From positions 1-50,812 of the forward strand of contig CABZHT010000001.1 in the NCBI GenBank assembly GCA_902525615.1: a DNA stretch of 50,812 nucleotides, written 5' to 3'. Source of the stretch: an uncultured Fidelibacterota bacterium (lineage in GTDB: Bacteria > Fidelibacterota > Marinisomatia > Marinisomatales > Marinisomataceae). The translations under genes and the position numbers were made by a program. Of this stretch, positions 1-50,812 are shown one piece after another; the first letter of the stretch is position 1; every line of letters starts with the position of its first letter. A model generated the notes under the pieces. That model was given only the letters and a program-made list of their open reading frames with translations, did no database searches and was not told the origin of the DNA.

Positions 1-2
1 AG

Positions 3-1436
3 TTTAAAAAAATCTCAAATCTACCAAATGAAGCTATTATTTATACACATTCACATGTAGATCATTGGAGAGGTGCTCCAGGGTTTTATGAGGACGATAC
101 CAAGATTTATGCTCATACTACATTTCAAAAAGGATTTTTTGACCAAAACAATTTACTTCGACCAATACTTACTGAAAGAGGCATGAAACAATTTGGTCAT
201 TTTTTACCAGATAGCTTAAAAAGAGGTCACGGACTAGGCTTTACTCTAAACTTTGACTTTGAACAACCTCCAGTAATTTATCCAACACATTTTTTCGAAC
301 TACAAACAAATAAACTCTCTGTAGCTGGCGTTGAACTTGAAATTCAACATAGTCCAGGAGAAACAGATGACCAAATCATTATTTACTACCCAGAAAAAGA
401 AGTAGTTATTAGTGCTGATAATTATTACATGAGATTTCCTAACCTGTATACCATCAGAGGAACATCTTATAGAGATTCAAAGAGTTGGTATAAATCTGTT
501 GATGCTATGAGATCATATCAACCACAATACTTGATTAGTTGTCATGGTCCCTTTCTTTCAGGAAAAGAAGATATAGAACAAAGATTATCTATTTACAGGG
601 ATGCCATTCAATTTATTCATGATTATGCAGTTAGAGGTGCAAATGCTGGCAAAACACCAGATGAGCTCGTTGAAGAATTTGAATATCCTGCATTTTTCTT
701 AGAAAATTATGATTTACAAGAAAAATATGGCAAAGTATCATGGAGCATAAGAAACGTTTACAACGGATATTTAGGATTTTTTGATGGTAGAGCTGTTAAC
801 TTAGAGCCATTATCTGATAAGATTAGAGCGCAATATATTTACGAATTGATTGGTTCAAAAGATAGATTAATTGAAGAAATTAATAAGGCTAACGATTTAG
901 CAAAATATCAATGGGCTGCAGAGTTAAGCGATATTGGATTATTTAATTTTCCAAATGATAAAGAAATTAAAAAATTGTATAGCTTATCTCTTGAAAATCT
1001 ATCATTAGCGGAGAAAAATCCAATAGCAAGGAATTATTATCTATCAGAGGCTTATGAACTATCAGAAAAAATATCTCCTTCATTGAAATATACCGTTTCA
1101 GCTGAACAAGTAAAAAATATACCTCTTGGCACATTTTTTGAAGCTATGGGACCAAGATTGGATCCAGTTAAGGCAAGAAATAAGTTTATAAGAGTAGGTT
1201 TCAATATTACAGATTCTGATGAAAAATTTGGAGTAGTTATACGAAACCAAGTAGCTGAAATATCAAATTTTTATAAAAATGACTATGATGTTATTGTTTC
1301 AGTAGATTCAAAGACTTGGAAAGGGATTATTTTAAGAACTGAAAGTGCTGCCGGAGCTATTGCTTCGGGTAAACTCAAAATTGATGGAGAATCACTTATG
1401 TTTCTTCAATTCTCCTCACTTTTTGTTAATGATTAA
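3..1436 (+). CDS. Alkyl/aryl sulfatase, BDS1-like metallo-beta-lactamase family (5' partial)
   Basis: The frame is open from the window edge, so the N-terminus is missing; the first internal ATG (183) is not the start. The upstream part holds the zinc motif THSHVDHWRG of the metallo-beta-lactamase fold. Further on come SPGETDDQ and an ISADN stretch typical of alkyl sulfatases. A middle all-helical part (YGKVSWSIRNVYNGYLGFFDG) matches the dimerisation domain, and the last ~120 residues look like the SCP2-type C-terminal domain. Such enzymes hydrolyse sulfate esters such as alkyl sulfates to alcohol plus sulfate. Signal peptide status cannot be judged. The gene converges on apt, with the two stop codons overlapping by 4 bases. 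Confidence 0.85.
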   Translation, partial: FKKISNLPNEAIIYTHSHVDHWRGAPGFYEDDTKIYAHTTFQKGFFDQNNLLRPILTERGMKQFGHFLPDSLKRGHGLGFTLNFDFEQPPVIYPTHFFELQTNKLSVAGVELEIQHSPGETDDQIIIYYPEKEVVISADNYYMRFPNLYTIRGTSYRDSKSWYKSVDAMRSYQPQYLISCHGPFLSGKEDIEQRLSIYRDAIQFIHDYAVRGANAGKTPDELVEEFEYPAFFLENYDLQEKYGKVSWSIRNVYNGYLGFFDGRAVNLEPLSDKIRAQYIYELIGSKDRLIEEINKANDLAKYQWAAELSDIGLFNFPNDKEIKKLYSLSLENLSLAEKNPIARNYYLSEAYELSEKISPSLKYTVSAEQVKNIPLGTFFEAMGPRLDPVKARNKFIRVGFNITDSDEKFGVVIRNQVAEISNFYKNDYDVIVSVDSKTWKGIILRTESAAGAIASGKLKIDGESLMFLQFSSLFVND

Positions 1437-1960
1437 TAATCTAAAAGAGTAATTACTTCACCAAATTTTTCAGCAAGCTTTTTAGATCCACCTAGTTTTG
1501 GTAGATCAATTAATGCAATTATATGAACTTCTGTTGCACCTAATTCTTGGCAAAGTTCTGCAGTAGCCATTGCGGTGCCGCCAGTTGCAATTAAATCATC
1601 AACTACCAAGACTTTATCTCCCTTTTTAATTGCATCTTCATGAATATGTACTGTATTTGTTCCATATTCTAAAGAGAAAAACTTTTCAGCGGCTTTTCTG
1701 GGCAATTTTCCAGGCTTTCTAGCTAATACAAATGATTTTGATAAAGCGTAGGCAATTGGTCCAGACCAGAAAAATCCTCTTGATTCAACGCCAACAACTC
1801 TATTGAAATCTAAGTGTTTTACCTTATCAACCATAATGTCTACTGTTGATTTAAAAGCTTCGGGATTTTCTAAAAGCGTGGTGATATCTTTAAATACTAT
1901 ACCCTCAATAGGATAATTTTTAACTATTGTTATTGTTTCTTTTATTTGTTCAATATTCAT
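1433..1960 (-). CDS. apt: Adenine phosphoribosyltransferase
   Basis: A cytosolic purine-salvage enzyme that converts adenine plus PRPP to AMP. The type I PRTase signature VLVVDDLIATGGTA is complete, and the family motif VVGVESRGFFWSGPIAYAL and the flexible-loop KPGKLP are present. Two in-frame ATGs lie upstream (1975, 1984). I chose 1960 (MNIEQIKETI) because the resulting 175 residues and the distance to the YPIEGIVFKDIT block match the family. No Shine-Dalgarno decides between the starts. It lies 3' of the CADD-like gene on the same strand and is convergent with the sulfatase. Confidence 0.93.
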   Translation of the reverse strand: MNIEQIKETITIVKNYPIEGIVFKDITTLLENPEAFKSTVDIMVDKVKHLDFNRVVGVESRGFFWSGPIAYALSKSFVLARKPGKLPRKAAEKFFSLEYGTNTVHIHEDAIKKGDKVLVVDDLIATGGTAMATAELCQELGATEVHIIALIDLPKLGGSKKLAEKFGEVITLLDY

Positions 1961-2012
1961 TTTTATTGCGTGCATGATACGCATTTAAAACATGAATTCA
2001 AACAAATGATTA

Positions 2013-2672
2013 CTAAGCTTGAATGTTATGTTTTTCACAAAGACCAGAAAGAAAGCCCCATAATACTTTTACAGTGGACAATCCAGCTTGTTTTGCCAAA
2101 ATCTTTTCTTCATCTGACAACTTATTCATCAATTCAGCACTTTGCTCTCTATGCTCGACATCAGCATCTTTGTGAACAAGAAAATATTCTAAACCTTCAT
2201 CAGTCGACACACTATAATGATCTATAAGTCCTTTAATTTTAGTTTCTGCAATTTCAGGTACCTGTCTTTCATAAGCATATAAAGCTCCTAAACCTTCAGC
2301 ATATGTAGATCTTGAAAGTCTAAAGAAATTATCAATCATCTCTTTTGTAAAATTCTCATGATCTACTGTTTCAACTGTATTTTCATCTGCTCCAACTGCT
2401 AAAGCAAAATTTTTCCATAGCATTGGATGATCTTTATTGAAATCTTCTTCATCGCTAAGATTATCAAGTAAAATTTTTCTATTTTCAATGTCTTCACAAA
2501 TTGAATGTGTAGCACTGATATAGCGAGGAAACGCCTTTATGTGCTGATAGTACTGTTCTGCGTAATCTTTTAATATTTCTTGATTTAACTCTCCATTGTT
2601 CCATGCAACATAAAATGGATGTTTTAATAAATGAAACTCATCTAATTGTTGATTTAATTTTTCTAGATACAT
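2013..2672 (-). CDS. CADD-family (TenA/haem-oxygenase fold) protein, likely pABA synthesis
   Basis: 219 residues, all helical, resembling Chlamydia CADD and its Nitrosomonas homologue, which form p-aminobenzoate from one of their own tyrosines with a metal cofactor. Candidate metal ligands are E75, H82, E135, H167, D171 and H174; the H-x3-D-x2-H spacing and the other spacings agree with the chlamydial ligands as I recall them. Tyr21 (in HPFYVAWNNGEL), Tyr37 and Lys145 sit where the sacrificial tyrosine, a second tyrosine and the essential lysine lie. AGGAG is 6 bases before the ATG. No other folate gene is nearby. An ordinary TenA thiaminase role is less likely. Confidence 0.85.
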   Translation of the reverse strand: MYLEKLNQQLDEFHLLKHPFYVAWNNGELNQEILKDYAEQYYQHIKAFPRYISATHSICEDIENRKILLDNLSDEEDFNKDHPMLWKNFALAVGADENTVETVDHENFTKEMIDNFFRLSRSTYAEGLGALYAYERQVPEIAETKIKGLIDHYSVSTDEGLEYFLVHKDADVEHREQSAELMNKLSDEEKILAKQAGLSTVKVLWGFLSGLCEKHNIQA

Positions 2673-2733
2673 TTTTTCTCCTAGTTTAGTTGGCTACCAC
2701 AATAATCTATATATTAAAATTTAATAATTCAAT

Positions 2734-4152
2734 TTATCCTTTAATTTGATCATACGCTTTTAATGCTATATCTCGAGACTCTTCAATTGATACTATAGGT
2801 TTTGGATAATCTTCACCGTAATTAATTCCTGCTTCTTCAAAGACAGAATCATCTGCTTCCCATGGAGCAAATAAAAATTTTGCAGGAAGGTTCTTTAATT
2901 CTGGTATAAAATGCTTAGTATATTCACCATCAGGATCAAATTTTTTACCCTGCAAAATAGGGTTAAATATTCTAAAATATGGTGCAGCGTCTGCTCCACT
3001 TCCTGCAGTCCATTGCCAGCTTGCAGTGTTATTTGCCAAATCTGCATCGCACAAGCAATCATTAAACCATTCCATTCCTAATCTCCAGTCAATTAAAAGA
3101 TTTTTGACTAAGAATGATGCGACAATCATCCTAACACGATTATGCATATATCCTGTTTCCCATAATTGTCTCATTCCAGCATCCACAATTGGATAACCTG
3201 TCTTTCCTTTTTGCCATGCTAATAGAAAATCTTGATTAAGAGACCAAGGAAATTTATCAAATCGTTTATTTAAATTTTCAGTGCACATAAATGGAAAATG
3301 ATATATCAAATAATATGAAAATTCTCTCCATCCTAATTCGCTATGAAAATGAGCAACATCTTTTTCTGGGCAAGCACTCTTATTATCAAACCATATTTGA
3401 TGAGGTGAGATTTCACCAAAATGTAAATGAGGAGATAAAACAGATACATTTTCTTGGGCAGGAAAATTTCTACCTTCTTTATAACCAGTTAAGCCGTTGT
3501 CTCTGAAATGAATATATTTTTCCATTGCAAACCTTTCTCCAATCTTCCAATGCTTATTAAACTTATCCTTCCAATGATGTTTTGGAAGGAGGTTTAATGA
3601 ATCTATATCACTCGAAAAGGCAAGCTTATCGGAAAAACTATAGTCATTTTTTGCAACAACCTCTCTTGGGCCAGCATGTTTTTTTAAGCACCCTTTTCTA
3701 TAGAATGGTGAAAAGACTTTATAAGGGGTATTATCATCTTTTAAAATCTCCCAAGGTTCCCACAATAATGAACCATTAAAAGTTTTTACTTCAATATCAT
3801 TATCTTTTAAAAATGATTTAATTATTGTATCTCTTTCAATTTCCCACGGACTATAACATCGATTCCATGAAAATGACTCAATGTCATGATTGCTTATTAA
3901 TTCTTTAATAATTTTAACAGGATCTCCTGAAAAATAATTTATTTTACCTTCTAATGAATTGTTCAAAGAGTTAAGAGAATGATGAAGCCACCAGGAGCTC
4001 GCTTCTCCGAGATTGAACTCTTTTTGAGTGTTATTTACTGTATCAAGGATAAATATAGGCGTTACAGGGCCATTTTGAGCTGCAAAATGTAAAGATGGGT
4101 TATCTGATAACCTTAAATCTCTTCTGAACCAATGGATTGCTAATTTACTCAT
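2734..4152 (-). CDS. phrB: Deoxyribodipyrimidine photolyase (class I CPD photolyase)
   Basis: An FAD-dependent, blue-light-driven enzyme that reverses cyclobutane pyrimidine dimers. The N-terminal antenna domain begins LAIHWFRRDLRLSDNPSL. The FAD-binding half carries GWREFSYYLIYHFP, TGYPIVDAGMRQLWETGYMHNRVRM and DADLANNTASWQWTAG, all hallmark blocks. About 472 residues, normal for class I. The ATG at 4152 follows GAGG with 6 bases between; the codon before it is TTG, which I reject as start. It overlaps the end of the S1/P1 nuclease gene by 8 bases, so it is the last gene of the LLM-DUF2256-nuclease-photolyase operon. Confidence 0.96.
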   Translation of the reverse strand: MSKLAIHWFRRDLRLSDNPSLHFAAQNGPVTPIFILDTVNNTQKEFNLGEASSWWLHHSLNSLNNSLEGKINYFSGDPVKIIKELISNHDIESFSWNRCYSPWEIERDTIIKSFLKDNDIEVKTFNGSLLWEPWEILKDDNTPYKVFSPFYRKGCLKKHAGPREVVAKNDYSFSDKLAFSSDIDSLNLLPKHHWKDKFNKHWKIGERFAMEKYIHFRDNGLTGYKEGRNFPAQENVSVLSPHLHFGEISPHQIWFDNKSACPEKDVAHFHSELGWREFSYYLIYHFPFMCTENLNKRFDKFPWSLNQDFLLAWQKGKTGYPIVDAGMRQLWETGYMHNRVRMIVASFLVKNLLIDWRLGMEWFNDCLCDADLANNTASWQWTAGSGADAAPYFRIFNPILQGKKFDPDGEYTKHFIPELKNLPAKFLFAPWEADDSVFEEAGINYGEDYPKPIVSIEESRDIALKAYDQIKG

Positions 4153-4909
4153 CAAAAACCTCGTTCAATGTACCAGCTAGGCGATATCCAGCAGTAAATA
4201 ACTGTATTTTGACTATATCAAAGTTTTCATATATATAATCATATCCAAGATAATCACCATTTCTTACATTACTGTAAATTATTTTAACTTTATTTTGAGA
4301 TTCATCTATCCATTCATTCTCCGACAAAAGCTCAATATTTTCAGAGGAAAAACTAAGTAGTAAATGTGAAGACAATTCAGTATAACTCATTTGGTAATTA
4401 TCAATCATATTTGTATCCCAAACTCGATGTAAATTTGAATCGTCACCAAACCATTTTACTTTAATATCATTTCCTCCTCTATCTTCACCTCTACCAACGT
4501 GTAACGGTTGATGTATATCTCCTATTAAATGAACCAAATATCTCAAATAAAATGCTTTTTCCTCTAATGAAACATCATTGTCTTTCAACTTGGATTTTGA
4601 AAGCTTGATTGCTTGAACAATATCTCCTTTTGAAGATTTTTTTGAATTCGCATATGTTATATTTAATGGCATATTTGCATAATGCCATGGGTTGTACTTC
4701 CTAAAATCTGGATTTGATCTCATTTCGTCAGACCAAGTACTTGCAATGGCAAGTGACGGATTTTGTAAAATTTTTTTAATTTCAATTTTTGTTTTTTTAG
4801 TTAAAAAATGTTCTGCAACTTCTCCGGTAGTGCGATGACCAGTCTTACCCCAACTAAATGCTAAGTTTAATAATAATATAATTTGTAAGAATAGTTTAAA
4901 GTGTCGCAT
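4145..4909 (-). CDS. Exported S1/P1-type zinc-dependent nuclease
   Basis: A secreted nuclease that degrades single-stranded nucleic acids and removes 3'-phosphate from nucleotides, probably for phosphorus and nucleoside scavenging. The signal peptide ends ...NLAFS and cleavage exposes W20. The mature WGKTGH matches Trp1 and His6 of the trinuclear zinc site. The other ligands are visible in [25 protein letters not shown] and HRVWDTNM. I start at the ATG at 4909 (254 residues) because it precedes the signal peptide and follows AAAAGGA; the longer frame to 4963 lies inside the DUF2256 gene. It overlaps DUF2256 by 14 bases and phrB by 8. Confidence 0.92.
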
Positions 4910-5048
4910 TATTATTTTTCCTTTTATTTTTCCTACATCTTTCACTACAAAATTTAACATCATTCCAAGTCAATCTCCACTTCTTCCTCCAAGAAAATGA
5001 TAATTTACAAACGGGACAAATCTTTGTGGGTAGATGTTCTTTTTTCAT
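4896..5048 (-). CDS. DUF2256 small zinc-ribbon-like protein (50 aa)
   Basis: A 50-residue protein with [16 protein letters not shown] and [10 protein letters not shown], the two Cys pairs and WRKKW block of the DUF2256 family. Four cysteines (CxxC plus CxxxC) probably bind zinc. The start ATG overlaps the stop of the LLM gene as ATGA, and the end overlaps the S1/P1 nuclease start, so it is translationally coupled on both sides. DUF2256 genes are, to my recollection, often found beside photolyase/cryptochrome genes; here phrB is two genes downstream. The function is unknown. Confidence 0.9.
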
Positions 5049-6067
5049 GATTTCAACAATGGTATTACTTTATCACCAATCAATTTAATAGAGTCAGATA
5101 ATTGTTGATGTGCTAGTTCAGCAACACTCATTTGAAAAGCAAATTGTGTGATACCGCCTAAGCTATTACTATGCGCTTTTATCTTTTCAACTACCTCGGA
5201 AGGATCTCCTACTACCAATGCACCTGTTTCACTTACGAGAAAATCATAACTTTGTCTAGTAACTGGACCCCATCCGCGCTCTAACCCAATTTTAGTAAAT
5301 GATTTTTTATATCCATGAAAAAAATTCTCTCTGGCCTTATCTCCGTCTGTTCCTACAAATCCCAATGAATGGACTCCAATCTGAATATCTTCCTCTTTAA
5401 ATCCTGAATCTATCCATGTTTGGCGATATAAATCACATAACGGTCTAAATCTGTGTGTTTCCCCGCCAATAATAGCAATCATTAAAGGAAGACCTAATTT
5501 TGCGGCTCTGACAACAGACTGTGGTGTTCCTCCTACCCCAATCCATATAGGTATTTTTTGTTGATAAGGTCTTGGATGAACCTCTTGTCCTGAAAGAGAT
5601 GGTCTAAATTTACCAGACCAAGTAACTGCAGTATTATCTCTAATTTTTAAAAGTAGGTCTAATTTCTCTTCAAATAGTTCATTATAATCATCAAAACTTA
5701 AACCAAAAAGTGGAAATGACTCTCTGAAGGATGCTCTTCCAACGACCATTTGTACTCTTCCTTTCGAAAGCAAATCTAAAGTAGCATAATTTTGAAACAA
5801 CCTAACTGGATCAGCTGCAGATAATACAGCAACTGACGACTTAAGTATAATATTTTTTGTAATACTAGAGGCAGCGGAAAGTATATTATGAGCTGCGGAA
5901 TCTAAATACTCACGTCTATGATGTTCTCCAATACCATAAAAATCTAATCCATATTCATCTGAAAGATGAATGCGATCTAATAGATTTCTAATGGTTTGAT
6001 GTCTGTGATCAGCAGAATTATTTTCTGGCTGCTCTAATGATGCAAAACTGTGAATTCCTATTTTCAA
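5045..6067 (-). CDS. LLM-class flavin-dependent oxidoreductase
   Basis: A luciferase-like monooxygenase family TIM barrel, about 340 residues; such enzymes use FMNH2 and O2 on unknown substrates. Visible blocks are [52 protein letters not shown] and [21 protein letters not shown]. There is no ATG near the conserved N-terminus. The TTG at 6067 (encoding the residue before KIGIHSF) has AAAGGA 7 bases upstream and fits the family start, so I prefer it to the TTG at 6121. First gene of the operon with DUF2256, S1/P1 nuclease and phrB. Its substrate cannot be told from sequence. Confidence 0.9.
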
Positions 6068-6131
6068 TTTTTTTTCCTTTTTTTTGTGGTGCAAATTATT
6101 AGAAAATGAAAATTTTAACAAGAAGGTCTTA

Positions 6132-6338
6132 TTATTTATTTTGATTGTATAGTAGAGTTTTTAAGCCGTAAAAAAACCAAACTGCAACAACTCCCCACCA
6201 TAAAGCAAAAAACCAATCATTTTTATTTGTTCCATTCCAGTCTAACCGCTCAAAAATAAATGCTTCCACAAACAAATCAAATGCAAGAAGAGTAAAGAAT
6301 CCAAAAATCCATATGAGAAAAAAATTAAACGATTTCAT
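6132..6338 (-). CDS. Small membrane protein, function unknown (68 aa)
   Basis: Two hydrophobic helices are apparent: about residues 5-27 (FFLIWIFGFFTLLAFDLFV) and about 43-61 (FALWWGVVAVWFFYGL). A short polar turn with KNDW lies between. I do not recognise a family. It starts at an ATG that overlaps the end of an upstream mini-ORF, with GGAAAA about 7 bases upstream, and ends 64 bases before the LLM gene start, so it may lead that operon. Confidence 0.6.
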   Translation of the reverse strand: MKSFNFFLIWIFGFFTLLAFDLFVEAFIFERLDWNGTNKNDWFFALWWGVVAVWFFYGLKTLLYNQNK

Positions 6339-6463
6339 CAGCTTTTTCCATTTTTAAGCCAGTTACTTCAAAATCCGTCAAGCTCAATAATTCTTGCATT
6401 GTCATGGATTCTGCAAATATTGTTCCAATCTAACTGATGGACATACTCTCTAATTGAAAGCAT
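6325..6463 (-). pseudogene. Possible frameshifted mini-ORF (~45 aa)
   Basis: Reading from ATG 6463 gives MLSIREYVHQL..., which runs into a stop after 31 residues. In another frame the same stretch continues as IGTIFAESMTMQELLSLTDF and VTGLKMEKADEIV, which looks more protein-like. Dropping a single G near 6432 joins the two into one 45-residue frame ending at 6325, overlapping the start of the next gene. It could be a real frameshift, a sequencing error, or two unrelated short ORFs (the second from ATG 6405, 26 residues). Confidence 0.3.
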
Positions 6464-6580
6464 TTAATCATCTTCATTCATAGCTATGTTGAATACCATA
6501 AATACAACGAAAATAATGCACAAAAAGAACATTGGAAGCTCTATTGGATGCTGAAATGTAAAAGGTCCCCATTCTATCAT
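6464..6580 (-). CDS. Possible tiny membrane protein (38 aa)
   Basis: Reads MIEWGPFTFQHPIELP followed by one strongly hydrophobic helix (MFFLCIIFVVFMVF) and an acidic end NEDD. No clear Shine-Dalgarno is seen; the start lies about 10-20 bases past a terminator T-run, so a leaderless or short-leader transcript would be needed. The stop TAA abuts the next ATG. Composition and order look like a genuine micro-protein, but support is limited. Confidence 0.4.
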   Translation of the reverse strand: MIEWGPFTFQHPIELPMFFLCIIFVVFMVFNIAMNEDD

Positions 6581-6591
6581 GACGAAATATA

Positions 6592-6622
6592 TAAAAAAAG
6601 GGGCTAAAAAGCCCCTCTTTTA
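6592..6622 (-). terminator. Rho-independent terminator (hairpin GGGGCT/AGCCCC)
   Basis: A six-base-pair GC-rich stem, 6600-6605 with 6610-6615, and a 4-base loop. On the minus strand it is followed by a run of about eight Ts, the classical intrinsic terminator form. It ends the transcript of the 59-residue ORF just upstream. A weaker T-rich stretch on the other side could make it work in both directions. Confidence 0.85.
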
Positions 6623-6638
6623 AACCAAATGAAAAGGA

Positions 6639-6818
6639 TTATTTCTCATTTAATTGTGCTCTTACTCCTAAGATTCCAAAAGTTGGAGCCCATAATCCTA
6701 CAAAAACTCCTACTTGTCTTGCTGATGCGGCATTTTCATATCCTGGAACATTCAAAAACAACAATACAGCCATCAGAATTGAAAGAATCATTAAAAGATA
6801 CCATGAATTTGAGTTCAT
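6639..6818 (-). CDS. Small membrane protein, function unknown (59 aa)
   Basis: Begins MNSNSWYLLMILSILMAVLL, so a first transmembrane helix is followed by NVPGYENAASARQ and a second hydrophobic part VGVFVGLWAPTFGILG, then VRAQLNEK. The ribosome binding site AGAGGGA sits 5 bases before the ATG, and a strong terminator lies 16 bases after the stop, which together support a real gene. No family recognised. Last of three consecutive tiny membrane ORFs. Confidence 0.7.
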   Translation of the reverse strand: MNSNSWYLLMILSILMAVLLFLNVPGYENAASARQVGVFVGLWAPTFGILGVRAQLNEK

Positions 6819-6839
6819 TTTTCCCTCTGTAAGTTAAGT

Positions 6840-6944
6840 TTAATAAACACTAAATAATTTTAGTACAAATGCGATAAAAATCAACACTAAAACTAATTTG
6901 CTATCTAAGCATACATTAACAATTTTTGCTATCATTTTATCCAT
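6840..6944 (-). CDS. Tiny membrane protein (34 aa)
   Basis: Reads MDKMIAKIVNVCLDSK then one hydrophobic helix LVLVLIFIAFVLKLF. GGAGG lies 9 bases before the ATG, an unusually good ribosome binding site for this region. Its start overlaps the end of the 44-residue ORF upstream by 8 bases, so translation may be coupled. Function unknown. Confidence 0.55.
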   Translation of the reverse strand: MDKMIAKIVNVCLDSKLVLVLIFIAFVLKLFSVY

Positions 6945-7071
6945 TTATAAGTACCTCCAGAAAAATTAACGATGCTACACCAACAGTAAATATTAAAGAT
7001 AGATAGAATCCTACCTTTGTATCTAAAATTGAAATAAGACCATTTGATATATTATTTAATTGTTTTAGCAT
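6937..7071 (-). CDS. Tiny membrane protein (44 aa)
   Basis: Reads MLKQLNNISNGLISILDTKV followed by a hydrophobic helix FYLSLIFTVGVASLIFLEVL. The N-terminal half could be an amphipathic helix. No clear ribosome binding site. The 3' end contains the Shine-Dalgarno of the next mini-ORF. Function unknown. Confidence 0.5.
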   Translation of the reverse strand: MLKQLNNISNGLISILDTKVGFYLSLIFTVGVASLIFLEVLING

Positions 7072-7118
7072 GCGTGGATAAAATAAGGCTTTGGAGTTAA
7101 AAAAACAAATAGAACCAA

Positions 7119-7721
7119 CTAAAAATGTGTCATGAAGGATAAAAAAGCATTATCTCCGTTAGATCCAATTTCAACTAGATAATTCTTTTTAAATAATCGA
7201 ACTACCGGAATAAACATATAGGAATATTTGTTATCAGAATATTCCATTCTGTACTGTGCTATAAGCCAGGTTGAGGTTTTTGAATAGTCTACCGTATAAG
7301 GACTATATGCTAGACGAGTATTTGAAACTACAGCACTGTTATGAGAATAATATTCAAGCATTTGCACAACCATAAATCTTCTATCTTCCCAGTCTCCGTG
7401 TATTCCAACAGTACCCATACTTTTAGAATTCTTAGTATTTAGTCCAACGCTTGAAAGCAAGTAAAGATTTGCTTGAGAATTTTTATTATTCCACCTCTTA
7501 GCTAAATAGTTATTGTTAATTAATGCAAAGGTTTCATTTGACTTTCTGTCCTCCAGAAATCTTCCACCAATTAACCAATTACTAGTCTTAGAAACACCAA
7601 ACCTTATATCATTGTAACTAGGATTTTGTGTTATCCAAAACACCTTTCCGTTTTTAAATATTACAGGATGAGCAGATATAGCGCTAAATAGAATGATTGA
7701 AGCAAAAAGTTTTCTAATCAA
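7119..7721 (-). CDS. Exported protein, possible outer-membrane beta-barrel, unknown function
   Basis: 200 residues with an N-terminal signal peptide (MIRKLFASIILFSAISAHPV). The rest shows alternating aromatic/polar strands such as SNWLIGGRF, RRFMVVQMLEYYSH and SYMFIPVVRLF and ends in F, as outer-membrane strands often do. The start codon appears to be TTG at 7721 (no ATG in frame nearby); it lies 9 bases after the HMA-like gene, so the two probably share a transcript. No family recognised. Confidence 0.65.
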   Translation of the reverse strand: MIRKLFASIILFSAISAHPVIFKNGKVFWITQNPSYNDIRFGVSKTSNWLIGGRFLEDRKSNETFALINNNYLAKRWNNKNSQANLYLLSSVGLNTKNSKSMGTVGIHGDWEDRRFMVVQMLEYYSHNSAVVSNTRLAYSPYTVDYSKTSTWLIAQYRMEYSDNKYSYMFIPVVRLFKKNYLVEIGSNGDNAFLSFMTHF

Positions 7722-7730
7722 AATGATTTT

Positions 7731-8150
7731 TTAGCTTTCAATTTCAGAAGTAAGATTAAATGCCATAGGCTGTAAAATGCCCAGCTTATCCGTGCTGAAC
7801 TTGGTTAATTTTTCATTCTGGAGAATATAAAGTAAATTTACATCATATCCGGCATCTTCAATAACCTGCACAATTTTTTCAGGATTTATATTTGTTGATT
7901 CTAATAGACCAAGCTGTACATATTGAGCATCAATATCTACAGAAACACCATCTGTAAATTTAGACTTGTCGATGAAATCGGTTTTTGCAAAACCTTCGCC
8001 AATTCCAAAAGCGCACATTGAACAAACCATTCCTAAAACTTCTACAACTGCCTCGTTTTCATTTATCTTAATTTCTTTATCCTGAATTGATACTTTAGAT
8101 TGAGAAAATCCAAGGCTTAAAAGCAAAAAAAATACAAAAAACATTTTCAT
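7731..8150 (-). CDS. Exported heavy-metal-associated (HMA-like) protein
   Basis: 139 residues: signal peptide MKMFFVFFLLLSLGFS, then an HMA-type ferredoxin-like fold of about 75 residues with the metal motif GMVCSMCAFG (MxCxxC) and the closing strand VIQDAGYDVN-like segment (VQVIEDAGYDVNLLYI). This resembles periplasmic MerP-type metal binders, but it is longer and has a C-terminal extension. GGAG is 8 bases before the ATG. Probable two-gene unit with the barrel-like protein downstream, suggesting metal binding in the envelope; the metal is not known. Confidence 0.75.
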   Translation of the reverse strand: MKMFFVFFLLLSLGFSQSKVSIQDKEIKINENEAVVEVLGMVCSMCAFGIGEGFAKTDFIDKSKFTDGVSVDIDAQYVQLGLLESTNINPEKIVQVIEDAGYDVNLLYILQNEKLTKFSTDKLGILQPMAFNLTSEIES

Positions 8151-8232
8151 TATTACTTCTCCGATTTATTATATACAATTTTAGTAAATAAAAAATTTTT
8201 AGACAAGTAGGTAATTTTATGTGACTAGTAGT

Positions 8233-9942
8233 TTAACCAGCTCCGCCGCCGCCACCGCCACCGGCGCCACCACCGCCAGCTCCACCACCTCCACCGCCAT
8301 CTCCTGCAAAAGAAGCAGATATGGTTGTACCGGTTGAAGCAATATCACTTACCATGGAAGCTGCAGATGATAAGCTTGAAGTGTCTCCTCCATGACCCAT
8401 CCAAACAAAGCTATCTGTGTGCTCTGACTCAATATTTTTTATGATACTCTTAAGCTCTTCTGGTTGTGTACCTAGCGCAAGACAATATTGAAGCATTAAA
8501 TCAGGATCAAATTTTTTAATATCAATCTCACCTTCTTTTAATTTGCTCATAAATAAGCCCCATTGATCATATAATAATTGCCCTTCTTTGGTTAATCTAC
8601 TACCTGCAATAGTTATAATAAAAAATATAAATGGTGCTATAGATACAAAACCAAGGAAGGTTTGGAACCAAATTGCACAAAAAATAATTATATTTAAAAT
8701 CAAAAATTGTAGGATTGCTAATCGATATTTTTCATCTTGATAAGACATATCAACCCAACCTCTACCATAAACCTCTTCTTCTTTTAAAGATTTCCAATCT
8801 GATGAAAGCAAACTAAAATCACTAAAAACATCTCTAAATGAGGTTTCAGAACCAAATTTTTTCATTCTTTTTAATAACAATTTAGCAAAACTACTTTTTA
8901 CATTATCTGAATCAGTATTTTTAATTGTGATTTTAAGACGTTTTGATTTAAACCACTTACCTACTTCAACAACCTCAATTTTAAGCTTATTTAATGATGC
9001 TAGTTCAAAAAGTGTAGATAATACACCGCCACCAGTAGGTCCAAGCGTTAATTCACGATAAATAAGGCCGTTGACTATTACTGGATGATCATTTGAAGGG
9101 AATGATGTGAATTGCTGATTTTCATCAGTTTTTATTTTGAATTTTATAAGATTTCTTCTGGTATAACTAATAAATGTTACTAATGAAAATAATGCTAAAA
9201 GACCAATAAAATATTGAGCAAGGTCTTTATCTCTTTTTTTCTTTTCAATTGCAGCTAATGAAAAATTTTCATTATTCACTTTAACATTTACAAAATATGA
9301 TGATGGAAATATTGTTCTTAATTTCATTTCATTATTACTTGAAAAGTCTGAAGAGAAAAATGATAATGAATCATCTTCAATATTTAACTTATACTTCTTT
9401 GAATTAGAAGGATTTTCTATGTCGTAAATAATATCATTTTTTTGAATGTTTGATGAAAATTTTTGTGAAATAGATAAATTTCCTGGTCTTTTATCCCACC
9501 TATCAGATAAATAAATCCAGTAAAATTGACTGTCTTTATCACCAATTGTAAATGGATTTTCTAAAGTATACTTGATAGTAAATTTTTTGGTTTCATTGGA
9601 AGAATTGTGATAAAGATAAATTCTATAAGAATTCTTTCTTTCATCGATTAAAAATGTACCTTTTTGCTTTGTATCTTTATTTAAATATGCTACATCATTT
9701 TCAAAAACTTGAATATCATAGATTTCATCGTACCCTCTTTTTGGAATAACCTGATAAACAAAAGTAAAATCTCCTTTGAAACTAAATTCTCTGGTTTCAA
9801 TAAAATTAACCGTACCATCATTATTAATTATAGTTTGAATATCTGTAGATACAATTTTGTATGATTTATCTGCTGCATTAAGCAAAGTTGCATTAAATAG
9901 CACAATGAATAAAAATTTAATTGAATAAATAAACTTTCCCAT
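8233..9942 (-). CDS. DUF2207 membrane protein with Gly-rich C-terminal tail
   Basis: 569 residues: signal peptide, then an extracytoplasmic domain of about 200 residues typical of DUF2207 (IQTIINNDGTVNFIETREFSF, GYDEIYDIQV, WIYLSDRWD). A helix follows near residue 240 (YFIGLLALFSLVTFISY), then a cytoplasmic part, a helical hairpin near 410-445, and a tail of about 20 residues made almost only of Gly and Ala. Some DUF2207 proteins end in such Gly-rich tails. It stands alone between convergent or unrelated genes. A predicted promoter overlaps an operator right at the ATG, so the mRNA could be leaderless. Role unknown. Confidence 0.85.
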   Translation of the reverse strand: MGKFIYSIKFLFIVLFNATLLNAADKSYKIVSTDIQTIINNDGTVNFIETREFSFKGDFTFVYQVIPKRGYDEIYDIQVFENDVAYLNKDTKQKGTFLIDERKNSYRIYLYHNSSNETKKFTIKYTLENPFTIGDKDSQFYWIYLSDRWDKRPGNLSISQKFSSNIQKNDIIYDIENPSNSKKYKLNIEDDSLSFFSSDFSSNNEMKLRTIFPSSYFVNVKVNNENFSLAAIEKKKRDKDLAQYFIGLLALFSLVTFISYTRRNLIKFKIKTDENQQFTSFPSNDHPVIVNGLIYRELTLGPTGGGVLSTLFELASLNKLKIEVVEVGKWFKSKRLKITIKNTDSDNVKSSFAKLLLKRMKKFGSETSFRDVFSDFSLLSSDWKSLKEEEVYGRGWVDMSYQDEKYRLAILQFLILNIIIFCAIWFQTFLGFVSIAPFIFFIITIAGSRLTKEGQLLYDQWGLFMSKLKEGEIDIKKFDPDLMLQYCLALGTQPEELKSIIKNIESEHTDSFVWMGHGGDTSSLSSAASMVSDIASTGTTISASFAGDGGGGGGAGGGGAGGGGGGGAG

Positions 9943-9944
9943 GC

Positions 9945-9976
9945 TGTAAAGTACACTTTACATACTATAATGTCAA
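9945..9976 (-). promoter_or_regulatory. Promoter with inverted-repeat operator for the DUF2207 gene
   Basis: On the minus strand TTGACA (9971-9976), 17 bases, then TACTTT (9948-9953) forms a sigma-70-like promoter. A perfect 8-base inverted repeat TGTAAAGT-AC-ACTTTACA occupies 9945-9962 and covers the -10 region. The start codon follows about 5 bases after the -10, so the transcript would begin at or near the ATG. The same repeat, with one mismatch, covers the -35 of the XRE operon at 40.79 kb. Confidence 0.6.
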
Positions 9977-10015
9977 AACTAATTTTTTAAGAAAAAAGGA
10001 TAGTTTTTTATTAAA

Positions 10016-10798
10016 TTATAAAACTTTAAGAGCTTTATGCCATTTTTTTGCATACCAAAAAGTTCTTCCTTGAGAATCAGTCATTTTTTGAGTTTTACCA
10101 TAAAATTGCATCCATTTGTGAAATGCTTGATCTTGGTGAGATTTATTTTCATTCATCCAAGAATATAACTCTCCCCCGCCTAATCTATAAGTGTCATGAA
10201 TCTGTTCAATAACATGGTCTAAAAAAGGTTTATTTATGAGCTTCTTAAGAGGTTGGAATGGATTCTTATTCCATTTACCTAAAATCTCAGCTCTAAGATA
10301 ATTTCCCATTCCATTAAACCATTTCTGATTCATTATTGCGGTATGAGCTGGCTTCAAAAAATCTCGATGATGTAGATTGTCCATAATGTGTTCACGAAAA
10401 GCCTTTTCTTCATCAAACACATCCGGACCCCTGTTTGGATTCCAATCCTTTGATATACTTTTTCCAAACCTTCTAACATCACTCCAACAAAACCATGTGT
10501 TATCACTCATTCTAAAGCGAATATGACCATGTTTCCAATGCTTATTTTTATATCCTCTTTTTTTAAAATTTTTAAAACATCCTGTCATCCCTAGTGAAAT
10601 CACTACTGGTTGTTTGTCAAAAAATAACTTTAACTCTTTACCTCTACTTTGAGCGCTTATTTTTTTACCTTTAAGATCAATTTCTTCAATGAGTTTTAAC
10701 TTATTTGTTTTAAGGAATAATACTTCTTCGATTAAACGATTTTTGTTCGTTTCTGTTACAAATTCAGCTGTCAGCTTAACTTCGGATATTTCAGGCAT
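10016..10798 (-). CDS. Fpg/Nei-family DNA glycosylase, zinc-finger-less
   Basis: A base-excision repair enzyme. It begins MPEISEV, giving the catalytic Pro2 and Glu3; the RGKELKLFF block carries the conserved wing lysine, and GMGNYLRAEILGK is the H2TH region. About 260 residues, typical length. The C-terminal zinc finger has lost all cysteines: residues 232-256 read FYGKTQKMTDSQGRTFWY..., keeping the beta hairpin and Arg245 (a 'zincless finger' as in NEIL1 and plant Fpg). The substrate (8-oxoG or oxidised pyrimidines) cannot be decided. The ATG overlaps the phosphatase stop as TAATG, so translation is coupled. Confidence 0.9.
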   Translation of the reverse strand: MPEISEVKLTAEFVTETNKNRLIEEVLFLKTNKLKLIEEIDLKGKKISAQSRGKELKLFFDKQPVVISLGMTGCFKNFKKRGYKNKHWKHGHIRFRMSDNTWFCWSDVRRFGKSISKDWNPNRGPDVFDEEKAFREHIMDNLHHRDFLKPAHTAIMNQKWFNGMGNYLRAEILGKWNKNPFQPLKKLINKPFLDHVIEQIHDTYRLGGGELYSWMNENKSHQDQAFHKWMQFYGKTQKMTDSQGRTFWYAKKWHKALKVL

Positions 10799-11814
10799 TA
10801 TAGACTAAGAGACTGTACTACTTTTCCTTGATTATCTTTTAAGTTAACTATGATTTTATTAGTCAGTTTATTTAAAAGAATTTCACCATAATTTTCATCT
10901 ACAAATGTTGGTCCAATTCTTAAAGGACCTGCTTCTTCCTCATTAGTAAAAGATAAATTCAAACTTGATGAGGTCATTTCCACAATATTTTTTCCTGAGT
11001 CAGATGATAATTGATATAATCCTGCTCTATGTCTATCCCCAGAAATAAATAAAACGGTATCAGAAGATGATTGATCAATTAAATCAATAAGTCTTTGACG
11101 TTCATGAGGTAATGTCTTCCAAGCCTCCCAACCATGCCCCATGGCTAAAAATTGAATAGATGACACAATAATTCGATGGTCTACTTCTGTAGCCATCTTT
11201 TGCTCTAACCAATTCCACTGTACATCACCGAGCATACTCGTTGATGTATCAGTTTGTGGAAGATAGCGTTCTTTTCCTGGGGCTCCCCTTTCATCAGTTG
11301 GAAGCAACCCATCTCTAAAAAATCTTGTATCTAAAAATAGCATTTGAACAGTAACTCCATCTATATTTTCAATCCATTCAAAATATAAACCAGGTCTTGT
11401 TCTTCTTATATCATCTTCTGGTATGTTCCAAAAATCTAAAAATAACTGTTCAGCATCTTCTTTAAATGCATATTCTTTTCCAGCATCATTTAAACCGTAG
11501 TCATGATCATCCCAAATAGCTTCAAATGGAAAATTAAAATTGAAACTATCAAAATTTTGACGCTGTTTGTCATATGCTTCTCGTAATTCAAGCAAATCTT
11601 CACGCTCAGAGTCTCCATAGACATTATCACCTAGCATGAGAAACAAATCATAGTTTTCTGCTTTAATGGTATTGAAAATTGGCATGGAACGCTCTTGAGT
11701 TAAGCACGAACCAAAACCAATACTATACACATTGGGATCTTTAATAGTTTCAATTGGTTGGTTTTCTTCGCATGAAATGAGTAGAAAAAGCGCTATAAAA
11801 ATTATTTGTTTCAT
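10798..11814 (-). CDS. PhoD-like alkaline phosphatase family lipoprotein
   Basis: 338 residues. A lipoprotein signal ends LLISC (Cys16 lipidated), placing it in the envelope. Metallophosphatase motifs are present: GFGSCLTQ, LMLGDNVYGD, AIWDDHDYG and FISGDRHRAG. This matches the short PhoD-like branch (PF09423), phosphodiesterases/monoesterases using Ca/Fe or other metals. The ATG at 11814 has AAAGGA 7 bases upstream. First gene of a two-gene unit with the glycosylase, and divergent from the purple-acid-type phosphatase across an 80-base gap. Phosphorus scavenging is the likely role. Confidence 0.88.
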   Translation of the reverse strand: MKQIIFIALFLLISCEENQPIETIKDPNVYSIGFGSCLTQERSMPIFNTIKAENYDLFLMLGDNVYGDSEREDLLELREAYDKQRQNFDSFNFNFPFEAIWDDHDYGLNDAGKEYAFKEDAEQLFLDFWNIPEDDIRRTRPGLYFEWIENIDGVTVQMLFLDTRFFRDGLLPTDERGAPGKERYLPQTDTSTSMLGDVQWNWLEQKMATEVDHRIIVSSIQFLAMGHGWEAWKTLPHERQRLIDLIDQSSSDTVLFISGDRHRAGLYQLSSDSGKNIVEMTSSSLNLSFTNEEEAGPLRIGPTFVDENYGEILLNKLTNKIIVNLKDNQGKVVQSLSL

Positions 11815-11894
11815 TTTGATATCCTTTGATTTGAAAAAAAATTAAATCTTATTTTTTAATTACGCAATGAAGGAAATATTTGTTATTATCAATC

Positions 11895-13241
11895 ATGTTC
11901 AAAAAACTATTTATTGTTGCTATAATTTTGATCAATGGGCTTTTTTCCCAATCGTTGCCTAAAAAATCAGAGTTTGATAGTAGCTGGAGCAATCCTAGTA
12001 AACGTCCTGACCACATTCTTATAAATTTTTCAGATGATCCAGCAACTACTGTTAGTGTAACTTGGAGAACTAGTAGAGAAATTAATAAAGGTTTTGGAGA
12101 GATAGCTGTTGCCAAGGCAGATCCAAAATTTGTACTCAAATCAGATAGGTTTATTGCTAAAACTTCAAATCTAAGATATTCAAATGTTGTAAATCATTAT
12201 AAGAATTCAAAAAAATCTTTTAACACTTTAAATCATAACTATCATTCAGTTACTTTTACCGGCTTAGAACCCAATACAACCTATGCATATCGTGTTGGCG
12301 ATGGTAAACATTGGAGTGAGTGGATTCACTTTACCACTGCTCATAGAACTAATGAGCCTTTTTCATTTTTATATGTAGGTGACGCTCAAAACTATATTTA
12401 TGATTTATGGTCCAGACTTATAAGAGAAAGCTATAAAAAAGCACCCAATGCAAGTTTTATCATTCATGCTGGCGATTTAATTGATGATGCGCACAATGAA
12501 GAAGAATGGCATGAGTGGTTTGCTGCTGGTGGATGGATTCATCGATCGCTTCCCTCTTTAGCTGTTCCTGGAAATCATGAATATAGACCTTTGTACCAAA
12601 AGGATATAACATCAAGAAAAAGAACATTATCAATTCAGTGGCAACATCAATTTACCCTACCTAATAATGGGTTAGATGGACTTCTTGAAACGCATTATTT
12701 TTTGGATTATCAAGGGGTGCGCTTCATTGGATTAAACAGCAATGTAAAGGTTAAAGAACAAACAGAATGGTTAGAAACAGTTTTGAAAAATAATCCTCAT
12801 AAATGGGTCGTAGTCTTCTTACATCATCCCATTTACTCTGCTTCAACGGAAAGAGATAATCCTGAAAGAAGAAATTTATTAAAACCTTTATTTGATAAAT
12901 ACGGTGTTGATATAGTTCTTCAAGGACATGATCATTCTTACGCAAGGGGATCAGCCTCACTTTATGAACAAAATATATTAAGTGGCACTAATGTGCAAGA
13001 CGCAACAGGTACGGTTTATGTGGTATCAGTAAGTGGATCAAAACAATATGAGGCAAAACCAAACTGGGATCAGTATGATGCTGTAAGAGATAAAGCTGGA
13101 GAAGATAAACAGTTATTTCAGGTTATTTCTGTAGATGGGAATACTCTTTCGTATAAATCCTATACTGCTATTGGAGATTTATTTGATTCGTTCGATTTAA
13201 TTAAGAATGAAAATGGAATAAATAGCCTTAGAAATAATTAA
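11895..13241 (+). CDS. Exported purple-acid-phosphatase-like metallophosphoesterase
   Basis: About 448 residues. The signal peptide begins MFKKLFIVAIILINGLFSQS. An N-terminal fibronectin-III-like purple-acid domain (PDHILINFSDDPATTVSVTW, TFTGLEPNTTYAYRVGDG) precedes the calcineurin-like core: YVGDAQ, HAGDLIDDA, VPGNHEY, VVFLHHP and LQGHDHSYARG give all metal ligands. Probably hydrolyses phosphoesters outside the inner membrane. Start choice: the ATG at 11895 sits right before the signal peptide; a TTG at 11880 has AAGGA 5 bases upstream and would add five residues. Divergent from the PhoD-like gene, convergent with merC. Confidence 0.88.
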   Translation: MFKKLFIVAIILINGLFSQSLPKKSEFDSSWSNPSKRPDHILINFSDDPATTVSVTWRTSREINKGFGEIAVAKADPKFVLKSDRFIAKTSNLRYSNVVNHYKNSKKSFNTLNHNYHSVTFTGLEPNTTYAYRVGDGKHWSEWIHFTTAHRTNEPFSFLYVGDAQNYIYDLWSRLIRESYKKAPNASFIIHAGDLIDDAHNEEEWHEWFAAGGWIHRSLPSLAVPGNHEYRPLYQKDITSRKRTLSIQWQHQFTLPNNGLDGLLETHYFLDYQGVRFIGLNSNVKVKEQTEWLETVLKNNPHKWVVVFLHHPIYSASTERDNPERRNLLKPLFDKYGVDIVLQGHDHSYARGSASLYEQNILSGTNVQDATGTVYVVSVSGSKQYEAKPNWDQYDAVRDKAGEDKQLFQVISVDGNTLSYKSYTAIGDLFDSFDLIKNENGINSLRNN

Positions 13242-13627
13242 TGGCAACATTCAGCACATAATTTTTGATTTTTAAAATGTCCAAAAGAAACAATACTTGC
13301 ACCTAAAAGTGTAAGAATAGTCTCTCCATTTTCACCAAAATAATCATGTCCAAAAAAGGCTGCAATTAAAAGGGTAGCTATTCCAAAGATTCCATATAAA
13401 TAAACATTGTATTTACCATGCATCTTACATCCAAGTGATAATGCTATAATACTTGTGGGGATAACAAAGTAAAGCAATGTTTTATGAAAATCTTCTGATC
13501 CTAAAAATGTAGCGGATATTGCTGGTAAAAAAATGACAGCAATAGGTAATAAAAGACAATGCAATGCACATACAACTGAAATACTAATTGCAATGTTATC
13601 TAAATTAATATTTAAAGCGTTTTTCAC
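13238..13627 (-). CDS. MerC-domain membrane protein
   Basis: 129 residues with four hydrophobic helices. The first carries VVCALHCLLLP, the Cys-Ala-Leu-His-Cys signature of MerC-type mercury transporters; a Cys/His-rich end (LCAECCH) may also bind metal. Found widely in bacteria without mer operons, so mercury is not certain. The start codon appears to be GTG at 13627. The last four bases overlap the stop of the convergent phosphatase gene. Confidence 0.82.
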   Translation of the reverse strand: MKNALNINLDNIAISISVVCALHCLLLPIAVIFLPAISATFLGSEDFHKTLLYFVIPTSIIALSLGCKMHGKYNVYLYGIFGIATLLIAAFFGHDYFGENGETILTLLGASIVSFGHFKNQKLCAECCH

Positions 13628-13666
13628 GTGAATATAATATCTAATTCTTAAGATTTTGTAAAGCGT

Positions 13667-14554
13667 TTATTTAAAAATTTCTTTGATAGCTTGAATAACT
13701 TCTGTTGGGGTCTCCTCTTGAACAAAATGTCCTGCTTGAGTTTTTACCACCTTTGCCTGAGGTAGTAATCTAGAAGTTCGTCTTCTTAGCTTCCACATTA
13801 CAGGATCATTCATACCCCAAACAATTTGTGCAGGACCATTATATGAACCAAGATATGTCTCAATTTCTTGCTCAAGTGGTACGCTTGGATGATGCATACT
13901 GTTTGGAACCATTCTAGCTAATGCTAATGGACCACAATTGTCTTTAAACTTTTTTAAAGGATATTTATATACTTTCATTGTTTGTGAATCAAATGATCCA
14001 GGTACACTTGCAAAACGATTTAAGAATGATAGCGGAAAATTTAACCCTCTAAACAAAAAACTACTAATAAGCGGTACGTGTGAAAGACTGTGGAACCAAG
14101 TAGGCTTAAACCCGTCTTTTGGAGCAGTTATTGCTGTATTCATCACCACCAAGCCATCAATTTTTTTTCCTGCTTTCATTGCGCCTGCAATTCCAATCAT
14201 TCCTCCCCAATCATGAACAACAAGACCAATTTTTTCCTCTTTAATGGTTGAAAAGAATTCTGCCATCCATTTACTATGAGCTTCTAGGGAATGTTCATGT
14301 AGTTTTATTTTTTCGGAGAATCCAAAACCAATTAAATCAGGAATAATATATTTATGATTGTCATCGAGTCCATCTAATACTTTTTTGTATAAATATCCCC
14401 ACATAGGATTTCCATGCACCATCACAATAGGCTTTCCTACGCCTTTTTCCATAATATGCATTTGTTTGCCAACATTTATCCATGAATGATTGTACGGAAG
14501 TTTTTTAAGAAGCCAATTTGGGATTTTAGTTATTTTTTGCATTTTAACATGCAT
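13667..14554 (-). CDS. Alpha/beta hydrolase, haloalkane-dehalogenase-like
   Basis: 295 residues, cytosolic. HGNPMWGYLYK (residues 47-57), the nucleophile elbow VVHDWGGM with Asp115, the acid-loop WGMNDPVM and a C-terminal AGHFVQEE give an Asp/Asp/His triad as in haloalkane dehalogenases, rather than the usual Ser. The halide-stabilising Trp of HDWGG is present. Dehalogenase or related hydrolytic activity is plausible, but the substrate is unknown. The ATG at 14554 has TGGAAG just upstream and lies inside the end of the 53-residue membrane ORF, so the two may be coupled. Confidence 0.82.
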   Translation of the reverse strand: MHVKMQKITKIPNWLLKKLPYNHSWINVGKQMHIMEKGVGKPIVMVHGNPMWGYLYKKVLDGLDDNHKYIIPDLIGFGFSEKIKLHEHSLEAHSKWMAEFFSTIKEEKIGLVVHDWGGMIGIAGAMKAGKKIDGLVVMNTAITAPKDGFKPTWFHSLSHVPLISSFLFRGLNFPLSFLNRFASVPGSFDSQTMKVYKYPLKKFKDNCGPLALARMVPNSMHHPSVPLEQEIETYLGSYNGPAQIVWGMNDPVMWKLRRRTSRLLPQAKVVKTQAGHFVQEETPTEVIQAIKEIFK

Positions 14555-14691
14555 GCTCTTCCAAAAAACATTGATGCAATTAAAATAATAAATGCAAATG
14601 CAGGGAAATATTTTATTTCAAAATTTTCGTTAATAATGACTAACGCAATACAAGTAAAAACTATGGCAAGAAATGGTATAAATTTTTTCAT
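14530..14691 (-). CDS. Small membrane protein, function unknown (53 aa)
   Basis: Two hydrophobic helices (MKKFIPFLAIVFTCIALVII and FPAFAFIILIASMFFG) joined by NENFEIKY, ending GRACMLKCKK. It begins 13 bases after the dispersed repeat at 14.70 kb and overlaps the start of the dehalogenase-like gene by 25 bases in another frame. No Shine-Dalgarno; a TATATTTTC stretch upstream could be a -10. Not recognised. Confidence 0.5.
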   Translation of the reverse strand: MKKFIPFLAIVFTCIALVIINENFEIKYFPAFAFIILIASMFFGRACMLKCKK

Positions 14692-14703
14692 ACGAAAATA
14701 TAC

Positions 14704-14797
14704 AAAAAATTTTTTGAGAATGTGTGTGTGAAATATACTAGTACCCTACCCCGCCTTATTTTTGATTTAGGTTGAGAAATTTGGTTGAAAATTTGAG
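14704..14797. repeat. Dispersed repeat, copy 1 (~95 bp)
   Basis: Shares a long, imperfect match in the same orientation with 16797-16893: ACAAAAAATT, AGAATGTGTGTGT, CCCTACCCCGC, then TTTTTGATTTAGGTTGAGAA and TTTGGTTGA. The two copies flank the HupE-like gene and two exported-protein genes. Here it lies between the HupE-like stop and the 53-residue ORF start, so it may also act as an untranslated leader. Confidence 0.75.
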
Positions 14798-14816
14798 ATT
14801 GAAAATAAGAGTAAGG

Positions 14817-15641
14817 CTAATGGGTGTGATAATTTTCACCATCATGACTATGACCAGTAGGTTCTGGGCTTGAGCCATCTCGATCATCTGAATTATGATT
14901 TTGATGTACTGCACCATCATCGTGAATATGAGTATCTTGTGACTCCATAGATTCAGTATGAATTTCCTGATGCTCATCTACATGATTTTTATCTTCGATA
15001 TATCCTGTAATTTGAAAGATAAATAATCCTATCCCACATAAGACTAAGCCAAGATTAGTTACTTTAGAAAATAAATTATTTTTTGACTTTTGAATGATTC
15101 GTATAAAAGGAAATGCAATGAGCAAGGCTAATACTTGTCCAAGTTCAACACCCACATTAAAGGAGATAATTGAGGCTAACAAGCTTTCATCTTTTAGCGG
15201 TAGTTGCTGCAAGCGAGTTGAAAGGCCAAACCCATGAATTAATCCAAAAAATAATACCATCATAATAAGGTTTGGAGCATTTCTATTAAAGACTTGCTTA
15301 AATCCATCTAAGTTTTCAAACCCTTTATAAATGACACTTAATGCAATGACTGCATCGATTAAATAATAATTAGCTGTCACCTTATAAAATGTTGCAAATA
15401 TTAAGGTGATACTGTGCCCAATAGTAAATGCAGTTACAAATTTGACAATATCAGATAGTTTTGTTAAAAAAAAGATTACCCCAATTAAAAACAAAATATG
15501 GTCATATCCAGTGACCATGTGCTTCGCACCTAAATACATATAATCTAATAAACCACCATCGACCATTTCAGCTTGGTCGGCTTTGGTTAACTCATGAGCA
15601 AAAATATTTGAAATAAATAAGAATGGAGTAATTTTTTTCAT
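14817..15641 (-). CDS. HupE/UreJ-like membrane protein with His-rich tail
   Basis: 274 residues. A short signal-like N-terminus (ending FAHE) is followed by six or so hydrophobic helices with HMVTGYDHILFLIG, TIGHSITL and GLIHGFGLS, the His/Asp signatures of the HupE/UreJ_2 family often linked to nickel/cobalt uptake. The last ~60 residues are hydrophilic with about twelve His plus many Asp/Glu (HIHDDGAVHQNH, GHSHDGENYHTH), a probable metal-gathering tail. The transported metal is unknown; MerC is 1.2 kb downstream on the same strand. A start without Shine-Dalgarno. Confidence 0.82.
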   Translation of the reverse strand: MKKITPFLFISNIFAHELTKADQAEMVDGGLLDYMYLGAKHMVTGYDHILFLIGVIFFLTKLSDIVKFVTAFTIGHSITLIFATFYKVTANYYLIDAVIALSVIYKGFENLDGFKQVFNRNAPNLIMMVLFFGLIHGFGLSTRLQQLPLKDESLLASIISFNVGVELGQVLALLIAFPFIRIIQKSKNNLFSKVTNLGLVLCGIGLFIFQITGYIEDKNHVDEHQEIHTESMESQDTHIHDDGAVHQNHNSDDRDGSSPEPTGHSHDGENYHTH

Positions 15642-15659
15642 ATATAAATATATAAAGAA

Positions 15660-16169
15660 TTATTTCAAAATCTTAAGCATTGCTAAAACGCTCTTCGTTT
15701 GCGATACTTTTTTTTCACTATAATAGTCTTTTCCATAGATTCTGGAAGTAAACTTTTTTTGACTTAAAAGATCTATAGCTTCTTCTTTGGTGATAGGGAT
15801 TAAAATACGCTCTTCAATTTCACCGCCATATTTCGTTTCCCTGCTTGCATCATAATAGCTCCAAGAAAAATCTTTAGACCAACCAGAGTCTAAATTTTTA
15901 AAACTTGCACTTTCTATAAAAAGCCAATCATCGCTTTCATACTTGATTTGAAGATATAAGGATTCTTTTTCTGGTTCATCTTTATAGGTAAACCTAAAGA
16001 TTTGGTAGTAATGCCATGTCCCGCTAATATCAAAAGGAGTTTTAAATGTTGCAATTTCCTTTCGAGTACCTTCAAATTTATCTTCTTCTACTTTAAGTTT
16101 TTTATAGTAAGTAACATCTTGGGCAAATATTGTACCAACAAATAATAGAAATAGTCCTAATTTTTTCAT
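15660..16169 (-). CDS. Exported protein of unknown function (169 aa)
   Basis: Signal peptide MKKLGLFLLFVGTIFA, cleaved before QDV. The mature part is rich in aromatic and charged residues (WHYYQIFRFTYKDEPEKE, LYLQIKYESDDWLFIESASF) with a beta-sheet look, and has no cysteine. No family recognised. It lies 3 bases after the next exported-protein gene on the same strand and 18 bases before the HupE-like gene; the three probably form one transcript. Confidence 0.7.
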   Translation of the reverse strand: MKKLGLFLLFVGTIFAQDVTYYKKLKVEEDKFEGTRKEIATFKTPFDISGTWHYYQIFRFTYKDEPEKESLYLQIKYESDDWLFIESASFKNLDSGWSKDFSWSYYDASRETKYGGEIEERILIPITKEEAIDLLSQKKFTSRIYGKDYYSEKKVSQTKSVLAMLKILK

Positions 16170-16172
16170 TTT

Positions 16173-16751
16173 CTAAAAGTCGTCAAGTGAAGATTCTTCT
16201 TTAGCACTATTAGCAATTTCTTGTAACTTTTTATCGTAGTACATGATAACATGAGAAATTGAATAATTAGAACCAGTTACTCCATGTCTAATCTCCATAT
16301 CATTTCCATTTTTAGCTTTGGAACTATATGAAGTTGTAATCTGCAAATGACCTACAGCTAAAGCCATTCCCCAGTCTTCATAATCATCTTGATATAAATC
16401 ATTTTTCCACCAATACTCTTTTCCAAATGGAAAGGTTTCTTCTCCATATTTTTTTTTCAATAATTTTTTAATACTGTTATAATCATCTATGAATCCATTT
16501 CTATTAGTGTGCTCCTTTTTAAACATATAAGATGAAAGATAAAATGAATCGTTATGAAAGTTGTATACCAAATAAGTATCAATTCCTCCTACATTTCCCT
16601 CATACATTAAGGTATTTTCTCGTTCCAAAACAAGTTTCATTGTTTCTTTATCTTTTACAGATTCATAACTATCACCAAAATCAACCTTTCTAAAATCAGA
16701 ATTTTGGGCAAATACGGTTGTTACAAACAATACTATAAATAATTTTCTCAT
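16173..16751 (-). CDS. Exported protein of unknown function (192 aa)
   Basis: Signal peptide MRKLFIVLFVTTVFAQ. The start at 16751 is set by GAGGA 8 bases upstream; the longer frame begins at a TTG without support. The mature protein begins SDFRKVDFGDSYESVKDKE, reminiscent of small exported proteins of unknown fold with a repeated 'FGxSxxxVK' entrance. Not recognised beyond that. First gene after the repeat at 16.8 kb. Confidence 0.7.
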   Translation of the reverse strand: MRKLFIVLFVTTVFAQNSDFRKVDFGDSYESVKDKETMKLVLERENTLMYEGNVGGIDTYLVYNFHNDSFYLSSYMFKKEHTNRNGFIDDYNSIKKLLKKKYGEETFPFGKEYWWKNDLYQDDYEDWGMALAVGHLQITTSYSSKAKNGNDMEIRHGVTGSNYSISHVIMYYDKKLQEIANSAKEESSLDDF

Positions 16752-16796
16752 AACAATTTTCCTCAATTACAATTTTTAATTACCTAACTAAACTTA

Positions 16797-16893
16797 CAAA
16801 AAATTATTTTAGAATGTGTGTGTCTTTTATATATCAACCCTACCCCGCTTCTTTTTTGATTTAGGTTGAGAATTTTGGTTGAGAATTTGTAGT
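16797..16893. repeat. Dispersed repeat, copy 2, with internal 13-bp tandem
   Basis: Matches 14704-14797 in the same orientation. It contains GGTTGAGAATTTT followed directly by GGTTGAGAATTTG, a 13-base tandem pair; copy 1 has a decayed form of it. Next to it (16891-16912) TAGTCCATTTG / TAGTCCACTTT forms a second, 11-base tandem pair not present in copy 1. Confidence 0.75.
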
Positions 16894-16950
16894 CCATTTG
16901 TAGTCCACTTTTTGTCGTCTAATGTCGTTTTTAAGGTATGTTTGATACAA
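16894..16950. other. Non-coding stretch with tandem motifs upstream of the tRNA-Val terminator
   Basis: No gene is supported in 16752-17009. Besides repeat copy 2 it holds the TAGTCCA tandem and repeated GTCGT words (GTCGTCTAATGTCG, later GTCGTCGTCA). On the minus strand a 40-50 codon frame rich in Lys/Asn/Gln runs through it, but without a start or a recognisable motif. Confidence 0.5.
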
Positions 16951-16980
16951 GAAAGGCTACCATAAGTAGCCCTCTTGTTT
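16951..16980 (-). terminator. Probable terminator of the tRNA-Val transcript
   Basis: Stem GGCTAC (16955-16960) pairs with GTAGCC (16966-16971) around a 5-base loop. On the minus strand it is followed by TTTCTTG, a weak T-tract. It lies about 40 bases past the 3' end of tRNA-Val. Confidence 0.5.
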
Positions 16981-17009
16981 GTCGTCGTCAAATGACTTTA
17001 TAGACAATG

Positions 17010-17083
17010 TGGGCGATACTGGATTCGAACCAGTGACCCTCTGCGTGTCGAGCAGATACTCTAACCAACTGAGCTAATCGCCC
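17010..17083 (-). tRNA. tRNA-Val (GAC), with C at position 33
   Basis: A full cloverleaf reads on the minus strand: acceptor GGGCGAT/ATCGCCC, D stem GCTC/GAGT, anticodon stem TCTGC/GCAGA, T arm ACTGG-TTCGAAT-CCAGT, discriminator A. The 7-base anticodon loop is TCGACAC, giving anticodon GAC (valine). Position 33, nearly always T, is C here. CCA is not encoded. A terminator-like hairpin follows. Confidence 0.9.
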
Positions 17084-17090
17084 TAAATTT

Positions 17091-17753
17091 TTATAAAAAT
17101 AAATTTAATTCAATAAATACATTATTGAATTCCATTTCATCTAAACTATGATAATATCCAATATTCATTCCCAGCTTGTTTTTAATTGGTAAAGTTGCAC
17201 CAATCATAAGACCATAATCAGACTCTTCAATTTCTTCTGTAAATGATTCGGTAAAGTCATCAGCTTGTACTTCTTCGGTCAACTCATAAAGAACTGAATA
17301 TACTGGTCCGGTCCATAAAGAAAAATTATCATTATCAAACAAAGTATATGACATCCACAACTCAACACCTTCATATCTAGTTGACACTTCATGTTCACCA
17401 TACCATTCATCTTCGCCATCATCAAATAAAGATCTATCATTTCCTCTTCCTTCATCTTTGTCTGTATCGTCTTCTATATCAAAGCATATCCTATCATCAT
17501 CTTCATCCCAATAACAATAAGGTTCTTCATAACCATGCTCTCCAGTGAATCCTCTCTGACTTAACCCCATTCCAATAGATAACTTATCTGTAATTTTATA
17601 ACCAAACCCTAAATTAGATCCTAAAAGATTAGTAGCACTCTCATCAATGCTTGTATTCATTGAAGTTACTCCTCCATATAAGCTCCACTTGGAAGTTTCT
17701 TGCGCAAAAACAAGTGTCGTGCTTAATGCAAGTAATAAAAAAAAGTTTTTCAT
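17091..17753 (-). CDS. Exported outer-membrane beta-barrel-like protein, unknown function
   Basis: About 220 residues from the ATG at 17753, which precedes a signal peptide (MKNFFLLLALSTTLVFAQ) and follows GGGGA. Strands of alternating pattern such as WSLYGGVTSMNTS, GLGFGYKITDKLSIGMGLS and YGLMIGATLPIKNKLGMNIG plus a terminal ELNLFL suggest an eight-stranded OmpA/OmpW-like barrel. One predicted surface loop is extremely acidic (about residues 83-125: YWDEDDDRICFDIEDDTD and so on) with two cysteines. It ends 7 bases before tRNA-Val on the same strand. Confidence 0.72.
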   Translation of the reverse strand: MKNFFLLLALSTTLVFAQETSKWSLYGGVTSMNTSIDESATNLLGSNLGFGYKITDKLSIGMGLSQRGFTGEHGYEEPYCYWDEDDDRICFDIEDDTDKDEGRGNDRSLFDDGEDEWYGEHEVSTRYEGVELWMSYTLFDNDNFSLWTGPVYSVLYELTEEVQADDFTESFTEEIEESDYGLMIGATLPIKNKLGMNIGYYHSLDEMEFNNVFIELNLFL

Positions 17754-17826
17754 AATATTCCCCATTTTATATTTTAACCCGTAAACATTATAATCTATTA
17801 AAGATTTAAATAAAATAATACACCAT

Positions 17827-18699
17827 CTAATCACTAATAGAAAGTATAAATCTATCAAACATTTTATCTGTCATTATTTTTCGTAAAAATATACCAATTC
17901 TACTATAAGCGCCGGCAGCATATCTTGTTTTTGGATTTCTAGCATCTATTGCTTTATTTATAACTTTTGCAATAACAATAGGATCGGATTGATTAGATAA
18001 AATTTCATTTCCAGTATCTGTTATAGGTTCACCATAAAGATGTTGATAAGGTGAGTTTTCTCTGTATTTGTCAATATAAGTTTTAGTCACATTTGAAAAG
18101 TTTGTATTTATAGCTCCAGGCTGGACAATAACTACGTCGATATCAAACTTTTTTAGCTCTACTCTTAAAGCATCAGACCACCCTTCTAAAGCGTGTTTCG
18201 TTGAAAGATACCATCCTGCTAAAGGACCATAAGTTTCCCCTAAAACAGAACTGATATTGATAATAGTACCACTTTTTTTTTCTCTCATGTAAGGTAAAAC
18301 TGCTTTTGTAACTCTAGCTAATCCAAAAAGATTTACATCGTATTGATAATATATATCCTCCATGGAAACATCTTCTATTGCACCATAAACACCTAAGCCA
18401 GCATTATTAACTAAAACATCTATTCTTCCCTCTTCAGATATAATTTTTTTTACAGCATCATCAATATGATTTTGATTTGTAACATCCATTTCTAATGCAG
18501 TTCCTCCAATATCATTTAAATAAAGGTTTTCCTCTATTAAAATATCACCCCCGTAAACGATATGTCCTTTATCAATAAGATATTCAGCTGTTGATTTTCC
18601 TATTCCCAGAGCAGTTCCGGTAATAAGCACAACTTTCTGTTTATCTTGAGATAAAATAATTCCAAATAATAATGTTATTAAAATAATTTTTTTTAACAT
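17827..18699 (-). CDS. Short-chain dehydrogenase/reductase with N-terminal signal sequence
   Basis: 290 residues. A classical SDR: cofactor motif TGTALGIG (27-34), NNAG (98-101), Ser150/151 and Tyr164-x3-Lys168 (YLSTK). GGDI after beta-2 cannot settle NAD versus NADP. Unusually, residues 1-18 (MLKKIILITLLFGIILSQ) look like a signal peptide or membrane anchor in front of a complete Rossmann domain. The start has a very strong ribosome binding site (TAGGAGGAAATA before ATG), so the extension is likely translated. The substrate is unknown. It precedes the barrel-like gene. Confidence 0.88.
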   Translation of the reverse strand: MLKKIILITLLFGIILSQDKQKVVLITGTALGIGKSTAEYLIDKGHIVYGGDILIEENLYLNDIGGTALEMDVTNQNHIDDAVKKIISEEGRIDVLVNNAGLGVYGAIEDVSMEDIYYQYDVNLFGLARVTKAVLPYMREKKSGTIINISSVLGETYGPLAGWYLSTKHALEGWSDALRVELKKFDIDVVIVQPGAINTNFSNVTKTYIDKYRENSPYQHLYGEPITDTGNEILSNQSDPIVIAKVINKAIDARNPKTRYAAGAYSRIGIFLRKIMTDKMFDRFILSISD

Positions 18700-18772
18700 T
18701 ATTTCCTCCTAGTCATCTTTTGAATTAATTATAAACCAAGCAAAAAATTGCATGATTTTGTTGAAAATTTTT

Positions 18773-19144
18773 TCAATTATCTTTTGCATGCCAATATGCT
18801 AAACCTATAAATACATACTGAAAAGGGAGTCTGCCCCATGCAAGCTCCTTACTAATACCCATTACAGCTCCATCGTTAACTGCTAAATATAAATTTGCTG
18901 GAAATACTGTAATCATTACAAAAATTATTCCCCATCCAGCAATAAATCGCGTGTTAGGATTTATCAATAAAAAACCAAATAATAACTCAAAAAAACCGCT
19001 CCAATAGACCGCTTGATAATGATGAGGAAAATTTGGGGGCATAATTTGTAAAAACCACTCTGGTTCCACAAAATGTTTTACACCTACATTCATGTAAAAA
19101 CATGACATTATTAAAATAGTTATAAATTTTAAATCCATTCTCAT
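18773..19144 (-). CDS. DoxX-like small membrane protein
   Basis: 123 residues, four hydrophobic helices, with GVKHFVEPEWFLQIMPPNFP and GFFELLFGFLLI, which match DoxX/YphA-type membrane proteins of unknown role. Its ATG overlaps the stop of the ThDP-enzyme gene (ATGA), so it is translationally coupled to it; a second ATG two codons later is possible. Confidence 0.8.
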   Translation of the reverse strand: MRMDLKFITILIMSCFYMNVGVKHFVEPEWFLQIMPPNFPHHYQAVYWSGFFELLFGFLLINPNTRFIAGWGIIFVMITVFPANLYLAVNDGAVMGISKELAWGRLPFQYVFIGLAYWHAKDN

Positions 19145-20871
19145 ACTGATATTGAACCTTTTCTAAAATCAGATTTTGAAATCTTCACATTTACCAACAC
19201 TGGATAACCGAGCTTAGCATCCTCTTTAGCTTGTTTTAAAGTGTCATACAATAACTTGTGGTTTTCTACATAATACCCTTTACCTCCATAGCCTTCAACA
19301 ACTTTTTCGTAGGCGTTAAAGGATAATTCAGTACCAATATTACTACCTAACATCTGTTTTTGCTCTCGAGCAATTTGCTGCCAAGATGCATCGTTACCAA
19401 TAATTGCTATTACCGGCAGTTTATGTCTGCATAATGTATCAAATTCTGCTAAACTATACGCACTAGCACCATCACCATAGAACACCCATACTTCTTTTTC
19501 TGGAAATGAGGATTTGGCTCCAATTGCAAATCCGCCACCCACTCCCAATGTTCCAAATGGTCCTGGATCTAACCACCCTAGCGGATTTCTTGGTCTGACT
19601 GTATATGATGCAGTTCCAACAAAATCTCCTCCATCAGCAATCAAGATACTCTGTTTATCTATCAATTGATCTATAGTCTTACACAAATAAACAGGGTTTA
19701 CAAAATCAGTTTTATGTTCTGAGAATTGTTGAATTTCATTCTCTCTATTTTCTTCAAGCTTAGTTAATTCTTCTATCCAGTTTTGGCAAGAAGGAGGATT
19801 TATGATTTTTCCTATTTCATGCATGATTCTTGATGGATCTGCATGCATTCCAATATCAGGTTTTCTATTTTTATTTAGGTCTTCCTTGGACTTGTTTATG
19901 GAGATTAATGTCGCATCTTTGCTGATTGAAAATCCATATCCCAATCTAAAATCAAGCGGAACGCCTAAAGTCACAACTACGTCCGCATTTTTTAAAGCAT
20001 GTTTTCTATTATGTCTAAAAAAGTACTTATCTGAAGATCCAAAACAACCTCTAGCCATTCCTGAAGTATAAACAGGAGCAGAAAGCTTATCTAAACTCTT
20101 TAGACACATTGATAAAAACTCTTTATTTTGTGTTACTTGATTTCCTAAAAGAAAAACAGGCTTTTTAGCTTTTACAATAGCAAGTGCAGCTTTATCAATT
20201 TTGTGTTGATCTAATTTAAATTCTTTAACAGGTTTTATCTTTACAGCTGATTTTTTTGATGCGAATAAATCATTCAGGTGTCTGTTTACATACCAATGAG
20301 CAATTTTTCCAATAAATCCACTTTTTGGAAGCTGATTCATAAACTCTTTTCTGATATCTTCTTCCGGATAAAGCAAATCAATAGGAAGTTCAACAAATAC
20401 GGGTCCTGGAACCCCTGAAATAGCAGTATTTAAGGCATTAGCTAGTGTTGGTACCACATCTCTTGTTTTTTTAACGCTAACAGCAGATTTTACATATGTT
20501 TTTAATAACGAAATTTGATCAATATCTTGCAGTGAACCTCTTCCCTTTAATAGTGTTGCTGCTGCTCCTCCAATTAATAGTACTGGAGATTGAGCCATTT
20601 GAGCATTTTTTATCGCTGTAATTGTATTAGTAACTCCAGGTCCTGCAGTAACAATTGCTATTCCTACAGAATCAGTTAACCTTGAAACTGCGTCAGCAGC
20701 GAATACAGCAGAGACTTCATCGCGAACTTGAATAATATCTATGTTTTCTTTTTCACACCCAACAAGAATTGGAGAGATATGGCCACCGCACAACGTAAAG
20801 ACTGAAGAAATATTTTTTTGTTTAAAAAAAGAACCTATATCGATTCCGATATGTTGCAGATCTGAGCTCAT
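19141..20871 (-). CDS. ThDP-dependent 2-hydroxyacyl-CoA lyase-like enzyme (ILVBL/HACL2 type)
   Basis: 576 residues in the three-domain layout of acetolactate-synthase relatives. N-terminal FTLCGGHISPIL, VRDEVSAVFAADAVSRL (catalytic Glu52), VTAGPGVTNT and IKNAQMAQSPVLLIGGAA closely resemble human ILVBL (HACL2) as I remember it, rather than true IlvB. The diphosphate-binding block FYGDGASAYSL...GND lies at 464-494. Likely cleaves 2-hydroxyacyl-CoA to formyl-CoA and a shortened aldehyde, or acts as a general ThDP carboligase. No small regulatory IlvN subunit is adjacent, which also argues against acetolactate synthase. Confidence 0.85.
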   Translation of the reverse strand: MSSDLQHIGIDIGSFFKQKNISSVFTLCGGHISPILVGCEKENIDIIQVRDEVSAVFAADAVSRLTDSVGIAIVTAGPGVTNTITAIKNAQMAQSPVLLIGGAAATLLKGRGSLQDIDQISLLKTYVKSAVSVKKTRDVVPTLANALNTAISGVPGPVFVELPIDLLYPEEDIRKEFMNQLPKSGFIGKIAHWYVNRHLNDLFASKKSAVKIKPVKEFKLDQHKIDKAALAIVKAKKPVFLLGNQVTQNKEFLSMCLKSLDKLSAPVYTSGMARGCFGSSDKYFFRHNRKHALKNADVVVTLGVPLDFRLGYGFSISKDATLISINKSKEDLNKNRKPDIGMHADPSRIMHEIGKIINPPSCQNWIEELTKLEENRENEIQQFSEHKTDFVNPVYLCKTIDQLIDKQSILIADGGDFVGTASYTVRPRNPLGWLDPGPFGTLGVGGGFAIGAKSSFPEKEVWVFYGDGASAYSLAEFDTLCRHKLPVIAIIGNDASWQQIAREQKQMLGSNIGTELSFNAYEKVVEGYGGKGYYVENHKLLYDTLKQAKEDAKLGYPVLVNVKISKSDFRKGSISV

Positions 20872-20873
20872 TA

Positions 20874-22547
20874 TTAATTATTAACAGATGCCACTTCAGT
20901 GGATTCTGTGTTTGATAAAATGGATAAATATTGAGACTCATCAGCAAAAATTTCAAGCGCTTTTAAAACAACCATATCATCTTTTAAGTAAAGATTGTAT
21001 CTACCTTCATAACCGTTATAGTAGAATGCAAATTCTCCATGAATCATACGTTGGATAATTTCTTTTTCATCTTCAAACATTGCAGATTGAGTTTTTTCAA
21101 TTTGTTTTTCTATAACACTAAAAGCATTATTGATAAATAAATTCTTTTCGTCTTTTTTGGAAAGTTTTTCTTTTGCTAACTTCAAATCTTCTTGACCATC
21201 AACATATCCACTAATATCATTTTCCTCAATAAATACTTTAAATTTTGTCATCAATTCATTGTCAGCTAAAACTTCATCAATTGAAGCGTATTGATCATTA
21301 TTCTCCTGAACAAATTTAAAATAAGCCCCACTTCTTAAAATGGAAGCAGCAAGTGGATATGATCCTTCGTCTTTTACGATAACATCAGGGGCAATACCGC
21401 CACCCCCAACTACTGATCTTCCTGCTTTGGTTTGAAATAACGAATCTGCAACAGTTGAGGAATCAGCAATCAAATCATCATCAATAAATTCTCTTTTTTG
21501 AAGTGATCTTCCGCTTGGAATATAGTATTTAGAATTGGTGATTTTAAGAGCAGTTTCTTGATTGATTCCAATCACAGTTTGCACTAAACCTTTTCCAAAT
21601 GATTGACTACCCAAAACAACAGCTCGGTCATAATCCTGAAGAACGCCTGCAACAATTTCGCTCGCAGAAGCACTTGCGCCATTAATTAAGACTGCCATAT
21701 TAATCGTTTCTGGGATAAGCGCATTATTAAGTGTTTTATAATTTTTAATACTCTTACCAGCTCTTCCCTTTGTTGAAACTAGCTCTAGATTTTTTGGAAG
21801 AATTAAATCTAACAAGTCTAATGATGAAGACAGTAAGCCTCCAGGATTATCTCTTAAATCAATAATAATATTACTCGCTCCGTCTTGCATTAAGCTTATT
21901 ATAGCATCTTTCGTTTCATTAGCAGTATTGACAGAAAAATTAGTAATTCGTAGGTATCCAACGTCATTATTGACCATGCCATAAAACGGAATATCTTTAA
22001 TTGTTATAACATCTCTAATAATCGAATAATCCTGCACTTCGCCTGTATTAGGTTTTTTGATAGTTAATATTACTTCAGTCCCAGCCCTTCCTCTAATCTT
22101 GCTGGTTGCATCTTTTAATTCAAGACCTGTAGTAGTTTCACCATCAATATTCATAATTGCATCTCCAGTATAAATTCCAGACCTTGATGCAGGAGATCCT
22201 TCAATTGGGCTTACAACAGTTAATTGATCTTCATACATATAAATTTCAAGCCCAACACCGCTAAACTCACCTTCTGTTTTTAATGATAAATCTTCGAGAT
22301 CTTTTTCTTGATAATATTCCGTATATGGATCAAAATTTGAAAGCATTGAATCGATAATTCTCGTTGTAAGTTCGGTTACATCAAGCTCGTGAATGTATTC
22401 CGTAAGCAGATATTTATAAACAGTCATTATTTGCTGCTGAGAACGAGCAATTTCTCTATAAATATCCATTTGCTGCGTCCTGACATAGCTAAAGGAAATA
22501 ACTGTTAGAACTAACAGTGCGTAAAAATAAGATTTAAATGATTTCAT
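20874..22547 (-). CDS. C-terminal processing peptidase (S41 family)
   Basis: 557 residues, periplasmic protease with an N-terminal membrane anchor (YFYALLVLTVISFSYV). PDZ domain about 88-170 (GVGLEIYMYEDQLTVVSPIEGSPASRSG). Protease core has DLRDNPGGLL, the nucleophile Ser294 in NGASASASEI and the general base Lys319 in FGKGLVQT, 25 residues apart as in Prc/CtpA. A long C-terminal helical region follows. The start overlaps the tmk stop as ATGA. Confidence 0.93.
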   Translation of the reverse strand: MKSFKSYFYALLVLTVISFSYVRTQQMDIYREIARSQQQIMTVYKYLLTEYIHELDVTELTTRIIDSMLSNFDPYTEYYQEKDLEDLSLKTEGEFSGVGLEIYMYEDQLTVVSPIEGSPASRSGIYTGDAIMNIDGETTTGLELKDATSKIRGRAGTEVILTIKKPNTGEVQDYSIIRDVITIKDIPFYGMVNNDVGYLRITNFSVNTANETKDAIISLMQDGASNIIIDLRDNPGGLLSSSLDLLDLILPKNLELVSTKGRAGKSIKNYKTLNNALIPETINMAVLINGASASASEIVAGVLQDYDRAVVLGSQSFGKGLVQTVIGINQETALKITNSKYYIPSGRSLQKREFIDDDLIADSSTVADSLFQTKAGRSVVGGGGIAPDVIVKDEGSYPLAASILRSGAYFKFVQENNDQYASIDEVLADNELMTKFKVFIEENDISGYVDGQEDLKLAKEKLSKKDEKNLFINNAFSVIEKQIEKTQSAMFEDEKEIIQRMIHGEFAFYYNGYEGRYNLYLKDDMVVLKALEIFADESQYLSILSNTESTEVASVNN

Positions 22548-23173
22548 AATTCAAGTTTTTCTTTTACATGGTTCCAGATTTCAGTTCGAACATCTTCAAT
22601 TGATTTTTCGCCGTTAATTAAGATTACTCTTTCAGGCTCATTTTCATGCAATTTTAAATATTGCTCTCTTACTCTTTGCTGAAATCCGTCCCCCTCTTTT
22701 TCAATTCTATCTCTTTCAACTCTCATTCTATTATTTGCTACATTAACTGAAATATCGATAAAAAATGTCAAGTCAGGTTTGAGAGTATATGTACCAAATT
22801 CATTTATACTGTCTAAAGACTTAACACTTAAGCCTCTACCTCCACCTTGATATGCCAAAGTTGAATCTGCATACCTATCCGCAACAACCCATGTTCCATT
22901 AATTACCTGAGGTAAAATTACCTTATCAGTTAATTGAGCTCTGCTAGCAATCATAAGCAATGCTTCAGCTCTATCTGACATAGACTCTTCTGCATGAAGT
23001 AATAATTTTCTAATAGACTCAGAGATAGGATCTCCGCCCGGTTCCCTAACAAGCTTAGCTGAAAGACCTGCTTCTACTAATCCATCAATAATAAATTCAG
23101 CTTGGGTTGTTTTACCGCAACCATCAATACCTTCAACTGTTATAAACTTTCCACTAGAAATTGATTCTGTCAT
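22544..23173 (-). CDS. tmk: Thymidylate kinase
   Basis: 209 residues; phosphorylates dTMP to dTDP. P-loop VEGIDGCGKTTQ, then VREPGGDPISE and DRYADSTLAYQGGGRGL (DRY/H motif and lid). Overlaps the rsmI 3' end by 20 bases and the protease start by 4, so all are co-translated. AAGGA is just before the ATG. Confidence 0.95.
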   Translation of the reverse strand: MTESISSGKFITVEGIDGCGKTTQAEFIIDGLVEAGLSAKLVREPGGDPISESIRKLLLHAEESMSDRAEALLMIASRAQLTDKVILPQVINGTWVVADRYADSTLAYQGGGRGLSVKSLDSINEFGTYTLKPDLTFFIDISVNVANNRMRVERDRIEKEGDGFQQRVREQYLKLHENEPERVILINGEKSIEDVRTEIWNHVKEKLEL

Positions 23174-23846
23174 CGTCCTTACCTATCATTATCACTATTT
23201 CACCTTTTATTTTTGATTTAGAAAAATACACAATTATATCATTTAAATTACCTCTAATAACTTCTTCATACAACTTAGTTAATTCTCTTCCGACTACTGC
23301 AGATCTATTTCCAAGATGTTCTAATAATTGATTTAATGTCTTTTCAAGTCTGTATGGACTTTCAAAAAGAATGATGGTATTATCCAATTCTTTTAACTGA
23401 TTAATTTTTTTCAATCTTCCTTTTTTTTGAGGTAAAAAACCAATAAACGTAAATGAATCTGATGGTAATCCTGATATACTCATAGCTGCAGTAATTGATG
23501 ATACTCCTGGAATAGGGATGATAGAAATATCATGATTAATACAATCTCTTATTAAACCATAGCCCGGATCACTGATTGTAGGTGTTCCAGCATCTGAAAT
23601 AAGCGCTAAATCTTCTCCTTCGAGTAATAAACCGACTATTTTTTTTATTTCCTTTTCACTACTGTGGTCATGATAGCTTATCATTTTGGTATTGATATTG
23701 TGAGCATCTAATAATTTTTTTGAGTTTCGTGTGTCTTCTGCAAGAATAGTATCAACATTTTGGAGGGTAGATATTGCCCTTAGGGTTATATCTTCTAAGT
23801 TGCCAATTGGAGTCCCAACGACAAATAACTGACCTTTATCAGACAT
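23154..23846 (-). CDS. rsmI: 16S rRNA (cytidine1402-2'-O)-methyltransferase
   Basis: 230 residues of the tetrapyrrole-methylase fold, acting on C1402 in the ribosomal P site with SAM. Motifs: VVGTPIGNLEDITLRA, AEDTRNSKKLL, ISDAGTPTISDPGYGLI, GVSSITAAMSISGLP and GFLPQKKGRL. Slightly short at the C-terminus (no extra helical domain). Start overlaps the lat stop as TAATG. Confidence 0.95.
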   Translation of the reverse strand: MSDKGQLFVVGTPIGNLEDITLRAISTLQNVDTILAEDTRNSKKLLDAHNINTKMISYHDHSSEKEIKKIVGLLLEGEDLALISDAGTPTISDPGYGLIRDCINHDISIIPIPGVSSITAAMSISGLPSDSFTFIGFLPQKKGRLKKINQLKELDNTIILFESPYRLEKTLNQLLEHLGNRSAVVGRELTKLYEEVIRGNLNDIIVYFSKSKIKGEIVIMIGKDDDRINF

Positions 23847-25195
23847 TATGATAGTTTATTAAGTGCTCTTCTAAAACAGTCCATACCGAAATTGATATCA
23901 TCTTCGGTAACATTTAAATGAGGCCTAAATCTAATAGAATAATTTCCTGAACCTAACAAAATAGATCCTTCATCAAGTAATAGATTAGCTAATTTATCTC
24001 TATCTTCACTTGAAGGAAGATCAAAAGCACAGTATAGTCCTTTTCCTCTGGCATTTGAAACTAGAGAAGGGAATTCATTTTGAAGATCGTGTAAGCTCTG
24101 TTGTAAGAATAAACCTGTTTGTGCAGCTTTATCTACAAGATTTTCTTTTTCAATAAGCTCTAGATAAATTGTTAATCTTACCATATCGACCAAACTTCCA
24201 CCCCATGTAGAATTTATACGAGATGACTCACGAAAAACATTGCCTTCAACCTCATCAAACCTGGTGCTAGCAGCCACACCACAAACCTGTGTTTTTTTAC
24301 CAAACGAAATGATATCAGGTTTAGCAGAAAGACCATCTCCACAATTACAATTATTTGTACAGACTCCAGTAGAAAAGTGTTGATGAGCCCACATTTTTCC
24401 GGTAACTCCTACACCAGTTTGAACTTCATCATAAATGAGAATAATATCATTCTCATCAGCAATATCTCTTAGAGCTTGCATAAACTCACATCTAAAATGG
24501 TTATCACCACCTTCACCTTGAATTGGCTCAATGATGATAGAGGAAATATTATCAGGATTTGCATTGATCGCATCTTTAATCTCTGCAATTGCTTTATTTT
24601 CAAGCTCTATGATGCTACCTAAATTATCTTCAATCGGAAACGTTATTTTTGGATTGGAAATTCTTGGCCAATCAAATTTTGGGAAATACATAACTTTACG
24701 CTTATCAGGAGAGTCAGTTAATGACATTGTGTAACCTGTTCTACCATGAAAACATTGTTGAAAGTGAATAACTTTTTCTCCTTTTGCAGAACTGCCTTTT
24801 GCTAAGTTTTTCCTTCTCTTCCAATCAAATGCTGCTTTTAATGCATTTTCAACAGCTAAACCTCCGCCTTCAATAAAGAATGTTAGTGGAAGGTAGTCTG
24901 GTTGCGCTACCCTTTTAAAAGTTTGTACAAACTCAGCCATTTCATGTGAATATACATCTGAATTTGTAGGCTTATTGATTGCAGCCACTTTTAATCTTTC
25001 AGATTGCTCTAAAACGTATGGATGATTATAACCAACTGACAAAGAGGCAAACATTGAGAATAAATCTAAATATTCTTTTCCAGTAACCTTATCAACTAAC
25101 CATGATCCATGTGATTTTTCAAGATCTATGACAGGTGACATCCCATCAGCTAAAATACTTTTACTGATAACTTTTCTAATATCAGATTTGTTCAT
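23846..25195 (-). CDS. lat: L-lysine 6-transaminase (lysine epsilon-aminotransferase)
   Basis: 449 residues, class III PLP aminotransferase; moves the epsilon-amino group of lysine to 2-oxoglutarate, giving aminoadipate semialdehyde/piperideine carboxylate. FHGRTGYTMSLT, DEVQTGVG and the PLP-lysine block DIISFGKKTQVCGV (Lys300) are the Lat-specific signature. Between DEVQTG and the PLP lysine there is an insertion of about 14 residues with three cysteines (C279, C283, C285; VCTNNCNCGDG) that I do not recall in mycobacterial Lat. Directly follows, by 3 bases, the last gene of the GlmL-associated membrane block. Confidence 0.88.
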   Translation of the reverse strand: MNKSDIRKVISKSILADGMSPVIDLEKSHGSWLVDKVTGKEYLDLFSMFASLSVGYNHPYVLEQSERLKVAAINKPTNSDVYSHEMAEFVQTFKRVAQPDYLPLTFFIEGGGLAVENALKAAFDWKRRKNLAKGSSAKGEKVIHFQQCFHGRTGYTMSLTDSPDKRKVMYFPKFDWPRISNPKITFPIEDNLGSIIELENKAIAEIKDAINANPDNISSIIIEPIQGEGGDNHFRCEFMQALRDIADENDIILIYDEVQTGVGVTGKMWAHQHFSTGVCTNNCNCGDGLSAKPDIISFGKKTQVCGVAASTRFDEVEGNVFRESSRINSTWGGSLVDMVRLTIYLELIEKENLVDKAAQTGLFLQQSLHDLQNEFPSLVSNARGKGLYCAFDLPSSEDRDKLANLLLDEGSILLGSGNYSIRFRPHLNVTEDDINFGMDCFRRALNKLS

Positions 25196-25198
25196 TTA

Positions 25199-25975
25199 CT
25201 AGTTCTCCTTTCGTTCAGGATTTTGAAATGACCAGAATCCTAAAGTAACGATAATGAATACCAAGACGCCAAGAGTTGCATAATTGTAATCTGCAGACGA
25301 ATATTCAATTAAATCGTTAAATCTTCCAACTAATAATGAAATTCTTCCCATGACTGCGAATCCAAATGATGCTCCAAAGCTTACCATAAGAAAATAAATA
25401 CCTAATCTTGTAAATCTTCCAAAGTTTCCTGTTTGCTCTTTTGAAAAATAAAAGTACATCAATGCACTTAAAGTACCTACTAAGAGAACAATGTTATTAA
25501 AAACACTGTCTCCCCCTAAGCTGAAAAATGGCAAAGAGCCACTAAATATGTCGACAGAGCTGGCTTTAACCTGGTTAAGAACATTTGAATTTAAATAACC
25601 AAATGCTTTCAATCCTGCAGCAATAGCAACTGTATAAGCTATTCCCCAGCGTGCCATCCAATTAAATTGTTGGAAGACGCTTAGCAACATCATTATTCCC
25701 AATAACATAGGGAATAAATAAAGAATATTAAATTCATGATTAAAATCAAACTCTAAACCTGTAAAGGCTAGCGGACCATCTTTTGGAAATAATCTCCCAA
25801 AAAGATTTGGATAAATTTGTGTCCAGAAACTAATCGCTGCCACATATGCAGCAGAAATACCAACAAAAACGTGTTCAGCAATCTTGTAAAAAGGATTATC
25901 TCTGTAAAGATAGGAAAAAATACCAAGCGTTAAAAACGCCGCAATCCATGCTCCTAATATTGCTGAAAAACTCAT
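25199..25975 (-). CDS. Polytopic membrane protein of the GlmL-associated block (258 aa)
   Basis: About seven hydrophobic helices: ILGAWIAAFLTLGIFSYLY at the N-terminus, then FVGISAAYVAAISFW, LYLFPMLLGIMMLLSVF and, near the end, LGVLVFIIVTLGFW. A loop with RDNPFYKIAEHVFVG is strikingly conserved-looking. No known domain recognised. Last gene of a seven-gene run with gaps of 1-3 bases or overlaps, followed 3 bases later by lat. Probably a subunit of an inner-membrane complex with its neighbours. Confidence 0.75.
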   Translation of the reverse strand: MSFSAILGAWIAAFLTLGIFSYLYRDNPFYKIAEHVFVGISAAYVAAISFWTQIYPNLFGRLFPKDGPLAFTGLEFDFNHEFNILYLFPMLLGIMMLLSVFQQFNWMARWGIAYTVAIAAGLKAFGYLNSNVLNQVKASSVDIFSGSLPFFSLGGDSVFNNIVLLVGTLSALMYFYFSKEQTGNFGRFTRLGIYFLMVSFGASFGFAVMGRISLLVGRFNDLIEYSSADYNYATLGVLVFIIVTLGFWSFQNPERKEN

Positions 25976-25976
25976 A

Positions 25977-26843
25977 CTAATACTTCCTGTCTCTTCTCTG
26001 TTTTATAAAGAATGCTAAATTACCAAATACAATAAAAATTACTATTACAATGTGAGCAAATGACTGTGCAGCCATACCTTGAATTGCGATTCCAGGCACA
26101 TTGATTAATTTTTCATATTCTGCAGCACCAGGCATACCAGCTAACAATCCAATTAGCTGCCCTGTTTGCACATAAGGAATGACTTCATTTACCTGAACTG
26201 ATGTGGTACCCGAAGACATAGGAACTCCAGTTGGGTCTCCACCATATTTTACCCACTCAAATGTACCAGGATATCCTGCAGATCCACTGTAAATGTATGC
26301 AAAATCGTTCAAGTTTTTTATGCCATCCATCATTTCAATATCGTCGATAAAGTTTCCATTTACATCGACAGTATATACTTTTCTTAAATCGCTTGCCAAT
26401 CCTTTTATCACTGCTTCAGCTCCAGGTCTATATCCTAATAAAATATAGTCTTCATATTCTTTGATATCAAATGTGGATACATTATCAGGATTAACTTCAT
26501 CAGTAATTTCTTCTAATGCATCTAAAGCCATATAAATTCCATCAGGCCACAAACATGATATGTAAATCTGGTGACCATTGCGTAGCATGTGACGTAAAAC
26601 TCCAACATTCATAGGATGAATTTCAGGACGAGTGCTAGGACCGTAATCAAACGAAACTAATACTTTTGAATTCTTTGGTATATCCTCAATTCCATCATAA
26701 AACTTTACAGTAGTAGGTGTTTCTCTAACTGGTAAACTAATCGGCGTTAACAGCGGAATTAGAACAGCTAACCCAATTAAAATAAAGATTACTCTTCTAT
26801 CTACTGCACCAAGCTTTAATATTATATCTTCTAAAAATTTCAT
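25977..26843 (-). CDS. Membrane protein with large extracytoplasmic alpha/beta domain (288 aa)
   Basis: One N-terminal helix (VIFILIGLAVLIPLL), about 220 residues of soluble alpha/beta sequence, then a C-terminal helix (IVIVIFIVFGNLAFF) and a basic tail (KQRRDRKY). The soluble part begins VKFYDGIEDIPKNSKVLVSF with DYGPSTRPEIHPMNVGVLRH and LLGYRPGAEAVIKGLA, looking like a Rossmann-type domain facing outward. Not recognised. Its start overlaps the stop of the next upstream gene by one base. Confidence 0.75.
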   Translation of the reverse strand: MKFLEDIILKLGAVDRRVIFILIGLAVLIPLLTPISLPVRETPTTVKFYDGIEDIPKNSKVLVSFDYGPSTRPEIHPMNVGVLRHMLRNGHQIYISCLWPDGIYMALDALEEITDEVNPDNVSTFDIKEYEDYILLGYRPGAEAVIKGLASDLRKVYTVDVNGNFIDDIEMMDGIKNLNDFAYIYSGSAGYPGTFEWVKYGGDPTGVPMSSGTTSVQVNEVIPYVQTGQLIGLLAGMPGAAEYEKLINVPGIAIQGMAAQSFAHIVIVIFIVFGNLAFFIKQRRDRKY

Positions 26844-27742
26844 TATTCACCTAAATATGATTTTTCTAAACCAAAAATATATCTAAGACTTGTTGCGACA
26901 ATTCCAAGTCCTATGCCGATTAAAATTGCCCTTGAACCTGCTAGATTTGGCACAAGATAAATCCACTCCTGTAACGCAGGTAAAAAGAAAATCGCGGGTT
27001 GATCAATTGGCCAACCCATAGTCATTCCAAATCCAGTAATTAAACCACAGCTACCAAGGATCCATCCAAAAACAATATTTTGGTTTTTAACATAAGAATT
27101 AATGCCAATACCAATACTAAAAGCTAAAATATACATGATGGTCCAACTAGAAATCAAACTTCCAATAGGCACTCTTCCAAGCATTATTATAATACCAGCT
27201 ACCAATAACAATGATGCTTCAAAATTTCTTGCTCTAAATGCTCTAAATGATGCAGACGCAACAAAAAAAGCTAGTAAAGCAAACATAGTTGCTGATAGCG
27301 GTGAAAAGATGTATTTAAACATCCATTGAAATAAACTACCGTCCGTTTGAACGTGTGCTCCCCAATCAACAGGAACAACGACCTCAGATGATCCTGAGCT
27401 CAAAATTGCAGCTTCAGCAGCTTTTTGACTAAAGTATACATCTTCCCCAACGAAATACGCACCTCTAATAAAGAAACCAATAATAAATGCAAAAAAGAAG
27501 GAAGCAATAGCAATAGCACTATATATCCAACCTGATTGCTGTTTTAACACTTTTATAAATTGTAACTTTAATAAATTTAAAGCACCAAGGAAAACAGCAA
27601 ATGCTGCGATAATATCAAAGAACTGGGTAGCATCATCATTAGCAAATGTTTCTATTGTTTCGTTATCGATAAACCATGCGCTTAAAGTTAGGGCTCCAAA
27701 AAAAGCAACAATAGCTATTGGGATATATCTCTTCAACAACAT
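26843..27742 (-). CDS. Polytopic membrane protein of the GlmL-associated block (299 aa)
   Basis: About eight helices with a conspicuous N-terminal helix pair (IPIAIVAFFGALTLSAWFI and FFDIIAAFAVFLGALNLLKL) and a periplasmic loop of about 60 residues (SQKAAEAAILSSGSSEVVVP, DWGAHVQTDGSLFQWMF). No catalytic motif seen. One base separates it from the neighbour upstream. Confidence 0.75.
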   Translation of the reverse strand: MLLKRYIPIAIVAFFGALTLSAWFIDNETIETFANDDATQFFDIIAAFAVFLGALNLLKLQFIKVLKQQSGWIYSAIAIASFFFAFIIGFFIRGAYFVGEDVYFSQKAAEAAILSSGSSEVVVPVDWGAHVQTDGSLFQWMFKYIFSPLSATMFALLAFFVASASFRAFRARNFEASLLLVAGIIIMLGRVPIGSLISSWTIMYILAFSIGIGINSYVKNQNIVFGWILGSCGLITGFGMTMGWPIDQPAIFFLPALQEWIYLVPNLAGSRAILIGIGLGIVATSLRYIFGLEKSYLGE

Positions 27743-27743
27743 A

Positions 27744-28619
27744 TTATAATCCCAACCATGTTATAAGATTAAAATCAGTAACACCTAAATCAAAAAATGC
27801 TCTTGAAACGATTGATAGTAAAATAAATCCTACTAAAATAACTTTGATAATATCTTGAGCAGTAATTCCGGCAATTAATTCTGGCTCTTTAGATAAATAA
27901 GCACTTGCAGCAAAAAACTCTTCACCCATTAATGTGTAGTCACAAGCAGTAACAAAAAACGGTATTTGAGTTTGTGAGCCTGTACCGGCAATTTGAATAG
28001 CACCAATGCTATTACCCGTTTCAGCAAACAATAATGATTCAGCAAAGAATTTACCCATATATAAACATGCTGCTGGCTCATCTCTTTGCATTATTCCATT
28101 TACTGCCGCAGCATAAGCAAATTGATCATCAGTAATATAGTGGACCATATCTTCATTATACATTTCTGGTCTACCCTGAGTTAAATAAGCTTCTTTAGTT
28201 ACCTGTCTAGCAGATTGCATCACAATTGCTCTAGCAACAGGTACATCTAGCTCGGTTTCATATTGAGCTGTCATATTTGCAACGTGACCAAGCACAACTA
28301 CACCTGCAACAGTTTCTACCTCATTCATATCCATAATTCCTGGAACATAAAGAATTGGTCTACCCATTTCCGTAGATCTTCCAACAGCTTCCTCTACAGC
28401 TTTAAGTCCTGGAATAGTTCTTAAAAAAGTTGGTTCTGATGAAGATTTTGCAAGCTTTACCTCATATAGCATAATCATTATTACAATTAAGGTAAAAACG
28501 AACATTGCTGATTGTTCTTCTCTGAAAAAATTAAATGAATCAGGAATCACAGATAGCAGAAAAGAAAGTAAAATGATACCAACTATTCCTCCTGCATATA
28601 CCGTAAACTTGTTATTCAT
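27744..28619 (-). CDS. DUF6754-like membrane protein of the GlmL-associated block (291 aa)
   Basis: Two N-terminal helices (GIVGIILLSFLLSVIPDSF and SAMFVFTLIVIMIMLYEV), a cytoplasmic domain of about 190 residues (RSTEMGRPILYVPGIMDMNE, LDVPVARAIVMQSARQVTKEA) and a C-terminal helix (IIKVILVGFILLSIVSRAFF). The name DUF6754 is from memory and tentative. Overlaps the 90-residue gene upstream by 8 bases. Confidence 0.7.
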   Translation of the reverse strand: MNNKFTVYAGGIVGIILLSFLLSVIPDSFNFFREEQSAMFVFTLIVIMIMLYEVKLAKSSSEPTFLRTIPGLKAVEEAVGRSTEMGRPILYVPGIMDMNEVETVAGVVVLGHVANMTAQYETELDVPVARAIVMQSARQVTKEAYLTQGRPEMYNEDMVHYITDDQFAYAAAVNGIMQRDEPAACLYMGKFFAESLLFAETGNSIGAIQIAGTGSQTQIPFFVTACDYTLMGEEFFAASAYLSKEPELIAGITAQDIIKVILVGFILLSIVSRAFFDLGVTDFNLITWLGL

Positions 28620-28884
28620 TTTTGTCTAATCTCTCAATTTCTTGAATTAAAAATTCTACGCTGTTATGATTTTCAAAAATTTCAGCAGCTTTATAATAGC
28701 CATCTGTTTTGACAAATGCACTAATTATTGGCCCAAAAAAAATCATAGCTTGACTTCCAACAAAGTTCAAAGGTCTCATCATTTCTAAAAAAAATATAGC
28801 AGGAGTTGTCATTCTTCTTGCCTTGACTTCCTCGGCGAGCTTAATTAGAAATGCTTTATCTTCTAACTTTAATGAGCCGTTCAT
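28612..28884 (-). CDS. Small helical protein of the GlmL-associated block (90 aa)
   Basis: Mostly helical: charged N-terminus (LEDKAFLIKLAEEVKARRMT), then a semi-hydrophobic middle (PAIFFLEMMRPLNFVGSQAM, IFFGPIISAF) and a charged end (LIQEIERLDKNE). The middle may be a re-entrant or membrane-surface helix. No domain recognised. Overlaps both neighbours (4 and 8 bases). Confidence 0.7.
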   Translation of the reverse strand: MNGSLKLEDKAFLIKLAEEVKARRMTTPAIFFLEMMRPLNFVGSQAMIFFGPIISAFVKTDGYYKAAEIFENHNSVEFLIQEIERLDKNE

Positions 28885-30005
28885 TCGGTTTCTACCATCT
28901 CCAAATTAGCTCTTGGAATCAAAATATTTTTTCCATCTATGTTAATTTCTGCAACACGAACCATTGTCTCTGACTCCATCTTATTTAGCTCAGATGGTAA
29001 TGAAATTACTTTTCCAATTTTTCCAAAATTAGGACTTCTGATAACTCTCACAGTGCTGCCTTCTTGAATGCCTTCGGGAATTTTTGAATTTGAATCATCA
29101 TCTGTATTTCCAGCATCAATTGGAATAACTATCTCTGGCCTTATAACTCCAGCTCTGATTTGTGTCGCACCATTTATTGAAGCAGCTTTACCATCATTTT
29201 CTTTCAGCAATGAAAAAGTAGCTTCACTCATTGGTATAGAGCCGTAACCTTCTGTTACGATAAGAGCTGTATTTAATTTTTCTGTACCAGTAATTGCTAC
29301 ACCCAAATTGTATCCAAGAATAGCTTTCAAATCATAATAATTAAAGCCTCCGACTACAATTCCAGCAACTTGAATACTTAAAGCTTTCTTGTAAGCATCT
29401 AGACTAAGAAAAGATCCTCCTATTAAAATTTTTCCCTTCATATCAGCTGTAATTTGATCTGCAGTGAGTTCTTCGCCAGGACCAGATGAAACTAGTAATA
29501 AATCGCCTCTTTTTTCTCCAGCAATTCCAAAAATCCCTTGAATAAATGCGGCATTAGACTTTAAAACTATTCCTTCATTTTCAACAACCTCATCAACAAC
29601 ACCGCTCACATAGGCATCAACCTCAACAGGTATAGGAGCTTCTCTTACAACAACTCTACCAGTACTTTGAGAAATAGATTCAATAGTACCATCAACTGGA
29701 CTTTCGACAGATGATTTAAACATTCCAAAAATGCCAGATGTTTCAGCAATGATATCCCCTTTTTTAACTTCCTGCGCTTCTTTTACCTGAAGAGCATCCA
29801 CAACATCTTTAGGATCAATGTTCAATATATTACTTACTTTAAGCATTTGAACATTTCCTGGAAGGTTTGTAGATGCAACAATTGTATCAGGAGTTAATTG
29901 GTCTCCACTTTTCACAAGCACATCACCTTTAAGAGGTAAAATTCTCTCTTTTTTAAAAATTGTTTTCTTTAAAACTTTAAGACCTGGAGTATATGAATGA
30001 GCCAT
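28881..30005 (-). CDS. Barrel-sandwich/KOW-type soluble protein of the GlmL-associated block (374 aa)
   Basis: No signal or membrane helix. The first ~135 residues contain repeated short beta elements typical of barrel-sandwich-hybrid domains (LPLKGDVLVKSGDQLTPDTI, VKKGDIIAET, VESPVDGTIESISQSTGRVV), as in RnfC or lipoyl/biotinyl relatives but without a biotinyl Lys motif. A central alpha/beta part follows (GKILIGGSFLSLDAYKKAL, VAGIVVGGFNYYDLKAILGY). A C-terminal KOW-like end has VRVIRSPNFGKIGKVISLP. Overlaps the ATPase gene by one base; probably its direct partner. Function unknown. Confidence 0.72.
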   Translation of the reverse strand: MAHSYTPGLKVLKKTIFKKERILPLKGDVLVKSGDQLTPDTIVASTNLPGNVQMLKVSNILNIDPKDVVDALQVKEAQEVKKGDIIAETSGIFGMFKSSVESPVDGTIESISQSTGRVVVREAPIPVEVDAYVSGVVDEVVENEGIVLKSNAAFIQGIFGIAGEKRGDLLLVSSGPGEELTADQITADMKGKILIGGSFLSLDAYKKALSIQVAGIVVGGFNYYDLKAILGYNLGVAITGTEKLNTALIVTEGYGSIPMSEATFSLLKENDGKAASINGATQIRAGVIRPEIVIPIDAGNTDDDSNSKIPEGIQEGSTVRVIRSPNFGKIGKVISLPSELNKMESETMVRVAEINIDGKNILIPRANLEMVETE

Positions 30006-31831
30006 TAAAACATTTCTCCTTTAGGATATTCATCTACAGCTTTTGACCATTTTAATAAACTATCAATTCTTTGATCTGATTCTTTAGATAAGGTAATAGG
30101 TCTATTTCTTCCATCAAAAATTAGCCCAACAACTCCACCATAGATTACAGATTCTAATTCTTCGCCTTTTCCAGCTCCTACGTCAATACCTCTTACAGGC
30201 TTAATATGCACCTTAACTTCCTCATATGGATGCTCCATCATTTTAAGAGAACCTTCATTTATCTCAATTTCTTTTACAGAACCATCACCAAAAGTTAAAG
30301 TGACATCAGCCATTCTCGAGTTTGGCTTAGCATTTCCTACAGGAGTAAGACATGTTCCTAAGCGTATCAAACAATCATTATCAAATACTTCCAAAGCGGC
30401 TTGAGATGCGTCTTCTTTCAATTCATCTTTATCAATATTTGCTAAAACACCTAATTGAGGCATCATAAATATTGAGTCAACTGCCAACTGAGTGATACCT
30501 TCAGGCATAAATGCATCAATTAACATTCTTGCTGACTGTTGTCTTCTTGGAGCATGAGATAATACACCTCCAGAACCTACAAGCAAATCTAAGTCCATCA
30601 TATTAACCAATGATTGACCACTTGAGGATTGTTCAAATGCATCAGAAATAGTTCTTTCTGATTGTACTCCTTTTAAGCTAGTTGCAAATTCTTTATGTTG
30701 AATGAATGATAAACGAAGCGCCTCTCGAGCAATTGCTTGTTCAATAACTAGCTCTTCAAGAGATTGAGGAACTGTTGTAGGTCTAATCATTTTATTACCA
30801 ATTCGGTTTGTTAATTCACTTCGATCAATATCAAAAGGAACCCAACGTAAAACATTATCTAATCCTGACTCAGCTAAAACATTGCATATAGAATAACTCA
30901 TTCCAAGATTAGCACTTACAGTTCTGTTAAATTTACCTTCGAAAACTGAAAAAATATCAGTGGTAGCTCCACCAATATCAACACCAACAACAGAAATATT
31001 TTCTTTTTTAGCTATCATCTCAATCAATGAACCTACAGCTCCAGGTGTTGGCATAATAGGAGCATCCGTCCATGACATAAGTTTTTTATATCCTGGTGCT
31101 TGCGCCATAACATGCTCCATAAACAAGTCATGAATTTTATCTCGAGATGGTTCAAGATTTTCTTGCTCTAAAACTGGTCGAATATTATCTACAATATCCA
31201 AATCAGAAATCTCGCCAAGAGTTTCTCTTATAGAGTCTTGTGCTTTATTGTTTCCAGCATAAATAACTGGTAGTTTATAATTTTGTCCAAGACGAGGACG
31301 CGGATTTGCAGCAGCTAATATTTCTGCTAATTCCATGACATGAGTAGTCGTACCGCCATCTGTTCCTCCAGATAAGAGAATCATATCAGGTCTTAGTTGC
31401 CTAATTCTTGTAATCTTTTCGTGAGGAAGTCTTCCATCGTTTGAAGCAAGTACATCCATAACAATTGACCCTGCTCCTAAAGCAGCTCTTTCAGCACTTT
31501 CTCCTGACATAGACTTAACAACACCTGCTACCATCATTTGAAGACCTCCACCAGCTGAACTGGTTGATACATAAATATCCACACCTTTTGATCCGTCATC
31601 AGGAGTGATAATTTTATCTCCATCTAATATTGTTCTTCCAGAAAGCTCTTCAACTTCCATAACAGCATTCAATACGCCCTTGGTAACGTCTTCAAACGGT
31701 GCTTCTACTGTAGTTGGAGCTTCTCCTCTGAAAGTAAGGCGGTATCTGTCTTCTTTCCATTCAATTAAGACAGCTTTAGTTGTAGTACTACCACAATCGG
31801 TAGCTAAAATTGATTTAATTTTTTTACTCAT
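30005..31831 (-). CDS. GlmL/MutL-family ASKHA ATPase
   Basis: 608 residues. Actin/Hsp70-type nucleotide motifs: phosphate-1 ILATDCGSTTTKAVLIEW (8-25) and phosphate-2 VVGVDIGGATTD (281-292), with LLVGSGGVLSHAP as the adenosine-type block. This is the family annotated as glutamate mutase MutL/GlmL, and relatives sit beside B12-dependent aminomutases as presumed reactivases. No B12-dependent mutase is encoded here; instead six genes of unknown function follow in the same transcript. The ATG overlaps the cdsA stop as ATGA. Confidence 0.88.
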   Translation of the reverse strand: MSKKIKSILATDCGSTTTKAVLIEWKEDRYRLTFRGEAPTTVEAPFEDVTKGVLNAVMEVEELSGRTILDGDKIITPDDGSKGVDIYVSTSSAGGGLQMMVAGVVKSMSGESAERAALGAGSIVMDVLASNDGRLPHEKITRIRQLRPDMILLSGGTDGGTTTHVMELAEILAAANPRPRLGQNYKLPVIYAGNNKAQDSIRETLGEISDLDIVDNIRPVLEQENLEPSRDKIHDLFMEHVMAQAPGYKKLMSWTDAPIMPTPGAVGSLIEMIAKKENISVVGVDIGGATTDIFSVFEGKFNRTVSANLGMSYSICNVLAESGLDNVLRWVPFDIDRSELTNRIGNKMIRPTTVPQSLEELVIEQAIAREALRLSFIQHKEFATSLKGVQSERTISDAFEQSSSGQSLVNMMDLDLLVGSGGVLSHAPRRQQSARMLIDAFMPEGITQLAVDSIFMMPQLGVLANIDKDELKEDASQAALEVFDNDCLIRLGTCLTPVGNAKPNSRMADVTLTFGDGSVKEIEINEGSLKMMEHPYEEVKVHIKPVRGIDVGAGKGEELESVIYGGVVGLIFDGRNRPITLSKESDQRIDSLLKWSKAVDEYPKGEMF

Positions 31832-32490
31832 AAATAATACGCAATAACATAAAACATTGTTACTGGTGTTGTCAATATTAAAGAGTCTAATCGATCTAAC
31901 ATTCCTCCGTGACCCAAAAGCAAGCCTGAAGAATCTTTTACATTAGCTTTTCTTTTAATAAATGATTCAAAACTATCGCCAATAAATCCAATAATATTGA
32001 ACACAAAAACAAGGAAATATTGATCTCTTTTCGTTAAAGAAAATTCAAATCCGCTTAAAAAATAAAGCTCGCACAAATATATGAAGACTATAGATCCTAT
32101 CAACCCTCCAAATAAACCTGAATACGTTTTTTTAGGACTTATAGTTGGAAGAATTTTCGGTCCTCCAAATGTCTTACCAACAATAAAGGCCATTGAATCA
32201 TTAATCATGACTCCAGCAAACAACAACAAAGTAAATGGAGAACTTAAAAGACTATCAATACTTCTCAAATAAATCAAAGACATCATACTCCCAAAGATGT
32301 AAATCGTACCGAAAAACAACCAATAAGTACGATTATTAAAATTACTGACAATCTTAATAAACTCTCTAAATGCTAATGCAAAGCAGAACACAACAATCAT
32401 ATTGAAAACTAGAATATGATTCAGTATGACATAAATAACGGAAGGGAAACCAACTAATCCAATTAAAATTCTAGACTGTAGCGATGACAT
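31828..32490 (-). CDS. cdsA: Phosphatidate cytidylyltransferase
   Basis: 220 residues, polytopic inner-membrane enzyme making CDP-diacylglycerol from phosphatidate and CTP. The signature runs from SPKKTYSGLFGGLIGSIVF to GDSFESFIKRKANVKDSSGL and HGGMLDRLDSLI. Shorter than the usual ~270 residues, having fewer N-terminal helices. Preceded by the lipid kinase gene on the same strand, a coherent phospholipid pair. Confidence 0.93.
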   Translation of the reverse strand: MSSLQSRILIGLVGFPSVIYVILNHILVFNMIVVFCFALAFREFIKIVSNFNNRTYWLFFGTIYIFGSMMSLIYLRSIDSLLSSPFTLLLFAGVMINDSMAFIVGKTFGGPKILPTISPKKTYSGLFGGLIGSIVFIYLCELYFLSGFEFSLTKRDQYFLVFVFNIIGFIGDSFESFIKRKANVKDSSGLLLGHGGMLDRLDSLILTTPVTMFYVIAYYL

Positions 32491-32513
32491 TTATCAAAAT
32501 AATTATTTTTTGC

Positions 32514-33404
32514 TTATATCAAAAGATTAATTGCTTCTGGAACGACTCTCACTGAGGCTTTTTGACTCTCGACAATATCTCCATCAATATTGTAAAAACT
32601 CACTTCTCCTGGATCAATTGAAAAGGAATCAACTTTTATATTCTCAACAAATGGCAAATTTATATGGGTACCTTTATAAACTTTTTGAAAAACCTCAAAA
32701 ACTTGAAACCTATTAACATTTTTACCTACTGTTATAAGATCGATTTTTTTATCAGAAAAACCACCATTAGGAGCAACAATCATCCCTTTGCCTGTATGCT
32801 TACTGTTGCAACCAACAATAAAAGCGCATTCTAGCATTTTTTGTTCTCCATCTACTTGAATTTTAGCTTTGTGGATTTTCTTTTCTATAAGCGTAATTAT
32901 AGACGCTACATCATACCTTATTGGACCAAGGAATCTTAATTTTTCTGCTCTTATGTTACCAAAAGAAAACATACCCCATCCTAAAACGCTAATACTTAAC
33001 TGTGAAAAGTTATCAAATTCAACCTGATTGACATCCATTTTCATTGTATTGTCACCTACGCATTTATTTATCGCATCTTTCACATCCAATAAACCAGTAT
33101 CATGGGCTACTGAATTACCAGAACCTGTTGGAACAACTCCAAGCTTAAAACTGCGAAGATTATTTGAATCTTGTAATCCATTTACAACTTCATTAACTGT
33201 TCCATCTCCACCAAAAACTATTAATCTATCAAAACTATTTTTATCAATTTTTGATACAAAATCTTTTATGTGATTTGGATATTCCGAAACAAATAATGAT
33301 ATATTAAAATTAGATTTTTCAAAATGATTTTTTGCTTCATAATATACTTTAAGTGATTTCTTTAAACCGCTAACTGGATTTACTATACAGCAAATTTTTT
33401 TCAT
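32514..33404 (-). CDS. Diacylglycerol/lipid kinase family protein (YegS/DgkB type)
   Basis: 296 residues. The DAGK catalytic motif is clear: IVNPVSG at the N-terminus, FGGDGTVNEVVNGL, and GVVPTGSGNSVAHDTGL (nucleotide and metal binding). Soluble, likely membrane-associated; phosphorylates diacylglycerol or a related lipid. Start overlaps rlpA stop as ATGA, and cdsA follows, linking it to phospholipid turnover. Confidence 0.92.
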   Translation of the reverse strand: MKKICCIVNPVSGLKKSLKVYYEAKNHFEKSNFNISLFVSEYPNHIKDFVSKIDKNSFDRLIVFGGDGTVNEVVNGLQDSNNLRSFKLGVVPTGSGNSVAHDTGLLDVKDAINKCVGDNTMKMDVNQVEFDNFSQLSISVLGWGMFSFGNIRAEKLRFLGPIRYDVASIITLIEKKIHKAKIQVDGEQKMLECAFIVGCNSKHTGKGMIVAPNGGFSDKKIDLITVGKNVNRFQVFEVFQKVYKGTHINLPFVENIKVDSFSIDPGEVSFYNIDGDIVESQKASVRVVPEAINLLI

Positions 33405-33841
33405 TTATAATACTTGTTATCACCTAAGCGAATTACATCAATTCGAACTTTAACAGTTCCTTGATTAACAAAGTCTAATTTTCTTGCAGCTTTATATGAA
33501 AGATCAATTATTCTACCCCTAACAAATGGTCCTCTATCATTAATTACAAGCTTAATTGATTTGCCATTTTCAAGGTTTGTAACCCTTACTTTTGTACCAA
33601 GAGGATATGATTTATGAGCAGCGCTTACTTTGTACATATTGAAAATTTCTCCATTAGCTGTGCGCTTTTTATGGAACTTCTTTCCATAATAAGATGCTAT
33701 GCCAATTTGAGTTTTAGGGTGATTTTTAATTGATTCAATTTGCTTTCTCGACCAACCGGTTGTGTCGACATAATCACCATATGCAATATTTGAACCACAA
33801 GCAGTGATAAAAACTAGGGAAATTAATAGAATTCTAATCAT
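33401..33841 (-). CDS. rlpA: RlpA-like lipoprotein (double-psi beta-barrel)
   Basis: 146 residues. A lipoprotein signal ends FITAC. The double-psi barrel carries GIASYYGKKFHKKRTANGE, HKSYPLGTKVRVTN and NDRGPFVRGRIIDLSYKAA, the full RlpA core including the Asp. No SPOR domain, so a short form. Family members are lytic transglycosylases acting on denuded peptidoglycan. Overlaps pyrD by 8 bases. Confidence 0.92.
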   Translation of the reverse strand: MIRILLISLVFITACGSNIAYGDYVDTTGWSRKQIESIKNHPKTQIGIASYYGKKFHKKRTANGEIFNMYKVSAAHKSYPLGTKVRVTNLENGKSIKLVINDRGPFVRGRIIDLSYKAARKLDFVNQGTVKVRIDVIRLGDNKYYK

Positions 33842-34892
33842 TTGAAAGCCTATAGTTTATCAGAGGAATTTGAAATGGATCACTCACTAGCAACGTAGCC
33901 ATTCCTGTCAAAGATGCACCATTATGAAGCAACTCTTTAACATTGTCATATGACGATACACCGCCAGTAGCTATAATTGGAAGATCATAATTTGATGCAA
34001 CTAACTTTACCGTTCTTAAGGTATTGCTATATAGACTTTTTCCGCTCAATCCTCCTCCCTCTTTTGAAAAGGTTTTTGATGATAAGCCTACATCGCCAGC
34101 TTTTACATATTTAGTATTTCCAATATTAATAGCAGTCTTGGAAAAATCAGATAAAATTTCACAAACTTTCAACACTTCTTCATTCGTACTATCTGGAGAC
34201 ACTTTTACAACAATCATTCTTGACGAAATGTCCCTAAATTTAATTATTAAATTTTTTAAACTTTCTAAATCATCACTTAGACATTTACCATCGTCAGTGT
34301 TTGGACAGCTTATGTTTATTTCGTAAAAAAATTGAGAAAAATCTATAGTATTTAGGTGATGATCTATCTCGCTAAATACAGAAAGATATTCTTCGAATGA
34401 ATTTCCTCCAATGCTGATTCCTATAGGTCTATTAAATTTTGTTAATTTTTTATTGTTAATTTGAGGAAGGAATTTTTTAACTCCTTTTGTTGGTAAACCT
34501 AAAGAGTTTAATATTGCATAATTACCATCATGGCTTACCTCCTGTATTCTTGGCCTTAAATTGCCCTTAGATGGCTTTTTTAACACTGTTTTATAAGTTA
34601 TACCGCCAATTCCAATTAATTGCCACTGAAGCAGTGAACTTATATCATCCTTAAATGAAGCAGATATTATCGGTGAATCGAAAGTTAAATCATGAACATT
34701 CACTTTAATATTTTTTGGTATAGAAAATTTGAATAACGGCCTAAAAGGAGAAATCATTAAAAAATGATTTAAAGCATCTCCAAAAGTAATTGCTCTTTCT
34801 AAATCTTTAGGAAATTTGGCTAACAAAGTAATAACTACTCTCCTAATAGCTCGAAACTTCAAGGAAAGTAGTCTCGCTCTAAGCTTATTCAT
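33834..34892 (-). CDS. pyrD: Dihydroorotate dehydrogenase (class 2-like)
   Basis: 352 residues, FMN TIM barrel for pyrimidine synthesis. Visible are GIGGITYKTVLKKPSKGNLR, the NISCPNTDDGK block, VVKVSPDSTNEEV, GGLSGKSLYSNTL and the FMN phosphate site IIATGGVSSYDNVKELLHNG. The length and N-terminal helical extension (about 45 residues) fit the quinone-dependent membrane-associated class, but it is divergent: the catalytic loop departs from the E. coli sequence. Overlaps the TPR lipoprotein gene by 8 bases. Confidence 0.88.
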   Translation of the reverse strand: MNKLRARLLSLKFRAIRRVVITLLAKFPKDLERAITFGDALNHFLMISPFRPLFKFSIPKNIKVNVHDLTFDSPIISASFKDDISSLLQWQLIGIGGITYKTVLKKPSKGNLRPRIQEVSHDGNYAILNSLGLPTKGVKKFLPQINNKKLTKFNRPIGISIGGNSFEEYLSVFSEIDHHLNTIDFSQFFYEINISCPNTDDGKCLSDDLESLKNLIIKFRDISSRMIVVKVSPDSTNEEVLKVCEILSDFSKTAINIGNTKYVKAGDVGLSSKTFSKEGGGLSGKSLYSNTLRTVKLVASNYDLPIIATGGVSSYDNVKELLHNGASLTGMATLLVSDPFQIPLINYRLSND

Positions 34893-36492
34893 TGCTAAAA
34901 CCCTTAAGTCTTTCTAATGATATTTCAGCTTGTTTTGAAAATGGATAATCACTGACAACTTTATTATAATAGAATCTAGCACTATCAATCTTTACGTCTT
35001 TAAAATGATAATAATTTGCAAGAAAATAATTTGCCTTTTTAATTTGATCTGACATTCCCTCCATTGAAGAAATACTTTTATAAGATTCTAAAAAAATAGG
35101 AGAGTCTAAATTTAATTGATTTTCAGCAGACATTAACATGCTTTCAGGAAAAAATTCAATATCCAGCTTTTCATTCTCAATAATAAATTTTGCATAATTA
35201 CTATTTTTAAAGTCATTCAATATAATTGAACTATAATATTGTTTTTGTTCAAAACTTTCCTCAATTAAATACATTGCAAATAGAGCTTTTATGAAATACT
35301 GGCTTTCATAATAATCGCTAATTATATTTTTAAAATAGCCTTTTGAAGAATCAACCTGTTTAAGATTGAATGCTAAAATCTCTCCTGATTTATATATATT
35401 TTTATCTTTATTTAAATTTTCAGAAATATTTTTTTCATATGAAATCAATCTATTAACATTAAACTTATTTTTCTCAGCATAAATCTTAAATTTTGAATTG
35501 TTGTCTTGTGATAATATTTCATTTAAAAAAAATCTAGATTTTTCATAATCTTTAAAATTGTTAGATAAAAAAATTTCTGAAAGAATAAAATTTGCCTCAG
35601 CTGCAATTAAAGCTCCTCTGTATTCTTGACTTAAAAGATCTAAGTTATCAATGACATATTGCGTATTTCCTAGACTCTTTTCAATTTTTAAAAATTCTAA
35701 CTCAAGTTCACCTCTATTTGCAGAAAAATCCTCATTTAAAAGAAGAGTTTTTATTTTTTTTGAAGCACCTTCAAAGTCTTTTTGAATTCTTAAAATCTCA
35801 ACAATTTTTAGCTGAGACATAAGTATTCTTTCATATGATGATGATAGCTTAATTACAGCTTCATAGTTTTCTTTGGATTCAAGGAAATTACCTCTATCAA
35901 ATGCTGAATTCGCTAAATTAAAATGTATTTTTTCTTTTAAAAATTTATCTGATGATAAATTAATTCCTTTTTTAAAGTTCAAATAAGCATTTTCGTAATC
36001 ATAATTATTCAAATAAATCTCTCCCAAAGAAAGTAAAATTTGAGATTTTAAATCATTTTTTTTTGTTTCATTAAACAATTTTCTAAGATCATTGATTGCT
36101 TCAATGTTTTGATTATTATTATACTTTATCATTGATTGCCAATATTTAGCTTCAGAAAAAAATTCTGAATTCGTTGAAATTAAAATTTGAGAAAAAATAG
36201 CATTTGATTCTTCAAATTTATTTAAAAAATACAATGATTTAGCCTTAATAAATCTTGCTTCCTCAACATACTTGCTTTTAGAAAAATCCTTAATTACAAT
36301 ATCGGACTTTTCAATAGCTTTTTTGTAATAATAATTAAAATTAATATTTTCAGTTTCACTTTCATTTATACGCATATTCTCAGCAATTTCGAAACTAGAT
36401 TTTGCATTGTAAAATGTATTAAAATAAGCGCAGCCATTTAAAAAAATTAAAAGACATAATGATTTTATAATTTTTGAATTAAATTCAGACAT
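34885..36492 (-). CDS. TPR-like repeat lipoprotein, unknown function
   Basis: 535 residues. Lipobox LFLNGC, then CAYFNTFYNAKSSFEIAE, an entrance shared by a group of envelope TPR lipoproteins in FCB bacteria. The body is a row of about 10 helical pairs of TPR/Sel1-like type (for example EARFIKAKSLYFLNKFEESN, QILLSLGEIYLNNYDYENAY). Likely a periplasm-facing scaffold. I use the ATG at 36492; the codon before it is GTG. Only 17 bases separate this start from the divergent bolA start. Confidence 0.85.
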   Translation of the reverse strand: MSEFNSKIIKSLCLLIFLNGCAYFNTFYNAKSSFEIAENMRINESETENINFNYYYKKAIEKSDIVIKDFSKSKYVEEARFIKAKSLYFLNKFEESNAIFSQILISTNSEFFSEAKYWQSMIKYNNNQNIEAINDLRKLFNETKKNDLKSQILLSLGEIYLNNYDYENAYLNFKKGINLSSDKFLKEKIHFNLANSAFDRGNFLESKENYEAVIKLSSSYERILMSQLKIVEILRIQKDFEGASKKIKTLLLNEDFSANRGELELEFLKIEKSLGNTQYVIDNLDLLSQEYRGALIAAEANFILSEIFLSNNFKDYEKSRFFLNEILSQDNNSKFKIYAEKNKFNVNRLISYEKNISENLNKDKNIYKSGEILAFNLKQVDSSKGYFKNIISDYYESQYFIKALFAMYLIEESFEQKQYYSSIILNDFKNSNYAKFIIENEKLDIEFFPESMLMSAENQLNLDSPIFLESYKSISSMEGMSDQIKKANYFLANYYHFKDVKIDSARFYYNKVVSDYPFSKQAEISLERLKGFSNE

Positions 36493-36509
36493 CACTTATC
36501 AAATTTACA

Positions 36510-36797
36510 ATGAAGCTTGAAGAATTACAGAACATAATTTTTAAAAAAATTTCAGATGAAATTTCTGTAGACTACATTAATGTATATGACTACACTGCTC
36601 AACATGAAAATCATGCTACGTTTGAAGGGAATTATCACTTGAGTATGACATTAGTGAGTCCTGATTTTGAATCGATGAGTTTAATTGAAAGGCATCAGTT
36701 AGTTTATAAAGCGCTCGATGAGTATATGCATGGAGAAATTCATGCCTTGACTATGAAGACACTCACTCCTGAAGAATACCAGAACAGTCAAAAATAA
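36510..36797 (+). CDS. bolA: BolA family protein
   Basis: 95 residues. BolA/IbaG fold: VYDYTAQHENHATFEGNYHL, then the helix-loop VSPDFESMSLIERHQLVYKA and HALTMKTLTPEEY. The conserved C-terminal His (GEIHAL) that helps bind a Fe-S cluster with monothiol glutaredoxin is present. No glutaredoxin gene is adjacent. It abuts the photolyase-like gene with no gap (stop then ATG), so both are probably expressed together. Confidence 0.93.
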   Translation: MKLEELQNIIFKKISDEISVDYINVYDYTAQHENHATFEGNYHLSMTLVSPDFESMSLIERHQLVYKALDEYMHGEIHALTMKTLTPEEYQNSQK

Positions 36798-38279
36798 ATG
36801 AAGTCTTTACTGATTGTTTTAGGAAATCAACTTTTTGATAAAAGTAATCATCCTCAAGAAATATCCGATATTTTTATGTGTGAAGATTTTGATTTATGTA
36901 CGTATGAAAAACATCATAAAAAGAAAATCTCATTTTTTCTTACATCTATGAGAGAATACAGAGATGAAATGTCTGATTCTGGATATGAACTTCATTATAA
37001 AGATTTGAATGACAGATTTAAATCCTCCTTTGTTTCAAAACTAGAAGAAACCATTGCAACTATTGAGCCAAATAAAATCTTTATCTATGAAATTGAGGAT
37101 AAGGAGTTTGAATCTTCGCTCTTATATTTTTTAGAAAATCAAAATATTGAATTTGAAGTTCTACAGTCCCCTATGTTTATTCATGACAGGAGTTATTTTA
37201 AAAATTATCAAGAAGGAAAAAGAACCTTATTACTTGAAAATTTTTATAGAAAAACACGAAAAGAACTAAATATTCTTATGGAAGAAGGAAATCCGTTGGG
37301 CGGTCAATGGAATTATGATGAATTAAATAGAAAAAAAATACCTAAAGGTCTTGAAATTCCTTCTAATAAAAAATATTCAAGTAGTCATCTATCGAAAATA
37401 AATGAATTCATTGATAAAAATTTTACTGATCATCCTGGAGATACATCAGCAGATTTTTGGGTTCCATTTAATCGAAAAGAAGCTCTTGAATATCTTGATA
37501 AATTTTTCGAAATAAAATTTGAGCTGTTTGGTCCCTATGAGGATGCAATATATGATAATCATAGTTTTTTATTCCATTCTGCAATTAGCCCATTATTAAA
37601 TATTGGTTTACTGACTCCAATGGAAGTTATTGAAAAAGCGGTCGCATTTAGCGAATCAAATAAAATCTCTATCAACTCTGTTGAAGGCTTTGTAAGACAA
37701 ATAATGGGTTGGAGAGAATTTATCAGAGGAGTATATCAAACAAGAAGCCATAAACAGATTGGCTTTAATTTCTTTAAAAATGAGCGAAAAATGACTCAGG
37801 ACTGGTATGATGGTACAACTGGTATCGATCCGTTAGATAATGCAATAAAACTTACTTTAGAGCATGGATACACCCATCATATTAATAGATTAATGGTTAT
37901 TTCAAATATTATGAATCTTTCTGGAATTCATCCGGATGAAATTTATAAATGGTTTATGGAAATGTTTGTTGATTCTTCTGAATGGGTTATGGTACCAAAT
38001 GTTTATGGTATGGGAACATTTGCTGATGGAGGAGTCTTCTCAACAAAACCTTATATTTGTGGATCAAGTTATATAATGAAAATGAGTAATTTTAAGAAAG
38101 GTCCTTGGTGTGATATTGTTGATGGACTTTATTGGTCATTTATAAAAAATAATCTTGAATATTTTAAAACTAATCCTCGCCTAGCAGTGATGCCTAGAGC
38201 TCTAGAAAGATTGAAAGATGAAAGAAAAGAAATTATTTTTAATGCATCTAGTGCTTTTCTTTCTGAAAAGACAAAGTAG
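36798..38279 (+). CDS. Cryptochrome/photolyase-related protein (PhrB/FeS-BCP family) lacking Fe-S cysteines
   Basis: 493 residues. The N-terminal antenna domain starts SLLIVLGNQLFDKSNHP; the FAD part has SVEGFVRQIMGWREFIRGVY, HHINRLMVISNIMNLSG and WVMVPNVYGMGTFADGGVFS, the signature blocks of PhrB-type bacterial (6-4) photolyases. In that family four cysteines bind a 4Fe-4S cluster. Here the region reads MSNFKKGPWCDIVDGLYW with only Cys421 and Cys438, and the helix before it has Tyr where the first Cys is expected, so the cluster is probably absent. Likely (6-4) photoproduct repair or light sensing. Confidence 0.88.
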   Translation: MKSLLIVLGNQLFDKSNHPQEISDIFMCEDFDLCTYEKHHKKKISFFLTSMREYRDEMSDSGYELHYKDLNDRFKSSFVSKLEETIATIEPNKIFIYEIEDKEFESSLLYFLENQNIEFEVLQSPMFIHDRSYFKNYQEGKRTLLLENFYRKTRKELNILMEEGNPLGGQWNYDELNRKKIPKGLEIPSNKKYSSSHLSKINEFIDKNFTDHPGDTSADFWVPFNRKEALEYLDKFFEIKFELFGPYEDAIYDNHSFLFHSAISPLLNIGLLTPMEVIEKAVAFSESNKISINSVEGFVRQIMGWREFIRGVYQTRSHKQIGFNFFKNERKMTQDWYDGTTGIDPLDNAIKLTLEHGYTHHINRLMVISNIMNLSGIHPDEIYKWFMEMFVDSSEWVMVPNVYGMGTFADGGVFSTKPYICGSSYIMKMSNFKKGPWCDIVDGLYWSFIKNNLEYFKTNPRLAVMPRALERLKDERKEIIFNASSAFLSEKTK

Positions 38280-38285
38280 ATAATT

Positions 38286-38501
38286 TTACTTAATTAATAC
38301 TTTATAAAGGTGAATACAAATAATTGCACTGTTTACGAACATTAAACTTTCACTTCCAATAAGAATTCCATAAAGCACCCAAAATGCAGCGCCTAACCCA
38401 TTAATCATTCTCATTTTAAGTCCATCCCAAAAAAAGGATATCAAGACTAATGCTGATCCAAACCAACCTATTATTTCAACATTAAAATAGCTATTATCCA
38501 T
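38286..38501 (-). CDS. Small three-helix membrane protein (CBU_0592/SemiSWEET-like)
   Basis: 71 residues, three hydrophobic segments (IIGWFGSALVLISFFW, GLGAAFWVLYGILIG, FVNSAIICIHLYKVLI). The order and the GW..G..L..F..L entrance recall small CBU_0592-like membrane proteins of unknown role; assignment tentative. Its ATG overlaps the stop of the 45-residue ORF (ATGGATAA), suggesting coupling. Converges with the photolyase-like gene, 6 bases apart. Confidence 0.65.
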   Translation of the reverse strand: MDNSYFNVEIIGWFGSALVLISFFWDGLKMRMINGLGAAFWVLYGILIGSESLMFVNSAIICIHLYKVLIK

Positions 38502-38631
38502 TTCTTTTTAATTCGTCAAGTATTTCTTTTAAAAGCTCGTTTGTCTCTTCTTGTCTTGTGACATAAAAATACAATGGATAAATCCCAAAGGTTATCAATG
38601 AAAAAAATAAAAATTTTATAAAATTCCACAT
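38494..38631 (-). CDS. Small membrane protein with coiled tail (45 aa)
   Basis: Reads MWNFIKFLFFSLITFGIYPL, one hydrophobic helix ending in YFYVTRQ, then a charged amphipathic helix EETNELLKEILDELKRNG. Begins 5 bases after the thioredoxin-like gene stops and overlaps the next small ORF by 8 bases, filling the gap exactly, which supports it. The hydrophobic-GIYPLY pattern recalls DUF4234-type proteins. Function unknown. Confidence 0.65.
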   Translation of the reverse strand: MWNFIKFLFFSLITFGIYPLYFYVTRQEETNELLKEILDELKRNG

Positions 38632-38636
38632 ATTTA

Positions 38637-39203
38637 TTACTCGCTATAATTTGGTGTGGGTGGAATTCCTAATGAGATTTCAAATAAATCGCTTTCTAGT
38701 GTAGCAGATTCAGATGAAGGAGATTCAACAATTCTTCCAATTTCAATATCTTTACTTTTCACTATGAGAGTGGGAACATATCGAATATCTTTACTCTCTT
38801 GCTCATTGCTAGGACTAACTTTATCTCTATCGACTGTGATAATAGTTATTTGATTAAAATCAATTCCAAGCTCAATGAAAATTTTTTCTAATCTTGGTAC
38901 TTCTCTTCTGCTATCAGCACACCATGTTCCCAAAAAAAGTTCATAACTATATTGATTAGGTTCTGATATGGCGCCTAAAAGCTCAACATCAAGCTCATAA
39001 TTAACAAATTCATCATTGTACCATTCTAAAAAAGGTTTTTGTTTTAATTCATCAATTGAAACTTCGCCAAGCAACATTGGCTTTCCAGTATTAGGATCTT
39101 CAAACATCCCTTCTGGGATGTTTGAAGAAGGATAAAACTTATAAGCCAATACAAAGCAACCTAGTGCAATGCAAAGTGAAAATATTTTATTTATCGAGTT
39201 CAT
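38637..39203 (-). CDS. Membrane-anchored thioredoxin-like protein
   Basis: 188 residues. An N-terminal anchor (IFSLCIALGCFVLAYKF), then a thioredoxin fold with FLGTWCADSRREVPRLEKIF: the active site is WCADS, with a single cysteine rather than CxxC, as in many TlpA relatives. The cis-Pro is in YVPTLIV. Faces the periplasm. Overlaps the CPBP protease gene by 17 bases. Confidence 0.8.
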   Translation of the reverse strand: MNSINKIFSLCIALGCFVLAYKFYPSSNIPEGMFEDPNTGKPMLLGEVSIDELKQKPFLEWYNDEFVNYELDVELLGAISEPNQYSYELFLGTWCADSRREVPRLEKIFIELGIDFNQITIITVDRDKVSPSNEQESKDIRYVPTLIVKSKDIEIGRIVESPSSESATLESDLFEISLGIPPTPNYSE

Positions 39204-40074
39204 TGTAATACTTATAGATAAAATAAGTACAAATGATGGTACATGACAAAGTAATTACTGAGCCTTCAATACCAAATGCTCCTCCTGAGATAATATCAGG
39301 AACGTTACCTGTATTCTCATGACTAATCATTTTCCATGAATCAACATTAATTCCACTGATTTCAAAACCGAAAAGCCCTTGGAAGAAATTCCATCCAAAG
39401 TGAAAAAATGTTGGAAACCATAAATTCTTTGTAAAAGTATAGCTTATTCCTAAAATGAATCCTGCAGCAAATAATTCAGTCATTGGTACCCAGTTACTCC
39501 AAACACTTGGATTTCCAGCATGCATCACAGCAAATAATGCTGAAGAACCAGCAAGAGCAACCCATCTACTAGATGAATCCATCATATTATTTAATACGTA
39601 CCCTCTAAAAATTAGCTCTTCATCAAATGCTGCTAAAAATAACATCATGCTTACGATGAACACTCCTGGCTTAAAACCAACGTACCCTGTGATAGTTATT
39701 GCTCCTAACAACCATAAAACAAAAAATAAACCTCCAATAAATGCTAAAGCGAAACCTAAGCCTATTAACATTTCATTGGCTTTATCTTTTACTGAAAGTC
39801 CAATAGACATTAGGGGTTTACGATCAATATATTTTGTTGCAAGCCATAAAGCTAAAAAGCTTCCTGCTACCTGTGAAGCAGTTAGAAATAACATTATAGG
39901 TGAGTCAAAACTCATATCAAATAATGCTTGAACTGCATTTTCGTCAGCCATATCTACTCCTGATGCAAACATCAATAAGATTGATGTTAAAGTCATCATT
40001 ATAGCAAGTGTTACAAACCATATTGGCATAAAAATAATTGCTCTTAAAAATCCATTTTGTATTCTTGGTTCCAT
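39187..40074 (-). CDS. CPBP family intramembrane glutamic protease
   Basis: 295 residues, about eight helices. Motif 1 is DEELIFRGYVLNNM (EE-x3-R), motif 2 is FAVMHAGNPSVW (FxxxH), motif 3 is FFHFGWNFFQGLFG (HxxxN). These are the catalytic residues of CAAX/CPBP (Abi) proteases. AAAGGA precedes the ATG by about 8 bases. Next to the XRE repressor pair (13-base gap). Substrate unknown. Confidence 0.9.
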   Translation of the reverse strand: MEPRIQNGFLRAIIFMPIWFVTLAIMMTLTSILLMFASGVDMADENAVQALFDMSFDSPIMLFLTASQVAGSFLALWLATKYIDRKPLMSIGLSVKDKANEMLIGLGFALAFIGGLFFVLWLLGAITITGYVGFKPGVFIVSMMLFLAAFDEELIFRGYVLNNMMDSSSRWVALAGSSALFAVMHAGNPSVWSNWVPMTELFAAGFILGISYTFTKNLWFPTFFHFGWNFFQGLFGFEISGINVDSWKMISHENTGNVPDIISGGAFGIEGSVITLSCTIICTYFIYKYYNELDK

Positions 40075-40087
40075 TTTATTTTCCTTT

Positions 40088-40285
40088 CTAATAATTTTCT
40101 AAAATAAATATTTCCTCTAAATCCTTTTTGAAAAAGCGTGTAATTTTGATTGTCAAAGTTAGAGATGGATCAAACTTACCAGTTTCAATTGCATTAATAG
40201 TTTGTCTACTTACGCTCAAGGATTCAGCCAAATCCTTTTGACTGATCTTCATTTCATTTCTTAGTTGTTTAATATTGTTTTTCAT
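40088..40285 (-). CDS. XRE-family transcriptional repressor, short form
   Basis: 65 residues, a lone helix-turn-helix (QLRNEMKISQKDLAESLSVS, RQTINAIETGKFDPSL) with the typical short tail of small XRE regulators. Translationally linked to the upstream membrane-protein gene (one-base overlap). Such pairs usually autorepress. The predicted operator lies in the promoter in front of the membrane-protein gene. Confidence 0.92.
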   Translation of the reverse strand: MKNNIKQLRNEMKISQKDLAESLSVSRQTINAIETGKFDPSLTLTIKITRFFKKDLEEIFILENY

Positions 40286-40728
40286 TATTCATAGAATTTT
40301 TTATAAAAATACATTTGACCAATTACCATCCCAAGAATTGAGCACCCAAAATAATCCATAAATTGTGGTTGGTATTCAGTATAAATCGATATATAGTTTA
40401 AAAATAGGCCAAAAATAGCAAAGCCCATAAAACCTGACATCAATGAAAAATCATGATATTTTTTATATAGCTCATCCTGACTTTGATATAATTTATAAGA
40501 GTATTTAACAGTAAAAATACCAGTAATTAATACTGTTAATGGAAAACCATAATACAGTGAAGGATGTAATACTTCAGACCACATAATGATTACCGATTCA
40601 TCAAAAGAGAGTCCTATAAAAAATCCACAAAGAATAGCTGACAATAAAACTTTTTTGGTAAGCTTCTTGTCTTCTTTATTTAATGAAGAATATTCGAACC
40701 ATAATCCTTTATGTGTTATTTTAGTCAT
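40285..40728 (-). CDS. Four-helix membrane protein paired with XRE regulator
   Basis: 147 residues, four transmembrane helices (VLLSAILCGFFIGLSF, YGFPLTVLITGIFTVKY, FMGFAIFGLFLNYIS, GCSILGMVIGQMYFY) and a cytoplasmic hairpin with SQDELYKKYHDFS. Proteins of this layout commonly sit directly before a short XRE gene. First gene of the operon; AAGGAG 6-7 bases before the ATG and a near-consensus promoter upstream. Function unknown. Confidence 0.78.
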   Translation of the reverse strand: MTKITHKGLWFEYSSLNKEDKKLTKKVLLSAILCGFFIGLSFDESVIIMWSEVLHPSLYYGFPLTVLITGIFTVKYSYKLYQSQDELYKKYHDFSLMSGFMGFAIFGLFLNYISIYTEYQPQFMDYFGCSILGMVIGQMYFYKKFYE

Positions 40729-40765
40729 TATTTCTCCTTAATATTATGTTGTAAAAAATTACATA

Positions 40766-40806
40766 ATAGTAAACTAAACTAATTAAAATGTCAAGTACAC
40801 TTTACA
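40766..40806 (-). promoter_or_regulatory. Strong promoter and operator of the XRE operon
   Basis: On the minus strand TTGACA (40789-40794), exactly 17 bases, then TACTAT (40766-40771). The operator-like inverted repeat TGTCAAGT-AC-ACTTTACA (40789-40806; one mismatch to the perfect repeat at 9945-9962) overlaps the -35. On the plus strand it sits 21 bases before the amidase ATG, so binding could control both directions. Confidence 0.7.
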
Positions 40807-40826
40807 AAAAAGGGAGTTTTTTAAAA

Positions 40827-42209
40827 ATGAGAAATTTTATATTTTTTATTGCAATTTTTCTTATTGGAGGATTACCAAAAATAGATATTGAACAAAAATA
40901 TAACATATATGTTAGCAAGCTTTCTGATGAAAAAATTGAAGAAAATTTAAAAAATGGCTTAAAGCCTATTGCTGTTAAAGATAACATTGATGTTGTAGGT
41001 TTTGCTAATACTGCAGGATCAAAAGCATTGAAAAATAATTTTCCAGAAAAAAATGCTTTTTTAGCCCAAAAACTAATTGATAATGGGTTCTTCATAATTG
41101 GTAAAACAAATCTTTCAGAATGGGCTAATTTTCGCTCCTCTTCCTCAACAAGCGGATGGTCTAGCATGAGAGGCCAAACCATTAACCCGTATGGTGAAAT
41201 GCGCACTCCATGTGGTTCAAGTTCTGGATCAGGAGTAGTAGTTGCTACTGGGCTTGTTGATGTAGCAATTGGTACAGAAACCAATGGATCAGTAAGCTGC
41301 CCTTCCTCTGTTAATGGTATTGTTGGTATTAAGCCAACAGTTGGACTTGTTAGTAGATCTGGAATTATTCCAATATCTTCTACGCAAGACACTGCTGGAC
41401 CTATGGCTAATTCTGTTACTTCTGCAGCTAAAGTATTAGAAGTCATATCTGGTGTTGATCCAAACGATCCAGCAACACTGAATATTCCTGAAGACTTTGA
41501 CTTTAATTTTACTTCGAATTTAAATCCATTTGCGTTGCAAGGTAAACGATTTGGACTGTTGCCAACAGGCAGTCAAAACTCTGATGGAAAATTAATGCTA
41601 ATGAAAATTAAAATAATGCTTGAAAAAGCAGGTGCAGTTGTTGTACATATTGATGATAAAAGAGAATATCCTGGCCCTGAAGAATTACTTGTTTTGTTAT
41701 ATGAATTTAAAGTTGGATTAGAACAATATTTAGCAAGCTCAAATTCTGAACTTAAAACTCTTGAGGAGTTAATTGTTTTTAATGAAGAAAATAAAGATGA
41801 TGTACTAAAATATTTCGATCAAAGTCATTTTTATGACAGTAATGAAACCTCCTCAAAAAAAGAAGAATACCTAGTTGCACTTGAACGTGTTTTGCAAACC
41901 AGAGATGAAATAGACGCATTTATAAATGAGTATGATATTGAAGCTTTGGTTGGTCTTTCATGGAGTCCTGCATGGGCAATAAACCATGACGGTGGCGATG
42001 ACGAAGCGATTGCTGAATATAAATTTTGGGTAAATGGAAGCTTTGCAGCTATGGCAGGTTACCCGCATGTAACTATCCCATTTGAATATGTCGATAATCT
42101 ACCAATTGGTATGTCATTTATTGGATCAAAATGGGATGATAAAAAGTTAATTGAATTTGCTTATGCAGCAGAACAATTAATTCAATTTAAACCTTCACCA
42201 AACCTATAA
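40827..42209 (+). CDS. Amidase-signature hydrolase with N-terminal signal/anchor
   Basis: About 460 residues. The Ser-cisSer-Lys triad of the amidase signature family is visible: Lys in PIAVKDNIDV, the cis-Ser in RTPCGSSSGSGVVVA and the nucleophile in GTETNGSVSCPSS. The N-terminus (MRNFIFFIAIFLIGG) looks like a signal peptide or anchor, so the enzyme probably acts outside the cytosol; GatA activity is unlikely. I start at the ATG at 40827 (AGGGAG 10 bases upstream) rather than 40788, which falls inside the operator. Confidence 0.85.
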   Translation: MRNFIFFIAIFLIGGLPKIDIEQKYNIYVSKLSDEKIEENLKNGLKPIAVKDNIDVVGFANTAGSKALKNNFPEKNAFLAQKLIDNGFFIIGKTNLSEWANFRSSSSTSGWSSMRGQTINPYGEMRTPCGSSSGSGVVVATGLVDVAIGTETNGSVSCPSSVNGIVGIKPTVGLVSRSGIIPISSTQDTAGPMANSVTSAAKVLEVISGVDPNDPATLNIPEDFDFNFTSNLNPFALQGKRFGLLPTGSQNSDGKLMLMKIKIMLEKAGAVVVHIDDKREYPGPEELLVLLYEFKVGLEQYLASSNSELKTLEELIVFNEENKDDVLKYFDQSHFYDSNETSSKKEEYLVALERVLQTRDEIDAFINEYDIEALVGLSWSPAWAINHDGGDDEAIAEYKFWVNGSFAAMAGYPHVTIPFEYVDNLPIGMSFIGSKWDDKKLIEFAYAAEQLIQFKPSPNL

Positions 42210-42322
42210 TGTTTCAAATTCTAGAAATAGTTTTAATTGCAATAATTGGTCTGTTCATTCTATCAATCATTCTTATCATAATTAGAGATATCATTAGAGC
42301 AATTTTAGATAGATTTAAATAA
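42209..42322 (+). CDS. Tiny single-helix membrane protein (37 aa)
   Basis: Starts at an ATG overlapping the amidase stop (TAATG). Reads MFQILEIVLIAIIGLFILSI then IILIIIRDIIRAILDRFK: one long hydrophobic helix with a basic amphipathic end. The position fully couples it to the amidase. Ends 3 bases before the convergent redoxin gene. Function unknown; low-complexity Ile richness lowers confidence. Confidence 0.5.
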   Translation: MFQILEIVLIAIIGLFILSIILIIIRDIIRAILDRFK

Positions 42323-42325
42323 GAA

Positions 42326-42877
42326 TTATTTCCACTTTATATTACAACCCATGGAAGGGTGTTGATCTAAAGAGATAGTGCTTCCATTTAATAAGTTTGA
42401 ACAAGCTTCTCTTAAATCATTGCCAGAAATTTCGATATCATTACCTGGAGATGAGTTATCCATTCTTCCCCTGTAAACTAACTTATCATTATTATCATAA
42501 AGATAAAATTCTGGAGTACATTCTGCCTTTAAAGCTTTTGCAATATCTTGTGTTTCATCAAATAAGTATGGAAAGGATAAACCAAGTTTTAAAAAAAGTT
42601 CTTTCATTTGCTCTGGTCTATCTTGGGGATAATTAATTATATCATTTGAACTTATTGCTACAAAATCGATTTTATCTCCAAAATCACTATTCATTTTTTT
42701 CAACTCTTCATGATAATGAATGACATAGGGACAATGATTGCAAATTACCATAATTAATGATGGCTTATCGTTTAAAAGAGATGATGAAGCATACATTTGA
42801 CCATCTAAAACATTTTTAAGCTCAAAATGAGGGATTTTTGAATCTAATGCTAGCATTGAAGAATATGTTAATGCCAT
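42326..42877 (-). CDS. Thioredoxin-fold redoxin (AhpC/TSA-like)
   Basis: 183 residues, cytosolic. Begins MALTYSSMLALDSKIPHFEL; the active site is CNHCPYV (CxxC) followed by YHEELKKMNSDFG and SFPYLFDETQDIAKALKAEC with TPEFYLYD (cis-Pro). This is the PRX-like1 group, often annotated 'thioredoxin family protein'. AAAAGGAG precedes the ATG. Probably reduces peroxides or disulfides. Confidence 0.87.
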   Translation of the reverse strand: MALTYSSMLALDSKIPHFELKNVLDGQMYASSSLLNDKPSLIMVICNHCPYVIHYHEELKKMNSDFGDKIDFVAISSNDIINYPQDRPEQMKELFLKLGLSFPYLFDETQDIAKALKAECTPEFYLYDNNDKLVYRGRMDNSSPGNDIEISGNDLREACSNLLNGSTISLDQHPSMGCNIKWK

Positions 42878-42888
42878 TATAACTCCTT

Positions 42889-43143
42889 TTAAAATATGAG
42901 GTGTAAAATATAAAAAACAGAAATAAGAATGAATAAAGCTGCCATGAAGTTAAAAATTAAATCAATTTTAGATTCAATTAGGCTTAATGTTTCCACACAA
43001 AAACTATATGGGCTGTGAATTACAGATCTAGTGATTGGAGGTAGTTTGCTAAATATTCTAAACGGAGCTCCAATCACCAAAATTAAAAGTAGGAATGGAA
43101 TGGATAGAATGAAAATTAAACTTTTTTTAATAGAAAAATTCAT
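42889..43143 (-). CDS. Small membrane protein, function unknown (84 aa)
   Basis: Two hydrophobic helices (LIFILSIPFLLLILVIG and FNFMAALFILISVFYILHLIF) around a loop PFRIFSKLPPITRSVIHSPY and SFCVETLSLIESKI. Its ATG begins only 3 bases after the tRNA-Ser 3' end, leaving no room for its own leader. No ribosome binding site. It might be expressed as part of the tRNA transcript or from inside it. Confidence 0.6.
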   Translation of the reverse strand: MNFSIKKSLIFILSIPFLLLILVIGAPFRIFSKLPPITRSVIHSPYSFCVETLSLIESKIDLIFNFMAALFILISVFYILHLIF

Positions 43144-43146
43144 ATG

Positions 43147-43233
43147 CGGAGAGAGAGGGATTCGAACCCTCGATACCCTTACGAGTATAACACCTTAGCA
43201 GGGTGCCGCTTTCAGCCACTCAGCCACCTCTCC
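43147..43233 (-). tRNA. tRNA-Ser (GCT)
   Basis: On the minus strand, acceptor GGAGAGG with CTCTCTCC-type 3' half, D arm GGCTGAGTGGCTGAAAGCGG, anticodon stem-loop CACC-CTGCTAA-GGTG giving anticodon GCT, a long variable arm (TACTCGTAAGGGTA) as in class II tRNAs, and T arm GAGGG-TTCGAAT-CCCTC. CCA not encoded. Confidence 0.95.
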
Positions 43234-43259
43234 AAGTCTTTAAATTTACATCAAGAATA

Positions 43260-44234
43260 CTATGAAGCCGATAAAAAAGATACAAGCTTATCTTTTAAAG
43301 TATTTAAACCTTGATTTGATACAGATGAAATATCAATGAATTCTTCTGGGAAAGAACTCCATCTTTCATCTATATCCTCTGATGCAGTATCAATCTTGGT
43401 TCTAACAATTAATCTATCTTTATCAAGTAGGTCTTTATTAAAACCAACAAGCTCGTCCATTAATTGATTGTAAACATCAATCGGATTTTGCTCTTCAATA
43501 TCAATCATAAAAAGTAAAATTTTGTTTCTTTCAATATGCTTTAAAAATTGATGCCCCAATCCTTTTCCCTCGCTTGCACCTTCAATTAAACCTGGTATAT
43601 CAGCCATTACAAAGGATTGATACTCTCCATACTTTACTATACCCAAATGAGGTTGTAATGTGGTAAACGGATAATCTGCGATTTTTGGTTTTGCTGTGGT
43701 CATTACAGATAAGAGCGTTGATTTTCCAGCATTTGGCAATCCAACCAGTCCTACATCAGCTAAAACTTTTAATTCAAGCTCAACCGATAAAAACTCCCCT
43801 TTTGTTCCTTCTTGAGAAAATCTCGGTGTTTGCTGTGTAGCAGACTTAAAATGCACATTTCCTTTTCCCCCAATTCCTCCATTACAAATAATGTGCGATT
43901 CATTTTCTTTAATTAAATCTTTAATAATAGTTTGGTTTTCAAGATTTTTAATAATGGTACCGCACGGAACCTCAATGATTAAATCCTCTCCTGACTTCCC
44001 TGTTCGATTATTAGACCCTCCAGCTTGACCATTTTTTGCCTTATACATCTTTTTGTATCGAATATCTTGCAAAGTATGAAGGTTGGGATTAGTCACAAAA
44101 ATAATATTTCCGCCTCGACCACCGTCACCGCCGTTGGGACCACCTTTATCTATATATTTTTCTCGACGAAACGCGACTGCGCCATTGCCACCATTGCCGG
44201 CTTGCAATTCAATTTTTGCATAATCGATAAACAT
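43260..44234 (-). CDS. obgE: Obg-family GTPase
   Basis: 324 residues. Obg fold (1-158) with the Gly-rich repeats AGNGGNGAVAFRREK, GGPNGGDGGRGGNI and GGIGGKGNVHFKS; G domain with GLPNAGKSTLL (G1), ADYPFTT (G2), DIPGLIEGASEGKGLG (G3). Short C-terminus, no OCT domain. Acts in 50S ribosome assembly and stress control. Upstream of tRNA-Ser, downstream of icd. Confidence 0.97.
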   Translation of the reverse strand: MFIDYAKIELQAGNGGNGAVAFRREKYIDKGGPNGGDGGRGGNIIFVTNPNLHTLQDIRYKKMYKAKNGQAGGSNNRTGKSGEDLIIEVPCGTIIKNLENQTIIKDLIKENESHIICNGGIGGKGNVHFKSATQQTPRFSQEGTKGEFLSVELELKVLADVGLVGLPNAGKSTLLSVMTTAKPKIADYPFTTLQPHLGIVKYGEYQSFVMADIPGLIEGASEGKGLGHQFLKHIERNKILLFMIDIEEQNPIDVYNQLMDELVGFNKDLLDKDRLIVRTKIDTASEDIDERWSSFPEEFIDISSVSNQGLNTLKDKLVSFLSAS

Positions 44235-44240
44235 ATTTTA

Positions 44241-45503
44241 TTAGAATTTGCTGATAATCTCATCACCAAACTCAGAACATTTTAATAAAGTAGCATTATC
44301 CATTAAACGATGGAAATCATAGGTGACTTTTTTATTAAAAATTGCTTTCTCTAAAGCGTACTCAATGGAATTAGCAGCTTCTTTCCAGCCCATGTAGTTT
44401 AACATCATTACAGCTGAAAGAATTACTGAAGATGGGTTTACCTTATCTTGCCCAGCATATTTTGGTGCGGTTCCATGAGTTGCTTCAAAAATGGCGTTTC
44501 CTGATTTATAATTAATATTTGCTCCTGGAGCAATACCGATACCTCCAACTGCAGCTGCAGCTGAATCTGATAAATAATCTCCGTTAAGATTCATGGTAGC
44601 AATTACATCATATTCATTTGGTCTAAGTAAAATTTGTTGAAGAAAGGCATCTGCAATAACATCTTTAATGATGATCTTACCATCTAAAATAGCTTTTTTC
44701 TGAGCAATATTTGCTGCTTCAGTACCTTTATCTTCTTGTATTCTGTCATATTGTGCCCATGTAAACACTTTATCTGCATAATGTTCTTCTGCATAAGCAT
44801 AAGTCCACTTTTTAAAATAACCTTCAGTAAACTTCATAATATTGCCTTTATGAACTATGGTAACTGATTTTCGGTTATTATCAATAGCATAATTAAGAGC
44901 TGCGTCGAACAATCTAATAGAGCCTTCTTTAGAAATAGGTTTTATTCCAAAAGAGCTTGATTCAGGGAATCTAATTTTTTTTGCTTGACCAAATTCAGTC
45001 ATTAATTCAATTATTTTTCCTGCTTCATCTGAACCATTTTCAAATTCAATACCAGCATACACATCTTCCGTATTTTCTCTAAATAATACAAAATCTACTC
45101 TTTGAGGATTTAAAATAGCTGCAGGCGTTCCTCTGAACCATCTAACTGGCCTTACACATGCATACAAGTCTAATTCTTTTCTCAAGGCAACATTTAAAGA
45201 ACGAATTCCACCGCCAATTGGGGTAGTTAATGGACCTTTAATTCCAACCAAGTGAGATCTTAAAGTTTCTAAAGTTTCTTCAGGAAGCCATTCTCCATTT
45301 TTATTAAATGATTTTTCTCCACATAAAACTTCTAACCACTCAATTTTTCTTGCTCCATGATATGTATGTTCAACAGCTGCATCAATTACTCTTTGAGATG
45401 CCGCCCATATATCAGGTCCAATTCCGTCACCTTCAATAAATGGGATTATTGGTTGATCTGGTACAATTAACTTTCCATCTTTTATCTGTATCTTATCCGC
45501 CAT
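44241..45503 (-). CDS. icd: Isocitrate dehydrogenase (NADP+)
   Basis: 420 residues; TCA cycle oxidation of isocitrate. [12 protein letters not shown], the phosphorylation-loop region [17 protein letters not shown] (with the Ser-x-Asn-x2-x-Arg substrate residues), [16 protein letters not shown] and [15 protein letters not shown] (Lys-Tyr after HGTAP supports NADP). Close to E. coli type. The start overlaps the coaD stop as TAATG. Confidence 0.96.
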
Positions 45504-45988
45504 TATTTTCCTTTAAGCTTTTCCATTAATCTTTTTTCAACATTTTTTGGCACAAATTTTGATAAATCTGTATTGTATTCTGCCAACTCTCTAATAATGC
45601 TGGAATTTAAGTGAAGAAATTTCTCATTAGAAACCATTAATATCGTTGAAACTTCAGAATTTATACCATGATTAACATTAGCCATCTGGAACTCTAATTC
45701 AAAGTCACTTACATGTCTTAAACCGCGAATAATAGCAATAGCTCCATTTTCTTGTGCAAACTTTACTACAAGATTATTGGGATTTGAGAATGCTGAAACA
45801 TTTTCAAGATCACTCGTGCATTCTTCAATCATCTCTACTCTCTCTTTATGCGAAAAAAGTGGATTTTTATGTTGATTATCAGATACGCACATATATACCT
45901 CATCAAACAATTTTGATGCTCTTCTAGCGATATCGATATGACCATAATGAATTGGGTCAAATGTTCCTGGATATATTATCCTTTTCAT
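45503..45988 (-). CDS. coaD: Phosphopantetheine adenylyltransferase
   Basis: 161 residues; makes dephospho-CoA. [20 protein letters not shown] contains the T/HxGH nucleotidyl-transfer motif, and [17 protein letters not shown] and [11 protein letters not shown] complete the family set. I start at the ATG at 45988 (MKRII), which overlaps the rsmD stop as ATGA; the ATG at 45997 is three codons further. Confidence 0.96.
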
Positions 45989-46494
45989 ACTTTCCAATAG
46001 AGTAAGTTTGTATCCCCGAATTTAGCAATTTTATCGAATCCTTCAAGCGTTTCCTTTGATGAACATTCAATTATTAACATACCGCCCTTATTTAGCTTTT
46101 TAAGAGCATTTTCAACAAAAATATTAAGATCATAAAGCTCATAAGGCGGGTCAGCAAAGATTATATCAAAATTTTCTGATTTTTTAATGTATCTATGTGC
46201 ATCTCTTGCCATAAAATTGAATTGATCGTAATCAAAATTTTTTGAGTTGGAAATGATTTTATTTAAATAACTTTTATTCATTTCAACAAAAGTAACATTT
46301 TTTGCTCCTCTACTAGCTGCTTCAAAACCAATTATTCCAGAACCAGCAAATATATCCAAAAACGACTTCTCACTTAAGGAGCCAATAGTATCAAAAAAAC
46401 TTTTTCGACATATTGAAGTAGTTGGTCTGAATGAAGTATTTTTTAAAATCTCAATGCTAGAATTACGAAATATTCCAGAGTTAATTTTCATCAT
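45985..46494 (-). CDS. rsmD: 16S rRNA (guanine966-N2)-methyltransferase
   Basis: 169 residues. SAM-binding FLDIFAGSGIIGFEAASRGA, VTFVEMNKSYL, and the catalytic DPPY in IIFADPPYELYDLN. The N-terminus INSGIFRNSSIEIL...RPTTSICRKSFFDTI replaces the usual GGxxRGRKL...LRPTT form. Adjacent to coaD, the usual bacterial order. Start overlaps the next gene as ATGATGA. Confidence 0.94.
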   Translation of the reverse strand: MMKINSGIFRNSSIEILKNTSFRPTTSICRKSFFDTIGSLSEKSFLDIFAGSGIIGFEAASRGAKNVTFVEMNKSYLNKIISNSKNFDYDQFNFMARDAHRYIKKSENFDIIFADPPYELYDLNIFVENALKKLNKGGMLIIECSSKETLEGFDKIAKFGDTNLLYWKV

Positions 46495-47882
46495 TTTTTA
46501 ATTGAAATATAAAGATGCACACTATTTGAATTATTTTCCAGAAACGCTTTCCTTAATGATATATTTTCAAATTTGCTCAAAATGGATAGTGCATTTAACG
46601 AATTTTCAAAATTACTAAACTTTAAAACTACATTTTGAATTGATTGATCATCAACTTCTGAATCAAAAACTTTGAATTTTAAGTTATTTTCAACTTCAAA
46701 TAAGCTAATTAACAATTCGTTAAAATTTGCCCTACCTTCTGAAAAAACAGGATATGTATTTGGTAGATCAAATTCCACTTTATTGTCATTAACAATGAAT
46801 TCATTCTCCAATAATAAAAAATTAGTTACTCCTGAAAATCTGTCATCAAGACTTGATAAATTTTGAATCATTATCATTGAAGTATTTGGAATAAATCTTT
46901 CTTCTATAATTTCATCAATTGATTCTTTTTTTTCATTCAAGGTTGAAGAGTTTTCAAAATTTAAAAAATCATAATTTGAAAACATTGAAACCACAAATAA
47001 AAGGAATAATAAAGATAGAAAACCTGCTGATAAATTTTTAATAAGGGAATTATATTTGAACCCTTCGTTTGATGGAGAATAAGTATGAGTTTTAACTTTT
47101 AATTTACCAGATAAAATTTGAGAACTACTGGATTCAGTAAAATTTAATAATGGTATATCATTAAAAATATAGTTTGCTAAATATTCAACAATTTTTGTTT
47201 TATTAAAAAATAAAAATTTGAGATTTTTTTTATCCAAATCAGATTTTTTAATATTTGGAATATCAAGCAGACCAATGACTTTTTCTTCAACTTTTTTAGC
47301 TCCAGAAAAGTTCAATTTAAAGAATGTAAAACCTTTTCTTGTGTTACCAAAAAATTGATATTTATTGCCATTTTTTATCACTGAAAATTGTGAAGGCTTT
47401 AAGCTTGCAGTTAAAATGGATGATAAAGGAACTATATACCTAATACTTAACCCAAAATTATTAAAATTAAGTTTAATTTTTTCCCTTAAAAAATGATGAA
47501 TTGCAACAGAATGAAATATATTTTTTGGAGTCTTTTTTTCTTCTGAAATAAAATAGTAATTACTTGTTTTATCTCCCCATTTCAATTGACTTTCATCTAT
47601 AATTTGCTGATCAATATTATCATATTTTTTTGATTTAACTATTATTGAGTGAGAAAGAATTGAATCATCAATAATAATAGAAGCTAAGTTGTTTGTTAAA
47701 TTAATTTCCTCGCTAATTTCATCCAGCGCTCTTGCAATAATAGAATTAAGCTTTTTTGAATTATTTATTGTGCCTGTAATGCTGGAGTGAAGCTTGGCTT
47801 TAGATGCTAAAGATAAATTTTGCCTGGTAGATGATTCAGTAAATACAGATAGAGATTTGTTATCTAATAAGAAGTAGATCAA
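46491..47882 (-). CDS. PilM/PilN-like membrane protein, function uncertain
   Basis: 463 residues: an N-terminal domain of about 270 residues of ASKHA-like strand/helix pattern (IYFLLDNKSLSVFTES, LASIIIDDSILSHSIIV, YIVPLSSILTASL), one transmembrane helix (AGFLSLLFLLFVVSMF), and a periplasmic domain ending in VHLYISIKK. This layout resembles a PilM joined to a PilN, or GspL, in type IV pilus/type II secretion, but I cannot see a diagnostic motif. The start seems to be TTG (47882). No other pilus gene is seen in the window. Confidence 0.5.
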   Translation of the reverse strand: MIYFLLDNKSLSVFTESSTRQNLSLASKAKLHSSITGTINNSKKLNSIIARALDEISEEINLTNNLASIIIDDSILSHSIIVKSKKYDNIDQQIIDESQLKWGDKTSNYYFISEEKKTPKNIFHSVAIHHFLREKIKLNFNNFGLSIRYIVPLSSILTASLKPSQFSVIKNGNKYQFFGNTRKGFTFFKLNFSGAKKVEEKVIGLLDIPNIKKSDLDKKNLKFLFFNKTKIVEYLANYIFNDIPLLNFTESSSSQILSGKLKVKTHTYSPSNEGFKYNSLIKNLSAGFLSLLFLLFVVSMFSNYDFLNFENSSTLNEKKESIDEIIEERFIPNTSMIMIQNLSSLDDRFSGVTNFLLLENEFIVNDNKVEFDLPNTYPVFSEGRANFNELLISLFEVENNLKFKVFDSEVDDQSIQNVVLKFSNFENSLNALSILSKFENISLRKAFLENNSNSVHLYISIKK

Positions 47883-47886
47883 TCAA

Positions 47887-48672
47887 CTAATTATCCCAAC
47901 TTCTTGAACCATCAATGATATAACCATGACTTCTAGTTTTTAGTGCAAAAAAGCCATATCTGTTATCTCGATATGAGCGAATTGGACTAGAAACTCTTAC
48001 TGAATTTCCTTCATCATTAATTTCGATAATATATGGATCGCCAGTTAGAGGACAGAAAAACTGTGTGTCATCTGGTAAAAATACAAAGTTGTATGGACTA
48101 GTTTCTTTTCTAAATCTTCTATCAAAATAAGAAACAGTTTCAACTCTTTCGAAAGTAGTCTCCTCAACTATTCCCATAAACAATGGATCTTGTTGAGTAT
48201 CAAATAAATTCTTTTTTTGAACATAAACTGTATCTTCCAAACCGGTTTCTTCAGACATCATTAAAACTGTAACAGTAGTATCAACAATAGTTTCTTTAGA
48301 AATTCTTCTTAATCCAAAAGTAGTATCGTACTCAACATCAAACCCTTTTGGCACGTCAACTAAGAATTCTTCACCGTTAAGCTTAACAATCTGTTCTCCT
48401 AAAAAAGTTGAATCAGCCATAACTGAATCTCTGACAGCATTAACTAAAGTAACTGCTTTTTTACCGTCAGCTTCATAGGAACCTGTGAGAATATTGTGAA
48501 AATTTTCAACATTGTAGACAGTTTGCATTCGGAAACGACTTTCTTCTTTATACATATCCTCTTCTTTCCAAATCAAACTAGGAATGTAAATAACTAATAA
48601 TATTAAGATGAAAACGAAGAAGGTTATCACTTCAAGATAATCGTTAAAAAATTTTTGTTTTGCTTTGTCCAT
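47887..48672 (-). CDS. Membrane-anchored extracytoplasmic protein, unknown function (261 aa)
   Basis: One N-terminal helix (YLEVITFFVFILILLVIYIP) followed by a soluble region full of beta strands (RFRMQTVYNVENFHNILTGS, DTTFGLRRISKETIVDTTV). Late in the protein, FFCPLTGDPYIIEINDEGNS resembles a short zinc-less 'CPLTG' strand seen in proteins of unknown role. It ends in SRSWDN. Gap of only 4 bases to the PilM/PilN-like gene: they probably work together. Confidence 0.65.
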   Translation of the reverse strand: MDKAKQKFFNDYLEVITFFVFILILLVIYIPSLIWKEEDMYKEESRFRMQTVYNVENFHNILTGSYEADGKKAVTLVNAVRDSVMADSTFLGEQIVKLNGEEFLVDVPKGFDVEYDTTFGLRRISKETIVDTTVTVLMMSEETGLEDTVYVQKKNLFDTQQDPLFMGIVEETTFERVETVSYFDRRFRKETSPYNFVFLPDDTQFFCPLTGDPYIIEINDEGNSVRVSSPIRSYRDNRYGFFALKTRSHGYIIDGSRSWDN

Positions 48673-48718
48673 ACTTGGCTCAATCGAATTTACAATAATT
48701 CACTAACATAGCAATATA

Positions 48719-49798
48719 TTAATCCTCAAATCTCTGAAATTTAATTTCTTTACTCTTTTGAATTCTTAAGAGATCTTCTGTTGACTTCTTTTCTTCTCTA
48801 TTTAATTTGGAAGGTACATCAATTTGAATCTTAACCAATTGGTCGCCTCTTCTTGACTTTCCAATCAACGGAAAACCTTTTCCTTTGACTCTCAAAATTT
48901 GTCCAGGTTGAATACCAGATGGAATTTTAAGCTTAGCAGTTCCATTAATTGTAGGAATATCAATTTTATCTCCAAAAACAGCCTGTGAATATCCTAAAAC
49001 AACTTGTAACAAAACATCATTACCATACCTTGAAAAAAACTCATGGCTATCTTCTTCAAAGAAAACATAAAGATCTCCAGCCTGACCATAAATATCTTCA
49101 TTTCCCTGATTATCTAAAGTCATATAGTTTCCATCTTCTACACCAGTTGGAATTTTAATTTTTATTGTTTCTTCAACAGACTTCATTCCATCTTTGTTGG
49201 CACCAGCAGGTATCTTATCAACTACTTTACCATAACCTTTACATTGAGGACAAATAGATGTAGATCTCATTTGACCAAGAAATGAATTAGTAACTTTTGT
49301 TACTTGACCACTTCCTCCACACATAGGACATGTTGTTAAAGTAAGTCCTTCAGCGCGCTTCATGCGCTTAATTTTAAGTTTTTTCTCACCGCCATTAACA
49401 ATGTCTTTATACGAAACAACAATTTTCACTTTTAAATCAGCACCTGCTCTTGGTCTTGATGAAGTTCTCCCTCCGCCAAAAAAAGATTCAAATGGATTAT
49501 TGCCTCCAAAAATATCACCAAATTGACTGAAAATATCATCCATATTCATTGAATTAAAACCAGATTGTCCTTCCATTCCATTAAAAGCAGAATGGCCGAA
49601 TTGATCATATTGTCTTCTTTTGCCTTCATCGCTTAATACAGAGTAGGCCTCTGCAGCCTCCTTAAACTTTTTTTCAGCTTCTTTGTTGTCAGGATTTCTA
49701 TCTGGATGGTACTTCATGGCAATCTTTCTATAAGCTCTTTTAATCTCATTTGCGTTTGCAGACTTTGAAACGCCTAAAATGTTGTAAAAATCACTCAT
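48719..49798 (-). CDS. dnaJ: DnaJ chaperone with a two-motif zinc region
   Basis: 359 residues. J domain with HPD at 31-33, Gly/Phe-rich linker about 70-115, then the substrate-binding domains. The zinc region has only two CxxCxGxG motifs (CPMCGGSG 157-164, CPQCKGYG 183-190) instead of four; the TFLGQM-type spacer between them identifies them as motifs 2 and 3. Works with DnaK and GrpE in protein folding. ATGA overlap with grpE; dnaK is not in the window. Confidence 0.95.
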   Translation of the reverse strand: MSDFYNILGVSKSANANEIKRAYRKIAMKYHPDRNPDNKEAEKKFKEAAEAYSVLSDEGKRRQYDQFGHSAFNGMEGQSGFNSMNMDDIFSQFGDIFGGNNPFESFFGGGRTSSRPRAGADLKVKIVVSYKDIVNGGEKKLKIKRMKRAEGLTLTTCPMCGGSGQVTKVTNSFLGQMRSTSICPQCKGYGKVVDKIPAGANKDGMKSVEETIKIKIPTGVEDGNYMTLDNQGNEDIYGQAGDLYVFFEEDSHEFFSRYGNDVLLQVVLGYSQAVFGDKIDIPTINGTAKLKIPSGIQPGQILRVKGKGFPLIGKSRRGDQLVKIQIDVPSKLNREEKKSTEDLLRIQKSKEIKFQRFED

Positions 49799-50292
49799 TT
49801 TTTGTTTACCACTACTTTGGCATGTCTAATGATTAAATCTTTATACTTGTATCCTGATTCATATATTTCAACTATGATATCATCATCTATTTTTGAATCA
49901 TTTGTTGTTGTTAAAGCCTCATGTAATTCTGGATCAAAACTGTCTCCAACTCTACCAAATGGTTTAACCCCTTTAGATTCTAGTTTTTTATTAAAATCTT
50001 CTTTTACCAGTAAAAGAGCTTTTTTTGCTTCTTCTTGCTTATAAGAATCAATGCCTCTGGAAAGATTATCAAGCACAGAAAGAAAATCTAAAATAAAACT
50101 TTTACCTTCATATTTTAACAAGGATGATATTTCAGACTCTTTTCTTTTACGAAAATTGTCAAACTCAGCCTTAAGACGAAGCTGTTTGTCCTCTAAGGAA
50201 GATATAATTAGTTCTAAATCCTTTTTTGTAGGCTTTTTTGTTGAACTAGTTTTTTTTGGTGAATCAACACCATTTTTATTCTTTTTATTCAT
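49795..50292 (-). CDS. grpE: Nucleotide exchange factor GrpE
   Basis: 165 residues. A Lys/Ser-rich N-terminal tail, a long coiled coil (DLELIISSLEDKQLRLKAEF), DNFRKRKESE, LDNLSRGIDSY and the beta domain FGRVGDSFDPELHEAL and VVEIYESGYKYKDLIIRHAKV. Promotes ADP release from DnaK. Overlaps ftsX by 8 bases and is coupled to dnaJ. Confidence 0.96.
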   Translation of the reverse strand: MNKKNKNGVDSPKKTSSTKKPTKKDLELIISSLEDKQLRLKAEFDNFRKRKESEISSLLKYEGKSFILDFLSVLDNLSRGIDSYKQEEAKKALLLVKEDFNKKLESKGVKPFGRVGDSFDPELHEALTTTNDSKIDDDIIVEIYESGYKYKDLIIRHAKVVVNKK

Positions 50293-50812
50293 TCAAATTT
50301 CTCTTCATTGATTGATTTGACGAATATAATCCAATAAATATTGAAAATCCAATAATCCACAACCATAAATAATCATCCAATTTCACGTTTACCCCAAAAT
50401 ATGTGTTGAAAGAAATAAAAAAGTATTTAACAAATAAAAATGAAAACACACTACCAAAAACTGAGTATAAAATTGATTCAATATAAAAAGGAATTTTAAT
50501 GAACATTCCGGAAGCTCCATTGTACTTTAAAATATCAATAAAATCTCTCCTATTTGTCATTGAAAGATTAACAGTATTTGAAATGATTTGATATGACAGA
50601 AATATGATTGCTATTACAAATACTAAAAACAAGAAAATAGCTAGGTTAATCCGATCTTCTATATCATCAATATATCTTCCTCTGTATTCAATTTCGTCTA
50701 CAAAATTATATTTATTAATTGACTCAATCAATAAATCAACTTGATCAAATTCAAAACTTTCTTCATTTATAAAAACCTTGATTGATAAAGGTAAAGGGTT
50801 ATAGCCCAACAT
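50285..50812 (-). CDS. ftsX: Cell division protein FtsX (N-terminus outside window)
   Basis: 175 residues of the C-terminal part. It starts with LGYNPLPLSIKVFI, the typical middle of FtsX (NPLP motif), then a helix LAIFLFLVFVIAIIFLSYQ, RRDFIDILKYNGASGMFIKIPFYIESI and two more helices. The gene runs off the right edge, so the ATG at 50812 is not its start. Forms the membrane half of the FtsEX complex that activates peptidoglycan hydrolases in division. Confidence 0.88.
   Translation of the reverse strand: MLGYNPLPLSIKVFINEESFEFDQVDLLIESINKYNFVDEIEYRGRYIDDIEDRINLAIFLFLVFVIAIIFLSYQIISNTVNLSMTNRRDFIDILKYNGASGMFIKIPFYIESILYSVFGSVFSFLFVKYFFISFNTYFGVNVKLDDYLWLWIIGFSIFIGLYSSNQSMKRNLNE

Follow-up and report, generated by a model that had tools for sequence, protein, structure and literature searches.

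Genes and domains at the locus

The window, that is, the whole stretch of DNA analyzed (50,812 nucleotides), belongs to a genome of the phylum Neomarinimicrobiota which comprises 0.92 Mb in 5 contigs and is 89% complete. It carries an uninterrupted open reading frame (ORF), from an ATG at position 36798 to a stop codon ending at 38279, in which no frameshift was present. The genes and domains considered here were the following:

36798..38279, + strand: putative cluster-free prokaryotic (6-4) photolyase gene, 493 aa (open ORF, Pfam, phmmer and AlphaFold2 model)
36813..37460, + strand: N-terminal antenna domain DPRP, residues 6-221 (PF04244, 9e-57)
37710..37979, + strand: Pfam-matched part of the FAD-binding region, residues 305-394 (PF03441 FAD_binding_7, 2.7e-07)
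36510..36797, + strand: BolA-family gene that stops immediately ahead of the photolyase start codon (PF01722, 5.6e-22; same place in genus-level loci)
2734..4155, - strand: second photolyase, CPD/class I-like (PF00875 over the cut-off, the only PF00875 match of the genome)

The second photolyase scored under the NCBIfam equivalog cut-offs, with values of 1e-98 to 1e-105 to class I and plant-cryptochrome-type models. Near it, a luciferase-like monooxygenase gene was found at 5045-6121 on the - strand (PF00296, 5e-43). The host genome also contains a rhodopsin-family gene which, together with the CPD-type photolyase, fits a life in light. BolA proteins are linked to the handling of Fe-S clusters. 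The position of such a gene beside a cluster-free enzyme is odd and may be due to chance.

Family assignment and structure model

The first-pass annotation had placed the protein in the PhrB (6-4) family, and this placement holds. DPRP and FAD_binding_7 were both above the Pfam cut-off, and the two sequence blocks on which the annotation relied, WVMVPNVYGMGTFADGGVFS and HHINRLMVISN, were located at residues 396-415 and 360-370, respectively. PF00875 (DNA_photolyase), the antenna domain of class I CPD photolyases, was not matched by the protein, DPRP being found instead. The best matches among solved structures were all prokaryotic (6-4) photolyases (9HNK, 4DJA/5KCM, 8IJY, 3ZXS, and 7YKN; phmmer 1e-86 to 3e-70), and the best identity among the nearest named relatives, from Candidatus Marinimicrobia / Neomarinimicrobiota, was 96%. 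A structure model, which had been named as a suitable check, was built with AlphaFold2 from 32 homologs (pLDDT 85.8, pTM 0.88) and showed a PhrB-type fold, with TMq values of 0.90 to 4DJA, 0.91 to 9HNK, and 0.89 to 3ZXS and a sharp drop to about 0.6 for other photolyases. The weak spot of the model is residues 395-416, beside the flavin, with pLDDT <50. As for the label given to the protein, FeS-BCP-type photolyase without the Fe-S cysteines, the absence of the cysteines was correctly described. The name FeS-BCP is unsuitable because that group is defined by the cluster, and prokaryotic (6-4) photolyase of the cluster-free subgroup is to be preferred.

Absence of the 4Fe-4S ligands

The alignment comprised 192 sequences: the window protein, PhrB, the Caulobacter enzyme, and 189 loci with homologs in genomes or on plasmids, the sampling being weighted to the relatives of the window and to Alphaproteobacteria. 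At the positions of the four ligands of PhrB (4DJA), the window protein has Pro345 (for Cys350), Lys433 or, with another alignment, a gap (for Cys438), a gap (for Cys441), and Asp439 (for Cys454). Thus none of the four is present in this intact ORF, as had been proposed from the sequence. Its only cysteines are Cys28, Cys34, Cys421, and Cys438, and the last two are indeed the only ones in the C-terminal region. The upstream ligand position had been read as Tyr, which was mistaken: the alignment puts Pro345 there and pairs Tyr337 with the electron-transfer Trp342 of PhrB. The features of this region are:

37830..37832, + strand: Pro345, position of PhrB ligand Cys350 (alignment; Pro in 125/126 cluster-free relatives, Cys in 65/65 cluster-type sequences)
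38058..38060, + strand: Cys421, outside the ligand columns (Cys in 102/126 and Ser in 23/126 relatives)
38091..38123, + strand: short loop FKKGPWCDIVD, residues 432-442, with Trp437, Cys438, and Asp442 (deletion of about 10 residues relative to PhrB residues 437-457)

This loop stands where PhrB has YCDTCRYDPKERLGDNACPFN. Cys438, which is Cys in 108 of the 126 cluster-free relatives, lies one residue ahead of the fourth-ligand column and, given also the shortening of the loop, there is no displaced ligand set. Cys421 and Cys438 were likewise discarded as leftover ligands, since they are outside the ligand columns and are replaced by Ser or other residues in relatives. The two conditions under which the initial observation was to be abandoned, ligands located elsewhere or a C-terminal frameshift, were ruled out by alignment to PhrB and the 126 relatives. 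No ligands were found elsewhere in the window protein, and relatives from its genus (73-97% identity) agree with it in length and C-terminus.

A cluster-free branch of the family

Among the 192 aligned sequences, the four cysteines were all present in 65 and all absent in 127, with no intermediates, and every Neomarinimicrobiota copy in the alignment was cluster-free. A tree of 71 sequences was built after removal of the trait columns, with a CPD photolyase on a branch of length about 10 as the only outgroup. In this tree, taken as unrooted, 42 cluster-free sequences were separated from 28 cluster-type sequences by one branch with a support of 100, equivalent to a single change. The cluster-free branch suggested in the first-pass annotation is therefore a clean split with no mixed genotypes. 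Loss of the cluster would be favored over its gain, as the cluster of the primase PriL sits at the same place as in photolyases (PMC3204975).

All 126 cluster-free relatives share Tyr337, Asp347, Tyr383, Phe386, Glu388, Met398, Trp437, and Asp442. The cluster-type sequences mostly differ, with Trp at Tyr337, Tyr at Phe386, Glu at Met398, and Asn at Asp442, as well as Cys at Pro345, and they are variable at the positions of Asp347, Tyr383, Glu388, and Trp437.

Enzymes of this kind have been reported before. PMC9178010 (Chen et al., 2022) counts PromaPL of Prochlorococcus (Ma et al., 2019, doi 10.1111/febs.14770) among the (6-4) photolyases that have no cluster, and it describes subgroup M, whose 20 members come from multiple lineages and have none of the four cysteines. 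Most marine Synechococcus Phr2 likewise have no cluster cysteines (PMC9426592). Already in 2015, 7% of the homologs were described as having no Tyr460 and also missing the Fe-S cysteines (PMC4619345). Tyr445 of the window protein aligns with Tyr460 and is Tyr in 121 of the 126 cluster-free relatives, which means that the 7% may be made up of other sequences. The observation is thus correct and the branch is already published; the host phylum Neomarinimicrobiota is not named in the passages of PMC4619345, PMC9178010, and PMC9426592 considered here. This study adds the cluster-free state of all Neomarinimicrobiota homologs in the set, residues specific to the clade, and, from a larger number of sequences, the all-or-none distribution of the cysteines.

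Repair residues, electron transfer, and antenna

The residues related to photolyase function were located as follows:

37875..37880, + strand: His360-His361, equivalent to PhrB His365-His366 (invariant in 192/192 aligned sequences)
38052..38072, + strand: Tyr419 and Tyr425, equivalent to PhrB Tyr424 and Tyr430 (invariant in all aligned sequences)
37806..37808, + strand: Tyr337, position of electron-transfer Trp342 of PhrB (Tyr in 126/126 cluster-free relatives, Trp in 62/65 cluster-type sequences)
37989..37991, + strand: Met398, near FAD N5, PhrB Glu403 (Met in 126/126 cluster-free relatives, Glu in 56/65 cluster-type sequences)

In addition, Asp174 and Asp249 match the Mg2+ aspartates Asp179 and Asp254 of PhrB, and the window protein thus holds the counterparts of His366, Tyr424, Tyr430, and both aspartates. 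In PhrB, His366 is essential for repair, Tyr424 binds the lesion, and Tyr430 is needed for efficient repair, mutations abolishing or lowering it (PMC4619345). The electron-transfer chain Trp342/Trp390/Tyr391/Tyr395 of PhrB is not intact, as it reads Tyr337, Trp385, Phe386, and Phe390. A Met near FAD N5 is common outside subgroups A, B, and G (PMC9178010).

With respect to the antenna, the host genome has a DMRL synthase gene. In the DMRL "ceiling" of PhrB, Lys47 is kept as Lys43, while Glu37 and Arg108 are replaced by Leu33 and Glu103; since these two residues are not kept, DMRL is not assignable as the antenna. The alternative chromophore 8-HDF was set aside, as no match to cofH (FO synthase) was found in the 89% complete host genome, while DMRL synthase is present.

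Compared with known enzymes, the window protein resembles Agrobacterium PhrB (4DJA) and the Caulobacter enzyme (9HNK) over the full length (about 30% identity, TM 0.90-0.91), including the repair residues and the Mg2+ aspartates. It differs from these FeS-BCP in the missing ligands, the loop shorter by about 10 residues, the changes Trp342 to Tyr, Tyr391 to Phe, and Glu403 to Met, and the absence of Glu37 and Arg108. Rhodobacter sphaeroides CryB (3ZXS) has the same fold (TMq 0.89) and belongs to the same family (phmmer 1e-74), but it has the cluster and a DMRL antenna. SePhrB of Synechococcus elongatus (8IJY), of the same family, likewise has Met near FAD N5 and Phe in place of Tyr391; it keeps the cluster and uses 8-HDF, whereas the genome of the window protein gave no match to cofH. 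PromaPL and subgroup M, which are among the closest known systems, are of the same family and also have no Fe-S cysteines (PMC9178010); a Met near FAD N5 and a broken PhrB electron chain are reported there for the subgroups other than A, B, and G, with M among them. The likeness rests on the traits described there, and the host of PromaPL is a cyanobacterium whereas that of the window protein is a member of Neomarinimicrobiota.

Proposed mode of action and alternative explanations

The PhrB fold, the kept repair residues, the absence of the four ligands, the shorter loop, and the branch-specific residues around the cluster site indicate that the gene very probably encodes a light-driven prokaryotic (6-4) photolyase of the cluster-free, PromaPL-like kind known from the literature as "subgroup M". 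In the mechanism proposed, blue light would excite reduced FAD (FADH-), which would pass an electron to the (6-4) photoproduct held over His361, Tyr419, and Tyr425, with Mg2+ near Asp174 and Asp249. Given that the Trp342/Tyr391 chain of PhrB is altered, photoreduction of FAD would probably proceed via Trp385 and either Tyr337 or Trp336. Judging from conservation, the domain is likely to be stabilized by the short loop and the contacts it makes rather than by a cluster: the loop, anchored by Trp437, Asp442, Pro345, and Asp347, would take over the packing role of the cluster in PhrB, and the enzyme would hence be stable without iron.

That the cluster-free members have switched to CPD repair or have become blue-light sensors (cryptochromes) is improbable. 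The altered electron-transfer chain is compatible with such a switch, a CPD role has been suggested for the cluster-free Phr2 of marine cyanobacteria (PMC9426592), and Rhodobacter CryB, another member of the family, has a role in gene regulation as well. However, the relatives retain His361, Tyr419, Tyr425, and both Mg2+ aspartates, the literature lists PromaPL as a (6-4) photolyase (PMC9178010), and the host genome already has a CPD-type photolyase, a gene type which is also adjacent to or near the cluster-free gene in loci L020, L065, L119, and L120. The separate CPD-type enzyme implies a division of labor that fits (6-4) repair.

It is still less probable that a metal or a smaller cluster is bound via Cys421 and Cys438 plus other side chains. 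Both cysteines are frequent in the marine branch (102/126 and 108/126, respectively) and Cys438 adjoins the fourth-ligand column, but either one is replaced by Ser or other residues elsewhere in the branch, Pro345 removes the first ligand, and the CxxC loop is absent. Finally, although two genomes of the same genus carry interrupted copies, conservation across genomes refutes the idea that the missing cysteines are an artefact due to a frameshift, misassembly, or decay of a pseudogene. The window copy is intact, and a C-terminus of the same kind occurs in 126 relatives, whose sequences come from single-cell assemblies, metagenome assemblies, and the 1.24-Mb HIMB114 contig; the same ligand-free state in all these relatives excludes chance or sequencing error.

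Considering the protein as a cluster-free (6-4) photolyase, the existence of a natural branch of this type suggests that photolyase chemistry needs no cluster. Cysteine mutants of PhrB were insoluble or not expressed (PMC4619345), and the replacement residues of the branch mark specific sites at which PhrB could be engineered to do without its cluster. The window protein is ordinary in kind and a mildly useful test bed for the role of the cluster.

Iron economy and genome size

Genome size was compared within an evenly drawn set of 240 alphaproteobacterial genomes, fragments being left out: the median was 1.4 Mb for carriers of the cluster-free type (n = 10) vs. 3.8 Mb for those of the cluster type (n = 55; p = 2.6e-5), a comparison uncorrected for kinship and confounded by descent. 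The smaller alphaproteobacterial genomes are only suggestive of iron economy behind the cluster-free type. The 2019 paper by Ma et al. reportedly also proposed marine iron shortage as the cause of cluster loss. It is conceivable, though we consider it rather doubtful, that one ancient lineage swapped the 4Fe-4S cluster for a protein core (Pro345, Asp347, Trp437, and Asp442) and, as an iron-sparing (6-4) photolyase, spread across several phyla of streamlined bacteria in the surface ocean.

Viral contigs and related genes in other genomes

The gene was not regarded as phage-borne: neither the phage collection nor a single-protein query of the viral contigs gave any match to the window photolyase, and a profile query of the latter yielded just two contigs, one of them probably cellular. 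A PhrB-type photolyase was observed on the 83-kb viral-classed contig IMGVR_UViG_3300016474_001053 (L194:4839-6422), with a C-terminus without the CxxC cluster loop (KMSNYGRGSGDDDWVELW) and with a second photolyase FAD domain at about 4 kb.

In many loci of Pelagibacteraceae and in one of Nitrosomonadales, the cluster-free photolyase is followed immediately by a gene for a DCC1-like thiol-disulfide oxidoreductase (PF04134), as in these examples:

L024:5427-5825: PF04134 neighbor in SAR11, others being similar
L020:5501-5896: PF04134 neighbor

In many SAR11 genomes, a 386-aa FAD_binding_7 protein with no N-terminal photolyase domain is encoded two genes away from the cluster-free photolyase (L024:5939-7096, - strand). 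The interrupted copies in the genus of the window (G012:C1:321768-323244 and G015:C3:320465-321940) contain stops or frame breaks, which may reflect decay or assembly errors. A genome of the same order (G120) holds two homologs, at C38:3469-4941 and C22:83830-85155, one near the window type (53%) and the other resembling the type usual in that order (43%), which points to transfer or a mixed bin.
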